Source: an uncultured Porticoccus sp.
GTDB taxonomy: Bacteria; Pseudomonadota; Gammaproteobacteria; Pseudomonadales; Porticoccaceae
Direction of reading: 5' to 3'
Assembly (NCBI GenBank): GCA_947259505.1
Contig: CAMYLT010000003.1
Location: 186,001 to 250,000, forward strand
Length of the DNA: 64,000 nt
Part shown: positions 1 to 64,000 of the stretch, piece after piece
Layout of the letters: each line of letters opens with the position of its first letter
Numbering within the stretch: position 1 is the stretch's first letter
Position numbers and translations under genes: made by a program
The notes under the pieces: generated by a model
What the model saw: the letters and a program-made list of their open reading frames with translations, nothing else
Told to the model about the DNA's origin: nothing
The model's database searches: none

Positions 1-1365
1 CTCAGTTTTGAAGATGCCATTCTGGCGGGCCTCGCCACCGATGGCGGCCTCTACCTGCCGGAAACTCTGCCACAGTTTTCCAAAGAGGAAATTGCTTCCT
101 GGGCCGGACTGTCCTATCAGGAATTGGCTTTCAAGGTGATGGCACCGTTTGTGGACGGCGAAATTCCCGATGACGATCTGCGTGAGCTGATCGCCAACAC
201 CTATAGCACTTTCCGCCACGATGCCATCGCGCCGCTGGTGCAGACTGCCCACAATGAATTCATCCTCGAACTGTTTCAGGGGCCAACCCTGGCATTCAAG
301 GACTTTGCCCTGCAATTCCTCGGCAACCTGCTGGACTATGTGCTGAAGAAGCGTGATCAGCGGGTGGTGATCATGGGCGCCACCTCTGGCGACACCGGTT
401 CCGCCGCCATCGAGGGCTGCCGCCACAGCGACAACGTGGATATCTTCATCCTCCACCCCCACAACCGGGTGTCCGAGGTGCAGCGCCGTCAGATGACCAC
501 CGTGCTGGAGAAGAATGTCTTCAACATCGCTGTGGAAGGCAATTTTGACGACTGCCAGAACATGGTCAAGGCCAGTTTCGGTGACCAGTCGTTCCTGCCT
601 GAAGGGCGCCAACTGGTGGCGGTCAACTCCATCAACTGGGCGCGCATCATGGCCCAGATCGTCTACTACTTCTACGCCGGCCTGGCACTGGGTGCGCCCC
701 ACCGTCCGGTGGCATTCTCTGTTCCTACCGGCAACTTCGGCGATATCTTCGCCGGTTATCTGGCCAGCCGCATGGGCTTGCCGGTGGACCAGCTGGTGAT
801 CGGCACCAACGCCAATGACATTCTGCACCGCTGCATCAGCGCCAACGACCACAGTCTGCATCAACTGGTGCACAGCCTGTCGCCGTCCATGGATATCATG
901 GTATCCAGCAATTTCGAGCGCATGCTGTTTGATCTCTATGATCGCGACGGCGCCGCTATCTCCAAACTGATGGCAGACTTCAAGGCCAGCGGCAATTTGA
1001 GTCTCAGTGACACTGCGCTGGCCAAGGCACGTGAACTGTTCACCAGTTACCGCCTGGATGACGAACAAATGATCCGTGTGATTGCCGATGTTTGGGAACA
1101 CACCGAATACCTGCTCGATCCCCACACCGCCATCGGCGTGGAGGCGGCTCGCAAAACCCGTCGCCGTCAGGATATTCCCATGGTCTGTCTGGCCACCGCC
1201 CATCCGGCGAAATTCCCGGAAGCCGTGCGCAAGGCCGGTTATCCGCAAGATCCGCCGCTGCCTCACCACATGGCGGATCTGTTCGAGCGGGAAGAGCGCT
1301 ACGCCGTGCAGCCGAAAGACATTGCCGCCGTGCAGCAGTTCATGAAAGACAATATTCGCAAGTAG
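1..1365 (+). CDS. thrC: Threonine synthase (5' end outside window)
   Basis: Threonine synthase is the PLP enzyme that converts O-phosphohomoserine to threonine in the cytoplasm. The frame is open from base 1, so the true start lies upstream of the window and 454 codons are visible. Seen: the N-terminal segment LSFEDAILAGLATDGGLYLP, the PLP-lysine motif GPTLAFKDFALQFLG, the phosphate-binding stretch TSGDTGSAA and the motif PTGNFGDIFAGY, all typical of the family. A HopJ-family gene follows after 9 bases and is probably cotranscribed. In Pseudomonas thrC lies near recJ, as here. Identification is secure; only the N terminus is missing. Confidence 0.97.
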   Translation, partial: LSFEDAILAGLATDGGLYLPETLPQFSKEEIASWAGLSYQELAFKVMAPFVDGEIPDDDLRELIANTYSTFRHDAIAPLVQTAHNEFILELFQGPTLAFKDFALQFLGNLLDYVLKKRDQRVVIMGATSGDTGSAAIEGCRHSDNVDIFILHPHNRVSEVQRRQMTTVLEKNVFNIAVEGNFDDCQNMVKASFGDQSFLPEGRQLVAVNSINWARIMAQIVYYFYAGLALGAPHRPVAFSVPTGNFGDIFAGYLASRMGLPVDQLVIGTNANDILHRCISANDHSLHQLVHSLSPSMDIMVSSNFERMLFDLYDRDGAAISKLMADFKASGNLSLSDTALAKARELFTSYRLDDEQMIRVIADVWEHTEYLLDPHTAIGVEAARKTRRRQDIPMVCLATAHPAKFPEAVRKAGYPQDPPLPHHMADLFEREERYAVQPKDIAAVQQFMKDNIRK

Positions 1366-1374
1366 GGTAGAACA

Positions 1375-1719
1375 ATGTCCGTCGACCGTTTTCTGGAAAC
1401 GTTGAAAACCGCACCCGAAACCGTTTCCTTCAGTGACAGCATTGCCGTCATCGAAGAAAACTATCGCTTTGAGGAAACGGCATTCACCAACGGCCAGACC
1501 GAGAACCCGGCAGGCCAGAATAATGGTTCCTGCAAAATCTTTGCTTTTGGTCGCCTGAATGATTTAAGCGAGCAGCAAACCTTGCAGTGTTTTGGTGATT
1601 ATTACCGTGTGGATGTACTGCAAAATCCAGAGGGTGATGACCACCAGAACATTCGCAATTTCATCGAACACGGCTGGCCGGGTGTTGAGTTTTCCGGTGA
1701 GGCACTGGTTTTAAAATAA
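1375..1719 (+). CDS. HopJ-family small protein
   Basis: This 114-residue protein matches the HopJ family by its overall pattern, including FGDYYRVDVL, the NGSCKIFAFGRLNDLS segment and the HGWPGVEFSGEALVLK end. The family was named after a Pseudomonas type III effector, but members occur widely in free-living Proteobacteria without a secretion system, so an effector role should not be assumed. No signal peptide or membrane segment is seen. It starts 9 bases after thrC and is probably in the same transcript. It ends 8 bases before the stop of the convergent ppk1 gene. The function is unknown. Confidence 0.8.
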   Translation: MSVDRFLETLKTAPETVSFSDSIAVIEENYRFEETAFTNGQTENPAGQNNGSCKIFAFGRLNDLSEQQTLQCFGDYYRVDVLQNPEGDDHQNIRNFIEHGWPGVEFSGEALVLK

Positions 1720-1727
1720 GCCAGCTG

Positions 1728-3773
1728 TTACTCGAATTTCTTCAGGTAGTGGTAAATCGCGATCTGTGAGCGAATCTTTTTCTTGTTGCCGCGTTTCACA
1801 TAAGCATTACTCTGCTCGGCGTCGATTACCCTGGCCTTGCTGCGGTCGGTAAACTGAATTTCCAGAATATCGATCACCTGCTTTTTCAATTTGGGGTCCA
1901 GAATAGGCAGGCCCACCTCCAGCCGATAGTCCAGATTCCGGGTCATCCAGTCCGCTGACGAAATATAGACCTCAGTATTGCCGCCATTGTGAAAAACCAG
2001 ACAGCGGGGGTGTTCCAGAAAACGGTCGACAATACTGATAATGGAAATGTTTTCCGACAAACCTTCAATCCCCGGTTTTAACGAGCACATGCCGCGCACG
2101 ATCATGCGGATTTTCACCCCGGCCTGACTCGCCTGGTAAAGCAGTTTGACAATACTTTCATCCACCAGGTTGTTGAGCTTCAGGGTTATCGCCGCCTGCC
2201 TTCCTGCCTTGGCTGCGGTAATCTCCCGGTTGATCAATGACCTGATCTTTGAGCGATTATTGAGCGGCGAAACTTGCAGGTATTTGAAATCGTAATGTTT
2301 AAAGCTGTATTCGATAAAATTGAAGACATTGCGCACTTCATTACAGATTTCAGGGTGAGAGGTGAACAGCGAAAAATCGGTATAGATTTCAGCGGTTTTT
2401 TCGTTGAAATTGCCGGTACCGATATGGGCGTACAGTTTTTCCCCCTCGGCAGAGGCGCGGTTAATCAGGCACAATTTCGAGTGCACTTTTAATCCGGGAA
2501 TACCCAGCATTACTTTGATCCCTGCCTCGGATAATTTCTCGGATAAATCGAGATTCTGCTTTTCGTCAAACCGGGCCTTCAGTTCCACGTTAACCGTCAC
2601 CTGTTTGCCATTGCGGGCAGCATCCATCAGCGATTCCAAAACCCGGGAGTCCTTGGCCACCCGGTAAATATTGATCTTGATGGAAATCACCTTGGGGTCA
2701 AACGCGGCCTGGCGCAGCAACTCCACAAAGTAGTTGAACTTGTGATAGGGGTAGTAGAGCAGAATATCCCCTTGGTCGAGGGCCTGAAAAGCATTGCTGG
2801 CGCGATCAAATTTGCGTATCGAAAGTGGTGGCAAAGGCTGGTCAGCCAGATATTTTTCACCCGGATTGGTAAAGCCGATAAAGTCCCTGAAATTGCGGTA
2901 GCGGCCCCCGGGAATAATGCTGTCGCCCTTGGAAAAGCCGAATTTGCTTTTCAGCATATCCAGCATTTCGGCGGGCATTTCCCGGTCGAAGGTCAGTCTT
3001 ACCGGGTTGGCCTGAAGGCGTTGCTTAAGCCCTATGGACATCTTCTCCACCAGGCTGCGATCAATATCGTCATCCAGTACATATTCCGCATCCCGGGAAA
3101 ACTTCATCGACCAGGCATCCAGGTGGTCGTAATCAAAGAAGTCGGCCAGCACCAGATCCAGACAGTAGCGAATCGCCTCGTCGATAATCATAAAATAGCG
3201 GTGACGGTTCTTCTCATCGTTGGGCAGCCGCAGAAAGCGGCTGCTGGTGTCGGGAACTTCCAACAGGGCAAAGTTGACCTGTTCACCCTTTCTGATTTCC
3301 ACCACCAGATAATTGGCCCCATCCTGCAATACCCGCGAAAGATCGATTTCCGGAGTGATCAGAATCGGTACGATGCGCGGCAGTACCTGTTCGCGAAAAT
3401 GTCGCCTGACCCAATCACCCTGTTTTGCGGAGAGGTCAGCCGGTATCAGGAAATGAATGCGGCGTTTTTTTAATTCCTTGAGGATGGACAGAAAGGCGAT
3501 GTCAAACTGTTCGGAAAGACGACTTATGCCTTTGTTGATATCGCGGAGTAACTGTTTGCTTTCCTTGGCCGTGCCGGCGATCTGCTCAATCAATACCTTG
3601 CGGCGCACGTCTGCCACGCGCACCTTGAAGAATTCATCCTGATTATTGGAGAAAATACCGAGGAAGTGTACGCGGTCAATTACCGGGTTGTCCGCGTCTT
3701 GCGCCTCTTGGATTACCCGTTCATTGAATGCCAGCCAGCTTAATTCCTTTGGAAAATAGGGATATTTTTTCAT
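1728..3773 (-). CDS. ppk1: Polyphosphate kinase 1
   Basis: Ppk1 reversibly polymerises the gamma phosphate of ATP into inorganic polyphosphate. The 681-residue length is normal. Seen: the N-terminal motif ELSWLAFNERVIQEA (about residues 10-24), the phospholipase D-like catalytic half with GLKVHSKLCLI containing His431 (the expected phosphorylated His), and HIGTGNFNEKTAEIYTDFSL with His450. The gene is divergent from a CYTH-domain gene, a family that includes triphosphate and polyphosphate hydrolases, so the two may act in related phosphate chemistry (inference). It converges with the HopJ-family gene. Confidence 0.97.
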   Translation of the reverse strand: MKKYPYFPKELSWLAFNERVIQEAQDADNPVIDRVHFLGIFSNNQDEFFKVRVADVRRKVLIEQIAGTAKESKQLLRDINKGISRLSEQFDIAFLSILKELKKRRIHFLIPADLSAKQGDWVRRHFREQVLPRIVPILITPEIDLSRVLQDGANYLVVEIRKGEQVNFALLEVPDTSSRFLRLPNDEKNRHRYFMIIDEAIRYCLDLVLADFFDYDHLDAWSMKFSRDAEYVLDDDIDRSLVEKMSIGLKQRLQANPVRLTFDREMPAEMLDMLKSKFGFSKGDSIIPGGRYRNFRDFIGFTNPGEKYLADQPLPPLSIRKFDRASNAFQALDQGDILLYYPYHKFNYFVELLRQAAFDPKVISIKINIYRVAKDSRVLESLMDAARNGKQVTVNVELKARFDEKQNLDLSEKLSEAGIKVMLGIPGLKVHSKLCLINRASAEGEKLYAHIGTGNFNEKTAEIYTDFSLFTSHPEICNEVRNVFNFIEYSFKHYDFKYLQVSPLNNRSKIRSLINREITAAKAGRQAAITLKLNNLVDESIVKLLYQASQAGVKIRMIVRGMCSLKPGIEGLSENISIISIVDRFLEHPRCLVFHNGGNTEVYISSADWMTRNLDYRLEVGLPILDPKLKKQVIDILEIQFTDRSKARVIDAEQSNAYVKRGNKKKIRSQIAIYHYLKKFE

Positions 3774-3823
3774 AAAGTATCAGGGCGCTGCGGTAATTTA
3801 TAGTGGACAACAATACGCGTTTT

Positions 3824-3852
3824 TTGACACGACTGTGTGACACTAATATGAC
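3824..3852 (+). promoter_or_regulatory. Sigma-70-type promoter for the CYTH gene
   Basis: A TTGACA -35 box (3824-3829), a 17-bp spacer and a TATGAC -10 box (3847-3852) lie just upstream of the CYTH gene start at 3873. The -35 box is a perfect consensus and the spacing is ideal. The transcript would have a leader of about 15 bases containing an AAGG ribosome-binding site. Confidence 0.65.
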
Positions 3853-3872
3853 AATAGGATAAGGCTGAAGTC

Positions 3873-4406
3873 ATGGCAAACATCACTGAAATTGAGGTCA
3901 AGGTGCTGGAAGTGGATCGGCCTTTGCTGGAACAAAAAATTCTGGCGCTGGGCGGCGAAAAGGAATTTGAAGCGGAATTTTCTGCCATCTTGTTTGACGA
4001 TGCCGCGGGTTCCATTCGGGGGGCGGGCAACCTGCTGCGGCTGCGCAAGGAGCAGGACGGGGTCAAGCTCACCTTCAAGCAAACGGTCAGCACCGGTGTC
4101 GCCAAAATCATGGATGAGCACGAAACGGCGGTCGCGGACTTCGAGGTGATGCGCACAATTCTGGCATCACTGGGCTACCGGGAGATGCTGGCATTGCGGA
4201 AAATGCGCGCGCAGTTCTCCCTGCATGGCCAGCACCTGGTGTTCGACAAGTATTTCGATGAGTTGGCCCACATTCCGGAATTTCTGGAAATCGAGGCCCA
4301 GAGTGAAGCGGCATTACTGGAGCTGGTGGATGTGCTGGGTATCGAGCGTGGGCAGGCGCTGCCCTGGAATACCCATGACCTGATGGTGCATTACCGGAAA
4401 AAATAA
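3873..4406 (+). CDS. CYTH-domain protein (class IV adenylate cyclase / triphosphatase-like)
   Basis: CYTH proteins fold into a tunnel that binds triphosphates and divalent metal. Members are class IV adenylate cyclases, thiamine triphosphatases or inorganic triphosphatases. Seen in this 177-residue protein: the hallmark N-terminal ExExK motif (EIEVKV, about residues 6-11), basic strands LLRLRKEQDGVKLTFKQ, the acidic strand HETAVADFEV, a Lys/Arg strand LRKMRAQFSL, and FLEIEAQSEAAL near the C terminus. There is no CHAD domain. It is divergent from ppk1 across a 99-bp gap. Which substrate it uses cannot be decided from sequence. The downstream neighbour fadI is convergent. Confidence 0.75.
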   Translation: MANITEIEVKVLEVDRPLLEQKILALGGEKEFEAEFSAILFDDAAGSIRGAGNLLRLRKEQDGVKLTFKQTVSTGVAKIMDEHETAVADFEVMRTILASLGYREMLALRKMRAQFSLHGQHLVFDKYFDELAHIPEFLEIEAQSEAALLELVDVLGIERGQALPWNTHDLMVHYRKK

Positions 4407-4459
4407 GAATTCTCTTTTGAATTTAATGAATTTCTTTCCGATTTTTGGTTGATGAGTCT

Positions 4460-4499
4460 GATGTTCCTTTTCTTTGGGCATGCAAAGAAAAGGAACATC
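4460..4499. repeat. Perfect 16-bp-stem inverted repeat
   Basis: Two 16-base arms (4460-4475 and 4484-4499) are exact reverse complements around an 8-base loop GGGCATGC. It lies between the convergent CYTH gene and fadI and could serve as a bidirectional transcription stop, although no clear T-run follows on either strand. The inner part CTTTTCTTTGGGC is shared with the hairpin at 35167-35200, so this looks like a dispersed repeat family rather than a gene-specific terminator. Confidence 0.75.
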
Positions 4500-4567
4500 A
4501 GGCACGTATAGAAATTTCTCAGTGATAACTTAAAAACGTCTCAGATGGATCAGCGCCGCATCAGGTG

Positions 4568-5851
4568 CTATTTCTCCAAAATCGCCGCGACCCCCATGCC
4601 TCCAGCGGTGCAGATGGAAATCAACCCGCGGCCCTGTCCGGCTTCATTCAATAGTTTCGCCAGCGTGCCGACAATGCGCGCGCCGGTGGCGGCGAACGGG
4701 TGACCCAGCGCCAGACTGCCGCCAGTGATATTGAGCTTGTCGCGGTCGATGCTGCCCAGCGGTGCGTTCAGCCCCAGCCGTTCGCGGCAGTATTCTTCGG
4801 ACTCCCAGGCCTTCAGGGTGCAGAGTACCTGCGCGGCAAACGCCTCATGAATTTCGTAGTGGCTGAAATCCTGCAGTGACAGCCCCGCCTTGCGCAGCAT
4901 ATTGGCCACCGCCACAGTGGGCGCCATCAGCAGACCTTCGCCGCCCACATGGTCGACGGCGGCGGTTTCCATATGGGTAAGGCGCGCCAGCACCGGCAGG
5001 TTGTGGGCAGCGGCCCATTCCTCGCTGGCCAGCAGTAGCGTGGCAGCACCATCGGTGAGCGGCGTACTGTTGCCTGCGGTAAGGGTGCCCGCATCGGAGC
5101 GGTCAAAAGCCGGTTTCAACTTCGATAATTGTTCGAGGCTAAGGTCATAGCGCAGATTGTTATCCCGCAACATGCCCGCGCAGGGACTCAACAGGTCATC
5201 GTAGAAACAACCGGAGTAGGCGGCTTGGGCGCGCTGGTGACTGGCCAGTGCCAGCTCATCCTGTTCGGCGCGACCGATCTGCCACTGCTTGGCCATCAAC
5301 TCGGCGTGTTCGCCCATGCTCAGTTCGGTGCGCGGCTCGGCAATGGCCGGTGCCACTGGCGATAATTCCGACGGGCTGAAGCCTTTCAGAGCAGCCAGTT
5401 TTTGTCTGGGGGTTTTGGCCTTGGAAAGCTGAATCAGGCGTTGGGAAAAACGCCGTGAGAACAGAATCGGCGCGTCGCTGGCGCTGTCGGCACCAGCGGC
5501 GATACCGCATTCTATCTGTCCGCAGGCAATCTTGGCAGCGATGCCGAAGGCGGCCTGCAAACTGGTGCCACAGGCCTGTTGCAGGCTGATGCCGGGGGTC
5601 AGTGGCGACAGACTGGTACCGAGCAGCGCTTCGCGCGCCAGGTTGAAATCCTTGGGGTGATTGCTCACCGCACCGGCCACCACCTCATCCAGTTGTATGC
5701 CGTGCAGGTTGTATTTGTCCACCAGTCCCTGCAGGGCACTGACCAGCATGTCCAGATTGGTGAGGTCTGCATAGCCGGTACCCGTTCGGCAAAAAGGAAT
5801 GCGACTGGCGCCGACAATGGCCACCGGGCGAATGGTCTGAGTGCGGTTCAT
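4568..5851 (-). CDS. fadI: Acetyl-CoA acyltransferase (thiolase, beta subunit of fatty-acid oxidation complex)
   Basis: The thiolase cleaves 3-ketoacyl-CoA with CoA in the last step of beta-oxidation. The 427-residue protein shows the nucleophile Cys in QQACGTSLQAAFGIA, the GGSLALGHPFAATGAR motif with the catalytic His, and the second Cys in CTAGGMGVAAILEK. The start at 5851 is chosen because it has a strong GGAGG site and because its ATGA overlaps the fadJ stop by 4 bases. The frame stays open further upstream only through fadJ coding sequence. Translational coupling with fadJ supports a multienzyme complex. FadI is favoured over FadA by the pairing and FadI-like features. Confidence 0.9.
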   Translation of the reverse strand: MNRTQTIRPVAIVGASRIPFCRTGTGYADLTNLDMLVSALQGLVDKYNLHGIQLDEVVAGAVSNHPKDFNLAREALLGTSLSPLTPGISLQQACGTSLQAAFGIAAKIACGQIECGIAAGADSASDAPILFSRRFSQRLIQLSKAKTPRQKLAALKGFSPSELSPVAPAIAEPRTELSMGEHAELMAKQWQIGRAEQDELALASHQRAQAAYSGCFYDDLLSPCAGMLRDNNLRYDLSLEQLSKLKPAFDRSDAGTLTAGNSTPLTDGAATLLLASEEWAAAHNLPVLARLTHMETAAVDHVGGEGLLMAPTVAVANMLRKAGLSLQDFSHYEIHEAFAAQVLCTLKAWESEEYCRERLGLNAPLGSIDRDKLNITGGSLALGHPFAATGARIVGTLAKLLNEAGQGRGLISICTAGGMGVAAILEK

Positions 5852-7833
5852 GGGGCCACCTCCGGCAGCAGCTGGGATTGTTCCAGATAGTGGAGCGGAC
5901 CTCCGCGGAACGGCGCAAAGCCAGTGCCGAAGATCACTCCGGCATCCAGCAGTTCGGCACTGTCCACAATGCCTTCTTCCAGGCAGCGACGGCATTCTAC
6001 CAACAGCGGTTTCACCAATCGCTCACCGAGAATATCCAGTGCTACCATATCGCTGGCACGTTCTTTCTGGGGGTGGCCTTTTTTCCAGCGGTAAAAACCC
6101 TCGCCGGATTTCTTTCCCAGCTTGCCTGCGTCGATCAGTGCCTGTAGCGGCTCAACCGCTTTCAGATTATCCGGTGCCAGTTTCTTCGCCACACTGGCGG
6201 CGACATCCAGTCCCACAGTATCCACCAGTTCAATGGGGCCCATGGGCATGCCGAACATCTCCGCCGCGGCGTCGATGGTGGCCATGCTGTGCCCCTCGTC
6301 CAGCAAGTTGATAGCTTCCAGCATATAAGGGGCCAGCACCCGGTTGACCAGAAAGCCGGGAGCACTGTTCACCGGCAGTGGGAACTTGCCAATGCGGTTG
6401 CTGAAAACATAGCCCTTTTTAATATCGGTGGCATCGGACTGATTGCCGCGCACCACTTCGACCAGCGGCATTTTCGCCACCGGATTGAAGAAGTGCAGGC
6501 CGATCAGCCGCTGCGGTTGTTGCATGCCGCTGGCGATTTCCTCCAGCGGAATGGCCGAGGTGTTGCTGGCCAGCAGCGCGTCTGGTTTGGCCTTTTTCTC
6601 CAGCTCGGCGAACAGCTGTTGCTTGGCCTCCAGGTTTTCGAAGATGGCCTCGATAATCACGTCCGCCCGGCCAACACCCTGTCCCGACACATCGGCCATC
6701 AGACGGCTCATGGCGGCGGAAACCTTGGCGTTGGAGCGCAGTTTCTTTTTGAACAGGGCCTCGGCGCGCTTCAGGGCCGGTTCCACGTATTTCATTTCCC
6801 GGTCCTGCAGGGTCACTTCCAGGCCGCGCAGGGCACACCAGGCAGCAATATCGCCACCCATCACCCCGGCGCCCACCACATGCACCCGGCGCGGTTGCCA
6901 TTGGCTGGTAGCCCCGTCGGGCTTGCCCAGCTCCTTCAACTGCTCTTGCAGGCGAAATACCCGGCGCAGATTGCGAGATGCCTCGCCCATCAGCAGCTCG
7001 CTGGCCTTCTCCGCCTCACCTTTCAACATGCCATTAAAGTTGTCGCCCACCTTGCGCCACAGGTCGATCAGCACGTAGGGGGCGGGATAGTGATCTTTGC
7101 GGGCGCGTTTGCGCACCTCGGCAACCATGGCCTTGGCGATGATCTGCCGCATGCCGGGGCTACTGGTGAGTTTGTCCATGCGGCTGGCGCAGTGGCCCTT
7201 ACGGCGCTTGGCAATAGCTTTGCGTGCTGCCCAGTGCAGGCTGCCGTGTTCGGACACCACTTTATCCACCAAGCCAATGGAACGGGCTGCCCGAGCCCTC
7301 AGGCTGCGAGCGGAGAGAATCAGCTCCAGTGCCTTGCGGCCACCCAGTAGACGGATGCTGCGGGCGGTGCCGCCAAAGGCGGGGAAGATACCGAGCTGGA
7401 TTTCCGGAAAGCCGATGCGGGTACTCTCTGAGTCCAGCGCCACCCGGTAATCGCAGGCCAGCGCCAACTCCAGGCCACCGCCGAGGCAAAAGCCGTGGAT
7501 GGAGGCGACGGTGTAGCAGGGCAGCGCTTCCAGTCGGGCAAACAATTGATGGGCCTGCTCAATGCCGAGTCTGGCTTGTTCGGCGTCGGTCTGCTGGTCG
7601 AACTCGCGGATATCCGCCCCGGCAATAAAGCCACTTTTCTTGGCGGAATAGATCACCAGCCCTCGCGGCAGGTTTTCTTCCAGCTTGGCCAGTACCGCAT
7701 CCAGCTCCAGCAACACCTCGCCATTGAGGGAGTTCAGCTTCTCTCCCTCACGGTCGAGCGCCAGCCAGGCAATGTCTTCGGCATCCCGTTTCAGTTGCCA
7801 GTGGCGCAATTCAATATTCTCGGTCATGGGCAA
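5848..7833 (-). CDS. fadJ: Fatty-acid oxidation multifunctional protein (enoyl-CoA hydratase / 3-hydroxyacyl-CoA dehydrogenase)
   Basis: This alpha subunit hydrates trans-2-enoyl-CoA and oxidises the 3-hydroxyacyl-CoA with NAD. Seen: an N-terminal crotonase domain with oxyanion segment SGFIAGADIREF and catalytic glutamates in GGGLELALACDY and GFPEIQLGIFPAFGG, then a Rossmann fold with VHVVGAGVMGGDIAAW, and the dehydrogenase His in HFFNPVAKMPLVEVVRG. At 661 residues it is somewhat shorter than E. coli FadJ (714). The start is ambiguous: TTG at 7833 is 6 bases from a GGGAG site, while ATG at 7827 is 12 bases away. Its stop overlaps the fadI start. Confidence 0.92.
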   Translation of the reverse strand: MPMTENIELRHWQLKRDAEDIAWLALDREGEKLNSLNGEVLLELDAVLAKLEENLPRGLVIYSAKKSGFIAGADIREFDQQTDAEQARLGIEQAHQLFARLEALPCYTVASIHGFCLGGGLELALACDYRVALDSESTRIGFPEIQLGIFPAFGGTARSIRLLGGRKALELILSARSLRARAARSIGLVDKVVSEHGSLHWAARKAIAKRRKGHCASRMDKLTSSPGMRQIIAKAMVAEVRKRARKDHYPAPYVLIDLWRKVGDNFNGMLKGEAEKASELLMGEASRNLRRVFRLQEQLKELGKPDGATSQWQPRRVHVVGAGVMGGDIAAWCALRGLEVTLQDREMKYVEPALKRAEALFKKKLRSNAKVSAAMSRLMADVSGQGVGRADVIIEAIFENLEAKQQLFAELEKKAKPDALLASNTSAIPLEEIASGMQQPQRLIGLHFFNPVAKMPLVEVVRGNQSDATDIKKGYVFSNRIGKFPLPVNSAPGFLVNRVLAPYMLEAINLLDEGHSMATIDAAAEMFGMPMGPIELVDTVGLDVAASVAKKLAPDNLKAVEPLQALIDAGKLGKKSGEGFYRWKKGHPQKERASDMVALDILGERLVKPLLVECRRCLEEGIVDSAELLDAGVIFGTGFAPFRGGPLHYLEQSQLLPEVAP

Positions 7834-7978
7834 ATAAGACTCCCGTACTCCAGCCGCTGTACCTGCTTTACAATGCAGACCTGATTTTTAATTTTTCGAT
7901 AATAGCTGTTGGATTGTCGATTCATCATAGCGGATTGCTAATACCTGCCGCCACAAAACGGGATCAACAGATACCACC

Positions 7979-9709
7979 ATGAGTAAACCCGTCATACTCC
8001 AGCGCGCCTTTGACTTGTCCGGTAGCCATTTCGGACCGCAAACCCCACCGTTGTTGCAACGCATCTATGCGGCCCGCGGTGTGACCAGCGAAATAGAGCT
8101 GGAGCGCACCCTCAACCGCCTGCCACACCCGCAGGCACTGCGCGGGCTTGATGCCGCACTGGAGCTGCTGGAACAGGCACTGCGCCAACAGCAACGGGTA
8201 CTGATCGTCGGCGATTTCGATGCCGATGGCGCCACCAGTAGCGCCGTATCCCTGCTGGCACTGCAAGCCATGGGTTTTCAGCAGGTGGATTTCATTGTCC
8301 CCAACCGTTTTGAATACGGCTACGGCCTCACCCCGGAAATCGTCGAGCTGGGCAAAGACTACCAACCCGATCTGATCATCACCGTCGATAACGGCATCTC
8401 CAGCATCAGCGGGGTGGCCGCGGCAAAAGCAGCGGGTATTAAGGTGCTGATTACCGACCACCATCTGCCCGGCGCGCAGTTGCCGGAGGCGGACGCCATC
8501 GTCAACCCCAACCAGCACGGCTGCGAGTTTCCCAGCAAGAATCTCGCTGGAGTGGGGGTGGTGTTTTACCTGATGAGTGCCCTGCGCAGCCGCCTGCGGG
8601 ACAGCGGCTGGTTTGCCAAAAACAACATCCCGGAACCCAATATGGCCGACTGGCTCGACCTGGTGGCGCTGGGCACTGTGGCAGACGTGGTGCCGCTGGA
8701 TGCCACCAACCGCATTCTGGTGCACCAGGGTTTGCAGCGCATTCGTGCCGGTAAAACCCGTCCGGGTATTCAGGCACTGTTGGATCTCTCAGGCCGAGAT
8801 CGCCAGCGTCTGGTATCCGCCGACCTCGGCTTTGCCATTGGCCCGCGGCTCAATGCCGCCGGGCGGCTCGACGACATGTCCATCGGCATCCAGTGCCTGC
8901 TGGAAACAGACCCCTACCTGGCGCGGGAATACGCCGTGCAACTGGACGAACTGAACCGCGACCGCCGCGTGATCGAAGCTGACATGCAGCGGGAGGCGCT
9001 GGAGGCACTGGATCAGTTGCATCTGGACGAACAGCAACTGCCCTGGGGGCTGTGCCTGTTCGATGCCGACTGGCACCAGGGGGTGGTGGGGCTGCTGGCC
9101 TCGCGCATCAAGGACCGAGTGCACCGCCCGGTGATCGCCTTTGCCGATGCCGGCAATGGCGAGTTCAAAGGCTCTGCCCGGTCCATTCCCGGATTACATA
9201 TCCGCGACGCGCTGGACGCCGTGGCCAGCCGTCATCCGGAGCTGATCAGTAAATTTGGCGGCCACGCCATGGCGGCAGGTCTCAGCCTGCCCGGGGAGCG
9301 CTATTGGGATTTCGTCGCTGCCTTCGACGACGAAGTGCGCCGCCAACTCAGCCCGGCGGACCTTGAGGCGGAAATCCTTACCGACGGCATACTAGAACCT
9401 GGTGAGCTCAATATCGACACCGCCCAGCTGCTGCGGGAATCCGGCCCCTGGGGCCAGCACTTCCCCGAGCCGTTGTTCGAGGGCGAGTTTTTCATCGTCC
9501 AGCAGCGCATCGTCGGCGAAAAACACCTCAAGTTGGTGCTGGCCCTGGATAAAGGAAAACGGCAACTAATCGATGCCATCGCCTTTAACGTAGATACGGA
9601 GCAGTGGCCCAACCCGGCGGCGGAGAAGGTAAGTCTGGTCTACAAGCTGGATATCAACCTGTGGCAGGGCCGGGAGTCGGTGCAGTTGATGGTGGAGTGG
9701 ATTTCGTAG
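7979..9709 (+). CDS. recJ: Single-stranded-DNA-specific 5'-3' exonuclease RecJ
   Basis: RecJ degrades single-stranded DNA 5' to 3' in recombinational and mismatch repair. The 576-residue protein has the DHH phosphoesterase motifs in order: VLIVGDFDADGATSSA (motif I), a downstream motif LIITVDNGI, the signature ITDHHLPG, then LDLVALGTVADVVPL and, towards the C terminus, the DHHA1 motif SKFGGHAMAAGLSL. All metal-binding residues are visible. The gene stands alone between the divergent fadJ and the restriction operon. In Pseudomonas it belongs to the thrC-recJ-prfB-lysS neighbourhood, here split by about 25 kb of other genes. Confidence 0.97.
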   Translation: MSKPVILQRAFDLSGSHFGPQTPPLLQRIYAARGVTSEIELERTLNRLPHPQALRGLDAALELLEQALRQQQRVLIVGDFDADGATSSAVSLLALQAMGFQQVDFIVPNRFEYGYGLTPEIVELGKDYQPDLIITVDNGISSISGVAAAKAAGIKVLITDHHLPGAQLPEADAIVNPNQHGCEFPSKNLAGVGVVFYLMSALRSRLRDSGWFAKNNIPEPNMADWLDLVALGTVADVVPLDATNRILVHQGLQRIRAGKTRPGIQALLDLSGRDRQRLVSADLGFAIGPRLNAAGRLDDMSIGIQCLLETDPYLAREYAVQLDELNRDRRVIEADMQREALEALDQLHLDEQQLPWGLCLFDADWHQGVVGLLASRIKDRVHRPVIAFADAGNGEFKGSARSIPGLHIRDALDAVASRHPELISKFGGHAMAAGLSLPGERYWDFVAAFDDEVRRQLSPADLEAEILTDGILEPGELNIDTAQLLRESGPWGQHFPEPLFEGEFFIVQQRIVGEKHLKLVLALDKGKRQLIDAIAFNVDTEQWPNPAAEKVSLVYKLDINLWQGRESVQLMVEWIS

Positions 9710-9838
9710 TTTTCCTATCAGGCTCGATTTATAGATCAGGTATACTCCGAGCGTTTAATTAGCATTCAGTCGTATCTGAAATATGGTTGGATGTGGTTGG
9801 TATTAACAATACGGGCAAATCAGCGATAAGGCAGTTGC

Positions 9839-12800
9839 ATGATAAAAGAAAGCCAAATAGAACACGGCTTGATCGACAAGCTGGTCGAACTCAAATACAC
9901 CTATCGCTCCGACATCTGCGACAAGGCCACGCTGGATCAGAACTTCCGCCAGAAGTTCGAGGCTCTAAACCGCGTCCGCCTCACCGATGCCGAATTCGCC
10001 CGTCTGCGCGATGAGATCACCACCGCCGATGTCTTCACCGCCGCACAAGCCCTGCGCGAGAAAGGCAAATTCACCCGCGAAGACGGCACTCCACTTGAAT
10101 TTACCCTGGTCAATCTCCGCGACTGGTGCAAAAACGACTTTGAAGTCATCAACCAGCTTCGCATCAACACTGAAAACAGCCACCACCGCTACGATGTTAT
10201 TCTCCTGATCAACGGTGTGCCGGTGGTGCAGATCGAGCTGAAAACGCTACAAATCAGCCCGCGCCGCGCCATGGAGCAGATCGTTGAATACAAAAACGAG
10301 CCTGGGAATGGCTATACCAATTCGCTGCTCTGTTTCATGCAGCTGTTTATCGTTAGCAATGGCAGCGACACCCGTTACTTCGCCAACAACCATCATCAGC
10401 ATTTCAGCTTCAATGCCGACGAGCGCTTTTTACCCATCTATCAGCACGCCGATAAAGACAACAACAAAATTGCCCACCTGCACGACTTTGCCGATGACTT
10501 CCTCGCCAAATGCACGTTGGGGCAGTTGCTCGGCCGCTACATGGTATTGGTGCAAAGCGAGCAAAAGATGCTCATCATGCGCCCCTACCAAATCTATGCG
10601 GTCAAGGCCATTGTCGACGCCATCCACCAGAATCGTGGCAACGGCTATATCTGGCACACCACCGGCAGCGGCAAGACCCTCACCTCCTTCAAGGCCTCGA
10701 CCTTGCTGAAGGACAACCCCGATATTGAAAAATGCCTGTTTGTGGTGGACCGCAAAGACCTCGACCGCCAGACCCGCGAGGAATTTAACAAATTCCAGGA
10801 AGGCTGTGTCGAGCAAAACACCAATACCGAAGTCCTGGTACGCCGCATGTTGTCGGAGGACTACGCCGACAAGGTGATCGTCACCACCATTCAGAAGCTC
10901 GGCCTGGCGCTGGACGAAAACAGCAAAAAGGCACAGCAGCACAAAAATAAAGGCAAGCAAACCTACAAGCAACGGCTTGAACCCCTGCGCGACAAGCGCG
11001 TGGTAATCATCTTCGACGAATGCCACCGCTCCCAGTTTGGCGACAACCATAAGGCCATCAAAGCGTTTTTCCCAAAAGCGCAACTGTTTGGCTTCACCGG
11101 TACGCCGATCTTTGACGACAATGCCTCCTACAAACAATTCGACGGCAATGTGGGTTATTTCAAGACCACCAAAGACATCTTTGAAAAAGAGCTGCACGCC
11201 TACACCATCACCCACGCCATTGAAGACAAAAACGTGTTGAGCTTCCACGTTGATTACTTTGGCAAAGAGGGCGACAAGAAACCGAAGAAGGGGCAGACTC
11301 CGCCGTCGGAAGCCGTCATCAACGCCATACTGGATAAACATGACAGCGCCACCAACCAGCGCCGCTTCAACGCCCTGATGGCCTCGGCCTCGATCAACCA
11401 CGCCATAGAATTCTACGAACTGTTCAAGCACATTCAGGCGCAAAAATTGGCCGACGATGAAACCTACGAGCCGCTGAACATCGCCTGTGTCTTCTCGCCA
11501 CCGGCGCAGGCCGTCGCCAACGACAATAACAGTGATAAAAACGTCAAAGACATCAAGCAGCTACAGGACGACCTGCCCCAGGAAAAGGCAGACAACCAGG
11601 TCGAGCCGGAAAAGAAAAAGGCCGCGCTCATGGCCATCATCAACGATTACAACCGGCAATACGGCAGCAACCACAGTATCAACGATTTTGACCTCTACTA
11701 TCAGGATGTGCAGCAACGCATCAAGGATCACAAATACAGCAACGCCGACTACCCGCGCGAAAACAAGATCGACATCACCATCGTGGTGGATATGTTGCTC
11801 ACCGGCTTTGACTCCAAATACCTCAACGCCCTGTACGTGGATAAAAACCTCAAACACCACGGCCTGATTCAGGCCTTCTCGCGTACCAATCGCGTACTTA
11901 ACGACACCAAGCCCTGGGGCAATATCCTCGACTTTCGCTATCAGGAAACAGAAGTCGATGCCGCCATCCAACTCTTTTCCGGCGCTGCGGCGGACAGGGC
12001 GCGGGAAATCTGGCTGGTCGATCCCGCCCCCAAGGTGGTGGAAAAATACCAGCAGGCCGTGGGCAAACTGCAAACCTTCATGCAAACCAAGGGGCTGGCC
12101 TGCGAGCCCTCGCAAGTGGTCAACCTCAAGGGCGACACCTCCAAGGCGGAATTCATCAACCACTTCAAAGAGGTGCAAAAACTCAAGACCCAACTGGAGC
12201 AATACACCGACCTTGACGACCAGAGCAAGCAGACCATCGAACAAAAACTGCCCACCGATGTCCTGCGCGGCTTCAAGGCCATGTATCTCGACACCGCGCT
12301 GGAGCTGAAGCGCAAACAGGGCAAGGACAACGGCGCGGAAGACGCGGTGGAACAACTGGAGTTCGATCTGGTGCTCTTCTCATCGGCGGTGATCGATTAC
12401 GATTACATCATGGCGCTCATCGCCAAATCCACACAGAAAACTGGCAAGCAGAAGATGACCCGCACGCAACTGATCGAGATGATCAGTTCCAACGCCAACC
12501 TGATGGAAGAACGCGACGACATCATTGACTACATCAACAGCCTGAAAACCGGCGAAGTATTAAGCACAAAAGAAATCAACGATGGCTATCAGGCCTTCAA
12601 GGCGCAAAAGGCTGCCGAGGTATTAAACGCAATCGCCATCAAACACGGGCTGCAAGCCCAGGCGCTGCAAGCCTTTGTCGATGCCATCATGTACCGCATG
12701 GTTTTTGACGGCGAACAGCTCACCGACCTGCTGGCGCCGCTGGAACTGGACTGGAAACAGCGGCGCGTGGCCGAGCTGGCGCTAATGGAAGAGCTGCTGC

Positions 12801-12859
12801 CCTATCTGCAAAAACTGGCCGAAGGGCGTGAGATTTCGGGGTTGAAGGCCTATGAGTAA
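9839..12859 (+). CDS. hsdR: Type I restriction endonuclease subunit R
   Basis: HsdR supplies the ATP-driven DNA translocase and nuclease of a type I restriction-modification complex. The 1006-residue protein shows a PD-(D/E)xK nuclease (Asp119, Glu133 and Lys135 in QIELKT, with a RecB-like Q147xxxY151), a Walker A motif TGSGKT near residue 276, a DECH box in IIFDECHRSQFG near 393, and GFTGTPIF. It opens a four-gene operon and overlaps hsdS by 8 bases. An AAGG site precedes the start. A TATACT box at 9741 may be its -10 element but has no good -35. Having R first is unusual, because hsdM is often first. Confidence 0.96.
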   Translation: MIKESQIEHGLIDKLVELKYTYRSDICDKATLDQNFRQKFEALNRVRLTDAEFARLRDEITTADVFTAAQALREKGKFTREDGTPLEFTLVNLRDWCKNDFEVINQLRINTENSHHRYDVILLINGVPVVQIELKTLQISPRRAMEQIVEYKNEPGNGYTNSLLCFMQLFIVSNGSDTRYFANNHHQHFSFNADERFLPIYQHADKDNNKIAHLHDFADDFLAKCTLGQLLGRYMVLVQSEQKMLIMRPYQIYAVKAIVDAIHQNRGNGYIWHTTGSGKTLTSFKASTLLKDNPDIEKCLFVVDRKDLDRQTREEFNKFQEGCVEQNTNTEVLVRRMLSEDYADKVIVTTIQKLGLALDENSKKAQQHKNKGKQTYKQRLEPLRDKRVVIIFDECHRSQFGDNHKAIKAFFPKAQLFGFTGTPIFDDNASYKQFDGNVGYFKTTKDIFEKELHAYTITHAIEDKNVLSFHVDYFGKEGDKKPKKGQTPPSEAVINAILDKHDSATNQRRFNALMASASINHAIEFYELFKHIQAQKLADDETYEPLNIACVFSPPAQAVANDNNSDKNVKDIKQLQDDLPQEKADNQVEPEKKKAALMAIINDYNRQYGSNHSINDFDLYYQDVQQRIKDHKYSNADYPRENKIDITIVVDMLLTGFDSKYLNALYVDKNLKHHGLIQAFSRTNRVLNDTKPWGNILDFRYQETEVDAAIQLFSGAAADRAREIWLVDPAPKVVEKYQQAVGKLQTFMQTKGLACEPSQVVNLKGDTSKAEFINHFKEVQKLKTQLEQYTDLDDQSKQTIEQKLPTDVLRGFKAMYLDTALELKRKQGKDNGAEDAVEQLEFDLVLFSSAVIDYDYIMALIAKSTQKTGKQKMTRTQLIEMISSNANLMEERDDIIDYINSLKTGEVLSTKEINDGYQAFKAQKAAEVLNAIAIKHGLQAQALQAFVDAIMYRMVFDGEQLTDLLAPLELDWKQRRVAELALMEELLPYLQKLAEGREISGLKAYE

Positions 12860-14168
12860 GCGAAAGAAGAAGGGCTTGGTGCCAGATTTACGTTTTCCTG
12901 AGTTTCAGGGCAAGGGGGAATGGGAGAAGAAAAAGCTAATAGACACAGCAGATAAAAAAGTGAAATGGAGTTTTATCGGTGGTCCATTTGGTTCGAATTT
13001 GAAGTCATCAGATTATATTGAAAGTGGTATACGCATTATTCAGCTGCAGAACATTGGCGATGGTGAGTTTTTGGATGACTACAAGATATATACATCCGAA
13101 GAAAAAGCTAATGAATTGCTGAGCAACAATATTTACCCTGGCGATATCATTCTGTCCAAAATGGGTGATCCAGTTGGCCGTGCCTGCCTAATACCAAATG
13201 CACACAACAGATATGTTATGTGCTCTGACGGTATACGGTTGGTTGTGGATGAGAAGAAATATAGTAAATACTTCGTTTATTCATTAATTAATTCTGTTCA
13301 ATTCCGTTCACTGGTGGAGAAGACCGCAACTGGTTCAACGAGAAAGCGCATTGGTTTAGCCGAGTTAAAAAACCTACCAATGGGTATCCCAGTCCAACGG
13401 GACGAACAACAAAAAATTGCCGATTGCCTCGCTTCCATCGACGCGCTGGTCACCTTTCAGATCCAAAAACTCGATGGTCTCAAAGCCCATAAAAAAGGCC
13501 TGATGCAGCAACTCTTCCCCGCCGAAGGCGGAACCCTGCCCAAACTACGCTTTCCTGAGTTTCGGGATAAGGGTGAGTGGGAAATAAAGCGACTGGAGGA
13601 TTTTGCAATAATTGTAAGAGGCGGTTCGCCTCGACCAATTGACGAATACCTTACCAATGAGGCTAATGGCCTTAATTGGTTAAAAATAGGGGACATTGAC
13701 AAGGAGTCCAAGTTTGTCACGAATACACAAGAAAAAGTTATCCCATCCGCTTTGGCTAAAACGCGAGTAGTCAATCCTGGAGATTTAATACTTTCAAACT
13801 CTATGAGCTTTGGTCGTCCATACATTCTAGAAATAAAAACTTGTATCCATGACGGATGGATAGCGGTTTCTGAAATTGATAAAAGCCTTGATAGAGACTT
13901 TCTCTACTATTTAATGATGACTTCAGCGAGTCAAACATATTTCACAAACAATGCTGCTGGCAGTGGCGTGCAAAATCTTAATGCAGACATCATTAAACTT
14001 TTACCTGTTTCATTACCATCCAAAAAAGAACAACAAAAAATCACTGATTGCCTCGCCTCCATCGACGAGCTGATCACCGCCAAAACCCAAAAGATCGACG
14101 ACCTCAAGGCTCATAAAAAAGGCCTGATGCAGCGACTTTTCCCGAAGCCAGAACTGAATAAGACATGA
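12852..14168 (+). CDS. hsdS: Type I restriction-modification specificity subunit S
   Basis: HsdS recognises the bipartite DNA target for both methylation and restriction. The 438-residue protein is two tandem half-units. Each begins with a LRFPEF(x)3KGEWE motif and ends with a spacer EQQKI(A/T)DCLASID...LKAHKKGLMQ(Q/R)LFP. Between them lie two divergent target-recognition domains, about residues 25-180 and 245-390. The spacers are also repeated at DNA level (13404-13519 and 14028-14143). The recognition domains are visibly more AT-rich than hsdR and hsdM, as is common for exchanged specificity modules. It overlaps prrC by ATGA. The recognised sequence cannot be predicted. Confidence 0.95.
   Translation: MSKRKKKGLVPDLRFPEFQGKGEWEKKKLIDTADKKVKWSFIGGPFGSNLKSSDYIESGIRIIQLQNIGDGEFLDDYKIYTSEEKANELLSNNIYPGDIILSKMGDPVGRACLIPNAHNRYVMCSDGIRLVVDEKKYSKYFVYSLINSVQFRSLVEKTATGSTRKRIGLAELKNLPMGIPVQRDEQQKIADCLASIDALVTFQIQKLDGLKAHKKGLMQQLFPAEGGTLPKLRFPEFRDKGEWEIKRLEDFAIIVRGGSPRPIDEYLTNEANGLNWLKIGDIDKESKFVTNTQEKVIPSALAKTRVVNPGDLILSNSMSFGRPYILEIKTCIHDGWIAVSEIDKSLDRDFLYYLMMTSASQTYFTNNAAGSGVQNLNADIIKLLPVSLPSKKEQQKITDCLASIDELITAKTQKIDDLKAHKKGLMQRLFPKPELNKT
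13404..13519 (+). repeat. hsdS direct repeat, copy 1 (central spacer)
   Basis: This 116-bp segment codes for the first conserved spacer of HsdS. It aligns without gaps to 14028-14143 and includes a 22-base identical core at 13488-13509. Such repeats permit recombination that swaps, deletes or duplicates a recognition domain. Confidence 0.85.
14028..14143 (+). repeat. hsdS direct repeat, copy 2 (C-terminal spacer)
   Basis: This is the second copy of the 116-bp conserved spacer. The identical core lies at 14112-14133. The two copies are 624 bp apart, which is exactly 208 codons, so recombination between them would keep the reading frame and give a half-size S protein. Confidence 0.85.
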
Positions 14169-15349
14169 GCGGACTACGCACTTACCAGAGCTTGAGAACT
14201 TTGGTCACCCGGTTGCGCGACGACCTAAATAATAAGGAATTGGTTCTTCTTTATGCCTACAATCGCACAGGGAAGACTAGGTTGTCTATGGAATTCAAAG
14301 ATCGAGGGAAGCGAAATAACGGAGGTAAACCTAACACCCTTTATTTCAACGCTTACACCGAAGACCTATTCACATGGGAAAATGATCTCGAGAATGACTC
14401 TGTTCGTGGGATGAAAGTAAACTATTTGTCAAAATTCTTTGATGGGTTCACAAACTTAGGTCTTGAACCAACTATCAATGAATATCTCAATCGGTATGCT
14501 GACTTCGATTTTGATTTTGAATACAAGGAAATTCAGCAACAGGGAGAATCATTCTCTAAACCTGACTTTGTAAGCTTTAGTAAGGAGGGGCGAGACAACA
14601 TCAAAATCTCACGAGGGGAGGAAAACGTCTTTATCTGGTGCCTCTTCTTGGCCATCTGCGAACGTGTTCTGGACGACCACGAATCTTATCGATGGGTGAA
14701 ATACCTTTACATCGATGACCCGATTTCCTCCCTTGATGACAACAATGCCATTGCTGTCGCTTGCGACCTCGCCAAAATCCTCCGCCGAGCCGCCAACCGT
14801 AAAGATGAGAGCGATGCTCCTGATCCAATCAAGGTTGTCGTCTCCTCCCATCATTCACTCTTTTTCAACGTGATGTGCAACGAGATCGGCAGATCAAAGG
14901 AAGGGGAGCCCGCGGTGAGACACAAACGTTATTTCCTCCATCGTCCCAACAGCGAGGGTAAATACACTTTGCGCGCCACTGAAGACACGCCCTTCTTCCA
15001 CCACGTCGCTACTCTCGCCGAGCTGCAGAAAGCAGCCGATTCAAACATCGGCATCCTTTACACTTTCCACTTCAACGCTCTGCGCAGCATCATGGAGAAG
15101 ACCGCCGCCTTCTTTGGCCACTCTGACATCTCTTTCTGTCTCAAGGCTCTTGATGACGACGAAAATCGAGCGCTTTTTAACCGAGCTCTCAACCTCCTCA
15201 GTCACGGCAAATATGCCATTCACGAACCAACTCCAATGGGTGAAGACAACCAAAACCTCTTCCGCCTAATACTCAACAACTTTATTGCTCGATTCCAATT
15301 CGATCTACCGGAAATCCTTGGCGAGTCAACAACCGAGACAACAGCATGA
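14165..15349 (+). CDS. prrC: PrrC-type anticodon nuclease associated with type I restriction
   Basis: PrrC-type proteins are held inactive by a type I restriction complex. When phage blocks the complex they cut tRNA in the anticodon loop; E. coli PrrC cuts tRNA-Lys. This 394-residue protein is almost the length of E. coli PrrC. Seen: an ABC-type ATPase with Walker A YAYNRTGKTRLS (30-41), signature-like KISRGEE (147-153), Walker B plus D-loop KYLYIDDPISSLDDNN (179-194) and H-loop VVSSHHSLFFN (225-235); then a HEPN-like C-terminal part with Arg307, Glu311 and His347, matching the R...E...H triad (R320, E324, H356 in E. coli). No zinc hook is present, so it is not RloC. It overlaps hsdS and hsdM by 4 bases each. 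The first Walker A Gly is Ala. The tRNA target is unproven. Confidence 0.85.
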   Translation: MSGLRTYQSLRTLVTRLRDDLNNKELVLLYAYNRTGKTRLSMEFKDRGKRNNGGKPNTLYFNAYTEDLFTWENDLENDSVRGMKVNYLSKFFDGFTNLGLEPTINEYLNRYADFDFDFEYKEIQQQGESFSKPDFVSFSKEGRDNIKISRGEENVFIWCLFLAICERVLDDHESYRWVKYLYIDDPISSLDDNNAIAVACDLAKILRRAANRKDESDAPDPIKVVVSSHHSLFFNVMCNEIGRSKEGEPAVRHKRYFLHRPNSEGKYTLRATEDTPFFHHVATLAELQKAADSNIGILYTFHFNALRSIMEKTAAFFGHSDISFCLKALDDDENRALFNRALNLLSHGKYAIHEPTPMGEDNQNLFRLILNNFIARFQFDLPEILGESTTETTA

Positions 15350-16971
15350 CCAAAGAAGAACTGAACCAACTTGGCAAAACCCTCTGGGGTATCGCCGATC
15401 AGTTACGCGGCGCGATGAATGCCGATGACTTTCGCGACTATATGCTGTCGTTTCTGTTTTTGCGCTACCTCTCGGACAACTACGAAGCAGCGGCCCAAAA
15501 AGAGCTGGGCCGGGACTATCCCACGCCCGAAGAGGGCGACCGGCGTGCACCGCTGGCGATCTGGTATGAAGACAATGCTGGGGATATCGCGGACTTTGAA
15601 AAACAGATGCGCCTCAAGGTGCATTATGTGATTGAACCGCAATACCTGTGGAGCAGTATCGCCGAAATGGCGCGAACTCAGCACGCCGATTTGTTGATCA
15701 CGCTGTGGAATGGTTTCAAGTACATTGAAGAAAAATCGTTTGCCAGCGCGTTTCAGGGTCTGTTCTCCGAGATCAATCTGCATTCGGAAAAGCTGGGCAA
15801 GAAACCCGCTGACCGCAATGCCAAGCTCTGTACCATCATCCAGAAGATCGCCGAGGGTATTTCACAGTTCAGTACCGATACCGATATCCTGGGCGATGCC
15901 TATGAATACCTGATCGGTCAGTTCGCCGCCGGATCCGGTAAAAAGGCGGGCGAGTTCTATACCCCGCAACAGATCTCCAGCATTCTTTCCGCCATTGTCA
16001 CGCTGGACGGACAGGAACCGGCCACCGGTAAAAGGAAAAAGCTTAACCGTGTACTCGATTTCGCCTGTGGCTCCGGCTCGCTGTTGTTGAATGTTCGGAA
16101 CCAGCTTCGAGAAGCGGGTGGCACAATCGGCAAGATCTACGGCCAGGAAAAAAATATCACTACCTACAACTTGGCGCGCATGAACATGCTGCTGCATGGA
16201 GTGAAAGATACCGAGTTCGAGATTCATCACGGTGATTCACTGCTGAATGACTGGGAATTGCTGAATGAAATGAACCCGGCCAAAAAGCTTCAATGTGATG
16301 CCGTGGTCGCTAATCCGCCGTTTAGTTACCGATGGGAACCGAACGAAACACTGGGCGATGATTTCCGTTTTAAAAGCTACGGCCTGGCTCCTAAATCCGC
16401 CGCCGATTTCGCCTTTCTCTTGCACGGTTTTCACTTTCTAAGTGACGACGGCGTGATGGCGATCATCCTGCCGCACGGCGTGCTGTTCCGTGGCGGCGCG
16501 GAAGCCCGCATACGCACCAAACTGCTGAAAGACGGTCATATCGACACAGTGATCGGTCTGCCCGTCAACCTGTTTTTCTCCACCGGAATACCTATTTGTA
16601 TTTTGGTGTTGAAACGCTGCAAAAAACCGGATGACGTGCTGTTCATCAATGCCAGTGACAGTGAAAACTTCGAAAAGGGCAAACGGCAAAACAAGCTGCT
16701 GCCGGAGCATATTGACAAAATTGTCGATACCTACCAGTTCCGTAAGGAAGAAGAGCGCTACGCCCGCCGCGTATCCATGGAGGAGATCGAGAAGAACGAT
16801 TATAACCTGAATATTTCCCGCTATGTGAGCACGGCAAAATCTGAAGAGCAGGTTGACTTAAAAGCAGTGAACACGGATCTGGTAAGCCTTGAACAGAGAA
16901 TTGTTGATAACACAAAAAATCACAATGAGTTCCTTAAACAGCTTGGGTTGCCACTTTTACCCCTCTCGTAA
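15346..16971 (+). CDS. hsdM: Type I restriction-modification DNA methyltransferase subunit M
   Basis: HsdM transfers a methyl group from S-adenosylmethionine to adenine in the site chosen by HsdS. In the 541-residue protein the N-terminal helical HsdM domain is seen (MLSFLFLRYLSDNYE, about residues 28-42), then SAM motif I LDFACGSGSLLLN near residue 237 and catalytic motif IV ANPPF near 322, and GVLFRGGAEARIR. It is the last gene of hsdR-hsdS-prrC-hsdM and its ATGA overlaps the prrC stop. No terminator hairpin is evident after it. With M last, protection of host DNA depends on translation through the whole operon. Confidence 0.96.
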   Translation: MTKEELNQLGKTLWGIADQLRGAMNADDFRDYMLSFLFLRYLSDNYEAAAQKELGRDYPTPEEGDRRAPLAIWYEDNAGDIADFEKQMRLKVHYVIEPQYLWSSIAEMARTQHADLLITLWNGFKYIEEKSFASAFQGLFSEINLHSEKLGKKPADRNAKLCTIIQKIAEGISQFSTDTDILGDAYEYLIGQFAAGSGKKAGEFYTPQQISSILSAIVTLDGQEPATGKRKKLNRVLDFACGSGSLLLNVRNQLREAGGTIGKIYGQEKNITTYNLARMNMLLHGVKDTEFEIHHGDSLLNDWELLNEMNPAKKLQCDAVVANPPFSYRWEPNETLGDDFRFKSYGLAPKSAADFAFLLHGFHFLSDDGVMAIILPHGVLFRGGAEARIRTKLLKDGHIDTVIGLPVNLFFSTGIPICILVLKRCKKPDDVLFINASDSENFEKGKRQNKLLPEHIDKIVDTYQFRKEEERYARRVSMEEIEKNDYNLNISRYVSTAKSEEQVDLKAVNTDLVSLEQRIVDNTKNHNEFLKQLGLPLLPLS

Positions 16972-17012
16972 TTTAGGGGACGCCTGCTAACTGTCGCATA
17001 GGTGTACTCTTC

Positions 17013-17147
17013 AATTGACTAAACTGGATGTAAGTTCACAAAGGAACAGGGGCTGCCCCTGCACCCACCATGAAACTACCGCTGGTCTTCAGAGTTGCTT
17101 TCTTCGCCGCCGTCTGCTTTTCGGTGCTGTTGATTCTGAACTTATAG
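17013..17147 (+). pseudogene. Truncated copy of the 5' end of the membrane-protein gene at 18965
   Basis: This stretch repeats the upstream region and first codons of the gene at 18965. It has the same AATTGACTAAACT element, a GGGG-N3-CCCC mini-hairpin, CACCATGAAACT, and codons for MKLPLVFRVAFFAAVCFSV. After about 19 codons an internal deletion joins it to codons for LLILN and then a TAG stop at 17145-17147, leaving a 25-codon relic (17070-17147). The complete copy lies on the other side of the oleate hydratase gene. The rest of the gap to 17259 (about 110 bases) shows nothing else apart from the hydratase ribosome-binding site. Confidence 0.75.
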
Positions 17148-17259
17148 CAATACACGTCCAGCGATCCGTAAGGAAAGCGTGATTTTCTTGTCGAATTAAC
17201 CTTGCGAGTAAAACAAGTGATGGTTAGTCATAGATAGCGATACTCAGTGGGGTAAAGCG

Positions 17260-18864
17260 ATGCAGCGAGCAAAGAACACCAACCCCAAAGACTCCAGGGC
17301 CTACCTTGTCGGCAGCGGCATTGCCTCTCTGGCCAGTGCGGTTTATCTGATCAAGGATGCCGGGTTACTCGGTGGCAATATTCATATCCTCGAGCAGGAT
17401 GACATTCCCGGTGGTGCGCTCGACGGTGCCGGCGATGCGGAAAACGGCTTTATCATCCGCGGCGGGCGGATGCATGAAGAGCACTATGTCTGCTACTGGG
17501 ATCTGCTCTCCAATATCCCTTCCAATGATGACCCCAATGTCTCCGTTAAAGACGAGTCGTTTGAATTCAACGCCCGCTATGTTTCTCACGCCCAGGCGCG
17601 GTTGCTGAAAGCCGGCGAAAGGATGGATGTTTCCTCCTTTGGCTTGTCGTTAGCCGATCAGGCGGACTTGTTGAAGCTGATGTTTTCTGCCGAGAAATCC
17701 CTGGACAACATCCGCATACAGGACTGGTTTGGGGACGCATTCTTCACCAGCAATTACTGGTACCTCTGGACCTCGATGTTTGCTTTCCAGCAGTGGAGCA
17801 GCGTGGCGGAGATGCGCCGCTATATGAAGCGCTTTATTCACCTGCTGGACGGTATGCCCCGGCTGGGTGGCGTGATGCGCACCAAATACAATCAGTACCA
17901 TTCGGTGGTGCTGCCGCTGATGCGTTACCTGGAGGGCCTCGGCGTTCATTTTCAGACGCGGACGCAGGTGGTCGATATCGATTTCGAGTTGTCTGCCGAG
18001 GCGAAAACCGCCACGGCGATTCACATCATCAATAAAACCGGCAGCGAAGAGAAGATTGAACTCGGCGACAACGATTATGTGTTTATCACCAACGGCTCTA
18101 TTACCGAGAGCACCGACTATGGTTCATGGACAAAGGCGCCAGTACTGAAAGACAAGGCATCATCGGGGGCATGGACACTGTGGGAAAAAATCGCCCGCAA
18201 GGACAAGGCGTTCGGCAACCCCGGTGTGTTCAGTGACCATATCGATTTGCAGAAGTGGTATTCCTTTACCGCCACCATCAAGGACGACACCTTCCACGAT
18301 TACATGGAAGATTTCTCCGGCAATTTAAGTGGCACCGGCGGCCTGGTGACCATGACGGACTCCAGCTGGTTGATGTCCATTGTCATCGCCCGCCAGCCGC
18401 ACTTCCCCAACCAGCCCAAAGACGTGAAAGTGTTCTGGGGCTATGCCCTGTATCCCGACAACGAAGGCGATTACGTGAAGAAAAAAATGTCGGAATGCAA
18501 TGGCGAGGAAATACTGGAAGAGCTGTGGTATCAACTCAAGGTTCAGGACCTGATGAAGCCGATTGTGGCTGCTGGCAAAGTGAATTGCATTCCGGTTGCC
18601 ATGCCCTTTATCGACAGCCTGTTTATGCCTAGGGCTCGGGGTGATCGCCCGGACGTATTGCCGGAGGGTGCCACTAACTTTGCCTTTCTCGGTCAGTTTG
18701 CCGAAGTGCCCAAGGATTGCGTGTTTACCGTGGAATACTCCGTGCGCTGTGCGCAAACCGCTGTGTATGGTCTGTTTGACACCGATAAAGAAGTGCTGCC
18801 GGTTTACGACTCCATCCACAAGCCCAGCGTTTTAATCAATGCGATGAAAGCCCTTAGCCGGTAG
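17260..18864 (+). CDS. ohyA: Oleate hydratase (myosin-cross-reactive-antigen family)
   Basis: Oleate hydratase is an FAD protein that adds water across the cis-9 double bond of oleic acid to give 10-hydroxystearate. The 534-residue protein shows the FAD-binding segment LVGSGIASLASAVYLI near the N terminus (about residues 16-31), followed by ILEQDDIPGGALDG, the signature IRGGRMHEEHYVCYWDLLSN with the expected catalytic acid, and YNQYHSVVLPL with the conserved Tyr. An ATG with GGGG at 7-8 bases gives the start. It is monocistronic and sits between two related copies of another gene's 5' end, which suggests insertion or rearrangement. The role is probably fatty-acid detoxification or modification. 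Confidence 0.93.
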   Translation: MQRAKNTNPKDSRAYLVGSGIASLASAVYLIKDAGLLGGNIHILEQDDIPGGALDGAGDAENGFIIRGGRMHEEHYVCYWDLLSNIPSNDDPNVSVKDESFEFNARYVSHAQARLLKAGERMDVSSFGLSLADQADLLKLMFSAEKSLDNIRIQDWFGDAFFTSNYWYLWTSMFAFQQWSSVAEMRRYMKRFIHLLDGMPRLGGVMRTKYNQYHSVVLPLMRYLEGLGVHFQTRTQVVDIDFELSAEAKTATAIHIINKTGSEEKIELGDNDYVFITNGSITESTDYGSWTKAPVLKDKASSGAWTLWEKIARKDKAFGNPGVFSDHIDLQKWYSFTATIKDDTFHDYMEDFSGNLSGTGGLVTMTDSSWLMSIVIARQPHFPNQPKDVKVFWGYALYPDNEGDYVKKKMSECNGEEILEELWYQLKVQDLMKPIVAAGKVNCIPVAMPFIDSLFMPRARGDRPDVLPEGATNFAFLGQFAEVPKDCVFTVEYSVRCAQTAVYGLFDTDKEVLPVYDSIHKPSVLINAMKALSR

Positions 18865-18908
18865 CGGCCACATGCTGTTAGGTAGAGGTATCAGTTACAG
18901 CACGCCCT

Positions 18909-19065
18909 GATTGACTAAACTGCATGTAGGTTCATCAGGAAATGGGGTTTCCCCTGCATCCACCATGAAACTGCCTTTGGCCTTCAGAGTCGCTTTCTTC
19001 GCCGCCGTTTGTTTTGCGGTGCCGGTGACCGTTGCCCTGGTTGTGCTGGTGATCCTGAACTTCCA
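18909..19065 (+). repeat. Second copy of the duplicated leader and 5' gene segment
   Basis: This is the intact counterpart of 17013-17147. It aligns through the ATTGACTAAACT element, the GGGG-N3-CCCC mini-hairpin and the first codons of the membrane-protein gene. The two copies are in direct orientation, 1.9 kb apart, and bracket the oleate hydratase gene exactly. Confidence 0.75.
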
Positions 19066-19594
19066 GCAGGATGTTCCCCCGGCCATTGCCCATGTGGTGT
19101 TGCCGCTGGCGGCCACGCTGGCCACGGCATTCGCAGCCTTTGCAACTTACCACTCCGCTCGGGCCGCCAGGGACTTACAGCGCATGGCCACAAAAATAGC
19201 CTTGAGTGAGCGGGCTGCTGGTCTTATTTCCTGCCTGGATGAGTTGTCGGCCTTTCTTGATAGCGGCGGCTACCGCTATCTGCTCGATAGACAACCTGAG
19301 GCGGAAGATGTCCGGCATCTGGATGTGGTGTACGCCAAGCTGAACGAGGCCCGAAGGCAGACCATTCAGCTGGGCGGGTTGGGACAGCGGATTGAGCACC
19401 TGCTGGTACTCTGCTCTGTGCTGCTGGGCTATCTCGCTTCCCGTACGCTGAATGAAGAGAATGCCAGGGATTTACTGGGTAAGGTTAGACCGGACTATCC
19501 CTACGAAATCCTTTCGGATGTGCTGGATATAATGAGCGAGGAACTGACTAATCTTTCCGCCAAACTTCGCGCCGAAGTCAGCCTGCTCGACTAG
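18965..19594 (+). CDS. Hypothetical membrane protein with two N-terminal membrane segments
   Basis: I do not recognise this 209-residue protein. It has two hydrophobic segments (about residues 7-30 and 36-60), followed by a soluble, helix-rich region of some 145 residues (SARAARDLQRMATKIALSE onwards), probably cytoplasmic. The ATG at 18965 is chosen over the TTG at 18911 because the duplicated remnant at 17070 starts at the same ATG and the bases before it belong to the shared leader. There is no clear ribosome-binding site close to the ATG. The gene precedes an amidotransferase gene in the same direction. Confidence 0.7.
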   Translation: MKLPLAFRVAFFAAVCFAVPVTVALVVLVILNFQQDVPPAIAHVVLPLAATLATAFAAFATYHSARAARDLQRMATKIALSERAAGLISCLDELSAFLDSGGYRYLLDRQPEAEDVRHLDVVYAKLNEARRQTIQLGGLGQRIEHLLVLCSVLLGYLASRTLNEENARDLLGKVRPDYPYEILSDVLDIMSEELTNLSAKLRAEVSLLD

Positions 19595-19675
19595 TTGACC
19601 TGCCCCAAGTCCTGATACGGGCTGCTCTTTTATACTTGTGTGATAAACCCCTCTAGCCACTGGTGGCCTTTAAAT

Positions 19676-20431
19676 ATGACCGCAAACAAACCCCTGCTGG
19701 TACTGCAATTGCGCCCCGAGGACCGGATCGCCGACAGTGAGTACGCCTGTTTCCTGAAATACGGGCAGTTGTCGGCCGCCACGACAGAACGGTTTCGCAT
19801 CGAAGAACATGGCATCCCGGACGACCTGCGACTAGATGATTATTCGGCGATTCTGGTGGGTGGTAGTCCCTTCGATATCAGCACGCCGCCGGAGAAGAAG
19901 TCCGCCGCGCAGGTGAAGGTGGAAGCAGATTTCCGGCGCTTGCTGCAACAGGTGATTGAATTGGATTTTCCCTTTCTCGGTGCCTGCTCGGGCAACGGCC
20001 TGCTGGGCCATTATCTCGGTGCTGGTATTTCATCCCGCTACCGGGAGCCGGTGGGTTGTGTGACACTGGATATCACCTCCGAGGGCCGGGACGATAAATT
20101 ACTGCAGGGTTTTCCGCCGCAGATAGATGTGCTGCTCGGCCACAAGGAGGCCTGCGACGAGACGCCGGCGGGAGCCACCCTCTTGATGACCGGGCGTGCC
20201 TGCCCGGTGCAGATGTTTCGTGTCGGGGAAAACGTTTACGCCACGCAATTTCATCCGGAGGGCGATGCCGAGGAGTTCGCGCTGCGTATCGATGTCTACA
20301 GGAACCACGGTTATTTCGCGCCCCACGAGGCGGAGCAGCTGGTGGCGGCGGTGAGCGAAAAGCCCACCCCGTTTGCCCAGGAAATCCTCCGGCGTTTTGT
20401 GGCGACGTATGTCCTCGGAGTTGATGCGTAG
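19676..20431 (+). CDS. Class I glutamine amidotransferase-like protein
   Basis: This 251-residue protein resembles the glutaminase domain of GMP synthase-type stand-alone amidotransferases, which release ammonia from glutamine or act on gamma-glutamyl groups. The nucleophile Cys lies in FLGACSGNGLLGHYLG, and the His-Glu pair in TQFHPEGDAEEF. There is no linked synthetase domain, so the acceptor substrate is unknown. The ATG at 19676 with a GGTGG site is preferred to a GTG at 19640 that has no ribosome-binding site. A TATACT box at 19631-19636 may be its -10 element. The next gene is convergent. Confidence 0.85.
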   Translation: MTANKPLLVLQLRPEDRIADSEYACFLKYGQLSAATTERFRIEEHGIPDDLRLDDYSAILVGGSPFDISTPPEKKSAAQVKVEADFRRLLQQVIELDFPFLGACSGNGLLGHYLGAGISSRYREPVGCVTLDITSEGRDDKLLQGFPPQIDVLLGHKEACDETPAGATLLMTGRACPVQMFRVGENVYATQFHPEGDAEEFALRIDVYRNHGYFAPHEAEQLVAAVSEKPTPFAQEILRRFVATYVLGVDA

Positions 20432-20472
20432 ACTTGGTTGTTCCAAAACCGCCGCTACTCCGGTGAGGCGTC

Positions 20473-20844
20473 TCAGGCCGCCATCGATTGCTGGCCGACG
20501 GGTGAAGATAACAGGTTGATCAGGTGCACAGCCGTGGTTTTGTCCAGGGTGGTTGCCAGGGTCTCTACGATACCGGTGGGTAATATGCACACCACGTCAT
20601 AGCCGTGTTCGCTGATGCGCAGGCAGTAAGCGGTGGTGCTGCTCTCGTAGCTCATCAGGGACAGAATTTCATCCAGATAAACATCGTAGGTATGCTCCTC
20701 CGGGTCCTTCACCAGCACATGATCTTCGTGGCAGTAGCACACCTGACCCAGAAACGTGGAGGGATGGGCTGACTGGGGGTGTTTGGGATCGGTGACTTCA
20801 ACCGCTACACCCTTGGTTAACAGATGATTCAGATACTTTGGCAT
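20473..20844 (-). CDS. Hypothetical protein, 123 residues
   Basis: I do not recognise this protein. It starts MPKYLNHLLTKGVAVEV with an AGGA site 8 bases upstream; the frame extends to 20889 but the added codons lack a ribosome-binding site. It contains short beta-rich stretches (STFLGQVCYCHEDHVLVKDP), an acidic middle part (DVYLDEILSL) and no signal peptide or membrane segment. Two cysteines and nearby His residues (CYCHEDH) might bind metal, but the pattern is not diagnostic. It is convergent with the amidotransferase gene and lies downstream of uup on the same strand. Confidence 0.6.
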   Translation of the reverse strand: MPKYLNHLLTKGVAVEVTDPKHPQSAHPSTFLGQVCYCHEDHVLVKDPEEHTYDVYLDEILSLMSYESSTTAYCLRISEHGYDVVCILPTGIVETLATTLDKTTAVHLINLLSSPVGQQSMAA

Positions 20845-21150
20845 GGTCCATTCCTCGCAGCGAATATGAAATGCCTGAATTTGGTACATCGGTTAGGTGA
20901 TTTGTCGGCAGCGCGATGGGCGCCAGCTCGTAAAAATCAGTCGTTAAAGACGAATGCTGCTAATGGTTTTAGCATTAGCGTTCAGTTGATCATGGAGAGA
21001 TTTTTTAGAAAGGGCTATCTAAAAACCATGCTGAAAAGCATGACTTTTCGGCATGGTTAATATAATAAATTCAAATAATTACATTGATAAAAAATACTTT
21101 TGCTATGAACAAAAAAATTAATATTTATTTTGTGAATCTGTTCCGCAAAA
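20845..21150. other. AT-rich intergenic region between uup and the hypothetical gene
   Basis: This 306-base gap is clearly more AT-rich than the genes around it, especially from 21060 to 21150. It holds a small inverted repeat GCTAATG...CATTAGC near 20960-20980 and the long hairpin at 21024-21058. No convincing coding sequence is seen on either strand. Confidence 0.6.
21024..21058 (-). terminator. Hairpin terminator-like structure downstream of uup
   Basis: Arms of 15 bases (21024-21038 and 21044-21058) pair with one G-U-type mismatch around a 5-base loop. On the minus strand the stem is followed by TTTTT, as in a Rho-independent terminator. It lies about 95 bases past the uup stop codon. 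Confidence 0.55.
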
Positions 21151-23046
21151 TTAATTCTTCATTTCTTCCAGCTCCACCCAGCGCTCGGCGGCCTTGTCCA
21201 ACGCCATTTGTTTTTCGCCCAGCGCATCCAGAATGGGCTGGGTTTCGCTGAAGGGCAGGTTGAAGAAGTCGGGATCGGCGCTCTGTTCTTCCAGAGCAGC
21301 GATGTCAGTTTCAAGCTGGTCGATCAGGTCGGGCAGCATGTCCAGTTCCCGCTGGAGTTTGTAGCTCAGCTTGCCCGCGGGTTTTTTCTTTGCCTGGCTG
21401 GTGGTGTCGTGGTCGACCAGATGGCCGGAGGGGTGATCGAGGGTGTCGGCAATTTTCAGGTGCCTACCGCGCTTTTCCCAATCGCTGAAGCCGCCGATAT
21501 ATTCTTCAATACGGCCGTCTTCCTCGAATACCAGTACGCTGGTGACTACGTTGTCGAGAAATTCCCGGTCGTGGCTAACGATGATCAGGGTGCCCTGGTA
21601 TTCCACCAGTTGTTCTTCCAGCACTTCGAGCATTTCCACGTCGAGGTCGTTGGTGGGTTCATCGAGCACCAGCAGGTTGGTGGGGCGGGTGAACAGTTTG
21701 GCCAGCAGCACGCGGTTGCACTCGCCGCCGGAGAGGGCGCTGACCGGGGTCATGGCGCGCTTGGGCGAGAACAGGAAGTTGCGCAGGTAGCCGATGATAT
21801 GGCGCTCCTTGCCGTTGAGCTTGATGTATTCCTTGCCGTCGCCGACGTTCTCGGCAATGGTCTTGTCCGTTTCCAGCTCGCGGTGGGTCTGGTCGAAGTA
21901 GCCGACTTCCAGATTGGTGCCCAGCTTGACGGAGCCTGCTTCCGGTTCGATCTGACCAAGTAGAATTTTCAGCAGAGTGGATTTGCCCACGCCATTGTTG
22001 CCGATCAGGCCGATGCGGTCGCCGCGCATGATCTTGATTTTGAAGTCGTTGATGAGCGTCTGGCCGCCATAGCTGTGGCTGAGGCTGCGGGCTTCGATGA
22101 CCTTGCGGCCGGAATTTTCGGCAGTTTCAACGCTGATTTTCGCTTTGCCTTGACGGGAAAGACGCTGTTCACGTTGGCCGCGCATGGCTTCCAATGCCCG
22201 TACCCGGCCTTCATTGCGGGTGCGTCTGGCCTTGACGCCCTGGCGAATCCAGACTTCTTCTTCCGCCAGTTTTTTGTCGAACAGAGCGTTGCGGGTTTCT
22301 TCTTCTTCGAGTGCCTGCTCTTTGAGGTGCAAGTAATTCTGGTAGTTGCCGGGCCAGCTGACCAGGTGGCCGCGATCAATCTCGACAATACGGGTGGCGA
22401 GCCGCTGCAGGAAATTGCGGTCGTGGGTAATAAAGATGACGGCACCCTGATAGCTGCGCACCCGGTGTTCCAGCCATTCGATGGTGCTGATATCCAGGTG
22501 GTTGGTGGGTTCGTCCAACAACAGCACGTCCGGGTTGGAGACCAGCGCCTTGCCCAGCGACACCCTGCGGCGCCAGCCGCCGGACAATTCCGCGAGGGTT
22601 TTGTGGGCGGGCAGTTCCAATTGGCTGATGATGGTTTCCACCTGCTTGTCGACCTGCCAGCCGCCGCCGGCATCGATGGCGGACTGCAAATCTTCCAGCA
22701 CTCTCATACCCGCTTTGTCGAGGGTTTGCTGAGACTGGTGGTTGAATTGGTCGATCAGCGATTGTTGATCCGCCAGTCCTTCGCGTACCACATCGGCGAC
22801 ATTGCGCTCTAATCCACCGGGCAGTGCTTGCTCCAGCTGGCTGATGCGCAGGTGCTGGCGGAAGTGCAGTTCGCCGTTGTCCGGCTTGATCTGGCCGCTG
22901 ATGATCTTCAACAGGGTCGATTTGCCCGCACCGTTGCGCCCGATCAGGCAGATCCGTTCCCCCGGTTCGACCGTAAGATTGGCATGGGTAAGCAATGGCA
23001 CATCGCCAAATTCGATGGAAACGTCGTCGATGCGGATCAGGCTCAT
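21151..23046 (-). CDS. uup: ABC-F family ATPase Uup
   Basis: Uup is a soluble ABC-F protein with two ATPase domains, no membrane part, and roles in ribosome and DNA-junction handling. The 631-residue protein has Walker A motifs LIGRNGAGKSTLLKII (about 35-50) and LIGNNGVGKSTLLKIL, signatures LAELSGGWRRRVSLG and VSALSGGECNRVLLA, and Walker B motifs LLLDEPTNHLD and LVLDEPTNDLD. An Arg/Glu-rich linker lies between the domains and a predicted coiled coil with DLIDQLETDIAALEEQ lies at the C terminus, the Uup-specific DNA-binding extension. It is divergent from no close neighbour; tesA lies upstream on the same strand. Confidence 0.94.
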   Translation of the reverse strand: MSLIRIDDVSIEFGDVPLLTHANLTVEPGERICLIGRNGAGKSTLLKIISGQIKPDNGELHFRQHLRISQLEQALPGGLERNVADVVREGLADQQSLIDQFNHQSQQTLDKAGMRVLEDLQSAIDAGGGWQVDKQVETIISQLELPAHKTLAELSGGWRRRVSLGKALVSNPDVLLLDEPTNHLDISTIEWLEHRVRSYQGAVIFITHDRNFLQRLATRIVEIDRGHLVSWPGNYQNYLHLKEQALEEEETRNALFDKKLAEEEVWIRQGVKARRTRNEGRVRALEAMRGQREQRLSRQGKAKISVETAENSGRKVIEARSLSHSYGGQTLINDFKIKIMRGDRIGLIGNNGVGKSTLLKILLGQIEPEAGSVKLGTNLEVGYFDQTHRELETDKTIAENVGDGKEYIKLNGKERHIIGYLRNFLFSPKRAMTPVSALSGGECNRVLLAKLFTRPTNLLVLDEPTNDLDVEMLEVLEEQLVEYQGTLIIVSHDREFLDNVVTSVLVFEEDGRIEEYIGGFSDWEKRGRHLKIADTLDHPSGHLVDHDTTSQAKKKPAGKLSYKLQRELDMLPDLIDQLETDIAALEEQSADPDFFNLPFSETQPILDALGEKQMALDKAAERWVELEEMKN

Positions 23047-23117
23047 GGAATTGTTTAGTCACGCGAGTAGGAAAGGCCGCGGATTCTAGCAGAGATTCGT
23101 TTGCGGTATCAGACAGA

Positions 23118-23729
23118 TCAGTGATTGTCGCCGTTGAGGATGGGGGCCAGCAGTTTGATCGCTCGCTCGGTAATCAATGGTTGTGCCTGTTCGGTGGGGT
23201 GAATGCCATCTTCCTGCAACAGGCTGCCGTTGGTGGCAATATCGTCAAACAGGAAGGGTAGAAGGAGTACATTTTCTTCTTCGGCCAGCTCCGTATAAGC
23301 CGCAGCGAACTGATCGCTGTAGCGTTTGCCATAGTTTGGCGGGATACGCATGGCAAACAGGATAGGCTGGACGTCGCGCTGGCGGCTGAGATCGATCATC
23401 GCTCGCAGGTTTTGCTTCATGCGGTGAACAGGGTAGCCGCGCAGACCGTCGTTACCCCCCAGTTCGATGAGCACAAATTGCGGTTGGTGCTCCTTGATCA
23501 GGGTCTTCAGCCGAGATAATCCGCCACCGGTGGTATCGCCGCTGATACTGGCGTTGATAACCTGGTGGTCGTCCCCCAGTTGCTGTTGCAGCAGCTCGAC
23601 CCAGCCCTTGCCGCGGTCAATGCCGTAACCGGCACTGATGCTGTCGCCCAGCACCAACAGGGTGGCGCTGAAACCGCTTAGGGGTAGCAACATCAGGATG
23701 ACGAAGAACGATCGCAGAATGGTAGGCAT
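23118..23729 (-). CDS. tesA: Periplasmic SGNH esterase (acyl-CoA thioesterase I / arylesterase)
   Basis: TesA hydrolyses acyl thioesters, lysophospholipids and aryl esters in the periplasm. The 203-residue protein has a signal peptide (LRSFFVILMLLPLSGFSA) followed at once by block I LLVLGDSISAGYGI with the nucleophile Ser, block II SISGDTTGGGL, block III LGGNDGLRGYP and block V DGIHPTEQAQP with the catalytic Asp-His. It is divergent from the ABC transporter pair at 23816, the same arrangement as tesA-ybbAP in E. coli. Start codon choice is not supported by a clear ribosome-binding site. Confidence 0.93.
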   Translation of the reverse strand: MPTILRSFFVILMLLPLSGFSATLLVLGDSISAGYGIDRGKGWVELLQQQLGDDHQVINASISGDTTGGGLSRLKTLIKEHQPQFVLIELGGNDGLRGYPVHRMKQNLRAMIDLSRQRDVQPILFAMRIPPNYGKRYSDQFAAAYTELAEEENVLLLPFLFDDIATNGSLLQEDGIHPTEQAQPLITERAIKLLAPILNGDNH

Positions 23730-23815
23730 GGGAAAAAGGCTTGATGGTTGTGAGTGCCTGATACAGTCTAGGGAGTTTCAGGGTAAATGGAAGAGGTGGA
23801 AGGAGGGCGCATGTC

Positions 23816-24502
23816 ATGATTGAAGCAAGTCATATCAGCAAAGAGGTTGCGACTTCTGCAGGCACTCTTCGTATTCTGGATGATGTCAATCTGAAGGTCG
23901 ACGATGGGGAGGCGCTGGCTATTGTCGGCCCTTCCGGTTCGGGAAAATCCACTCTGCTGGGGATTCTTGCCGGTCTGGATTTACCCAGTGCGGGACAGGT
24001 TCGCATTAACAGTGAAGATATTACCGCCATGGATGAGGAAGGTCGCGCCGCTATGCGTGCCCGCTATGTGGGGTTTGTGTTCCAGTCCTTCCAGCTATTA
24101 CCCAGTCTCACTGCGCTGGAAAATGTCGCCCTGCCACTGGAATTGCGCGGCGATGCCCATGCGCTGGAGACCGCTCGCCGCTTTCTGGAACGCGTAGGAC
24201 TGGACGCCCGATGGCATCACTATCCCCGGCAACTCTCCGGCGGTGAACAGCAGCGGGTAGCATTGGCCCGCGCGTTTGCCAGCCAGCCAAAAATTCTCTT
24301 TGCCGATGAGCCCACTGGCAATCTCGATACGGTCACCGGCGAGACCATCAATAACTTGCTGTTCCAGCTCAATCGGGAAGCGGGCACCACGTTGATATTG
24401 GTGACCCATGAGCGGGTGCTGGCAAGTCGCTGTCACCGCCGGGTGGAATTGCAGGCTGGCCGTTTGGTTCACAGCGAGGCGGCGATGCCGGTCAATTCCT
24501 GA
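23816..24502 (+). CDS. ybbA: ABC transporter ATP-binding protein, YbbA-type
   Basis: This 228-residue ATPase energises the permease encoded next to it. Seen: Walker A VGPSGSGKSTLLGILAG, Q-loop FVFQSFQLLPSLTALENVALP, signature LSGGEQQRVALARAF, Walker B ILFADEPTGNLD and H-loop LVTHE. The pattern places it in the MacB/LolD/YbbA group of MacB-type mechanotransmission systems. A strong AGGAGGG site lies 8 bases before the ATG. Its stop codon overlaps the permease start (TGATG). Divergence from tesA matches E. coli ybbA. Confidence 0.92.
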   Translation: MIEASHISKEVATSAGTLRILDDVNLKVDDGEALAIVGPSGSGKSTLLGILAGLDLPSAGQVRINSEDITAMDEEGRAAMRARYVGFVFQSFQLLPSLTALENVALPLELRGDAHALETARRFLERVGLDARWHHYPRQLSGGEQQRVALARAFASQPKILFADEPTGNLDTVTGETINNLLFQLNREAGTTLILVTHERVLASRCHRRVELQAGRLVHSEAAMPVNS

Positions 24503-27003
24503 TGATGGCCCTGAAACTGTTGTGGCGCAGTTGGCGCGGCGGCCAGTTGGGGCTGATCTTCGGCTCGCTGGTGATGGCGGTGGTGGTGGTGACCTCTGTG
24601 GCATTGCTGGCAGACCGCGTGGAGCGGGCGCTGGTGAAAGAGTCCAGCAATTTTCTGGCGGCAGATGCACAGGTGCGCAGCAGTCGGGAAATGCCATCGC
24701 AATGGCTTGTGGAGGCCTATGACCGGGGGGTGATGACGGCTGAAATGGCGTTGTTCGCCTCGATGGTTTACAGCGGTGACTATAACCACCTCGCTTCGGT
24801 GAAAGCAGTGCAGGATAACTATCCCCTGCGCGGCGTGCTGACACTCTCTGAAACGCCCTTTGCAACAAAACCGGAACAATTTCAGCAGGTGGATCACGGA
24901 CCGCCGCCCGGAGAAGCGTGGGTGGATAGCCGCCTGTTGCCGCTGCTTAACATGAATCTCGGTGATCGCTTGGATGTGGGCGAAGTCAGCCTGCGGGCCA
25001 CCCGTGTCATCGTGGAGGAACCAGACCGCGGGGGCTCTTTTTCTCTCTTCGGTGCACGGGTACTGATGAACTGGGAAGATCTTGCCGCTTCCGGGGTGAT
25101 TCAGCCGGGCAGTCGGGTCAATTATCGGTTGCTGCTGGCGGCGGGCGATGACGATCTGGCTGATTATCTCTCCTGGCTGGAACCCCAGCTGGCCGTGCAC
25201 GACCGGCTGCTGTCGCCAGACGAGGCACAGGCGGGACTGACGGAGACGCTGGCTCAGGGTCGACGCTTTCTGCTCTTGGCGGGCAGCCTTGGCGTGGTGC
25301 TGGCAGGCATTGCACTGGCATTGGCCAGCCGCCATTTCGCGGTGGGACAGACCGCTACGGTAGCACTGTTGAAAAGTTGGGGCGTATCGGCCCGGCGGGT
25401 GCGCGCGTTGTATTGGCAGCAAACCCTGTGGCTCGGGCTGGCCGGTTCCCTGTTAGGTTTGGCGTTGGGGTGGGTGATCCACGAAGTATTGATTGTGTTG
25501 GTGCGGGAATTGTTGCCGGTCAATCTGCCCGCGCCCGGTTGGCGGCCCTGGCTAACGGGGTTGGCCACAGGACTATTGTGTCTATTGGGTTTTGCCCTGC
25601 CAGCACTTTGGCATTTGCCGGCGCTGTCGCCACTGGTGGTATTGCGCAGGGATATGCCGGTGCAACTGGTGGGGGCAATACGGCGATTGCTGATTGGTGT
25701 CGTCGTGGTCGCCGCCATGTTGCTGTGGTACAGCCAGAGTCTCGCGATGACCTTGGCGGTGCTGGGCGGTCTGGCCCTGACTGCCGCAACGGTGATGGGG
25801 CCAGGCTGGTTGTTGTTGCGTCTGCTGCGCCATTTGGGTAATCGGGCGGGCAGCGTCTGGCGCCTGGCACTTGGCAATTTGTGGCGGCGGCGGGTGCAGA
25901 GTCTGGTGTTGCTGGCGGGGTTTGCCAGTGCCATGGCTATCCTGATGACGTTGGTGATGATCCGCACTTCCCTGCTGGAAGAGTGGCGCTGGCAACTGGC
26001 GGAGGATGCGCCGAATCATTTTCTGGTCAATGTGGCGCCCCACGAGCTGGCTGGAGTGGAAAAATTGCTGGCGGATAACCAGCTCCAGAGTGTTGGCTGG
26101 TACGCCATGGTGCGTGGGCGCATTACCCTGATAGACGGACAGCCACCGTCGGAGGAGCTGGTGGACAGCAACGAGGCACTGCGTCGGGAGCTGAACCTTA
26201 GCTGGAGCAGCCAGTTGCCGGAGGGCAATGTGGTGGAGTGGGGCGCGTGGTGGGATCAACTGGGTGATTTTTCTGGCCGTTATGGTGAAAACGTTGCACC
26301 GGTCTCCATTGAGCAGGACCTGGCTGAAGAGATTGGCGTGACCTTGGGCAGTCGTCTTACCTTTAACGTGGGGGGGCTTACCTTTGAAGGACTGGTTACC
26401 AGTATTCGCAGCCTTAACTGGGACACCATGACGCCCAACTTTTATATCCTGTTTCCTGAGGGTTACCTGGAAAAATTTCCGCGCATTTTTATGACCAGTT
26501 TGTATTTGCCTCAAGACCAGAAACCCTTCGTTAATGAATTGCTCCGAGAATACCCCACGGTGCTGGTGATCGAACTGGATATGGTGATTGACCGCATTCG
26601 TACCATGGTGTCACAGGTGACCCACGGACTGGAGTTGATGACGTTACTCATTCTGGGTTGCGGCGTACTGGTGATGCTGTCGGCGGTGAAGCTGTCCATG
26701 GGTGAGCGCTTACAGGAAAGTGCCATTTTGAGAACTTTGGGCAGTACCGGGCGGCGTATTCTGGCCGTTCAGTCACTGGAATTTGGCGCACTGGGGGCGC
26801 TGTCCGGTCTGCTGGCGGCCAGCGGTGCGGAACTGGCGTTGTTTTTGTTGCAGCGCAGAATGTTCGAGGCCCCGTTTGAACTGCACTGGGCATTGTGGGC
26901 TTGCGGGCCACTACTCGGTGCGCTGCTGGTGGGAGCATTGGGCGTGCTCTACACTCGGCAGTCGGTGACCAGACCACCGTTGCAGGTGTTGTCAGGACTC
27001 TAA
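24502..27003 (+). CDS. ybbP: ABC transporter permease, YbbP-type
   Basis: This 833-residue protein is an inner-membrane permease with FtsX-like domains. Hydrophobic segments occur at the N terminus (LIFGSLVMAVVVVTSVALLA), in several clusters between about residues 255 and 490, and in a final FtsX-type group (LELMTLLILGCGVLVMLSAV; LSGLLAASGAELALFLL; WACGPLLGALLVGALGVLY). Two large periplasmic regions lie between them (about 45-250 and 500-690). The size and order match YbbP, partner of YbbA. The substrate is unknown; lipid or fatty-acid handling is an inference from the neighbouring tesA. A CueR-type promoter for the next operon begins about 50 bases after its end. Confidence 0.9.
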   Translation: MMALKLLWRSWRGGQLGLIFGSLVMAVVVVTSVALLADRVERALVKESSNFLAADAQVRSSREMPSQWLVEAYDRGVMTAEMALFASMVYSGDYNHLASVKAVQDNYPLRGVLTLSETPFATKPEQFQQVDHGPPPGEAWVDSRLLPLLNMNLGDRLDVGEVSLRATRVIVEEPDRGGSFSLFGARVLMNWEDLAASGVIQPGSRVNYRLLLAAGDDDLADYLSWLEPQLAVHDRLLSPDEAQAGLTETLAQGRRFLLLAGSLGVVLAGIALALASRHFAVGQTATVALLKSWGVSARRVRALYWQQTLWLGLAGSLLGLALGWVIHEVLIVLVRELLPVNLPAPGWRPWLTGLATGLLCLLGFALPALWHLPALSPLVVLRRDMPVQLVGAIRRLLIGVVVVAAMLLWYSQSLAMTLAVLGGLALTAATVMGPGWLLLRLLRHLGNRAGSVWRLALGNLWRRRVQSLVLLAGFASAMAILMTLVMIRTSLLEEWRWQLAEDAPNHFLVNVAPHELAGVEKLLADNQLQSVGWYAMVRGRITLIDGQPPSEELVDSNEALRRELNLSWSSQLPEGNVVEWGAWWDQLGDFSGRYGENVAPVSIEQDLAEEIGVTLGSRLTFNVGGLTFEGLVTSIRSLNWDTMTPNFYILFPEGYLEKFPRIFMTSLYLPQDQKPFVNELLREYPTVLVIELDMVIDRIRTMVSQVTHGLELMTLLILGCGVLVMLSAVKLSMGERLQESAILRTLGSTGRRILAVQSLEFGALGALSGLLAASGAELALFLLQRRMFEAPFELHWALWACGPLLGALLVGALGVLYTRQSVTRPPLQVLSGL

Positions 27004-27053
27004 CCCAACCCTCGGCGCGGTAATTGACTACACTCAAATGTAAGGGCAAAAGG

Positions 27054-27084
27054 TTGACCCTCCACCCGGTGTAAGGTTTATAGT
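27054..27084 (+). promoter_or_regulatory. MerR/CueR-type promoter of the copper efflux operon
   Basis: A TTGACC -35 box (27054-27059) and TATAGT -10 box (27079-27084) are separated by 19 bp, the overlong spacer that MerR-family activators untwist. The spacer region carries an imperfect dyad with arms ACCCTCCA and TGTAAGGT around CCCGG, close to CueR operators. A CueR gene lies in the same cluster at 33236. Transcription is expected to start near 27091-27092. Confidence 0.8.
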
Positions 27085-27091
27085 GATTCCC

Positions 27092-27469
27092 GTGAAAAAG
27101 ATCGCCTCCAAATATCGCAAAGCGGTTGCCCTCCTGTTGATGGGGTGGCTGTTGTTGTGCGGTCTGATGCCACTACTGCACAGCCAGCCGGTTGATCCGA
27201 TGGTAGACCAGCATGCTAGCCATCACATGATGGCGGGGCACCATGGTGAGGTGGTGGATACTGCCGATGCATCGCACTGCTGCGATGTGCTGCAAGGTCA
27301 TCAACTGCCCGTGCATTACCCGTTCATGGATCTGCTGGCCTTCGCCATTATCGGTTTCCTGCTGTTTTCGCTGGCGACCGTTTTACCCCCACCGCCGAAA
27401 GTTTATTACGCCCCGGTTCCCCCCACCGGGCCTCCCCTGCACCAGCGAAACTGTGTCTGGCTGGATTAA
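27092..27469 (+). CDS. Small His/Met-rich membrane protein at the head of the copper operon
   Basis: I do not recognise a named family. The 125-residue protein has an N-terminal hydrophobic segment (AVALLLMGWLLLCGLM), an exported-looking loop with dense metal ligands (DQHASHHMMAGHHGEVV and HCCDVLQGH, about residues 35-70), a second membrane segment (LLAFAIIGFLLFSLATVL) and a proline-rich tail ending NCVWLD. It is first in an operon with a CusCBA-like pump, which suggests periplasmic copper or silver binding or sensing (inference). A GTG at 27092 is chosen: the GTG at 27083 overlaps the -10 box. The resulting mRNA would be almost or fully leaderless. Confidence 0.65.
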   Translation: MKKIASKYRKAVALLLMGWLLLCGLMPLLHSQPVDPMVDQHASHHMMAGHHGEVVDTADASHCCDVLQGHQLPVHYPFMDLLAFAIIGFLLFSLATVLPPPPKVYYAPVPPTGPPLHQRNCVWLD

Positions 27470-27539
27470 ATAACCTGTAGTTCCTCGCTTTGATTGGTCT
27501 GTTATCAGGCCGATTTCCCTACTGTTTTGAGCGAATACT

Positions 27540-28814
27540 ATGTCCAGGTTAACGAAACAATTTTGTCTGTTTTTTCTGTCTTCCATGACCTCGTGGACGG
27601 TTGCTGCGCAGGTGCTCACCTTGTATCAGGCCGAGCAGATGGCCCTGTCCGAAGACCTCGGGCTGCAAGCACAGGTTGAGCAATCCTCGGCCTTGCGGGA
27701 AGAATCGGCCTTTGCCGCCCAGTTGCCCGATCCGCAACTGATTCTTGCGGGGGCCAATTTGCCGGTGGACACCTGGGATATCGATCAGGAGCCAATGACC
27801 CAGTTAAAGGTCGGTGTCCGCCAGCAATTCCCGGCGGGTGATACCCGTGCGTTACGTCAGCAAAAAGTGACGGCTCAGTCCAGCCAGGTCGATGCCGAGC
27901 GCAGCGATGCCACACTAAAACTGCGCCAGGAGGTGCGTCAGCACTGGCTGAATCTGGCTGGCTGGATACACAGTCGGCAATTGCTGTCGGGTTACCGCCC
28001 AGTGTTTGAGCAGTTGGTGGATGTCACCCTGTCTTTTTACAAGGTTGGCAAGAAACACCAGCAGGACTACCTGCGTGCCAAATTGTTGTTGGGCCAATTG
28101 GATAACCGCCTCTTGGCAGCGGACAAGCAGATCGCCATGGAACGGGCCTGGTTTTCACGCTGGCTCGGTGACGCGGCCTACGGCGAACTGGACAGTGGCT
28201 GGCCGGAGAATTGGGTGGCGCCCACAGCCGGGCCGGTGGCAACGGACCATCCGCGATTATTGGCCAGTGATTACCGGGTGCGCCAGCAGGCTGCACAACT
28301 GGACTTGGCCGGTGAACGCTACAAACCCAACTGGGGGCTGGAATTGAGCTATGCCCGCCGTGAAGCGGATGATATGGCGGGAGATCGTCTGCCGGACTTT
28401 TTCTCTGCCGCCATCACGGTGGACCTGCCGCTGTTTACCGCCAATCGTCAGGATCGCCAGTACCGTGCGGAAGAACACCGCCTTGCGGCCTTGCGGGTGA
28501 GTCGCGCTGATCTGCTCGCGGAAATGAATGCTTCCCTGGCCAGTGGACTTGCTCAAGTGCGCGAATTGCAACGCAGTGTCGTGCTCTACCGGGAACAGCT
28601 ATTGCAGTTGGGGGAGCAACAGGCCGAGGCCGCATTGCAGGCCTACCGCAGCGATGCAGCCGATTTTGCCGATGTGATGCAGTCCTCCAGCGTGCGGCTG
28701 GAGCTGGAACTGGACTACCAGCAAACACTGCAGCGCTATTACCAATCCCTGGCGGGGGTTTACTACCTGCTGCCCGATCAGTCCCCCGTCGGTGAGGATG
28801 CCCATTATGAATAA
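27540..28814 (+). CDS. cusC: Outer-membrane efflux protein (CusC/CzcC-like, TolC family)
   Basis: The 424-residue protein is the outer-membrane channel of a tripartite heavy-metal pump. A signal peptide (FCLFFLSSMTSWTVAAQ) is followed by the TolC-family repeat halves rich in long helices; motifs such as LTLYQAEQMALSEDLGLQAQ and LPDPQLILAGANLP are typical. Its last codons overlap the start of the membrane-fusion gene (8 bases, ...GAATAA with ATGAATAAG inside). The gene symbol reflects operon context with a Cu(I)/Ag(I)-type CusA. Members of this family are poorly conserved, so the channel assignment is firm but the exact subfamily is not. Confidence 0.87.
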   Translation: MSRLTKQFCLFFLSSMTSWTVAAQVLTLYQAEQMALSEDLGLQAQVEQSSALREESAFAAQLPDPQLILAGANLPVDTWDIDQEPMTQLKVGVRQQFPAGDTRALRQQKVTAQSSQVDAERSDATLKLRQEVRQHWLNLAGWIHSRQLLSGYRPVFEQLVDVTLSFYKVGKKHQQDYLRAKLLLGQLDNRLLAADKQIAMERAWFSRWLGDAAYGELDSGWPENWVAPTAGPVATDHPRLLASDYRVRQQAAQLDLAGERYKPNWGLELSYARREADDMAGDRLPDFFSAAITVDLPLFTANRQDRQYRAEEHRLAALRVSRADLLAEMNASLASGLAQVRELQRSVVLYREQLLQLGEQQAEAALQAYRSDAADFADVMQSSSVRLELELDYQQTLQRYYQSLAGVYYLLPDQSPVGEDAHYE

Positions 28815-30030
28815 GCTATGGATGTTGATTGTTGCCGTGCTGGCAGTGCTGGTTGGTTACTGGCTGGGCGGCGGCTTTGGCCAGCAGGACATGCGGTCAA
28901 CTGAGCCGGTCGCTGAGTCGGCCATTGAACAAGCCCCGCTCTATTGGGTCGCCCCCATGGACCCCAACTTTCGCAGGGATCAGCCCGGTAAATCGCCGAT
29001 GGGTATGGACCTGGTGCCGGTCTACGAAGCGCCGGAGGGCGATGTGCGCATCAACCCTGCCGTGGAACAGAATATGGGTGTGCGAACCAGTCCGGTGAGG
29101 CTGGAGCCGATGACTCGTCAAATTCTCACGGTGGGTTACATCCAGTTGGATGAAGAACAACTTAGCCACGTGCACACCCGCGTGGAGGGATGGGTGGAGC
29201 GGCTGGCGGTATCGAGTGTCGGCGACCGGGTTAAGCAGGGTGATCCGTTGTTTGCGTTGTACTCCCCGGCTCTGGTCAACGTTCAGGAAGATTATCTGGC
29301 GGCGCTGCGCAGCAAAAGCCGTGCTTTGATCGATGCCTCCCGCCAGCGCTTGTTGTCTCTGGGGCTGGATGCCGGACATATCGCGGCGCTGGATAAAAGT
29401 GGTCGTGCCCAACAGACGCTTTTGTTTACGGCCCCGCGCAGCGGCATCCTCACCGGACTCAATGTGCGCGAGGGTATGTATGTGACCCCATCACTGGAGA
29501 TGATGGCCATTGGCCGACTGGACAGTGTTTGGGTGATTGCCGAGGTGTTCGAGCGCCAGGCGGGCTGGCTGGCGCCGGGCCAGCCGGTGGTGATGACACT
29601 GGCGAGCTATCCCGGTGAAGTCTGGTCCGGGCAGGTGGAGTACATCTATCCGGAGCTGAATGAGATGACCCGCACCACCCAGTTGCGCATCCGTTTTGAT
29701 AATGCCGATTGGCGGTTGCGGCCCAACATGTACGCACAATTGGACATTCAGGCTGGCGATGGGCAGGCGCGGTTGTCCGTGCCGCGAGAGGCGGTCATCC
29801 GGGGCAGCCGGGAAGATCGCGTGGTAATGCGCATGTCCGAGGGCACTTATCGTTCGGTGCCGGTCAATACCGGTATGGAGAGCGCCGGTCGGGTGGAAAT
29901 TCTCGATGGTCTCCATGAGAACGATGAAGTGGTGGTTTCCGGCCAGTTCCTGATCGATTCCGAATCCAATATCGATGCCGAGCTGGAACGTATGGGTGAA
30001 GGTGGTGAAAGCCACTCTCACCAGCACTGA
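28807..30030 (+). CDS. cusB: Efflux periplasmic adaptor subunit (CusB-like)
   Basis: This 407-residue adaptor links the RND pump to the outer-membrane channel. Seen: an N-terminal membrane anchor (MLIVAVLAVLVGYWLGGGFG), a heavy-metal-binding-type motif YWVAPMDPNFRRDQPGK followed by MGMDLVPVYE (about residues 42-71), the lipoyl/barrel-sandwich region VEGWVERLAVSSVGDRVKQG, and a C-terminal MP domain. In the metal motif the usual Cys residues are replaced and Met remains, fitting Cu(I) or Ag(I). The ATG at 28807, with GAGG 9 bases upstream, is preferred to in-frame GTG and ATG codons at 28792 and 28798. Confidence 0.9.
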   Translation: MNKLWMLIVAVLAVLVGYWLGGGFGQQDMRSTEPVAESAIEQAPLYWVAPMDPNFRRDQPGKSPMGMDLVPVYEAPEGDVRINPAVEQNMGVRTSPVRLEPMTRQILTVGYIQLDEEQLSHVHTRVEGWVERLAVSSVGDRVKQGDPLFALYSPALVNVQEDYLAALRSKSRALIDASRQRLLSLGLDAGHIAALDKSGRAQQTLLFTAPRSGILTGLNVREGMYVTPSLEMMAIGRLDSVWVIAEVFERQAGWLAPGQPVVMTLASYPGEVWSGQVEYIYPELNEMTRTTQLRIRFDNADWRLRPNMYAQLDIQAGDGQARLSVPREAVIRGSREDRVVMRMSEGTYRSVPVNTGMESAGRVEILDGLHENDEVVVSGQFLIDSESNIDAELERMGEGGESHSHQH

Positions 30031-30040
30031 GGGGGCCATC

Positions 30041-33000
30041 ATGATCAATCGCATTATCAGCTGGTCCTTGCAGAACCCGATCCTCGTATTGTTGATGGCG
30101 GTAATACTGTCTGTTGCTGGCCTTTATTCCCTGCGCCACACGCCAGTGGATGCCATTCCCGACTTGTCCGATGTACAGGTCATCATCAAGACCCGTTTTC
30201 CGGGGCAGGCACCCCAAGTGGTGCAGGATCAGGTGACCTATCCCCTGACCACGGCCATGTTGTCAGTGCCCAAGGCAGTGACGGTGCGGGGCTACTCCTT
30301 CTTTGGTGACTCCTACGTTTATGTGATTTTCGAGGATGGCACCGACCTCTATTGGGCGCGCTCCCGGGTGCTGGAATACCTGAGTCAGGTTGCCGGGGAT
30401 ATGCCGGCGGGCGTCAAACCCCAGCTCGGACCGGACGCCACCGGGGTGGGTTGGGTCTACGCCTATGCGCTGGTGGATCGCAGCGGCAAGCACGATCTGG
30501 CACAGCTGCGCAGTCTGCAGGATTGGTTTCTCAAATATGAGTTGCAGACCGTGCCGGGGGTATCCGAGATCGCCACCGTAGGCGGTATGGTGCGGCAGTA
30601 TCAGGTGGTGGTGGACCCCAACAAGCTGCGTGCCTACGACCTGCCGCTGTCCCATATCAGCAATGCCATCCAGCATGCCAATCAGGAGGTGGGGGCGTCG
30701 GTGGTGGAGATGGCGGAAGCGGAATATATGGTGCGCGCCAGTGGCTATTTACAGGGCGTGAAGGATATCGCGCAGATACCCCTGGGCCTGAATGACCGGG
30801 GTACGCCCCTGACCCTGGGGGATGTTGCGGATATTTCGGTGGGACCACAACTGCGCCGCGGCGTGGCCGACCTCAATGGTGAGGGTGAGGTGGTCGGCGG
30901 TATTGTGGTGATGCGTTTTGGCGAGAGCGCCCAGAAAACCATCGCTGGTGTAAAGGGCAAGCTCGAATCGTTGAAAGCCAGCCTGCCGGAAGGGGTGGAG
31001 TTTGTCACCACCTACGATCGCTCGTCGCTGATCGAACGGGCTACCGACAACCTGTATAAAAAACTGTTCGAGGAATTCCTCGCGGTGACGGTGATCTGTG
31101 CGCTGTTCCTGTATCACTTTCGCTCGGCACTGGTGGTGATTTTCAGCCTGCCGGTGGGCATTCTGGTGGCGTTTACGGTGATGCACCAGCAGGGGCTGAA
31201 CGCCAATATCATGTCTCTGGGGGGCATCGCCATTGCCATCGGTGCCATGGTCGATGGCGCCATTGTGATGATCGAGAATGTCCACAAACACCTGGAACAG
31301 AGCGATGAGGATACCGACCGCTGGGAGCTGGTGCGCAATGCCACTATGGAAGTCGGCAAGCCACTATTCTTCTCGTTATTGGTGATTACTCTTAGTTTTC
31401 TGCCGGTATTTACCCTTGAAGCGCAGGAAGGGCGGCTGTTTGCACCGCTGGCATTTACCAAGACCTATGCCATGGCGGCCGCCGCGGGTTTGTCGATCAC
31501 GCTGGTGCCGGTGTTGATGGGCTATCTGATACGCGGGCGGGTCTTGCCGGAGCAGCACAACCCCTTGAACAGGGTGTTGGCAGCGGCCTATCGGCCGGTG
31601 ATTCAGTGGGTGTTGGGGCACACCAAAACGGTATTGGTCGGAGCCTTGATCCTACTGATGCTCGGCGCGTGGCCTGTTACCCGACTCGGCAGCGAATTTA
31701 TGCCACCGCTAGATGAGGGCGACCTGATGTATATGCCCACCACCTATGCCGGTATTTCCATCGGCAAGGCGCGTCAATTGTTGCAGCAGACCGACAAACT
31801 GATTAGCACGGTGCCTGAGGTGGAGACGGTGTTTGGCAAGGTGGGGAGGGCAGAGACGGCCACCGATCCGGCGCCGCTCACCATGATCGAGACCTTTGTG
31901 AAATTAAAGCCCCGAGAGCAATGGCGGCCGGGACTTACTCCCGAAGCACTGCGGCAGGAACTGGACAGCCTGATTAGCTTCCCCGGCCTGACCAATGCCT
32001 GGGTGATGCCCATCAAAACCCGCATCGATATGCTGGCCACCGGTATCAAGACCCCTGTTGGGGTGAAGGTGTCCGGTCCGGATCTGGCGGAGATTGAACG
32101 GATCGGCAAGCAATTGGAACAGGTGTTGCCGCAGGTGGCGGGCACGGCGTCGGTTTATTCCGAGCGGGTCGCTGGGGGCCGCTACATCAAGATTGATATC
32201 GACCGCCAGCAGGCGGCCCGCTATGGCCTCAACATAGATGATGTGCAGGGGGTGGTGCGTACCGCCGTAGGTGGCATGAATGTTACCGAGACCGTTGAGG
32301 GACAGGAACGCTATCCGGTCAATTTGCGCTATCCGCAAAACTACCGGGGTTCGGTGGAACAGTTGCGGCTGTTGCCATTGGTGACCGGTATGAACCAACG
32401 CATTGCCCTGGCTGACGTGGCCAAGATCTATGTGGCTGATGGACCGCCGGCGATCAAGAGTGAAAATGCCCGGCTCAACGGCTGGACCTTTGTGGATATC
32501 AGCGACCGCGACCTGGGGTCCTATGTGGCCGAGGCCCAGCGGGTGGTGCGTGAGCAGGTGGTGCTGCCGCCCGGGTATTCCATCAACTGGTCTGGTCAGT
32601 ATGAATACCTGCTGAGGGCCAAGGACCGCCTGGCAACGGTAGTACCGCTGACACTGCTGATCATTATGGGGCTGCTGTACCTCAATTTTCGCAGCCTGTT
32701 TGAGGTGCTGGTGATTATGGGCACGATTCCCTTCGCGCTGCTCGGTGGTTTCTGGCTGATGTATTGGCTGGGTTACGACCTGTCCGTGGCCGTAGGTGTT
32801 GGCTTCATTGCTCTGGCGGGGGTGGCCGTGGAGATCGGTGTGCTGATGCTGGTGTACATCAATCAGTCCTGCCGGCGTCGCCGCGAGGGGCTGACTGCTG
32901 ATGGCCGGGAGTTTGGCTATGCGGATTTGGAAGCAGCGGTATTTGATGGTGCCCGGCAGCGGGTGCGACCCATTATGATGACTTTTTCTGCCATCGTAGC

Positions 33001-33184
33001 CGGTCTGGTGCCGATTATGCTGGGCGGTGGCGCAGGCGCGGAGGTGATGCAGCGCATCGCCGGGCCGATGATCGGCGGTATGCTGACCACGCTGGTGCTG
33101 ACACTGTTGGTGATTCCGGCCTGCTATCTGTTCTGGAAGGGCAAGGGGTTGCAAAGGAGGCCGATATCAACATCCCTGCCTTGA
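30041..33184 (+). CDS. cusA: Heavy-metal RND efflux pump, Cu(I)/Ag(I) type (CusA-like)
   Basis: The 1047-residue pump exports monovalent copper or silver using the proton gradient. Twelve membrane segments and two periplasmic loops are visible. The HME-RND signature with charged residues is seen in AIGAMVDGAIVMIENVHKHL. The three Met residues that form the Cu(I)/Ag(I) site in E. coli CusA are conserved in DLMYMPTTY, PLTMIET and RIDMLATGIKT, which supports monovalent metal specificity. The ATG at 30041 is preceded by GAGGGGG; the frame remains open upstream only through the cusB end. Its stop codon overlaps the -35 box of the cueR promoter. Confidence 0.95.
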   Translation: MINRIISWSLQNPILVLLMAVILSVAGLYSLRHTPVDAIPDLSDVQVIIKTRFPGQAPQVVQDQVTYPLTTAMLSVPKAVTVRGYSFFGDSYVYVIFEDGTDLYWARSRVLEYLSQVAGDMPAGVKPQLGPDATGVGWVYAYALVDRSGKHDLAQLRSLQDWFLKYELQTVPGVSEIATVGGMVRQYQVVVDPNKLRAYDLPLSHISNAIQHANQEVGASVVEMAEAEYMVRASGYLQGVKDIAQIPLGLNDRGTPLTLGDVADISVGPQLRRGVADLNGEGEVVGGIVVMRFGESAQKTIAGVKGKLESLKASLPEGVEFVTTYDRSSLIERATDNLYKKLFEEFLAVTVICALFLYHFRSALVVIFSLPVGILVAFTVMHQQGLNANIMSLGGIAIAIGAMVDGAIVMIENVHKHLEQSDEDTDRWELVRNATMEVGKPLFFSLLVITLSFLPVFTLEAQEGRLFAPLAFTKTYAMAAAAGLSITLVPVLMGYLIRGRVLPEQHNPLNRVLAAAYRPVIQWVLGHTKTVLVGALILLMLGAWPVTRLGSEFMPPLDEGDLMYMPTTYAGISIGKARQLLQQTDKLISTVPEVETVFGKVGRAETATDPAPLTMIETFVKLKPREQWRPGLTPEALRQELDSLISFPGLTNAWVMPIKTRIDMLATGIKTPVGVKVSGPDLAEIERIGKQLEQVLPQVAGTASVYSERVAGGRYIKIDIDRQQAARYGLNIDDVQGVVRTAVGGMNVTETVEGQERYPVNLRYPQNYRGSVEQLRLLPLVTGMNQRIALADVAKIYVADGPPAIKSENARLNGWTFVDISDRDLGSYVAEAQRVVREQVVLPPGYSINWSGQYEYLLRAKDRLATVVPLTLLIIMGLLYLNFRSLFEVLVIMGTIPFALLGGFWLMYWLGYDLSVAVGVGFIALAGVAVEIGVLMLVYINQSCRRRREGLTADGREFGYADLEAAVFDGARQRVRPIMMTFSAIVAGLVPIMLGGGAGAEVMQRIAGPMIGGMLTTLVLTLLVIPACYLFWKGKGLQRRPISTSLP

Positions 33185-33211
33185 CCTTATAGTAAGTATA
33201 AGGTTTATGCT
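33181..33211 (+). promoter_or_regulatory. MerR-type promoter of cueR with perfect dyad
   Basis: TTGACC (33181-33186) and TATGCT (33206-33211) flank a 19-bp spacer. The operator arms ACCTTATA (33184-33191) and TATAAGGT (33197-33204) are perfect inverted repeats around GTAAG. It lies directly in front of cueR and overlaps the last codons of cusA, so the regulator probably controls its own gene and the permease behind it. Confidence 0.85.
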
Positions 33212-33235
33212 TGGGTAAAAGGTGTGGGGGTGACC

Positions 33236-33631
33236 ATGAAAATCAGTGAAGTGGCCGGTCAAACGGGCCTTGATGCCAAGACAATCCGTTATTACGAGAG
33301 CATTGGTTTGGTCGATTCACCGCGGAGGCTGGACAATGGTTACCGCGATTACAGTGAAAAGAACATTCGCCAGTTGTGGTTTTTACGGCATGCCCGACAG
33401 TTCGGCTTTTCCATCGACGAGTGTCGGTTATTGCTGGCGCTGTGGGCCAATCCCCACCGCCGCAGCGCGGAAGTGCACCAACTGGTGGCTGAGAAGGTGC
33501 GGGATATCGACCGCCATATTCGCGAACTGAATGAGATGAAAGACATGCTTGGCACACTGCTCGCGCAGTGTCCGGGCGATGACAGCTCTAACTGTGCCAT
33601 TATCAACAAACTCGCTACCGATTCGGAGTAA
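33236..33631 (+). CDS. cueR: Copper-responsive MerR-family activator CueR
   Basis: CueR senses Cu(I), Ag(I) or Au(I) and activates copper-export promoters. The 131-residue protein has the MerR winged-helix start KISEVAGQTGLDAKTIRYYE, NGYRDYSEKNI, a dimer coiled coil, and the metal loop CPGDDSSNC. Its Cys112 and Cys120 and Ser77 fall at exactly the same numbers as in E. coli CueR, where they define monovalent-metal sensing. The ATG at 33236 with a GGGGG site is preferred to GTG at 33224. A permease gene follows after 5 bases, so both share the promoter at 33181. Confidence 0.94.
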   Translation: MKISEVAGQTGLDAKTIRYYESIGLVDSPRRLDNGYRDYSEKNIRQLWFLRHARQFGFSIDECRLLLALWANPHRRSAEVHQLVAEKVRDIDRHIRELNEMKDMLGTLLAQCPGDDSSNCAIINKLATDSE

Positions 33632-33636
33632 ACCCT

Positions 33637-34773
33637 ATGGGTGACTGCTGTAACCATGACAAACCCGAACCGACGCCGCCGAAACCGGCAATGACTGGTG
33701 GCTGTTGTGGTCCCAAGCCTGTGCAGGGCGGAGAGGGCGACTCCTGCCACAGCGAAAAAGGACGGCCGGATTATCTGTTGTGGATTTCCGGCACCATAGT
33801 GCTGGCCTGTTATGTGCTCTACTGGTTGCTGGATGGTCACCCGGATCTGCCCCAGTGGCTGGTGGTGATGACCTCCGGTATCTATGAGTTGATAAACCGC
33901 ATGTGGTGGGGCCTGCTGGCGGCAGTGTTCTTTGTCGGTTTGCTGGACCGGGTGCCCCGTGATCTGGTGATGTCCGCCCTTGGGAAGGGCGGCACGGTGG
34001 GCGGGATTGCACGGGCAACGTTGGCCGGTTTGATGCTGGATCTGTGCAGTCACGGCATCCTGATGGTGGGGACCAAACTCTACCAGCGTGGCGCCAGTCT
34101 CGGCCAGTTGATGGCTTTTCTGATTGCCAGCCCGTGGAATTCCCTGTCGCTGACCATCATTCTGGTGGCGCTGATCGGCTTCGGCTGGACGCTGGCATTT
34201 ATTCTGTTATCGATGGCCATTGGCGTGGTCACTGGGCTGGTCTTCGATCGGCTGGTGAGCAGGGGGGTGTTGCCCGCCAACCCCCACACTGATGGCCAGA
34301 ACGGCAATGGTGCCCGTCTGGGCAGTCAGCTGTTGGCCGCAATGAAAACCATCAAGGTGACACCCAGTGGTTTGTTTCATTTGCTTAAGGATGGTTTGCG
34401 CGACTCCAAAATGGTGTTTCGCTGGCTGTTCTTTGGCTTGGTGCTGGCCACCGCCATTCGCGCCTTTGTGCCGATGGATACTTATCAGACCCTGTTTGGG
34501 CCGACTTTGATGGGATTGCTGCTGACCATGGTGGCGGCGACCATTATCGAGGTCTGCTCCGAGGGCTCCACACCCATCGCGGCGGATATCGTTACCCGCG
34601 CTGCCGCGCCGGGCAACGGTTTCGCTTTCCTGATGGCGGGGGTGGCCACCGACTATACCGAGGTGATGGTGATCCGCGATCTGACCAAGTCCTGGAAGAT
34701 CGCCCTGTTCCTGCCGTTGATTTCCCTGCCGCAGGTGTTGGTGGTGGGGTGGATTTTGAATCAGTTTGGTTGA
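33637..34773 (+). CDS. SO_0444-type Cu/Zn efflux permease
   Basis: This 378-residue permease belongs to the DUF318/ArsP-like family and most resembles the SO_0444 group linked to Cu and Zn efflux. The N terminus is Cys-rich (MGDCCNHDK, GGCCGPK, SCHSEK), a likely metal-binding tail. It is followed by about eight to ten membrane segments in two halves separated by a hydrophilic loop (PHTDGQNGNGARLG), with conserved motifs LDLCSHGILMVG and EVCSEGSTPIAADI containing Cys residues in the membrane. Its position 5 bases after cueR indicates copper-induced expression. Which metal it moves is not certain. Confidence 0.85.
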   Translation: MGDCCNHDKPEPTPPKPAMTGGCCGPKPVQGGEGDSCHSEKGRPDYLLWISGTIVLACYVLYWLLDGHPDLPQWLVVMTSGIYELINRMWWGLLAAVFFVGLLDRVPRDLVMSALGKGGTVGGIARATLAGLMLDLCSHGILMVGTKLYQRGASLGQLMAFLIASPWNSLSLTIILVALIGFGWTLAFILLSMAIGVVTGLVFDRLVSRGVLPANPHTDGQNGNGARLGSQLLAAMKTIKVTPSGLFHLLKDGLRDSKMVFRWLFFGLVLATAIRAFVPMDTYQTLFGPTLMGLLLTMVAATIIEVCSEGSTPIAADIVTRAAAPGNGFAFLMAGVATDYTEVMVIRDLTKSWKIALFLPLISLPQVLVVGWILNQFG

Positions 34774-35361
34774 GGCTGTTTAACAGATGGTTGATGGCTG
34801 TCAGCGATTTTTCTTAGATGGGTTTGTCACTTTTCTTTGCGTGCCGAAAGTAGCGGTGCAGATAATCCCATTATTTCCGGGTGATTGTTTTCTGTGACTT
34901 TTTGCTCGTGCAAAAAAGTCACCAAAAAGCACGCCCCACAGACCTGGCCCCGGGGGCTACCCTTGCTGCGAGACCACCACCACGGGCCGGCTTGACGGGG
35001 TATCCATGCCCCGGGCAAGCCTGAATTGCACGTCCTGTGCAATTCTCCCTGTGCCGCTCTCTCGCTCGGCAGGTCTGAGGGGAAATCGTGCCACTAGCCG
35101 AGCCTGTCGATAGCGCCGAACTTTCAGGATGGCACCCACAGCCCCTGTGGTGCGCCCTTTCTTTTGGTTACTTTTCTTTGGGCAAACAAAGAAAAGTAAC
35201 AGCTAAACACGCGAAACTTCCACACAGCTGGCCACCTTGCCAGAGTAACACCAAGTTTCCTCAGCTTAATTCCCCTAGCCACCGGCCATCCCTAGAGAAC
35301 CACGCCGGAATCCGTTAGAATCCCGCCCCTGTTTTGCCACACCTATTTGGCCACTTTATTC
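34774..35361. other. Non-coding region upstream of prfB
   Basis: This 588-base gap has no convincing gene. Its middle is occupied by the hairpin-ended composite element (34894-35200). Upstream of that is a decayed copy of the same hairpin type (CACTTTTCTTTGCGTGCCGAAAG near 34829). The last 160 bases should hold the prfB promoter; a TTAGAAT box near 35316 could be the -10 element, but the -35 is weak. No clear ribosome-binding site precedes the prfB start. Confidence 0.6.
34894..35200. repeat. Hairpin-ended composite repeat element
   Basis: The element has related ends in inverted orientation. The left end is hairpin 34894-34922 (arms GTGACTTTTT and AAAAAGTCAC) followed by AAAAAGCACGCCCC. The right end, read outward, is GTGCGCCCTTTCTTTTG then hairpin 35167-35200 (13-base arms GTTACTTTTCTTT and complement). 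Inside are further pairings: 34934-34945 with 35071-35082, a GGCTTG...CAAGCC stem at 34989-35021, a perfect 9-bp stem GAATTGCAC at 35023-35045, and CCACAG...CTGTGG near 35136-35150. It resembles dispersed REP- or MITE-like repeats in other gammaproteobacteria, but no transposase is nearby. Confidence 0.7.
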
Positions 35362-36457
35362 ATGGAAATCAATCCGATTCGGAATGCTTTAGAAGACCTA
35401 CAGGCACGCACCGACGTGCTTAGGGGGTATCTTTGACTACGCCAACAAGAAAGACCGCCTGACCGAAGTCGAGCTGGAACTCGGCGACCCGACCGTCTGG
35501 GATGATCCGGATCGTGCCCAGGAATTGGGCCGCGAACGCTCGTCGTTAGAGCTGGTGGTGGAAACCATCGAAAATCTCGATGCCGGTGTTGCCGATGCCA
35601 GCATGCTGCTGGATATGGCCGTAGAGGACAACGATGTCGATGCGGTAGCCGACATCGAGGTGGAAATCGCCCAGCTCACTGCACAGCTGGAAAAACTGGA
35701 ATTCCGTCGCATGTTCTCCGGGGAGATGGACGCCAACAACGCCTACTTGGATATTCAGTCGGGTTCCGGCGGCACCGAGGCCCAGGACTGGGCGGAAATC
35801 TTGTTGCGCATGTACCTGCGCTGGGGCGACGACAAGGGTTTTAAGACTACGCTGGAGGAGTGTTCCGCCGGTGAAGTGGCGGGCATCAAGAGTGCCACGA
35901 TCCGTTTCGAAGGCGAGTACGCCTTCGGCTGGCTGCGCACGGAAACGGGCGTGCACCGGTTGGTGCGCAAGTCGCCGTTTGATTCCGGTAACCGTCGCCA
36001 CACCTCGTTCAGTTCGGTGTTCGTCTCCCCGGAAATCGACGACAATGTCGAGATCGATATCAATCCGGCGGATGTGCGCACTGACACCTACCGCGCCAGC
36101 GGTGCCGGTGGTCAGCACATTAACAAGACCGATTCGGCGGTGCGTCTGACCCATGTGCCTTCCGGTATTGTGGTGTCATGCCAGAGCGAGCGCTCTCAGC
36201 ACCAGAACCGGGATAAGTGCTGGAAAATGTTGCGTGCCAAAATGTACGAGCAGGAAATGCTGAAACGTAGCGAAGCTGCCCAGGCGGTGGAGGACAGCAA
36301 GTCTGACATTGGTTGGGGCAGCCAGATTCGCTCCTACGTGCTGGACGATCAGCGTATCAAGGATTTGCGTACCCATGTCCAGACCAGTAATTGCCAGGCA
36401 GTACTGGACGGTGATCTGGATCGCTTTATCGAAGCTTCACTCAAAGCCGGGTTGTAA
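35362..36457 (+). CDS. prfB: Peptide chain release factor 2 (programmed +1 frameshift)
   Basis: RF2 releases finished peptides at UGA and UAA. The gene is read as 35362-35433 joined to 35435-36457, skipping one base at an in-frame TGA after codon 24, and gives 364 residues as in E. coli. Seen after the shift: the stop-codon recognition motif SPF in [15 protein letters not shown] and the peptidyl-hydrolysis motif GGQ in [14 protein letters not shown]. The frameshift makes RF2 control its own level, because low RF2 favours the shift. lysS follows after 48 bases, the usual prfB-lysS pair. Confidence 0.96.
35422..35437 (+). promoter_or_regulatory. RF2 programmed +1 frameshift site
   Basis: The site reads AGGGGG TAT CTT TGA C: an internal Shine-Dalgarno-like sequence (35422-35427), a 3-base spacer, the slippery CTT codon (35431-35433) and the TGA stop (35434-35436) followed by C, which weakens termination. 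It is the same as the E. coli site in all key positions. Confidence 0.95.
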
Positions 36458-36505
36458 GTTACCTCTTCCCGGCCCAATTCATGTTGCAGGAAAGTTGCAG
36501 GAAAG

Positions 36506-38032
36506 ATGACTGATATTCAGAAACCGACCATAGACCAGGCTGAAGAGAACAAACTGATTGCCGAGCGTCGCGCCAAATTGGGTGTTATTCGCCAGCAGGC
36601 GGAAACCGAGGGCGGTAGTGCCTTCCCTAATGATTTTCGCCGCAAGCACCTGGCCGCCGGATTGCAGGCTGACTTTGCTGAGCACGCCAAGGATGAGCTG
36701 GAAGCGCTGAATCATCAAGTCAGTGTGGCTGGTCGGGTGATCCGCAACCGTGGCTCTTTTATGGTGCTGCAGGATATGTCGAGCACGATCCAGCTTTACG
36801 TCACTAAAGAAGCTCGCAGCTTTGCCAAAAGCGTTGATCTGGGCGATATCGTCGGTATCAGTGGTGCCCTGCACCGATCCGGAAAAGGTGATTTGTACGT
36901 CAATATGGAGCAATTCCAACTCTTGACCAAGTCCCTGCGACCACTGCCAGATAAGTACCATGGCCTGGCGGACCAGGAAATGCGCTATCGCCAGCGTTAC
37001 GTGGACCTGATCGTCAACCCGGAAATTCGTGAGCTGTTTCGGGTGCGCTCCCAAGTGATCGACTTTATTCGCCGCTACCTCAATGGCCAGCAGTTTATGG
37101 AGGTGGAAACCCCCATGCTGCAGGTGATTCCCGGCGGCGCCGCCGCGCGCCCCTTCGTCACCTTCCACAATGCGCTGGATATCGACATGTACCTGCGCAT
37201 TGCCCCGGAGCTGTATCTGAAGCGCCTGGTGGTGGGCGGTTTCGAGCGGGTCTACGAGATCAATCGCAACTTCCGCAATGAGGGCCTGTCCACCCGCCAC
37301 AACCCCGAGTTCACCATGCTGGAGTTCTATCAGGCCTATGCGGACTATCGCGACCTGATGGATCTCACCGAGGACATGTTGCGCAAGATGGCCCAAGAAG
37401 TGCTGGGCACCACCGAAGTGGTCAGCACCATCAAAAACGCCGAGGGCGAGGTTTTGCAGGAGACCCGCTACGACTTTGCCGAGCCGTTCCGCCGCATATC
37501 AGTGTTCGATGCCATTCTGAATTTCAACCCGGACATCACCGCGGCGGCCCTGGCCGATGCGGAGGGGGCGCGGGAAATCGCCGAACATCTGGATATTCCC
37601 CTCAAGGACAGCTGGGGGTTGGGCAAGGTGCAGATCGAGATCTTCGAGAAAACGGTTGAACACCGCCTCGATCAGCCGACCTTTATCACCGAATACCCCA
37701 CTGAGGTGTCACCGCTGGCCCGTCGCAGCGATAGCAATCCGTTTGTTACCGACCGCTTCGAATTCTTTGTCGGCGGTCGCGAGATCGCCAACGGTTTCTC
37801 TGAGCTGAATGACGCTGAAGATCAGGCGGCGCGCTTCCGTGCACAGGTGGCGGAAAAAGATGCCGGTGATGATGAGGCCATGCACTACGATGCAGATTAC
37901 ATCCGTGCCCTGGAATACGGTTTGCCGCCCACGGCGGGTGAAGGGATTGGCATCGACCGACTGGTCATGCTGCTGACCGATTCCCCTTCAATTCGGGATG
38001 TGTTGTTGTTTCCCCATATGCGCCCCGAGTAA
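36506..38032 (+). CDS. lysS: Lysyl-tRNA synthetase, class II
   Basis: LysS charges tRNA-Lys. The 508-residue protein shows the N-terminal OB-fold anticodon-binding domain ([20 protein letters not shown], about residues 72-91), motif 1 near [19 protein letters not shown], motif 2 [20 protein letters not shown] and motif 3 [20 protein letters not shown]. An AGGA site lies 3 bases from the ATG with a further AGGA repeat upstream. It is cotranscribed with prfB and ends at a GC-rich hairpin. Confidence 0.97.
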
Positions 38033-38038
38033 GCGACT

Positions 38039-38068
38039 GGGCCCGACCTGAATGGTCGGGCCTCTTCT
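38039..38068 (+). terminator. Terminator hairpin after lysS
   Basis: Perfect 9-base arms GGCCCGACC (38040-38048) and GGTCGGGCC (38054-38062) around TGAAT are followed by TCTTCT. It lies 8 bases after the lysS stop and 38 bases before the stop of the convergent valS, so it may stop both transcripts. Confidence 0.7.
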
Positions 38069-38099
38069 ACTAGTTTCAGGTTGTCGGTGAGTGTTTGAA

Positions 38100-40889
38100 T
38101 TAGAGCGCCGCAATGGCCTGTTGCTGTTGCTGTAACTTGCCCAGCGCCGCTTCCATCTCGGCCATTTTTTCCCGTTCCTTGGCCACCACTTCCGCCGGCG
38201 CCTTGCCGATAAAGCTCTCGTTGCCGAGTTTGCCCTGCACCCGCTGCAGTTCCTTTTGCAGTTTTTCCACTTCCTTGTTGAGACGCGCCAGTTCGGCATT
38301 TTTGTCGATTAAGCCCGCCATGGGCACCCGAATTTCCATGTTGCCCACCAGTGCAGTGGCGGACATGGGTGCTTCTTCACCAGCGTTGAGCCAGTGGATG
38401 GTGTCCAGGTTGGCCAGTTTGGCGAGAAACTGACGATTGCCCTCCAGGCGACGCTGGTCTTCGGCATTGCCGTTGCTGAAATAGATGGGCAGGGGTTTGC
38501 CGGGAGCAATGTTCATCTCGCCGCGGATATTGCGGATGCCAATAATCACTTTCTTCAGCCATTCGATGTCCGCGATAGCGGTTTCGTCAATACGACTGTC
38601 ATCGGCCTGGGGATAGGGTTGCAACATGATGGTGTCGCCTTCGGCACCGGCCAGAGCTTTGACCTGCTGCCAGATTTCCTCGGTGATAAAGGGCATCAGT
38701 GGGTGGGCCATACGCAATGTAGCTTCCAGCACCCGGATCAATGTGCGACGGGTGCCTTTTTGCAGGGCCGGATCGGCATTGTCATCCCACAGTACTGGTT
38801 TGGACAGCTCCAGATACCAGTCGCAGTATTCATTCCAGATAAATTCGTAGATGGCCTGCGAAGCCAGGTCAAAGCGGTAGCTGCCGATGGCTTCTGCCAC
38901 CGTTTTCTCCGCCTGTTGCAGGCGGCTGATGATCCAGCGGTCTGCCAGTGACAGCTTGTAATCGGCGCTGCCGTTCTGGCCGCAGTCCTGGTCTTCGGTA
39001 TTCATCAAGACATAACGGGCGGCGTTCCAGATCTTGTTGCAGAAGTTGCGAAAACCTTCGATACGGCCCACGTCGAAATTGATGTCGCGACCGGTGGAAG
39101 CTAGAGAGTAATAGGTATAGCGCAGCGCATCGGTGCCGTAGGGTTCAATGCCGTTGGCGAATTCATTGCGGGTCTGTTTTTCGATCTTGGCGGCATCTTT
39201 CGGGCGCATCAGTCCGGCCGTGCGCTTCTTCACCAGTGATTCAAGGTCGATACCATCGATCAGGTCGATGGGGTCGAGCACGTTACCCTTGGACTTGGAC
39301 ATTTTCTGGCCTTGGCCATCGCGCACTAGTCCGTGTACATAGACTGTGTGGAACGGCACCTCGTCCATGAAATACAAGGTCATCATGATCATCCGGGCGA
39401 CCCAGAAGAAAATGATGTCGAAGCCAGTCACCAGCACGCTGCTGGGGTGGAAGGCTTTCAGTAATTCGGCAATTTTCGGATCACCACCGGCATTGGGCCA
39501 GCCCAGGGTCCCGAAGGTCCACAGCCCGGAGGAGAACCAGGTGTCCAGCACGTCTTCGTCCTGTGTCAGTGCGATATCGCCGAGGTCGTGGTGTGCGCGA
39601 ACCTCTTCCTCGCTGCGACCCACGTAGACATTGCCTTCTTCGTCGTACCAGGCGGGGATGCGGTGGCCCCACCATAGCTGGCGGGAGATACACCAGTCCT
39701 GGATGTCGCGCATCCAGGAGAAGTACATGTTCTCGTACTGCTTGGGTACGAACTGGATACTGCCGTCTTCCACGGCAGCGATGGCTTTTTCCGCCAGCGG
39801 TGCGGTTTTCACATACCACTGGTCAGTCAGGTAGGGCTCGATCACCACTCCGGAGCGGTCGCCGCGGGGCACTTTCAGTTTGTGGTCGTCGATCTTTTCC
39901 AGCAGCCCCAGACTTTCCAGGTCGGCGACAATCTGTTTGCGTGCTTCGAAACGCTCCATGCCACGGTAGGCTTCGGGTACTTGATGGTTGAGGTGGGCGT
40001 TGTGATCGAGGATGTTGATCATCGGCAGGCTGTGGCGCTGACCTACTTCATAGTCATTGAAGTCGTGAGCTGGGGTGATCTTCACACAGCCGGTGCCGAA
40101 CTCCAGGTCAACGTAGTCGTCGGCGATGATGGGAATCTCGCGATCGGTGAGGGGCAGGGTGACGGTCTTGCCCACCAGATGCGCATAGCGCTCGTCCTCA
40201 GGGTTCACCGCCACGGCGGTGTCGCCGAGCATGGTTTCCGGGCGGGTGGTGGCCACCACAAGGAAGCCGCTGCCGTCTGTTAGTGGGTATTTGAAATGCC
40301 ACAGGCTGCCGTTTTCCTCCTCAGAAATCACTTCCAGATCGGAGATGGCAGTGTGCAGTTTCGGGTCCCAGTTCACCAACCGCTTACCGCGGTAGATCAG
40401 GCCGTCCTGGTAGAGGCGGATAAACACTTCCTGCACAGCCTTGTAGAAGCCGTCATCCATGGTGAAACGCTCACGGGACCAGTCCGGGGAGGCGCCGAGG
40501 CGACGAAGCTGTTGGGTGATGGTGCCACCAGACTGTTCTTTCCACTCCCAGACTTTCTCGATGAATTTTTCCCGGCCCAGGTCGTGGCGGGAAACGCCAT
40601 CGGCATCGAGCAGCCGCTCCACCACCATCTGAGTGGCGATGCCGGCGTGGTCGGTGCCCACTTGCCACAGGGTGTTGTTGCCGAGCATGCGGTGATAGCG
40701 GATCAGACCGTCCATGATGGCTTCCTGGAAGCCGTGACCCATGTGCAGGCTGCCGGTGACATTGGGCGGCGGAATCATGATGCAGTAGGGATCTGCAGTA
40801 TTGTCACCGCTTGGCTGGAAATAGCCGTTATTTTCCCAAGTCTGGTACCACTTGGTTTCGATGTCCTGGGGGTTAAAGGTCTTTTCCAT
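38100..40889 (-). CDS. valS: Valyl-tRNA synthetase
   Basis: ValS charges tRNA-Val and edits mischarged threonine. The 929-residue class I enzyme has the HIGH motif in [16 protein letters not shown] near residue 38-53, the large editing CP1 domain ([17 protein letters not shown]), the KMSKS motif in [14 protein letters not shown], the anticodon-binding helices, and a C-terminal coiled coil ([20 protein letters not shown]) that is typical of ValS. Upstream genes on the same strand are the small hypothetical, holC and pepA, the order seen in Pseudomonas. It has its own promoter in the gap. Confidence 0.97.
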
Positions 40890-40961
40890 GTTTACTCATC
40901 GGGGCTTGTTCAATAACTGGCTGACGCCCATGTTCGGGCGGCGGGAAAGATAAAGGCGGGA

Positions 40962-40990
40962 ATTATAATGGTCAGGTCAGTCTGCGTCGA
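40962..40990 (-). promoter_or_regulatory. Promoter for valS
   Basis: On the minus strand a TCGACG -35 box (40985-40990), a 17-bp spacer and a perfect TATAAT -10 box (40962-40967) point to valS. The -35 box lies inside the last codons of the upstream gene. The leader would be about 65 bases. Confidence 0.6.
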
Positions 40991-41414
40991 CGTGGTTGTC
41001 TGGTAGATCGAGTTGGCCTTGCTCAATCATCTCCCGGAGTCGCTGCCGTAGTTTCTGTTCCAGCTTCGGCAGGTGTTCCGCCACCATCTCATCCAGCAGT
41101 CGCTCGAGGTCTGAATCAGCAGACTCTGTGACATCGGTTGTTGCCTCGGTCATTTCCTCGGGAGCGAGATTGACGTCGCTGGCGACGGGGGCTGAAGAGT
41201 GGTGTTCTATCAGGTCATCGCAGGTGTCTGTAAGGATCGGAATATCGATATCGATATCGATATCGTTATCGTTTTCCGGTATGGCGTAGGGCTCATTGAG
41301 CAGGGGGATGTCATGTTGGAATTCCGGACCCTCGTGAAGCGCGAAGTGCAGCTCATCGAGCTCCTCGATAAGGGTTTTTCGGGTTTGTCCGCCGCCGCTG
41401 GCATCCTGTGACAA
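40977..41414 (-). CDS. Acidic hypothetical protein between holC and valS
   Basis: This 145-residue protein is strongly acidic, with a repeat-derived DNDIDIDIDIPIL segment (about residues 48-60) and a helical C terminus of heptad character (LERLLDEMVAEHLPKLEQKL). It starts with TTG at 41414, with GAGG 9 bases upstream. A hypothetical gene occupies the same place between holC and valS in Pseudomonas, so it is likely real and conserved in position. The C-terminal part resembles small DNA polymerase III-associated or chaperone-like helical tails only in general character; function unknown. Confidence 0.7.
   Translation of the reverse strand: MSQDASGGGQTRKTLIEELDELHFALHEGPEFQHDIPLLNEPYAIPENDNDIDIDIDIPILTDTCDDLIEHHSSAPVASDVNLAPEEMTEATTDVTESADSDLERLLDEMVAEHLPKLEQKLRQRLREMIEQGQLDLPDNHVDAD
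41242..41271. repeat. Hexanucleotide tandem repeat (ATATCG)
   Basis: Four perfect copies of ATATCG (41242-41265) and one imperfect copy TTATCG (41266-41271) lie in the acidic hypothetical gene and code for alternating Asp-Ile. The unit is a multiple of three, so slippage would change protein length without shifting the frame. Confidence 0.9.
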
Positions 41415-41469
41415 GGTGTCTACCTCACGCTGCGGGCGGATGTGTCTGGTGAAAGCCGTATCAACTGGA

Positions 41470-41895
41470 TTACTCCGGTTTGGACAGGTCGTGGTATTGC
41501 ATGGGGTAGCCTCGACTTTTTAAAAAGCTCCAACGCTCACGCTTTTCATCGATTACCTGTTGATCATCGTAGACGATTTCAATGGCCTTCTCAAAACGCG
41601 AGAACCAACCCGGAGCACCACGGGACAGGTTGATGAGAATGCCGTGGTGTTCGCCAGGATCATCGGTATGGCTTATGGCGATGGCAGATGTGGGCACAGA
41701 TTCAACAGCGTGTGGCAGAAAGGAACTGGCTTTGAACGACCATAGAAGTTCATCAAGCTGTCGGGAGGTTGCTTCATCCGGGGTATGCAGTAACACGGGC
41801 AGGCTTTGCTGATAAGCTTTTTCCGTTAGGCGACAGGCTAGCGCCAGGGCCGCATCAAAATTGCCCGAGAGTTTGTAAAAGTTAATATGGGTCAC
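41470..41895 (-). CDS. holC: DNA polymerase III subunit chi
   Basis: Chi links the clamp-loader complex to single-strand-binding protein. The 141-residue protein has the family start THINFYKLSG and the motifs VLLHTPDEATSRQLDELLWSF and FLPHAVE, followed by a C-terminal region ending in YHDLSKPE. It begins with GTG at 41895, and this GTGA overlaps the pepA stop by 4 bases, so translation is coupled. The pepA-holC order is widespread in gammaproteobacteria. Confidence 0.92.
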   Translation of the reverse strand: MTHINFYKLSGNFDAALALACRLTEKAYQQSLPVLLHTPDEATSRQLDELLWSFKASSFLPHAVESVPTSAIAISHTDDPGEHHGILINLSRGAPGWFSRFEKAIEIVYDDQQVIDEKRERWSFLKSRGYPMQYHDLSKPE

Positions 41896-43379
41896 TTGCC
41901 CACTTGCTCCATGAGAAATTGCATCAGTAAGGGGACTGGTCTGCCGGTTGCACCCTTGTTGGCGCCGCTGTTCCAGGCGGTGCCAGCGATATCCAGGTGA
42001 GCCCAGCGATAGTTTTTGGTGAAGCGGCTGAGGAAGCAGGCTGCAGTGATCGTGCCGGCCTCGCGGCCACCGATATTGGCCATGTCGGCAAAATTACTTT
42101 TTAGCTGTTTGTCGTATTCTGTCCACAGCGGTAAACGCCAGACCCGGTCGCCACTGGTGGTGCCGGCAGCTTCGAGCTGTCCTGCAAGTTCATCGTCATT
42201 ACTTAGCAAGCCGCTGGCGTGACTGCCCAGTGCTGTCACACAGGCTCCAGTGAGGGTGGCAATATCCACTACTGCTGCCGGCTTGAAACGGCCGGCATAG
42301 GTAAGGGCGTCACAGAGTATCAGTCGTCCCTCGGCGTCGGTGTTGAGAATTTCAATGGTCTGGCCAGACATGCTGGTGACAATGTCACCGGGCTTGGTGG
42401 CGCGCCCGCCGGGCATATTTTCCACGGTAGGAATGATGCCGACGACATTGAGCGCCAGCTGGGATTCGGCTGCCGCTGTCAGCGTGCCGAGTACGCTGGC
42501 GGCACCACACATGTCGTATTTCATTTCATCCATGCCGGCACCCGGCTTCAGGCTGATGCCGCCGGAGTCGAAGGTCACACCTTTGCCCACTAGTACAACC
42601 GGTTTGTCGCCGCTCTTGCCGCCTTTATATTCGAGTACGATCAGCTTGGCGGGTTGTTCGGTGCCGGCAGTGACCGACAGCAGCGATCCCATGCCCAGCG
42701 TTTGCATCTGTTTTTCCGTGAGCACTTTGCAGCTCAAGTTCGGGTGTTTGCCCGCCAGTGCCCTGGCCTGGCTGGCCAGGTAGCTGGGGGTGCAGATATT
42801 GCCGGGCAGGTCGCCCAGCTCCCGGGCGTGGTTGATGCCATTGGCGATGGCAGTGCCGCATACCAGGGAGGTTTTAACGGCTTCAAGTCCCTTGCGGTAA
42901 GGCAGTACCAGGGACACTTTTTTCAGTGTGCTGGGTTTTTTCTCCGCCGACTTGAAGGGATTAAACAGATAGGCCGCTTCACCCAACAGTCTTGCCAATT
43001 GTTGGGCCTGCCATGCGTCATCACGACCAGAGACCTCTATTCCTTCCAGGGAAACGCAGGCCGATTTGATGGGCAGTTTTGTTAGCTGCCCGGACAACCC
43101 GGCAACCAGATTGAGGAAGGCTTGTTCGTTGAGGTTGTCTTTGCCGGTAGTAACAATCAACAACCGCTCTGCCGCTAATCCGGGCGGCTCGCTGAGTAGT
43201 AGGAAGTTGCCATCAGTCTGCTTGATGTCACCCTTTTTGACCAGCCTGCCGATAAGGCCGCTGGTCGCTTCATCCAAAGATTTCAGGCTTGGGCTATCGA
43301 GACCCTGATTTCCAAAGGCAACGACGAGACATTCTGTTTTTCTGCTGGTCAGCTGACCTACGAGGGCGTTTACTTCCAT
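41892..43379 (-). CDS. pepA: Leucyl aminopeptidase (cytosol aminopeptidase PepA)
   Basis: PepA is a two-zinc hexameric aminopeptidase that, in E. coli, also binds DNA at Xer recombination sites. The 495-residue protein has the metal and catalytic motifs GKGVTFDSGGISLKPG and NTDAEGRLILCDALTYA, and MDEMKYDMCGAASVLG. It is divergent from lptF with a gap of about 115 bases that must hold both promoters. This pepA/lptF divergence is standard in gammaproteobacteria. Confidence 0.96.
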   Translation of the reverse strand: MEVNALVGQLTSRKTECLVVAFGNQGLDSPSLKSLDEATSGLIGRLVKKGDIKQTDGNFLLLSEPPGLAAERLLIVTTGKDNLNEQAFLNLVAGLSGQLTKLPIKSACVSLEGIEVSGRDDAWQAQQLARLLGEAAYLFNPFKSAEKKPSTLKKVSLVLPYRKGLEAVKTSLVCGTAIANGINHARELGDLPGNICTPSYLASQARALAGKHPNLSCKVLTEKQMQTLGMGSLLSVTAGTEQPAKLIVLEYKGGKSGDKPVVLVGKGVTFDSGGISLKPGAGMDEMKYDMCGAASVLGTLTAAAESQLALNVVGIIPTVENMPGGRATKPGDIVTSMSGQTIEILNTDAEGRLILCDALTYAGRFKPAAVVDIATLTGACVTALGSHASGLLSNDDELAGQLEAAGTTSGDRVWRLPLWTEYDKQLKSNFADMANIGGREAGTITAACFLSRFTKNYRWAHLDIAGTAWNSGANKGATGRPVPLLMQFLMEQVGK

Positions 43380-43494
43380 GATCTTTCCATTGGTTGTGAG
43401 AGTGGTACAGAGTGCGAGACATTGGGAGTCTAATTCTGGATAATTGCCTCAACAACCCTTTTTAATATTGTTCAAGCATAACAGGGATAACCAC

Positions 43495-44628
43495 TTGCTG
43501 ATATTTCGCTATTTGGCCCGAGATCTGATGGCTACGACCTTTGGTGTGTCTCTGGCATTGTTGCTGGTGATAGTCAGTGGACGGTTTGTTGGGTATTTAG
43601 CCGAGGCTGCTGCTGGAGACCTGGATGCAGGAATTTTATTTGCGGTGATAGGTTATCGCATCCCCGGTTTTTTGGAATTGATCCTGCCTCTGGCATTTTT
43701 TCTGGGGATTTTGCTGTCTTATGGTCGCCTCTACGTACAGAGCGAAATGACCATCATGGAAGCCTGCGGTATGTCTCAGCACAGGCTGGCCGCTTACACA
43801 TTGGTTCCAGGATTGTTCGTTGCCCTGGTAGTCGCCTGGTTGAGTCTGGATGTGACGCCAGCGGGCTTGAACAAGGCTGAAACATTATTCGCTGCGCAGA
43901 AGGAGCGGGGCGATCTGGAAAGCCTTATGGCCAGACACTTTCATCCTCTTCAGGGAGGAAGAGTGGTCACTTATACAGAAGAGGTGACCAAGGAGGGCGA
44001 GATGAAAGATGTTTTTTTGGCTGAGAATAATCCCGATGCGGAGGATGGTCGCCATTTGGTGTTAGTCGTCGCAGAGAGAGGTCATCAACGTCACGCTGAA
44101 CAGGAACCGAGTTATTTGGTGCTGGAGCAGGGATACCGAATACAGGGTGTGCCCGGCGAGGCAGATTACCAAATAACCCGTTTTGAAGAGTATGGGCAGA
44201 GGCTGGACAAGCCGCATCCGCAACGTCGACGAGAAAAAGTTGATACGTTGCCTACGGGAGAGCTTGTTGGATCGGATCAGTCACCCAAAAGGGCGGCATT
44301 GCAATGGCGACTTTCGGTGCCGGTTCTCGTACTGGTTGTCAGCCTAATCGCCATCCCGCTAAGTAAGACTGACCCTCGTCAGGGTCGCTTTGCCCGTATG
44401 TTGCCAGCGGTACTACTTTATATCGTCTATTTGGTGATGCTGAATGGTGCACGGGGAATGGCGGAGGATGACAAAATTTCGCCGCTTCTCGGCTTGTGGG
44501 GCGTACATGCGCTGTTCACGCTAATCGCCTTTGTCCTGTTCTATTGGTCATGGATATTGGGGTGGGTTAAGCAGCACATGTACTCGGGGAAACTTGAAAA
44601 GGTAGAGGCAGATGGCCTTGTTGAGTAA
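43495..44628 (+). CDS. lptF: LPS export ABC transporter permease LptF
   Basis: LptF with LptG and LptB extracts lipopolysaccharide from the inner membrane and pushes it onto the LptC-A bridge. The protein has three N-terminal membrane segments, a periplasmic beta-jellyroll (about residues 130-255) and three C-terminal segments. TTG at 43495 is chosen because it gives the usual family N terminus LLIFRYLARDLM and has AGGGA 7 bases upstream. The frame is open to 43444 but without a ribosome-binding site. 377 residues is normal length. lptG overlaps its end. Confidence 0.93.
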   Translation: MLIFRYLARDLMATTFGVSLALLLVIVSGRFVGYLAEAAAGDLDAGILFAVIGYRIPGFLELILPLAFFLGILLSYGRLYVQSEMTIMEACGMSQHRLAAYTLVPGLFVALVVAWLSLDVTPAGLNKAETLFAAQKERGDLESLMARHFHPLQGGRVVTYTEEVTKEGEMKDVFLAENNPDAEDGRHLVLVVAERGHQRHAEQEPSYLVLEQGYRIQGVPGEADYQITRFEEYGQRLDKPHPQRRREKVDTLPTGELVGSDQSPKRAALQWRLSVPVLVLVVSLIAIPLSKTDPRQGRFARMLPAVLLYIVYLVMLNGARGMAEDDKISPLLGLWGVHALFTLIAFVLFYWSWILGWVKQHMYSGKLEKVEADGLVE

Positions 44629-45700
44629 CTATCTGCCAATGAAGCAGCTTTCTCGCTACGTTACGACGTCAGTGCTGGGTTCCATTGCCATGGTGCTGTT
44701 AGTGATTGTGTCGCTGGATGCAATTGGTGCTGTGATGGACGGTACGGGCGATATTGAAAATGATTTTACCTTTCTTCAGGTAATGATCTATGTGGCGATA
44801 ACGATCCCGGGGCGTATTTATGAAAATATCCCAATGGCTTCGCTGATTGGCTGCCTGATTGGCTTGGGCGTATTGGCCAACAACTCAGAATTAGTTGTTA
44901 TGCGCTCAGCCGGTGTTTCCGTATTGCGCATCGTCTGGTTTGTGATACGTCCCATACTATGGCTGATTTTAGCTGGCGCATTGCTCGGTGAGTATGTTGT
45001 GCCTTATTCAGACCAGTATGCAGACAGTCGACGGATGTTGTTGTCAGGAGGAAAAAGTGCTCAGGAAAGCGGTAGTGGCTTCTGGAACAAGGAAGGCAAC
45101 GATTTCATGCATTTTAATGCCGTTTACCCCGGTGGTGTTTTGTTTGGGGTAACCCGTTTTCGCTTTGATGAGAGCCACAAGTTGCTGCAGTCCAGCTTTG
45201 CAGAACGAGCTACTTTTCAAGGTGAAAATTGGCTCGAAGAGCGCGGTGTTGTGACGGATTTTCATGATGAAGGCACGGAAGTGTCGGAATTCGTGACACG
45301 TGAGTGGGAAACGAATCTCTCACCGGAACTGCTTAACCTTATTGTTTTCCCGCCCGACTCGCTGCCAATCGGCAGTTTATATAATTACAGCGAATACCTT
45401 CAGGAGCAGGGGCAAGACTCATCCAAATACGAGTTGGCTTTCTGGGGCAAGGCGTTGCAGCCACTCACAATCATCAGTTTGGTGTTGATAGCGATTTCAT
45501 TTGTGTTTGGCCCGCTTCGAGAGGTCACCATGGGGTACCGCATCTTTGCCGGTGTTCTGGTCGGATTGGTGTTTCGTACACTGCAAGATCTATTGGGGCC
45601 TGCGAGCATTGTGTATGGGATTCCACCGTTGCTGTCGGTGATAACCCCGGCGTTGATCTGTGCATTAATTGGTTTGTGGATGCTGCGTCGAGCAGCTTAG
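44612..45700 (+). CDS. lptG: LPS export ABC transporter permease LptG
   Basis: LptG pairs with LptF in the LptB2FG extractor. The 362-residue protein has six membrane segments flanking a periplasmic jellyroll domain (about residues 135-270), with the family motifs IPGRIYENIPMASLIG and NNSELVVMRSAGVS. It overlaps lptF by 17 bases. The ATG at 44612 has AAGG 9 bases upstream; an ATG at 44639 (MKQLSRYVTTS) would align better with known N termini but has a poor ribosome-binding site. The next gene is convergent. Confidence 0.94.
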   Translation: MALLSNYLPMKQLSRYVTTSVLGSIAMVLLVIVSLDAIGAVMDGTGDIENDFTFLQVMIYVAITIPGRIYENIPMASLIGCLIGLGVLANNSELVVMRSAGVSVLRIVWFVIRPILWLILAGALLGEYVVPYSDQYADSRRMLLSGGKSAQESGSGFWNKEGNDFMHFNAVYPGGVLFGVTRFRFDESHKLLQSSFAERATFQGENWLEERGVVTDFHDEGTEVSEFVTREWETNLSPELLNLIVFPPDSLPIGSLYNYSEYLQEQGQDSSKYELAFWGKALQPLTIISLVLIAISFVFGPLREVTMGYRIFAGVLVGLVFRTLQDLLGPASIVYGIPPLLSVITPALICALIGLWMLRRAA

Positions 45701-45713
45701 GTGCCCTGTGCGT

Positions 45714-46187
45714 TTATTTACCCTTTTTGGGTGGCTTGGGAAGCAGCACGGTGCGGGTCTCGCTCCACTTGTCATGCAGGCAATCCCCACGTTGGTCTAT
45801 CAGGCACCATAGGTAACCTGCGCCCAAGGCGGCCAGTGAAAGAGGGGCCAAGAGGCAACGCAACCAACAGTTTTGCGAGGTTACGGCACCCCCATCTTTT
45901 GCTTGTAGCTGCAATCGCCAGGATTTCATACCCAGGGTTTGTCCAGAACGGCGCCAGCACCAGACGTAAAAAAATGCCCAGCAGAATAAAAGTCCTGCCA
46001 AAATGAGCACTTGTAGAAACCCGTGGGGTGCTTGCAGGGTGTCATCCCCAAAGAGTTTGCGCAGCAGGAAAATAACAACCCCGTAGGCAAAGGTGATTCC
46101 CAGCAAAAGAAACCCATCGTAGATCATGGCCATCAGTCGTCTGATGAGTGTTGCTGGGGGAAGGAATGTTTGTTCTTCAGAAGTCAA
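45714..46187 (-). CDS. RDD-family membrane protein
   Basis: This 157-residue protein has the RDD-family pattern: LIRRLMAMIYDGFLLLGITF (the R...D region of the first segment), a second membrane segment (FLQVLILAGLLFCWAFFYVW), the motif GQTLGMKSWRLQLQ and a last segment before RGDCLHDKWSETRTVLL. The family has three membrane segments and unknown function, although some members act in ion exchange. It starts with TTG at 46187 with AGGA 7 bases upstream. An RDD gene convergent with lptG also occurs in Pseudomonas relatives. Confidence 0.85.
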   Translation of the reverse strand: MTSEEQTFLPPATLIRRLMAMIYDGFLLLGITFAYGVVIFLLRKLFGDDTLQAPHGFLQVLILAGLLFCWAFFYVWCWRRSGQTLGMKSWRLQLQAKDGGAVTSQNCWLRCLLAPLSLAALGAGYLWCLIDQRGDCLHDKWSETRTVLLPKPPKKGK

Positions 46188-46240
46188 AATGTGTTCCTGC
46201 CATAGTTGTGGCTGTGGATTCTAGCAAAATTTTGCAGTCT

Positions 46241-46726
46241 TCAGAATTCGTAGGACAGGCCTATTTTAAGCTCGTCTGAGCTGAGTCGGAGATCATAGTC
46301 AACTTCTCGTGTGATCCGACCTCGGCCATCTATATCTGGTATTCGCTTACTATCGTGAAAGTGTTCTTTGCGTTGCCGATTCCAGTAGTCTTCGAGTCCT
46401 CTTTTTAAGAACGTCTGCAATGCTTTGTCGCCTTCGACAAATTCATCCTTTTGATAGCCTTCGAGCCATTGATAATTAAGGTTGCGGTGAGTGCCAGGCA
46501 TCGCTTGTGAACGGATGTCTTCTGCTCGTTGGTTGAGCTCAACGTTGTTTAAATCGCTGAAGCTGGCATGTTGGCGGTTGTCGCCTTGATAAAGTGTGTT
46601 TGGATGCAAAAACTCATCCGATAAGCTGCTGGGTAAATACGTTTGAGCGACAAACAGCAAACCTAGAGCACAAATGGGATGCGCTCTTCTGCGACATATA
46701 GCTTGTCGCGGCTCGAATATCATCAT
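46241..46726 (-). CDS. Hypothetical exported protein, possibly outer-membrane associated
   Basis: I do not recognise this 161-residue protein. It has a basic N terminus and a hydrophobic stretch (AHPICALGLLFVAQTYL) that may be a signal peptide, then a charged helical middle, and a C-terminal beta-hairpin-like end (REVDYDLRLSSDELKIGLSYEF). The alternating pattern and the final Phe recall the last strand of outer-membrane beta-barrels, but one or two strands are not enough to prove a barrel. It is followed 53 bases on by the RDD gene on the same strand. Confidence 0.6.
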   Translation of the reverse strand: MMIFEPRQAICRRRAHPICALGLLFVAQTYLPSSLSDEFLHPNTLYQGDNRQHASFSDLNNVELNQRAEDIRSQAMPGTHRNLNYQWLEGYQKDEFVEGDKALQTFLKRGLEDYWNRQRKEHFHDSKRIPDIDGRGRITREVDYDLRLSSDELKIGLSYEF

Positions 46727-46846
46727 TTACCAACTATCTGTTTTTGCTAATAGTTTGTAACCGGCTCGACGGCTTCTTGTCTAAATTATAATGGATTATT
46801 TGAATTTTGGATTGACTGTGCCGAGTCATGTGATCAGACAAAAAAA

Positions 46847-46868
46847 AGGCTGCCTTGGTAGGCAGCCT
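46847..46868 (-). terminator. Rho-independent terminator of the phasin gene
   Basis: Perfect 9-base arms AGGCTGCCT (46847-46855) and AGGCAGCCT (46860-46868) around TGGT are followed on the minus strand by a run of T residues (the A run at 46841-46847). It lies 68 bases past the phasin stop codon. Confidence 0.85.
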
Positions 46869-46935
46869 ATAAAATCAGGCCTATGGGAGGTGGCCTGTGG
46901 CACTAGTTGCTCTTGCGAGCAAGGGGGGGGTAAAC

Positions 46936-47568
46936 CTATTCGGTTGCTGTCGTTGGCTTTTCAGCGGCTGGTTTTACAGCGGCTGGTTTTGCAGCGGCTG
47001 TTTTTTCAGCAGCGGGTTTTCTGGTCGTTTTCTTCGGCGAGGGAGCAGGGGCTGCTTTTTCCTCGACAACTTCCTTGGAAACCAGAGCAGATACTGCACC
47101 GATCAACTCGTCCAGTTTGCTGCTCAGTTCAGCCAGTTTTTCTTCCTTGCCGAAAGAAGGGATGGAAGGCATGGAAGGCATGGAAGGCATAGTCAGTTTT
47201 GAAGAGACCTTGCCGCGAATTTCATCAACCTTAGCCGTAATATTCGCCTTTACCGCGTCTTTCTTCAGGCTCTTGCCTTGAATTTTCAGCTTTTCACCCT
47301 GAGCCTTCAGTTTCTCGCTCTGGGTTTTGAGCTTTTCACCAGCTTCTTTCAGCTTGTCACCGGTTTTGTCTAGCTTGGTTTTAGCCTCAGCTTCGATTTT
47401 AGTGCCGCGCTCAACAAGGTCTTCAAAGTAGCGACGAGTCGAGTCGCTCATTTTGTCGTAGCCTTCATGTATATTGTTCAGTCCATGACCATAAGCGCCA
47501 AGTCCGGCTAGCCAGATCTTTCGCGCCAGCTCTTCGGTCTTGTCAATAGCATTCTTAATCTCTGCCAT
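46936..47568 (-). CDS. Phasin-family polyhydroxyalkanoate granule protein (PhaF/PhaI-like)
   Basis: Phasins coat polyhydroxyalkanoate granules. The 210-residue protein starts MAEIKNAIDKTEELARKIWL with the family motif AGLGAYGHGLN, then a heptad-repeat helix (KLKEAGEKLKTQSEKLKAQG), a Met-Pro-Ser repeat (MPSMPSMPSIPSF), a short amphipathic helix and a Lys-Ala-Pro-rich tail (PAAEKTAAAKPAAVKPAAEK) like the histone-like tail of PhaF, which binds DNA. The ATG at 47568 has GGAG 8 bases upstream; the open frame to 47637 has no such site. It is divergent from a TetR-type regulator and ends at a clear terminator. Confidence 0.88.
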   Translation of the reverse strand: MAEIKNAIDKTEELARKIWLAGLGAYGHGLNNIHEGYDKMSDSTRRYFEDLVERGTKIEAEAKTKLDKTGDKLKEAGEKLKTQSEKLKAQGEKLKIQGKSLKKDAVKANITAKVDEIRGKVSSKLTMPSMPSMPSIPSFGKEEKLAELSSKLDELIGAVSALVSKEVVEEKAAPAPSPKKTTRKPAAEKTAAAKPAAVKPAAEKPTTATE

Positions 47569-47711
47569 AGTAGTATCTCCGGTAGCAGTTGAAACTGAGC
47601 TTTTTGCTCTTAACTGCCATTCACAGTAAAGAAACATTTTAGAAAACGCATACTAAAACCGGGGTTTTTTTAAAAACATGCAATTTTTTATGCGATTGAT
47701 GGGGCGTGTTC

Positions 47712-48356
47712 ATGAAAAGACGTGAACATATTCTGGTGGTAAGCCTCGCTTTATTTAACAGCGAAGGTGAGGCGAATTTGTCTGCAGTCGATATCGCCAA
47801 CGAGCTTGAGATCAGTCCCGGTAACCTCTACTACCACTTCAAAGGCAAAGAAGAAATTGTCTCCGAGCTTTACGAGAAATTTGAGGCAGGCTTCGAACTC
47901 TTGCTGCAGGATGGAATGGAGACGGGAGCCGGACTAGAGGAGTATTGGCTCTATCTTTATGTCATTCTTGAGCATATTCATAACTTTAGGTTTTTTTTCA
48001 GAAACATTACCGATCTGCTGCAGAAATACCAAAGTATAGAGCCACGATTCCGACGTCTTATGGAGAAACAGTCCCGCTGGGTGCGTCAGTTGCTGACAGG
48101 TTTGCTTGAAGAGGGCGTGATTGTCCACCCACACTTGGCCGCAGAACGGATTGAGCGGCTGACGGATAGCATCATGTTGTTGTTCACTTACTGGTATCAG
48201 TTTCAGAATCTGCGTAACCGCAAATTGGACCAACACGATTTTATTCAGAGCGCCATTCTGCAGATCATGACGTTATTAGCGCCTTACATGGGCGATCAGC
48301 AGTTGCAGTTCATGGAGGCCTGCCTCAACCTTTACCAGAGAGAAAAACAAGGCTAG
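47712..48356 (+). CDS. TetR-family regulator (PhaD-like)
   Basis: This 214-residue protein has a TetR helix-turn-helix (LSAVDIANELEISPGNLYYHFKGKEEI, about residues 24-50, shown here in its key parts AIDIANELEIS and NLYYHF) and an all-helical ligand domain. Its position divergent from a phasin gene and before a PHA-system gene suggests control of granule protein expression, as PhaD does in Pseudomonas (inference). The ATG at 47712 with GGGG upstream is preferred to GTG at 47706. Confidence 0.85.
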   Translation: MKRREHILVVSLALFNSEGEANLSAVDIANELEISPGNLYYHFKGKEEIVSELYEKFEAGFELLLQDGMETGAGLEEYWLYLYVILEHIHNFRFFFRNITDLLQKYQSIEPRFRRLMEKQSRWVRQLLTGLLEEGVIVHPHLAAERIERLTDSIMLLFTYWYQFQNLRNRKLDQHDFIQSAILQIMTLLAPYMGDQQLQFMEACLNLYQREKQG

Positions 48357-48420
48357 CATCGGCCGCCTCGCAGTTGGTCGCTATGCCGACACATATAAGA
48401 AAGATGAAGGGTGGGAGTAC

Positions 48421-48696
48421 ATGAGTCAGATTCGTATAAAACGTTACCACACCATGGACCGGGAGCATGTCCGTGCCATGACACAGGAGTTAGGTGAAAA
48501 GCTGAAAAGTAAGTTCGGCGGGAATTATCAGTGGGAAGGCGATATGGTCCACTACAAGTACAGTGGGGTCGATGCCAAAGTCAGTTTTAATGAAACGACG
48601 CTGCAGGTAGATGTAAAGCTGGGCCTTTTAATGGCTGCCCTGAAGGGGATGATCGAATCGGAAGTGAATAAATACCTGGATAAGCACGTAACTTGA
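48421..48696 (+). CDS. Polyhydroxyalkanoic acid system family protein
   Basis: This 91-residue protein matches the small PHA-granule-region family: it opens with IRIKRYHTMDREHVRAMTQE, continues with the beta segment YQWEGDMVHYKYSGVDAKV and ends with GMIESEVNKYLDKHV. The family is found beside phasin genes and its role is not established. GGGAG stands 6 bases before the ATG. It belongs with the phasin and TetR genes; no synthase or depolymerase gene is present in this window. Confidence 0.85.
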   Translation: MSQIRIKRYHTMDREHVRAMTQELGEKLKSKFGGNYQWEGDMVHYKYSGVDAKVSFNETTLQVDVKLGLLMAALKGMIESEVNKYLDKHVT

Positions 48697-48756
48697 CGTG
48701 CTTCCGCGGGTGGAAGCAAACTGATTTTTAATGCTGAAGCAACTTGCAGATTGAGG

Positions 48757-48843
48757 TGGTACCAGAGGCCGGACTCGAACCGGCACGCTTTTAAGGGCGG
48801 GGGATTTTGAATCCCCTGTGTCTACCAATTTCACCACTCTGGC
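48757..48843 (-). tRNA. tRNA-Leu (CAA)
   Basis: The minus strand folds into an 87-base class II tRNA including an encoded CCA end. The acceptor stem is GCCAGAG with CTCTGGT, the anticodon stem GGGGA/TCCCC encloses loop TTCAAAA with anticodon CAA (reads UUG), there is a long variable arm, and the T-loop is GGTTCGAGTCC. The discriminator is A, as required for leucine tRNA. Confidence 0.97.
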
Positions 48844-48854
48844 ACAGGGGCGCG

Positions 48855-48883
48855 ATTATAGGCAGCGGCCCTCGCATAATCAA
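48855..48883 (-). promoter_or_regulatory. Promoter of tRNA-Leu
   Basis: TTGATT (48878-48883), a 17-bp spacer and TATAAT (48855-48860) lie 11 bases before the tRNA on the minus strand. The following GCGCCCC is a GC-rich discriminator of the type found in stringently controlled stable-RNA promoters. Confidence 0.75.
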
Positions 48884-48971
48884 GAGAGCAACACGCCTCT
48901 TGGCAGATGAGATTCTGGCCCTGTCGATTTATTTCTATTACCCTTGCGCCCTTTCATACTTTGACCTACCT

Positions 48972-51169
<2,198 letters not shown>

Positions 51170-51246
51170 GTTGTCGGGATTCATCCCAATATAGGGTTGG
51201 GTAACATTTATTTCCGCTAGGTTCTGCAAGGTCAGGTGTTTCAGCC

Positions 51247-51252
51247 TATAAT
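51247..51252 (+). promoter_or_regulatory. Promoter -10 box for secD
   Basis: A perfect TATAAT lies 41 bases before the secD start codon, in the tgt-secD gap. The -35 region (TTCTGCAA near 51222-51229) is a poor match, so this may be an activator-dependent or weak promoter. Its presence suggests secDF is not only read through from queA-tgt. Confidence 0.5.
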
Positions 51253-51293
51253 GCCTCGCTTTATCAACCGGGACACAACACAAGAATAGTGAT

Positions 51294-53150
51294 ATGAACC
51301 GCTACCCATTATGGAAATACCTGCTGATTCTCGTCATCGTTACCTTTGGGACGATCTATGCTCTCGCCAACCTTTATGTCCCTGATCCCGCGGTACAGAT
51401 ATCCGGTCAAAATAGCGGCACAGTGATTGATGAACAGGTGTTGTCACAGGTTGAGACTGCGCTCAAAGAGGCTGGCATTGAGTATTTTGGCGAGGAAGCG
51501 ACAGGTGAAAATGGTCTGATTCGTCTTCGGGATCGTGAGCAGCAATTGCCCGCCAAACGGGTAATTCAGCGCGCGTTGGGTTCTGACTACATTGTGGCGC
51601 TTAACCTTGCTGCGACCACTCCCTCATGGTTGTCATCCCTGGGGGCAAATCCCATGAAGTTGGGTCTTGACCTCAGCGGCGGTGTGCACTTTCTGCTAGA
51701 AGTAAATACCGATGAGGCCATTGCCAAGCGTATGGAAACGACCTTGCGCGAGGTTCGCGGCAGCATGCGTGAGGAAAAATTGCGCTATCGCTCAGTCAAA
51801 GTTGAAGATGGCAAAACCATTGTCAGCATATTTGAGACGGAAGCGGAGCGAGATCAGGCCAGTGAACTTCTGCGTCAGAATTTCCGTGACCTCGGTCGCC
51901 AGCTGAGCGATGAGAACGGCGAATATGTGGTTCGTTCCAGCCTGTCCGAGGCGGCGGTCAGAGGGATTGAGGACTATGCCCTTAACCAGAACCTGACGAC
52001 CTTGCGCAATCGAGTCAACGAATTGGGCGTATCAGAGCCGATTGTTCAGCGCCAAGGTCGCAACAGGGTAATTGTTGAGTTGCCTGGCGTGCAGGATACC
52101 GCAGAGGCTAAACGTATCATCGGTAAGACTGCGAACCTGGAATTCCGTCTTGAAGCAGAGCCGGGGAAGATTACTAATCGCGAAAAATTTGAATTCCGTG
52201 ATCCCAACTCCAGACCCAGTGAGGCTTGGTTGGAGCGCAGTGTGGTGATTACGGGTGATCATGTATCAAACGCTACGTCTTCTTTTGACGAAAACGGTTT
52301 TCCTCAGGTCAATATCACCCTGGACAGTGATGGTGGCGCCCGCATGCACCGTGCATCACGTAAAAATGTTGGCAGACGTCTGGGTGTACTCTTCATTGAG
52401 TACAAAACCCGTATGGACTACACCACCGACGAAAATGGTGAGCAGATCGCTATTCCCGAGCGCTATGTCGAGAAAAAGATCATTAATCTGGCGACCATCC
52501 GCAGTGCTCTTGGCGTCACGTTCCGTATTACAGGGCTGGATAATCCTCGTGAGGCGTCCGAGCTGTCGTTATTGCTGCGCGCTGGCGCCCTTGCTGCACC
52601 GATGTACTTTGTCGAGGAGCGGACCATTGGTCCTTCTTTGGGTGCGGAAAATATTGCCCTTGGCATCAAGTCTGTCACCATCGGGATGGCGCTGGTATTA
52701 GTTTTCATGCTGGTTTACTACCGAGTGTTCGGTATCTTCGCCAATATCGCCCTGGGTTTGAATGTGGTGATTTTGGTGGCGGCAATGTCGATCCTCAGTG
52801 CGACGCTGACCCTGCCGGGTATCGCCGGTATTGTGTTGACGGTGGGGATGGCGGTAGATGCCAATGTCCTCATTTTCTCGAGGATCAAAGAAGAATTGGC
52901 CAATGGTATGCCGCCGCAGTCGGCCATCAACGCAGGTTATGACCGGGCGTTTGTATCAATTCTCGATGCTAACCTGACCACCCTGATAGTGGCGGTTATT
53001 CTCTACACTATTGGCTCGGGGCCTGTGCAAGGTTTTGCTGTCACGCTCTCCATCGGGATTTTGACATCAATGTTTACGGCTATCGTGGGAACCAGAGCGT
53101 TGGTCAACCTGATCTACGGCGGTCGCGCCATCAAGAAAGTCTGGATTTAG
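51294..53150 (+). CDS. secD: Protein translocase subunit SecD
   Basis: SecD with SecF uses the proton gradient to pull secreted proteins through SecYEG. The 618-residue protein has a first membrane segment (YLLILVIVTFGTIYALANLY), the P1 head domain with MKLGLDLSGGVHFLLEV, a long periplasmic region, and five C-terminal membrane segments with the RND-like proton path (VGMAVDANVLIFSRIKEEL). secF follows after 9 bases. Confidence 0.96.
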   Translation: MNRYPLWKYLLILVIVTFGTIYALANLYVPDPAVQISGQNSGTVIDEQVLSQVETALKEAGIEYFGEEATGENGLIRLRDREQQLPAKRVIQRALGSDYIVALNLAATTPSWLSSLGANPMKLGLDLSGGVHFLLEVNTDEAIAKRMETTLREVRGSMREEKLRYRSVKVEDGKTIVSIFETEAERDQASELLRQNFRDLGRQLSDENGEYVVRSSLSEAAVRGIEDYALNQNLTTLRNRVNELGVSEPIVQRQGRNRVIVELPGVQDTAEAKRIIGKTANLEFRLEAEPGKITNREKFEFRDPNSRPSEAWLERSVVITGDHVSNATSSFDENGFPQVNITLDSDGGARMHRASRKNVGRRLGVLFIEYKTRMDYTTDENGEQIAIPERYVEKKIINLATIRSALGVTFRITGLDNPREASELSLLLRAGALAAPMYFVEERTIGPSLGAENIALGIKSVTIGMALVLVFMLVYYRVFGIFANIALGLNVVILVAAMSILSATLTLPGIAGIVLTVGMAVDANVLIFSRIKEELANGMPPQSAINAGYDRAFVSILDANLTTLIVAVILYTIGSGPVQGFAVTLSIGILTSMFTAIVGTRALVNLIYGGRAIKKVWI

Positions 53151-53159
53151 GAGCTGGCC

Positions 53160-54080
53160 ATGACGACCCAACGTATTCTCAATTTTATGGGTGGCCGCAA
53201 ATTGGCTGTTGCCTTCTCCCTGACGCTGATCCTGTGCTCGTTTCTCTCCCTGGCCACGAAAGGGTTGGTCTTTGGGCTGGATTTTACTGGCGGCACTCAG
53301 ATTGAAGTGGGGTACCCCTCTCCGGCAGATTTGTCCGTAGTCCGTAACCAGCTGAGTAGCAGTGGTTTCGAAAACCCGGTAGTAGTTTACTTTGGCTCAG
53401 AAAGTGATGTGCTTGTCCGTATGCAGGGTAAACCTGATGAAGGTGTTGCCGAGGCTGTTCTGAAATCGCTGGATCCTGAAGACCAAGGAATACTGGAAGT
53501 CCGCCGCGTGGACTATGTAGGCCCTCAAGTGGGTGATGAGCTGCGTGAAGATGGCGGTCTGGGGATGTTGGCGGCACTGGCAGTGGTGATGCTATATGTA
53601 GCGATCCGCTTTCAGTATAAATTTGCCATAGGTGCGGTGGTGGCATTGATTCACGACGTCATCATTACCTTGGGCTTCTTTTCTGTCACGGGTCTTGAGG
53701 TTGACTTGACTGTATTGGCTGCCGTTCTAGCGGTGATCGGCTATTCGTTGAACGATACAATCGTTGTGGCGGACCGTATCCGAGAAAATATTCGCCTGTT
53801 GCGTGCGACAGAACTAGTCGACGTGATCAATGAGTCTCTTACCCAGACGTTGGGCCGCACAGTGATCACATCATTGACCACCATTCTAGTGTTAATAGCA
53901 CTTTTCGTGTTTGGTGGTGAGTTGATCCATAACTTTTCCATTGCCCTTATCGTGGGGATCGTCATCGGTACCTATTCTTCCGTCTATGTGGCGGCAAATA
54001 CGTTGTTATTGATGGGGCTGAAAAGAGAAGATCTGCTGCCGCCGGAAAAAGAGGGTGACGAGTTTGATGGACTGCCCTGA
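53160..54080 (+). CDS. secF: Protein translocase subunit SecF
   Basis: SecF forms the second half of the SecDF proton-driven motor. The 306-residue protein has an N-terminal membrane segment, the periplasmic motif FGLDFTGGTQIEVGY, and five C-terminal segments with the conserved IGYSLNDTIVVADRIREN motif. A GGAG site precedes the start. No terminator hairpin is visible before the cold-shock gene, though the gap is 169 bases. Confidence 0.96.
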   Translation: MTTQRILNFMGGRKLAVAFSLTLILCSFLSLATKGLVFGLDFTGGTQIEVGYPSPADLSVVRNQLSSSGFENPVVVYFGSESDVLVRMQGKPDEGVAEAVLKSLDPEDQGILEVRRVDYVGPQVGDELREDGGLGMLAALAVVMLYVAIRFQYKFAIGAVVALIHDVIITLGFFSVTGLEVDLTVLAAVLAVIGYSLNDTIVVADRIRENIRLLRATELVDVINESLTQTLGRTVITSLTTILVLIALFVFGGELIHNFSIALIVGIVIGTYSSVYVAANTLLLMGLKREDLLPPEKEGDEFDGLP

Positions 54081-54249
54081 GGCGGTTTATGGTGACTAAC
54101 TAATACTGACATTAAGAGCTTGACAGCAGATTTTTTTGCTTGCGCGGTTTGGCTGGCCGCTGTTAAAGTTCTTCTTGCGGGTGTCTGAAGTGCCCGTAAT
54201 TTCTACCGCTGACCTGATGGGTTGGCAACAAAGTGTTTACGAGGATGAT

Positions 54250-54462
54250 ATGTCAGATTTAGTTACCGGTACCGTTAAATGGTTTAACGAAGAAAAAGGA
54301 TATGGCTTCTTGGCTCAGGAAGGCGGCAAGGATGTATTTGTTCATTTTAGTGCTATCAACGGTACTGGCCGTCGCACACTGTTTGAAGGTCAGCAGGTTT
54401 CTTTTGAGGTCACTCAAGGCCAGAAAGGCCCTCAGGCCCAAAACGTCACCGTTATTGCCTAA
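54250..54462 (+). CDS. Cold-shock protein, CspA family
   Basis: This 70-residue single-domain protein binds single-stranded RNA and DNA and acts as an RNA chaperone. RNP1 (KGYGFLAQ) and RNP2 (VFVHFSAI) are both present, after the usual start [14 protein letters not shown]. The ATG at 54250 has GAGG 5 bases upstream. The frame is open to 54136 but those codons belong to the leader. A long 5' leader would fit cold-regulated translation. It ends at a strong bidirectional hairpin. Confidence 0.95.
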
Positions 54463-54483
54463 GGCTTTAACGGCAGTGAGCTA

Positions 54484-54513
54484 AAAAAATGCCAGCTTAA
54501 GCTGGCATTTTTT
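54484..54513. terminator. Bidirectional Rho-independent terminator
   Basis: A perfect palindrome with arms of 15 bases (A6TGCCAGCTT and its complement) and T-runs on both strands lies 22 bases after the cold-shock stop codon. It also faces the convergent lytic transglycosylase gene. Confidence 0.9.
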
Positions 54514-54599
54514 GTTCTTTTCTCATCAAAAGCGGATTTCCATTTCAGGTCATTCGTGGACTTTCTATTTTCTGAATGGCGGCGGGCTGCCCTCAGCCA

Positions 54600-55172
54600 T
54601 CAACGCCAGTAGTCCCATGCTACCAGTACCAGTTCCGGATACCAGTTTTTGCCATAACTGCCGTTGTAGCGAGCCAGTGCCGGCGTCAGATTGCCGTTTT
54701 CCATGTCGAGATAATATTTCAGGATGGTGCAGCCATAGCGCAAATTGGTCTCCACCTGAATGAGATTGTCTTCCGCTCTACCAATTTCCTTTTTCCAGAA
54801 TGGCATGACCTGCATTAATCCTTGGGCGCCAGCTCTGGAAACTGCGTAGGGATCGAAGCGGCTTTCGATCTGGATGACGGCCAAGACAACTTCTGGAGAC
54901 AGTCCTGCCCGTGTGGCAGCGCGGTGGATCTTGCGCAGCAGTTCCAGGCGTTCTCGGTCTTCGTGGATGTATTTTTCCAGTTGGCTGGATTTTGCCATCA
55001 GCCAAACTTCGGCATCAAAGCGGTCTTCGAAGCTGTCTGCCTGAGCAATGGTGGATTTAAGCAGCGCCACCAGATTTTGGTCTATTTCCTGTTCGGCCAG
55101 CGCGGGGAAAGGGCAGGCGAGGAGGGCGGTTAGCCCTCCAGTCACAAACCATTTTCCCGCCGCTTTGATCAT
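54600..55172 (-). CDS. Lytic transglycosylase (SLT-type)
   Basis: The enzyme cleaves the beta-1,4 link of peptidoglycan and forms 1,6-anhydromuramic acid. The 190-residue protein has a signal peptide ending in ALAEQ, then the SLT domain with catalytic Glu in [15 protein letters not shown] and the motifs [10 protein letters not shown] and ARYNGSYG. A lipobox is not clear. Its ATG overlaps the proS stop by 4 bases (ATGA), so it is coupled to proS, an association also seen in Pseudomonas relatives. It faces the terminator at 54484. Confidence 0.92.
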
Positions 55173-56884
55173 CTGATGGCCTTTGACAAAAACGCGACCA
55201 GTTCGCTGAGAGGAATGTTTTGGTTCTCGCCGTCCCGGCGCTGGCAGTATTCCACTTCTCCCTGTTCGAGCCCCCGGTCGCCTACGACGATGCGGTGAGG
55301 AATGCCGACCAATTCGATATCTGCCAGCATCACCCCGAGGCGCGCCTTCTCTTCATCCATAAATAACACATCAAAACCGGATTGTTGAAGATCGGCATAC
55401 AGTTTTTCACAGGTTTTACGAACTTGTTCCGATTTGTGCATATTGATTGGCACCAGCGCAATCTGGAAAGGTGCCAGTGCATCAGGCCAGATAATGCCTT
55501 TGTCATCATGATTCTGCTCAATAGCTGAGGCAACGACCCGGCTGACACCGATGCCGTAGCAGCCCATGATCATGACTTGCTCTCGGCCTTCTTCGTTGAG
55601 CACCTTGGCATTCATGGCTTCGCTGTATTTGGTGCCAAGCTGGAAAATATGGCCCACTTCAATGCCGCGTTTGATCTCCAGCGTACCTTTGCCATCTGGG
55701 CTGGGGTCGCCAGGTAATACATTGCGGATGTCGGCTACTTCATCCAGTGGGCAATCACGTTCCCAGTTGACCCCAGTGAGATGGATGCCATCGCGGTTGG
55801 CACCGCACACAAAGTCTGCCAAATGTGCGGCGCTGCGGTCGGCAATTACTGGCATCTTCAGGCCAACAGGGCCAATAGATCCGACGCTACAGCCTAGAGC
55901 CTGTGTTACCTGTTCCTCGCTGGCGAAGGTCAGTGGTGCCAAGACTCCACGCAGTTTTTCTGCTTTGATCTCGTTGAGGTCGTGGTCGCCACGTAGCACC
56001 AGAGCGACCAGCGGCGCCTCTTCGTCATCGCCCAGCACGATCAGTGTTTTGGCCACCTGATTGGCAGCGACGTCCAGATACTGACTGACTTGTTCTATGC
56101 TGTGTTGACCGGGGGTGGCCACTTCCTGCATATCGGCCTCGGGGGCGGGCCGCAGCCCGGCCGGGGCAAGGGCTTCAGCCATTTCCACATTGGCGGCGTA
56201 ATCGCTTTCGGTGGAGAAGGCGATGTCGTCTTCCCCAGAGGTCGCCAGCACGTGAAATTCGTGGGAGTGGCTGCCCCCGATGCTACCGGTGTCTGCCAGT
56301 ACCGGACGGAAATCCAATCCCAGACGGGTGAAAATGGCGCTGTAGGCGGCATGCATCACGTCGTAGGTCTGTTGCAGGCTGGCCTGGTCGGTGTGGAACG
56401 AGTAGGCATCCTTCATGAGAAATTCACGGGCGCGCATGATGCCAAAGCGAGGGCGAATTTCATCACGAAATTTGGTCTGGATCTGGTAGAAGGTGGCTGG
56501 TAGTTGCTTGTAACTACGGATCTGGTTGCGCACCAGGTCGGTGATCACTTCTTCGTGGGTAGGGCCGAGGCAGAACGAGCGATCATGGCGGTCGCTCATG
56601 CGCAGTAGCTCCGGACCATACTGTTCCCAGCGCCCTGATTCTTGCCACAGTTCGGCAGGCTGAGTGACGGGCATCAATACTTCCTGGGCTCCGGCGCGGT
56701 CCATCTCTTCCCGCACGATGGCCTCCACTTTGCGGAGTACCCGCAGGCCCAGAGGCAGCCAATTGTAGAGTCCCGCGGCCAGTTTTCGGATCATTCCGGC
56801 GCGGATCATCAACTGGTGACTGATGACTTCGGCGTCGGCCGGTGTTTCTTTCTGGGTGCTTATCAGGTACTGACTGGCTCGCAT
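55169..56884 (-). CDS. proS: Prolyl-tRNA synthetase, bacterial type
   Basis: ProS charges tRNA-Pro. The 571-residue class II enzyme starts [19 protein letters not shown] and has motif 1 ([16 protein letters not shown]), motif 2 region ([21 protein letters not shown]), the inserted editing domain with the [10 protein letters not shown] and [13 protein letters not shown] segments (about residues 230-400), and motif 3 [17 protein letters not shown]. The full-length editing domain marks it as the bacterial type. It is divergent from the HIT-domain gene. Confidence 0.97.
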
Positions 56885-56969
56885 GGTCTATTCTTTACCT
56901 TGGAGGTTAGAGGGAAAGGCGCTATTTTACGGCGCTGCCCGCTTCGGGTACAGAATAAGAGGTCGCCAA

Positions 56970-57398
56970 ATGTTTGAACTCCATTCTCGTCTCGCCGCTG
57001 ATACTATTATTGTCGGCGACTTTGCGCTCAGTCGTCTGCTACTGCATCGTGATGCAAATTATCCCTGGTTTATTCTGGTGCCCCGCCGCGAAGATATCAC
57101 CGAGATCTACCACCTTTCCGAGGATGATCGCCAGCAATTGATTCGTGAGTCCTGCCTGCTGGCAGAATCTCTGGTGGATGTGTTTTCTCCTGACAAGATC
57201 AATATTGCCACCCTGGGCAATATGGTGCCGCAATTACACATGCATCACGTGGTTCGCTATAAGTGTGACGGTGCCTGGCCTAATCCTATTTGGGGTGTGT
57301 TGCCGCCGCTCCAGTACAGTAATAATTTGTTGCATGAACGTCTTGAAGCGATTGCCAACGTACTGGAGGGACCCGATTTCGCTCATCATGTCGACTAG
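56970..57398 (+). CDS. HIT-domain protein
   Basis: HIT proteins are nucleotide hydrolases or transferases with a histidine triad. This 142-residue protein has the triad in QLHMHHVVRY, preceded by INIATLGNMVPQ. The ATG at 56970 has AGAGG upstream; the frame is open to 56883 but without an initiation site and overlapping the proS start region. It is divergent from proS. The substrate is unknown. Confidence 0.85.
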   Translation: MFELHSRLAADTIIVGDFALSRLLLHRDANYPWFILVPRREDITEIYHLSEDDRQQLIRESCLLAESLVDVFSPDKINIATLGNMVPQLHMHHVVRYKCDGAWPNPIWGVLPPLQYSNNLLHERLEAIANVLEGPDFAHHVD

Positions 57399-57404
57399 TC
57401 AGAA

Positions 57405-57448
57405 AGTTCTGGCCTGAAGGCCTCTTTGCCGACGCTTTCGCCAGAACT
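57405..57448. repeat. Inverted repeat after the HIT gene
   Basis: Arms AGTTCTGGC (57405-57413) and GCCAGAACT (57440-57448) are perfect complements, with a smaller GGCC...GGCC hairpin inside. It starts 7 bases after the HIT gene stop. A T-run is lacking, so it is a weak terminator candidate. Confidence 0.5.
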
Positions 57449-57487
57449 CCTCCCAGATTCAATCTTCTAGCCCCCGTTTTACTGGGG

Positions 57488-57493
57488 TATAAT
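57488..57493 (+). promoter_or_regulatory. Promoter -10 box for fmdB-aspS
   Basis: A perfect TATAAT lies 53 bases before the fmdB-like start. The matching -35 (TTCTAG at 57465-57470, 17-bp spacing) is weak. It sits in the gap after the HIT gene and is the likely start of the fmdB-aspS transcript. Confidence 0.5.
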
Positions 57494-57546
57494 GCGCCGC
57501 TTTTATCAGGGGGCATTTTGCCCGGTTATTGAGTGGGGTGTTGTTT

Positions 57547-57816
57547 ATGCCTATTTATGGTTACCAGTGTCAGTCCTGCGGCCACGAAATGGAGGCCTTG
57601 CAGAAGATCAGCGACAGTCCCTTAGTTGAATGTCCTGCCTGTCATGAGGCTGCGCTCCAAAAGCAGCTTTCTGCTGCTGGCTTTAGGCTCAGTGGTAGCG
57701 GGTGGTATGAAACGGACTTCAAAAAGGGCGGTCGGAAAAATCTGGCGGGGGAGCAGTCTTCCGAAAGTAAGGCGGCTAAACCCTGCCAGACAACAGGTTC
57801 TTGCCCCAGCGCTTGA
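57547..57816 (+). CDS. FmdB-family zinc-ribbon protein
   Basis: This 89-residue protein has the four-Cys zinc ribbon of the FmdB family: PIYGYQCQSCGHEME, then VECPACHE about 20 residues later, and a GSGWYETDFK motif. Two more Cys occur in the tail (CQTTGSC). The family is common upstream of aspS in gammaproteobacteria and is thought to be regulatory, without proof. The ATG at 57547 is chosen because it gives the family start MPIYGYQC. Confidence 0.88.
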   Translation: MPIYGYQCQSCGHEMEALQKISDSPLVECPACHEAALQKQLSAAGFRLSGSGWYETDFKKGGRKNLAGEQSSESKAAKPCQTTGSCPSA

Positions 57817-57883
57817 TCTCTATGCCTGAAGAGGCCATGCCGGATCCTGCCCCGGCTCCATCCATTTAATACAGGAAAATAGA

Positions 57884-59659
57884 ATGCGTACAAATTATTG
57901 CGGTGTGCTCGGCACTGAACACATCGACCAGGAAGTGACACTCTGCGGCTGGGTGGACCGTCGACGGGACCATGGGGGTGTTATCTTCGTTGATTTGCGC
58001 GACAGAGAAGGCATTGTGCAGGTGGTGTTCGATCCCGATTGTGGTGAACACTTTGCTGTCGCTGACAGGGTGCGTAGCGAGTATGTTTTAAAGGTGCGTG
58101 GACGTGTGCGCGCGCGTACACAGGAGACTGTGAACCCGGATATGGCCACTGGCCAGGTCGAAGTTTATGGCTTGGGTGTGGAAATCCTGAACAGTTCTGA
58201 AACACCACCCTTCCCGCTGGATCAGCACAACAAAGTGGGCGAGGACGTGCGTCTCCGCTACCGCTATCTTGATCTGCGCCGCCCGGAAATGCTCAACAAT
58301 ATGCGTTTTCGTTCACGGGTAACCAACGTGATCCGAAATTTTCTCGATGATCGCGGCTTTTTGGATATTGAAACGCCCATCCTGACCCGTGCCACACCGG
58401 AAGGTGCCCGCGATTATCTGGTGCCCAGTCGTACACACGATGGCAAATTCTTCGCGCTACCCCAATCACCTCAACTATTTAAACAGTTGCTGATGGTGTC
58501 CGGTATTGACCGTTACTACCAAGTCGCTAAGTGTTTTCGGGATGAAGATCTGCGGGCAGATCGTCAGCCAGAGTTTACTCAGGTGGATGTGGAGCTGTCT
58601 TTTACCACCGAAGAAGAGATCATGGCCATCAACGAGGAAATGATCCGCACGCTGTTTCAGGAAGTTCTGGATATTGATTTGGGCCACTTCCCGCGTATGC
58701 CTCACAGCGAGGCGATTCTGCGCTACGGCAGTGACAAACCTGACCTGCGTATTCCTCTGGAACTGGTCGAAATCAAGGATCTGATGGCCGGGGTGGAATT
58801 TAAAGTCTTCTCCGGTCCCGCCAATGATCCCAAGGGCCGCGTCACCGCACTGAAAGTTCCCGGTGGTAATGAGATTAGTCGTAAGCAGATTGATGACTAC
58901 ACCAAATTTGTTGGCATCTATGGTGCCCGTGGGCTGGCCTACATCAAGGTGAACAACAAGGATGACCTGGAAGAAGGGCTGCAATCGCCGATCGTGAAGT
59001 TCCTTCCCTTAGACGTTAGGGCTGGCATTCTGGAGCGCACTGCTGCAGAAAACGGTGATTTGATTTTCTTCGGCGCAGACAACCGAAAAGTCGTTACTGA
59101 GGCTTTGGGTGCCCTGCGTTGCAAGTTGGGCGCGGATCTTAATCTTTACACCTGTGCCTGGGCACCGTTGTGGGTGGTGGATTTCCCGATGTTCGAGGAA
59201 GATGATCAAGGTGGCTGGACCTCCCTGCACCACCCCTTTACCCGTCCTGCTTGCACCCCGGAAGAACTCCAGGCGGATCCCGAAGCAGCACTGTCCATCG
59301 CCTATGACATGGTGCTGAATGGCACTGAGTTGGGCGGCGGATCGATCCGTATCCACAACCCGGATATGCAGCGAGCGGTGTTCAAGATATTGGGTATCAG
59401 TGACGAGGAAGCGGATGAGAAGTTCGGCTTCCTGGTCGATGCCCTGAAATTTGGCTGTCCACCCCATGGTGGCCTGGCCTTTGGCCTGGATCGCCTGATC
59501 ATGTTGATGACCGGCAGCCAGTCCATTCGCGATGTGATCGCCTTCCCGAAAACCCAGACCGCGGCATGTCTCTTGACCAATGCCCCGGGTGGGGTGGATA
59601 ACAAACAATTGCGCGAACTCAATATTCGTCTGCGCGAAAAACCGCAACAAGAGGGCTGA
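57884..59659 (+). CDS. aspS: Aspartyl-tRNA synthetase
   Basis: AspS charges tRNA-Asp. The 591-residue bacterial-type enzyme has an N-terminal OB-fold ([20 protein letters not shown]), motif 2 [20 protein letters not shown], the bacterial insertion domain (about 290-420) and motif 3 [24 protein letters not shown] lies 7 bases before the ATG. It follows the fmdB-like gene and precedes yebC and ruvC. Confidence 0.97.
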
Positions 59660-59749
59660 GCCGGGAGGCTCAGTCACCGTTTAGAGACGGCAGAATAATA
59701 AATCGGGCGCACTGATGCCCGATGCAGTTGAAAGTGGAGGTTTCTGTTT

Positions 59750-60496
59750 ATGGCAGGTCACAGTAAATGGGCCAACATCAAACACCGCAAGGCGGCCCAA
59801 GACGCCAAACGGGGCAAGATTTTTACCAAACTGATCAGGGAGTTGGTGGTCGCCGCGAAGACCGGCGGCGGTGTTCCGGAAGATAATCCCCGTCTGCGCG
59901 CCGCGATCGACAAGGCGCTCGCCAATAACATGAAACGCGACACCATCGATAAGGCGATCGCCCGCGGTGCCGGTGCCGATGATGCTGAGAATTACGAAGA
60001 GATCACCTATGAGGGTTACGGTGTTGGTGGCATTGCAGTACTCGTGGAGTGCATGACAGACAATCGCAACCGCACGGTTTCCGATGTGCGCCATGCCTTC
60101 AGCAAGCGCGGTGGCAATTTGGGTACCGACGGCTCAGTTGCGTACCTGTTTGCGCGCACGGGACAGATAAGCTATCCCCCTGGCGCCGACGAAGATAAGA
60201 TCCTGGAAGTCGCACTGAATGCAGGTGCCGAAGATGTGTTGATCCATGATGATGGTTCCCTCGATGTACTTACAGCTTGGGAAGATTTTTCTGCCGTGAA
60301 AGAAGCGCTGGAAGCAGCGGAATTGGAATCGGAGAATGCTGAGGTGACCATGCTCGCATCCACAACAGTATCGCTTGATAAAGAGGCTGCAGAAAAACTG
60401 CTGGCCTTGGTCGATCATCTGGAAGATCTGGATGATGTGCAAAATGTCTACACCAATGCAGATATCTCAGAGGAGGTGATGGCTGAGTTCGACTGA
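59750..60496 (+). CDS. yebC: YebC/PmpR-family transcriptional regulator
   Basis: YebC-family proteins are DNA-binding regulators or, as shown for some, ribosome-associated factors that help translate proline-rich stretches. The 248-residue protein starts [20 protein letters not shown] and has [15 protein letters not shown] and the acidic middle [19 protein letters not shown] typical of the family. GGAGG lies 9 bases before the ATG. It stands just before ruvC, the common arrangement, and ends at a terminator hairpin. Confidence 0.95.
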
Positions 60497-60565
60497 TTCA
60501 ATCTCAGTGTGTTATTTCTATGGAGAGGAAAACATGCTGTAGAAATCGCTGTTCGGTGGGGTAAC

Positions 60566-60592
60566 AAAGGCGGTCAGGGTGGCCGCCTTTTT
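60566..60592 (+). terminator. Rho-independent terminator after yebC
   Basis: Arms AAAGGCGG (60566-60573) and CCGCCTTT (60583-60590) close a 9-base loop and are followed by more T residues. It separates yebC from the SOS-controlled ruvCAB transcript. Confidence 0.8.
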
Positions 60593-60647
60593 CATGCCCG
60601 CCGGTCTGCGGAGAGCGTTCAGGGCTTGTTTTTTTGTATCAGTAATA

Positions 60648-60667
60648 TACTGTAGCAATATACAGTA
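60648..60667 (+). promoter_or_regulatory. LexA (SOS) box upstream of ruvCAB
   Basis: The sequence TACTGTAGCAATATACAGTA has the CTGT-N8-ACAG core of the LexA operator with matching flanks. It ends 15 bases before the ruvC start, so LexA would block the promoter of the whole ruvCAB group. Confidence 0.85.
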
Positions 60668-60682
60668 TTGATGGGAAAAAGC

Positions 60683-61243
60683 ATGACTCTGATTCTTGGC
60701 ATTGACCCCGGTTCTCGCAAGACTGGCTTTGGACTGATTGATTCAGTTGGCGCCAAAACAGAATACATCACCAGCGGCATTATCCGCCTGCCGGAGGGTC
60801 CGCTGCCGGAACGATTGAAGATTATTTTTGACAGCCTCTCCACCATAATTGAGCAATACCATCCGGTCTCCATGGCAGTAGAAGATATCTTTTTTGCCCG
60901 CGATCCCCGGGCCGCGCTGAAGCTTGGCCAAGCACGGGGGGCAGCTATTGTCGCCGGTGTTAATGGTGGGCTGGCCGTGGCTGAATATGCTGCCCGTTCC
61001 GTCAAACAGTCTGTGGTGGGCAACGGCGCCGCCACCAAAGAACAGGTTCAATATATGGTTACCAGGTTACTCCATTTGCCCTCGGCACCAGCAGAGGATG
61101 CAGCCGATGCACTAGCTGTGGCGCTGTGTCATGCGCGCACCTTGGTGACGACGGCCAATATGGCTACACGTATCCATTATTCACGTGGTCGCATGAAGTC
61201 GCTGCCTGCCGGTCAAGATAAGCAAGGGGGCGGCATTAAATGA
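60683..61243 (+). CDS. ruvC: Crossover junction endodeoxyribonuclease RuvC
   Basis: RuvC cuts Holliday junctions symmetrically. The 186-residue protein starts MTLILGIDPGSRKTGFGL with the first catalytic Asp and has EDIFFARDPRAALKLGQARG and the last acidic pair in AEDAADALAVALCHA. The ATG at 60683 with GGGA 6 bases upstream is preferred to TTG at 60668 and ATG at 60671, which lie at the edge of the LexA box. Its stop overlaps ruvA by ATGA. Confidence 0.96.
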   Translation: MTLILGIDPGSRKTGFGLIDSVGAKTEYITSGIIRLPEGPLPERLKIIFDSLSTIIEQYHPVSMAVEDIFFARDPRAALKLGQARGAAIVAGVNGGLAVAEYAARSVKQSVVGNGAATKEQVQYMVTRLLHLPSAPAEDAADALAVALCHARTLVTTANMATRIHYSRGRMKSLPAGQDKQGGGIK

Positions 61244-61842
61244 TTGGAAGAATTAACGGCATTCTCGTTGAGCGCCAAGCTCCCGAACTGTTGATAGATG
61301 TGCAGGGAGTGGGTTATGAAGTGCAGGTGTCACTGACTACCTTTTTTGAATTGCCGGCACCGGGCGAACCTGTGGTGCTCCATACACATTTTGTGGTGCG
61401 CGAGGATGCCCAGCAGCTCTATGGTTTTGCCGACCGAATCGAACGTGAGCTTTTTCGTCATCTGATTAAAGTCAGTGGTGTCGGTCCTAAATTGGCGCTT
61501 ACCATCCTCTCCGGTATGAATGCCACCGAATTTGTGCGCAGGGTACAGGACAATGATGTGGCCACCCTGGTCAGGTTGCCGGGGGTGGGCAAGAAAACAG
61601 CCGAACGACTGATCGTGGAAATGCGCGATCGTCTGAAAGATTTTGCCGTTGGTGCACCCCAAACGATGCCTCGCTCGCCGGAGAGAGATCTGTCTGACAA
61701 TATTCAGGAAGCCGAGAGTGCACTGGTGGCATTGGGTTACAAACCCCAGGAAGCTGCGCGCATGGTGAATGCTGTAGCCAATGAAGGGCAAACCAGTCAG
61801 GAATTGATTCGTCTGGCCCTGAAAAGCATGGTTAAAAGCTAA
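61240..61842 (+). CDS. ruvA: Holliday junction DNA helicase subunit RuvA
   Basis: RuvA binds four-way junctions and loads RuvB. The 200-residue protein has an N-terminal OB-fold (MIGRINGILVERQAPELLID), two helix-hairpin-helix motifs (LIKVSGVGPKLALTILSG and LVRLPGVGKKTAERLIVEM), and the RuvB-binding C-terminal domain (ESALVALGYKPQEAARMV). It overlaps ruvC by 4 bases and precedes ruvB by 24. Confidence 0.97.
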   Translation: MIGRINGILVERQAPELLIDVQGVGYEVQVSLTTFFELPAPGEPVVLHTHFVVREDAQQLYGFADRIERELFRHLIKVSGVGPKLALTILSGMNATEFVRRVQDNDVATLVRLPGVGKKTAERLIVEMRDRLKDFAVGAPQTMPRSPERDLSDNIQEAESALVALGYKPQEAARMVNAVANEGQTSQELIRLALKSMVKS

Positions 61843-61866
61843 GCGGAGCAATATATACTGGCCACC

Positions 61867-62904
61867 ATGATCGAGACCGACCGACTGATTTCCCCTGAAG
61901 CCTCCATCCAGGAAGATCGTTTTGACCGCGCAATTCGCCCCTTGTGTCTCGCCGACTATGTCGGCCAGCAGGCGGTGCGGGAGCAGCTGGAGATTTTTAT
62001 CGGCGCGGCCCGCAAGCGTGGGGAGCCACTGGACCACACTCTGGTATTCGGTCCCCCTGGATTGGGTAAAACCACGTTGGCACATATTATTGCCAATGAG
62101 CTTGGTGTGGCGTTGAAAACCACATCCGGACCGGTGTTGGAAAAGGCTGGCGATCTGGCGGCGCTGATGACCAATCTGGAACCTGGGGATGTGTTGTTCA
62201 TTGATGAAATTCATCGTCTCAGCCCGGTGGTGGAAGAAGTGATCTACCCGGCGATGGAAGATTTCCAGCTTGATATCATGATTGGCGAAGGCCCCGCAGC
62301 GCGGTCGATTAAACTGGATTTACCACCTTTCACCCTGGTGGGGGCGACGACCAGAGCCGGATTGTTGACATCGCCACTGCGGGATCGCTTCGGTATTGTG
62401 CAGCGGTTGGAATTTTATTCTGTGGAAGAGCTGAGCCATATCGTCTATCGCTCCGCTGGTATTCTCGGCGTCAATATGGATCGAGAAGGAGCCTTTGAGA
62501 TTGCCCGGCGTTCCAGAGGAACACCTCGCATTGCAAACCGTTTGTTACGCAGGGTGCGCGATTTTGCTGAAATGAAGGCAGACGGTGATATAAATGCCGA
62601 GGTGGCAGATCTGGCGCTCAATATGCTAAACGTCGATGCCAAGGGTTTCGACCATATGGACCGGAGGCTATTGCTGACGATCATGGAGAGATTTGATGGT
62701 GGCCCTGTAGGCATAGAAAGCCTTGCCGCGGCGATCAGTGAAGAGCGCGGCACTATCGAGGACGTGTTAGAGCCTTATCTGATCCAGCAGGGCTACGTGA
62801 CTAGGACGCCCAGGGGGCGGATGGTGACACGGTTAGCCTACGAGCATTTTGGTTTGCAAAGCCCAGAAAAAGTGAACAGGCCACTGGATTTAACGGATAA
62901 ATGA
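61867..62904 (+). CDS. ruvB: Holliday junction DNA helicase RuvB
   Basis: RuvB is the AAA+ motor that moves Holliday junctions. The 345-residue protein shows Walker [18 protein letters not shown], Walker [11 protein letters not shown], sensor 1 [20 protein letters not shown] with the arginine finger region, and a C-terminal winged helix ([20 protein letters not shown]). Its stop overlaps ybgC by ATGA. Confidence 0.97.
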
Positions 62905-63302
62905 CCAAAGAATACTGTCTACCCATTCGCGTCTACGTAGAAGATACCGACGCGGGGGGCATTGTCTACTATGCCAATTACCTGAAATACCTGGAGCGGG
63001 CTCGCACTGAACTGATGCGGTCACTGGGCTATGACAAGCCGGCGCTGTTCAATGGGATGCAGTTCGTGGTGCATTCAGTGGAATTGAAATACCGCGTTCC
63101 GGCGTTACTGGACGATGAAATTATTGCCACCGCCCGGCTGGTGGGAGTGACCAGAACATCGTTCACCATCGCCCAGACAGTAAAGCGCGGTGAACAAGTT
63201 TTAGTGGAGGGTGTGGTGCGGGCCGCTTGTATAGATCACCAATCCAAGCGGCCAGTCGCCATTCCTTCAGACATGATGCAGACCCTCAAGGCTGCCCTTT
63301 AA
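62901..63302 (+). CDS. ybgC: Tol-Pal-associated acyl-CoA thioesterase YbgC
   Basis: YbgC is a hot-dog-fold acyl-CoA thioesterase linked to the Tol-Pal cluster and phospholipid enzymes. The 133-residue protein has the active-site segment [20 protein letters not shown] with the catalytic Asp. It starts with an ATGA overlap with ruvB and precedes tolQ by 21 bases, so SOS-induced transcription could read into tol genes. Confidence 0.95.
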
Positions 63303-63323
63303 CAGAGTAACGGGAGTATTTTG

Positions 63324-63998
63324 GTGAACGAACATTTATCCCTGTGGAGCCTGATAGCCAATGCCACGCTGCTGGTGCAGTTTGTCATGCTGTTGCTGTT
63401 TTTCGCGTCCATGATCTCCTGGGTGATGATCGTGCAGCGTGGTCTCTACCTTAGGAACGCGGCCAATACGTTGCGGGAGTTTGAGGATAACTTCTGGTCC
63501 GGCATCGATCTCAACCAGCTATATCACGATTCTGGTGCACAGGGTGCCGTGGAAGGGCTGTCCAGCATTTTTCGGGCAGGTTATCGGGAATTTAACCGTA
63601 TGACGCAGCAGGGTGGTGTTGACCCCGATGCGGTAATGGACGGAGCAGAACGTTCCATGCGCGTGGCGCTCTCCAGAGAGGAGGAACGGCTAAATCGCAA
63701 TCTGCCATTCCTTGCCAGCGTCGCATCCGTCAGCCCTTATATCGGGTTGTTCGGTACAGTGTGGGGCATCATGAATGCATTCCGCGGTTTGGCCACTGTT
63801 CAGCAGGCGACACTGGCGACCGTGGCGCCGGGTATCTCTGAGGCGCTGATTGCCACGGCTATGGGTCTGTTTGCCGCGATCCCTGCGGTGCTGGCTTACA
63901 ATCGTTACTCCGCATCTGCGGACAGTATTTACAGCAGTTATGAAACCTTTGCCGAGGAGTTTTCCAGTATTCTCCATCGCCGTGTTCACGGTGATTGA
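63324..63998 (+). CDS. tolQ: Tol-Pal system proton channel subunit TolQ
   Basis: TolQ with TolR forms the proton channel that energises the Tol-Pal system at the division site. The 224-residue protein has three membrane segments, the first near residues 15-37 (VQFVMLLLFFASMISWVMIV), and the family motif LASVASVSPYIGLFGTVWGIM followed by ISEALIATAMGLFAAIPAVLAYN with the proton-path residues. GTG at 63324 with GGGAG 7 bases upstream is preferred to TTG at 63321. tolR would be expected just beyond the window. Confidence 0.95.
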   Translation: MNEHLSLWSLIANATLLVQFVMLLLFFASMISWVMIVQRGLYLRNAANTLREFEDNFWSGIDLNQLYHDSGAQGAVEGLSSIFRAGYREFNRMTQQGGVDPDAVMDGAERSMRVALSREEERLNRNLPFLASVASVSPYIGLFGTVWGIMNAFRGLATVQQATLATVAPGISEALIATAMGLFAAIPAVLAYNRYSASADSIYSSYETFAEEFSSILHRRVHGD

Positions 63999-64000
63999 GT

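Follow-up and report, generated by a model that had tools for sequence, protein, structure and literature searches.

The 64,000-nucleotide stretch of DNA from an uncultured Porticoccus sp. analyzed here (the window) very probably harbors a horizontally acquired type I restriction-modification (R-M) operon, in which the third gene encodes a PrrC anticodon nuclease that guards the restriction enzyme. The operon is an ordinary member of an already known defense system, and its gene order, hsdR-hsdS-prrC-hsdM (R-S-PrrC-M), has already been tested elsewhere. It would offer an uncluttered example of a suicide enzyme that cuts tRNA standing guard over a restriction enzyme. Four intact genes occupy positions 9839-16971 of the plus strand:

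9839..12859, plus strand: hsdR, type I restriction subunit, 1006 aa, EcoR124-like
12852..14168, plus strand: hsdS, specificity subunit, 438 aa
14165..15349, plus strand: prrC, predicted ABC-ATPase with a C-terminal anticodon nuclease domain, 394 aa
15346..16971, plus strand: hsdM, DNA adenine methyltransferase subunit, 541 aa

The preliminary description of this DNA had proposed a type I restriction operon of four overlapping genes, which is confirmed by the open frames, the overlaps of 8 nt (hsdR/hsdS), 4 nt (hsdS/prrC) and 4 nt (prrC/hsdM), and the Pfam and NCBIfam families of the products. HsdR scores 371 bits over the cut-off of TIGR00348, matches PF12008 (EcoR124_C), PF04313 (HSDR_N) and SWI2_SNF2, and reaches 1079 bits with the PADLOC model REase_I. 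HsdS contains Methylase_S (PF01420) in two stretches and scores 296 bits with PADLOC Specificity_I, while HsdM scores 382 bits over the cut-off of TIGR00497, matches PF02384 (N6_Mtase) with 348 bits, and also matches PF12161. All three Hsd subunits are complete and HsdR is of the EcoR124 type; the predicted classification of the operon as an EcoR124-like, type IC-like type I R-M system is supported. No N6_Mtase-family match besides that of the operon was found in the genome, which is 94% complete.

The product of the third gene was assigned to the PrrC family by the PADLOC model PDLC02360 (423.6 bits, E = 1.6e-127); the same model gives 428 and 439 bits for the E. coli homologues L131 and L132. 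When the window PrrC family was aligned by hhalign to a PrrC homologue from E. coli, the probability was 100 over 345 columns at 33% identity; no NCBIfam model matched the prrC product at E ≤ 0.001. The gene is linked to the type IC-like operon, overlapping both hsdS and hsdM in the company of an HsdR with EcoR124_C. At 394 aa and with no zinc-hook insert, its product falls within the PrrC size range, given in the available text of PMC2610378 as 341-416 aa without such an insert. The following elements were located in the protein:

14255..14278, plus strand: Walker A, residues 31-38, AYNRTGKT with Arg34
14603..14620, plus strand: ABC signature region, residues 147-152, KISRGE
14702..14737, plus strand: Walker B and D-loop, residues 180-191, YLYIDDPISSLD
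14849..14851, plus strand: switch (H-loop) histidine 229, invariant in 110 of 110 rows
15083..15097, plus strand: Arg307 and Glu311 (R-X3-E), predicted catalytic residues
15203..15205, plus strand: His347, predicted catalytic residue

Residues were counted in 100 rows of the window lineage and 10 rows of the lineage with the E. coli gene order, with the window included, with L022 and L004 (the same record) both counted, and with L047, whose order was unreadable, omitted. Arg307, Glu311 and His347 align with the triad of the E. coli-lineage PrrCs in the C-terminal third of the protein. In the window lineage, including the best 80 of 565 relatives, R307 and E311 are each present in 100 of 100 rows and H347 in 99 of 100, and all three are retained in 10/10 rows of the E. 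coli-order lineage (110/110, 110/110 and 109/110 for both lineages together). Arg307 and Glu311 lie on a single predicted helix (301-316), and His347 is directly C-terminal to another (332-346). A PrrC-type triad at these positions had been claimed beforehand, and its conservation in the alignments of both lineages bears this out. The accompanying claim of a full ABC-type ATPase holds, as Walker A, signature, Walker B and the switch histidine are all present, with the qualification that Walker A has Arg34 in place of Gly. In a check for the HEPN fold proposed for the nuclease, the model of the C-terminal domain, a predicted five-helix bundle (mean pLDDT 81.8), yielded no match to PDB structures at E ≤ 0.001, the best hits being generic helical bundles. 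Foldseek with the full PrrC model returned 8 weak matches at E ≤ 0.001 (TM-scores 0.23-0.32), RecN and SMC heads among them, and phmmer and profile searches of solved structures with PrrC gave chance-level matches only.

In the proposed mechanism, HsdM2S would methylate host sites and HsdR2M2S would cleave unmodified DNA, with PrrC co-produced with the Hsd subunits and kept latent on the complex. Upon disturbance of the restriction enzyme, by a phage inhibitor or otherwise, the PrrC ABC-ATPase, for which the nucleotides in E. coli PrrC are GTP and dTTP, would free the C-terminal nuclease. The freed nuclease would cleave a tRNA, most likely tRNA-Lys, in its anticodon loop, and translation would stop. 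The presumed latency, release trigger and tRNA-Lys specificity of the window PrrC are modeled on E. coli PrrC and Klebsiella PrrC170; that the R-M complex would silence PrrC and a phage inhibitor would release it is modeled on E. coli.

It is improbable that the protein is an active nuclease with a tRNA target different from tRNA-Lys, or one set off, like RloC, by something that is not an anti-restriction factor. Such a divergence would be consistent with the identity of only 33-37% found against four PrrCs of the E. coli lineage, and with variation at the position of Asp287, described in the available text of PMC3014915 as the wobble-base contact of E. coli PrrC. By the spacing of R320 minus 33, the equivalent of Asp287 in the window PrrC is D274, in a column that holds D in 89, E in 8, N in 1 and other residues in 2 of 100 rows, and, in the E. 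coli-order lineage where the alignment is loose, D in 4 and N in 6 of 10 rows. The window PrrC itself, however, retains the aspartate, and PrrC170, which is 35% identical to EcoPrrC and is encoded in the same gene set and order, is reported to target tRNA-Lys (PMC11555353, available text). Nor does the 394-aa window PrrC contain the long zinc-hook insert of RloC (658-897 aa in the available text of PMC2610378); its length and the lack of any long insert relative to PrrC rule out that it is RloC.

The order of the four genes was compared with that of the E. coli prr locus, published as hsdM-hsdS-prrC-hsdR (PMC3014915, in the text available), and the coordinates confirm the difference that had been noted at the outset. 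The preliminary suggestion of an unusual or independent version is not supported, since the order is common to a large lineage and has already been cloned from Klebsiella quasipneumoniae (PMC11555353, available text); the large R-S-PrrC-M lineage likewise refutes an order new or unique to the Porticoccus genome. Among the papers listed by literature searches on the gene order, none was seen to describe R-S-PrrC-M; the order is nonetheless given in the Methods of PMC11555353. Among 15 neighborhoods read in an evenly drawn phylum sample, 7 were R-S-PrrC-M, 7 were M-S-PrrC-R and 1 was cut off, and R-S-PrrC-M is thus as common as the E. coli order within this sample. The 86 of 111 loci in the wider collection do not represent a frequency, because the query was built from R-S-PrrC-M relatives only and the 80 contig loci are the best 80 of at least 565 relatives (at least 593 stretches). 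Ahead of the 111, L094 and L095 were replaced by the longer loci L126 and L112, and the partial match G267 (L110) was left out. An HsdM at least 75% identical was present in 13 phylum-sample genomes (window included). A PrrC at E ≤ 1e-30 also occurs in 9 of these genomes; the contigs of the remaining 4 stop about 1.5 kb or less upstream of hsdM, or inside it, and PrrC absence beside close HsdM relatives was therefore not used as evidence.

On the PrrC tree (a quick tree with SH-aLRT support only, omitting L022 and including L047), one branch with SH-aLRT 100 sets the 10 rows of M-S-PrrC-R order apart from the remaining 100, and the window PrrC clusters with the R-S-PrrC-M lineage. Judged from the sequences, R-S-PrrC-M marks one side of an old division into two lineages, along which R, M and PrrC all separate. 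The window proteins are 36% (R), 37% (M) and 34% (PrrC) identical to the E. coli homologues. Between the lineages the median identities are 0.34, 0.37 and 0.33, respectively (74 and 10 loci, those with all four genes long enough), compared with 0.71, 0.76 and 0.62 within R-S-PrrC-M (74 loci, among best relatives). Within the lineage, PrrC distances track those of R and M (Spearman 0.55 and 0.51, values that none of 300 permutations reached). The PrrC-S correlation of 0.33 is likewise above all 300 permutations, so that cassette-wide shared descent accounts for part of the correlation with R and M. The gap from hsdS to prrC is ≤30 nt in 81 of 93 loci of the R-S-PrrC-M type (including the best 80 of 565 relatives) and in 8/8 M-S-PrrC-R loci measured. 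The sequences of the two lineages thus show opposite placement of hsdR and hsdM and a shared hsdS-prrC junction, which suggests that PrrC must be made or docked beside HsdS.

The Walker A motif of the window PrrC reads AYN-R-TGKT, and the R34 position is Gly in 10/10 E. coli-order rows and also in about half of the window lineage. Of the 98 PrrCs of this lineage that could be assessed (including the best 80 of 565 relatives), 50 carry Arg34, which was gained once on the PrrC tree, in a clade of 52 rows, 2 of which are incomplete at this position. It is fixed in 50/50 assessable clade members, with C200, R255 and A305 fixed alongside, and the record titles of the clade name several phyla, some solely from metagenome bins. 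The change could alter or weaken nucleotide handling by PrrC. We consider it unlikely, on present evidence, that nucleotide sensing in the R34 subclade, and hence its activation trigger, differs from the GTP/dTTP switch of E. coli PrrC; the fixed P-loop arginine offers a defined residue at which to study nucleotide recognition by PrrC. The Gly-to-Arg change would also suit a PrrC that is no longer a nuclease, being instead an ATPase that partners the restriction enzyme in a structural or regulatory role, or persisting as a decaying passenger, but this is very unlikely given that R34 arose once and was kept across the 52-row clade whose titles name several phyla, that the triad, signature and Walker B are conserved, and that all operon frames are open and overlapping, and decay, which would not retain these features, is ruled out.

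The operon lies within an island with the following approximate limits:

9698..17229, no strand assigned: island between recJ and the oleate hydratase gene, from congener homology breaks and G+C

The congeners L178 and L179 are homologous to the window up to about position 9697 and again from about 17230 or 17254; the exception is a repeat at 17014-17133, whose match in L179 lies elsewhere. Measured in 1-kb windows, the G+C content is 0.42-0.54 within the operon, against 0.57-0.62 toward recJ and 0.52-0.59 in the opposite flank. None of 16 congeners was found to have the operon, and the site between recJ and the oleate hydratase gene is evidently variable.

Among known systems, RloC shares with the window PrrC an ABC-ATPase and the Arg-X3-Glu...His triad, but it is described in the available text of PMC2610378 as a protein of 658-897 aa with a zinc-hook coiled coil that is rarely linked to R-M genes, whereas the window PrrC has 394 aa and is encoded inside a type I operon. 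The EcoprrI/PrrC locus (prrABCD; PMC3014915, available text) resembles the window in its type IC-like R-M system and in having PrrC directly after hsdS, and the E. coli and window PrrCs have the triad and the ABC motifs in common. The window PrrC is 34% identical over about 370 residues to the E. coli homologues L131 and L132, which may not be the EcoprrI locus itself; their R and M are only 36-37% identical to those of the window, and the Walker A residue that is Arg in the window PrrC is Gly in theirs. The system of PrrC170 from K. quasipneumoniae is described with the same four genes, listed in the same order as in the window. According to the available text of PMC11555353, this HsdR-HsdS-PrrC-HsdM system was cloned from 300 nt before hsdR and blocked phages T1 and T7, and PrrC170 caused growth arrest on induction and targeted tRNA-Lys. 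PrrC170 has an ABC-ATPase domain and is 35% identical to EcoPrrC (same source), which is the level found between the two lineages. Among the matches listed, the two full-length ones from K. quasipneumoniae plasmids are 49% identical to the window PrrC. In L186, a relative on a K. quasipneumoniae plasmid, two additional genes separate hsdR from hsdS, whereas the window operon has no additional genes.

The preliminary description had placed four overlapping genes in the window, the third encoding a PrrC-type protein. Their coordinates and successive overlaps of 8, 4 and 4 nt were reproduced, and each family was backed by domain models, as follows.

hsdR: 9839-12859, + strand, EcoR124_C and SWI2/SNF2 domains (domain models)
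hsdS: 12852-14168, + strand, two specificity stretches (domain models)
prrC: 14165-15349, + strand, PADLOC PrrC, 423.6 bits; AAA_13 is the only Pfam match
hsdM: 15346-16971, + strand, N6_Mtase and HsdM_N domains (domain models)

The PADLOC score confirmed the PrrC type of the third gene, for which no NCBIfam model matched at E≤0.001. The nuclease triad was likewise found at the proposed residues R307, E311 and H347. Across 110 PrrC rows, R and E were kept in all and H in 109; this conservation supports an active nuclease in the window. Full-length PrrC was modelled with AlphaFold2 (59 rows, mean pLDDT 82.6, pTM 0.69), and the model gave eight matches to the PDB at E≤0.001, each of them weak (E-values 1.7e-4 to 6.8e-4; TM-scores 0.23-0.32), namely RecN and SMC heads, McrBC, and the Retron-Eco7 and Eco8 complexes. 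Six matches to the viral library at the same threshold were ATPases or unnamed proteins. In the full-length model one helix is predicted to bear R307 and E311, with H347 directly after the next long helix. The C-terminal 113 residues were modelled as a helical bundle (pLDDT 81.8); searched against the PDB as a check for the HEPN fold, this model had no significant match.

The order hsdR-hsdS-prrC-hsdM (R-S-P-M) had been contrasted with hsdM-hsdS-prrC-hsdR (M-S-P-R), the E. coli order according to an excerpt of PMC3014915. Among plasmid relatives (113 matching records), prrC lay 3′ of hsdS in all 12 first inspected, with the order R-S-P-M wherever R and M could be placed; the hosts include Alpha-, Beta- and Gammaproteobacteria, Bacteroidota, Chlorobiota and Cyanobacteriota. 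A comparison of 111 loci (these 12 records, 80 genome contigs that were the best 80 of 565 relatives, 16 phylum/order genomes, two E. coli and the window) yielded 86 R-S-P-M, 10 M-S-P-R and 15 other orders. Because the 80 contigs were retrieved with an R-S-P-M query, the fair estimate of order comes from an evenly drawn phylum sample, where 17 of the 398 genomes, counting that of the window, had a PrrC match at E≤1e-30. Leaving out one partial match besides the window, the 15 other neighbourhoods comprised seven M-S-P-R, seven R-S-P-M and one S-P-M at a contig end. In that sample the window's order is as frequent as that of E. coli, and the idea of a novel order, or of one confined to this genome, is rejected.

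The 15 other orders were S-P-M (7), R-S-P (3), P-M (2), and R-P-M-S, R-P-M and S-P-R (one each), and 10 of them are truncated where the contig stops next to the absent gene. Loci L040 and L053 had no detected hsdR in about 9 kb upstream, L079 and L082 lacked an hsdS in the interval from hsdR to prrC, and L047, cut on one side, had no hsdM in the stretch read. Of the 93 R-S-P-M type loci measured, 10 had more than 300 nt separating hsdS from prrC, in most cases with an extra gene in that space. The commonest extra gene within PrrC operons forms one related cluster of 17 ORFs found in both gene orders (L035, L043-L046, L048, L049, L066, L073, L082, L085, L112, L114, L118, L121, L122 and L124). 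The two members scanned, from L035 and L112, belong to the RhuM family (PF13310), which had no match in the window genome; RhuM companions of PrrC were mentioned earlier in PMC3710099, an excerpt of which places PrrC in HEPN. Further companions (L018, L122, L050) were a YhcG PDDEXK nuclease, DinD and a Schlafen/AlbA_2 protein, and in L010 the interval from hsdR to hsdS carried a TrlF-family ATPase together with an RNA-binding-domain protein. In the Dysgonomonas R-PrrC-M operon (L079), three hsdS matches on both strands lay downstream of hsdM, an arrangement that we take to resemble invertible hsdS clusters.

The PrrC tree (quick search) parts once by gene order, separating the 10 M-S-P-R rows from the 100 others with an SH-aLRT of 100. 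Median identity between the lineages was 0.34 for R, 0.37 for M and 0.33 for PrrC (74 and 10 loci), and within R-S-P-M it was 0.71, 0.76 and 0.62 (74 loci). For PrrC, the between-lineage maximum was 0.38 and the minimum within M-S-P-R was 0.47, and one PADLOC PrrC model scores both lineages. The gap is common to all three proteins, and the sequences thus indicate that the entire cassette diverged long ago and that each form retained its own order.

At Walker A position 34, the 100 R-S-P-M-lineage rows have Arg (50, the window's PrrC among them), Gly (46), Cys (1) or Ser (1), two being truncated, and all ten M-S-P-R rows have Gly. The change from Gly to Arg is a single event on the PrrC tree and defines a 52-row clade. 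C200, R255 and A305 are among the columns fixed in Arg34 rows; they mostly differ in 16 sister rows and recur in 4, 17 and 4% of the Gly34 rows as a whole. Variation at position 34 is compatible with the general Walker A pattern, so an Arg34 ATPase need not be dead, and a different nucleotide response of such PrrCs is possible. An insert of about 11 residues, at PrrC residues about 125-135 (window about 14537-14569), occurs in 25 of 50 Arg34-type PrrCs, with a longer one in one further such protein and none in the 16 sister rows.

In the window's genome (2.46 Mb, 94% complete), this PrrC is the sole PrrC and the operon holds the sole N6_Mtase match. None of 16 congeners (78 to 100% complete) had PrrC at E≤1e-30 or a close hsdR, the latter giving three weak partial matches. 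recJ is present in 17 of 17 genomes of the genus. It adjoins oleate hydratase in two of eight congener neighbourhoods read, where the junction holds other genes (2.0 and 1.1 kb) and no type I/PrrC operon; in the other six, the sequence read beside recJ gave no match to oleate hydratase. G+C across the operon (0.42-0.54) is clearly below that of the recJ side (0.57-0.62) and less clearly below that of the other side (0.52-0.59). The congeners without PrrC, the differing junction content and the lower G+C point to gain of the operon at a variable site.

The junction spans 9698-17229 in the window, 5298-6554 in congener L178 and 9160-9951 in congener L179; one congener carries an AAA_21/OLD-TOPRIM gene there and the other a 264-aa ORF without a Pfam match. 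This junction may be a defence hotspot in the genus. Two direct repeats (17014-17133 and 18910-19028), each about 120 nt long and sharing 83% identity, bracket the oleate hydratase gene (17260-18864), and in L179 a similar repeat adjoins a second 3′ fragment of recJ, which suggests that the oleate hydratase gene is also mobile.

By analogy with E. coli PrrC and PrrC170 of Klebsiella quasipneumoniae, the restriction enzyme would cut unmodified DNA and would keep PrrC latent until, once disturbed, it releases the nuclease. The same analogy makes tRNA-Lys the likeliest target; D274 is equivalent to E. coli Asp287 by its spacing from R307, in a region where the alignment is loose. Excerpts of PMC2610378 describe how large PrrC proteins are, their triad and their linkage to type IC R-M, and PMC12707154, also in excerpt, terms PrrC an RM guardian system. 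The closest parallel in arrangement comes from an excerpt of PMC11555353, in which 'HsdR, HsdS, PrrC, and HsdM' of K. quasipneumoniae were cloned together with the 300 nt preceding hsdR and blocked phages T1 and T7; the PrrC170 toxin caused growth arrest, and tRNA-Lys was the target indicated by tRNA sequencing. PrrC170 is 35% identical to E. coli PrrC in that excerpt, the between-lineage level of our comparison, and from gene order and identity we infer that it belongs to the R-S-P-M lineage.
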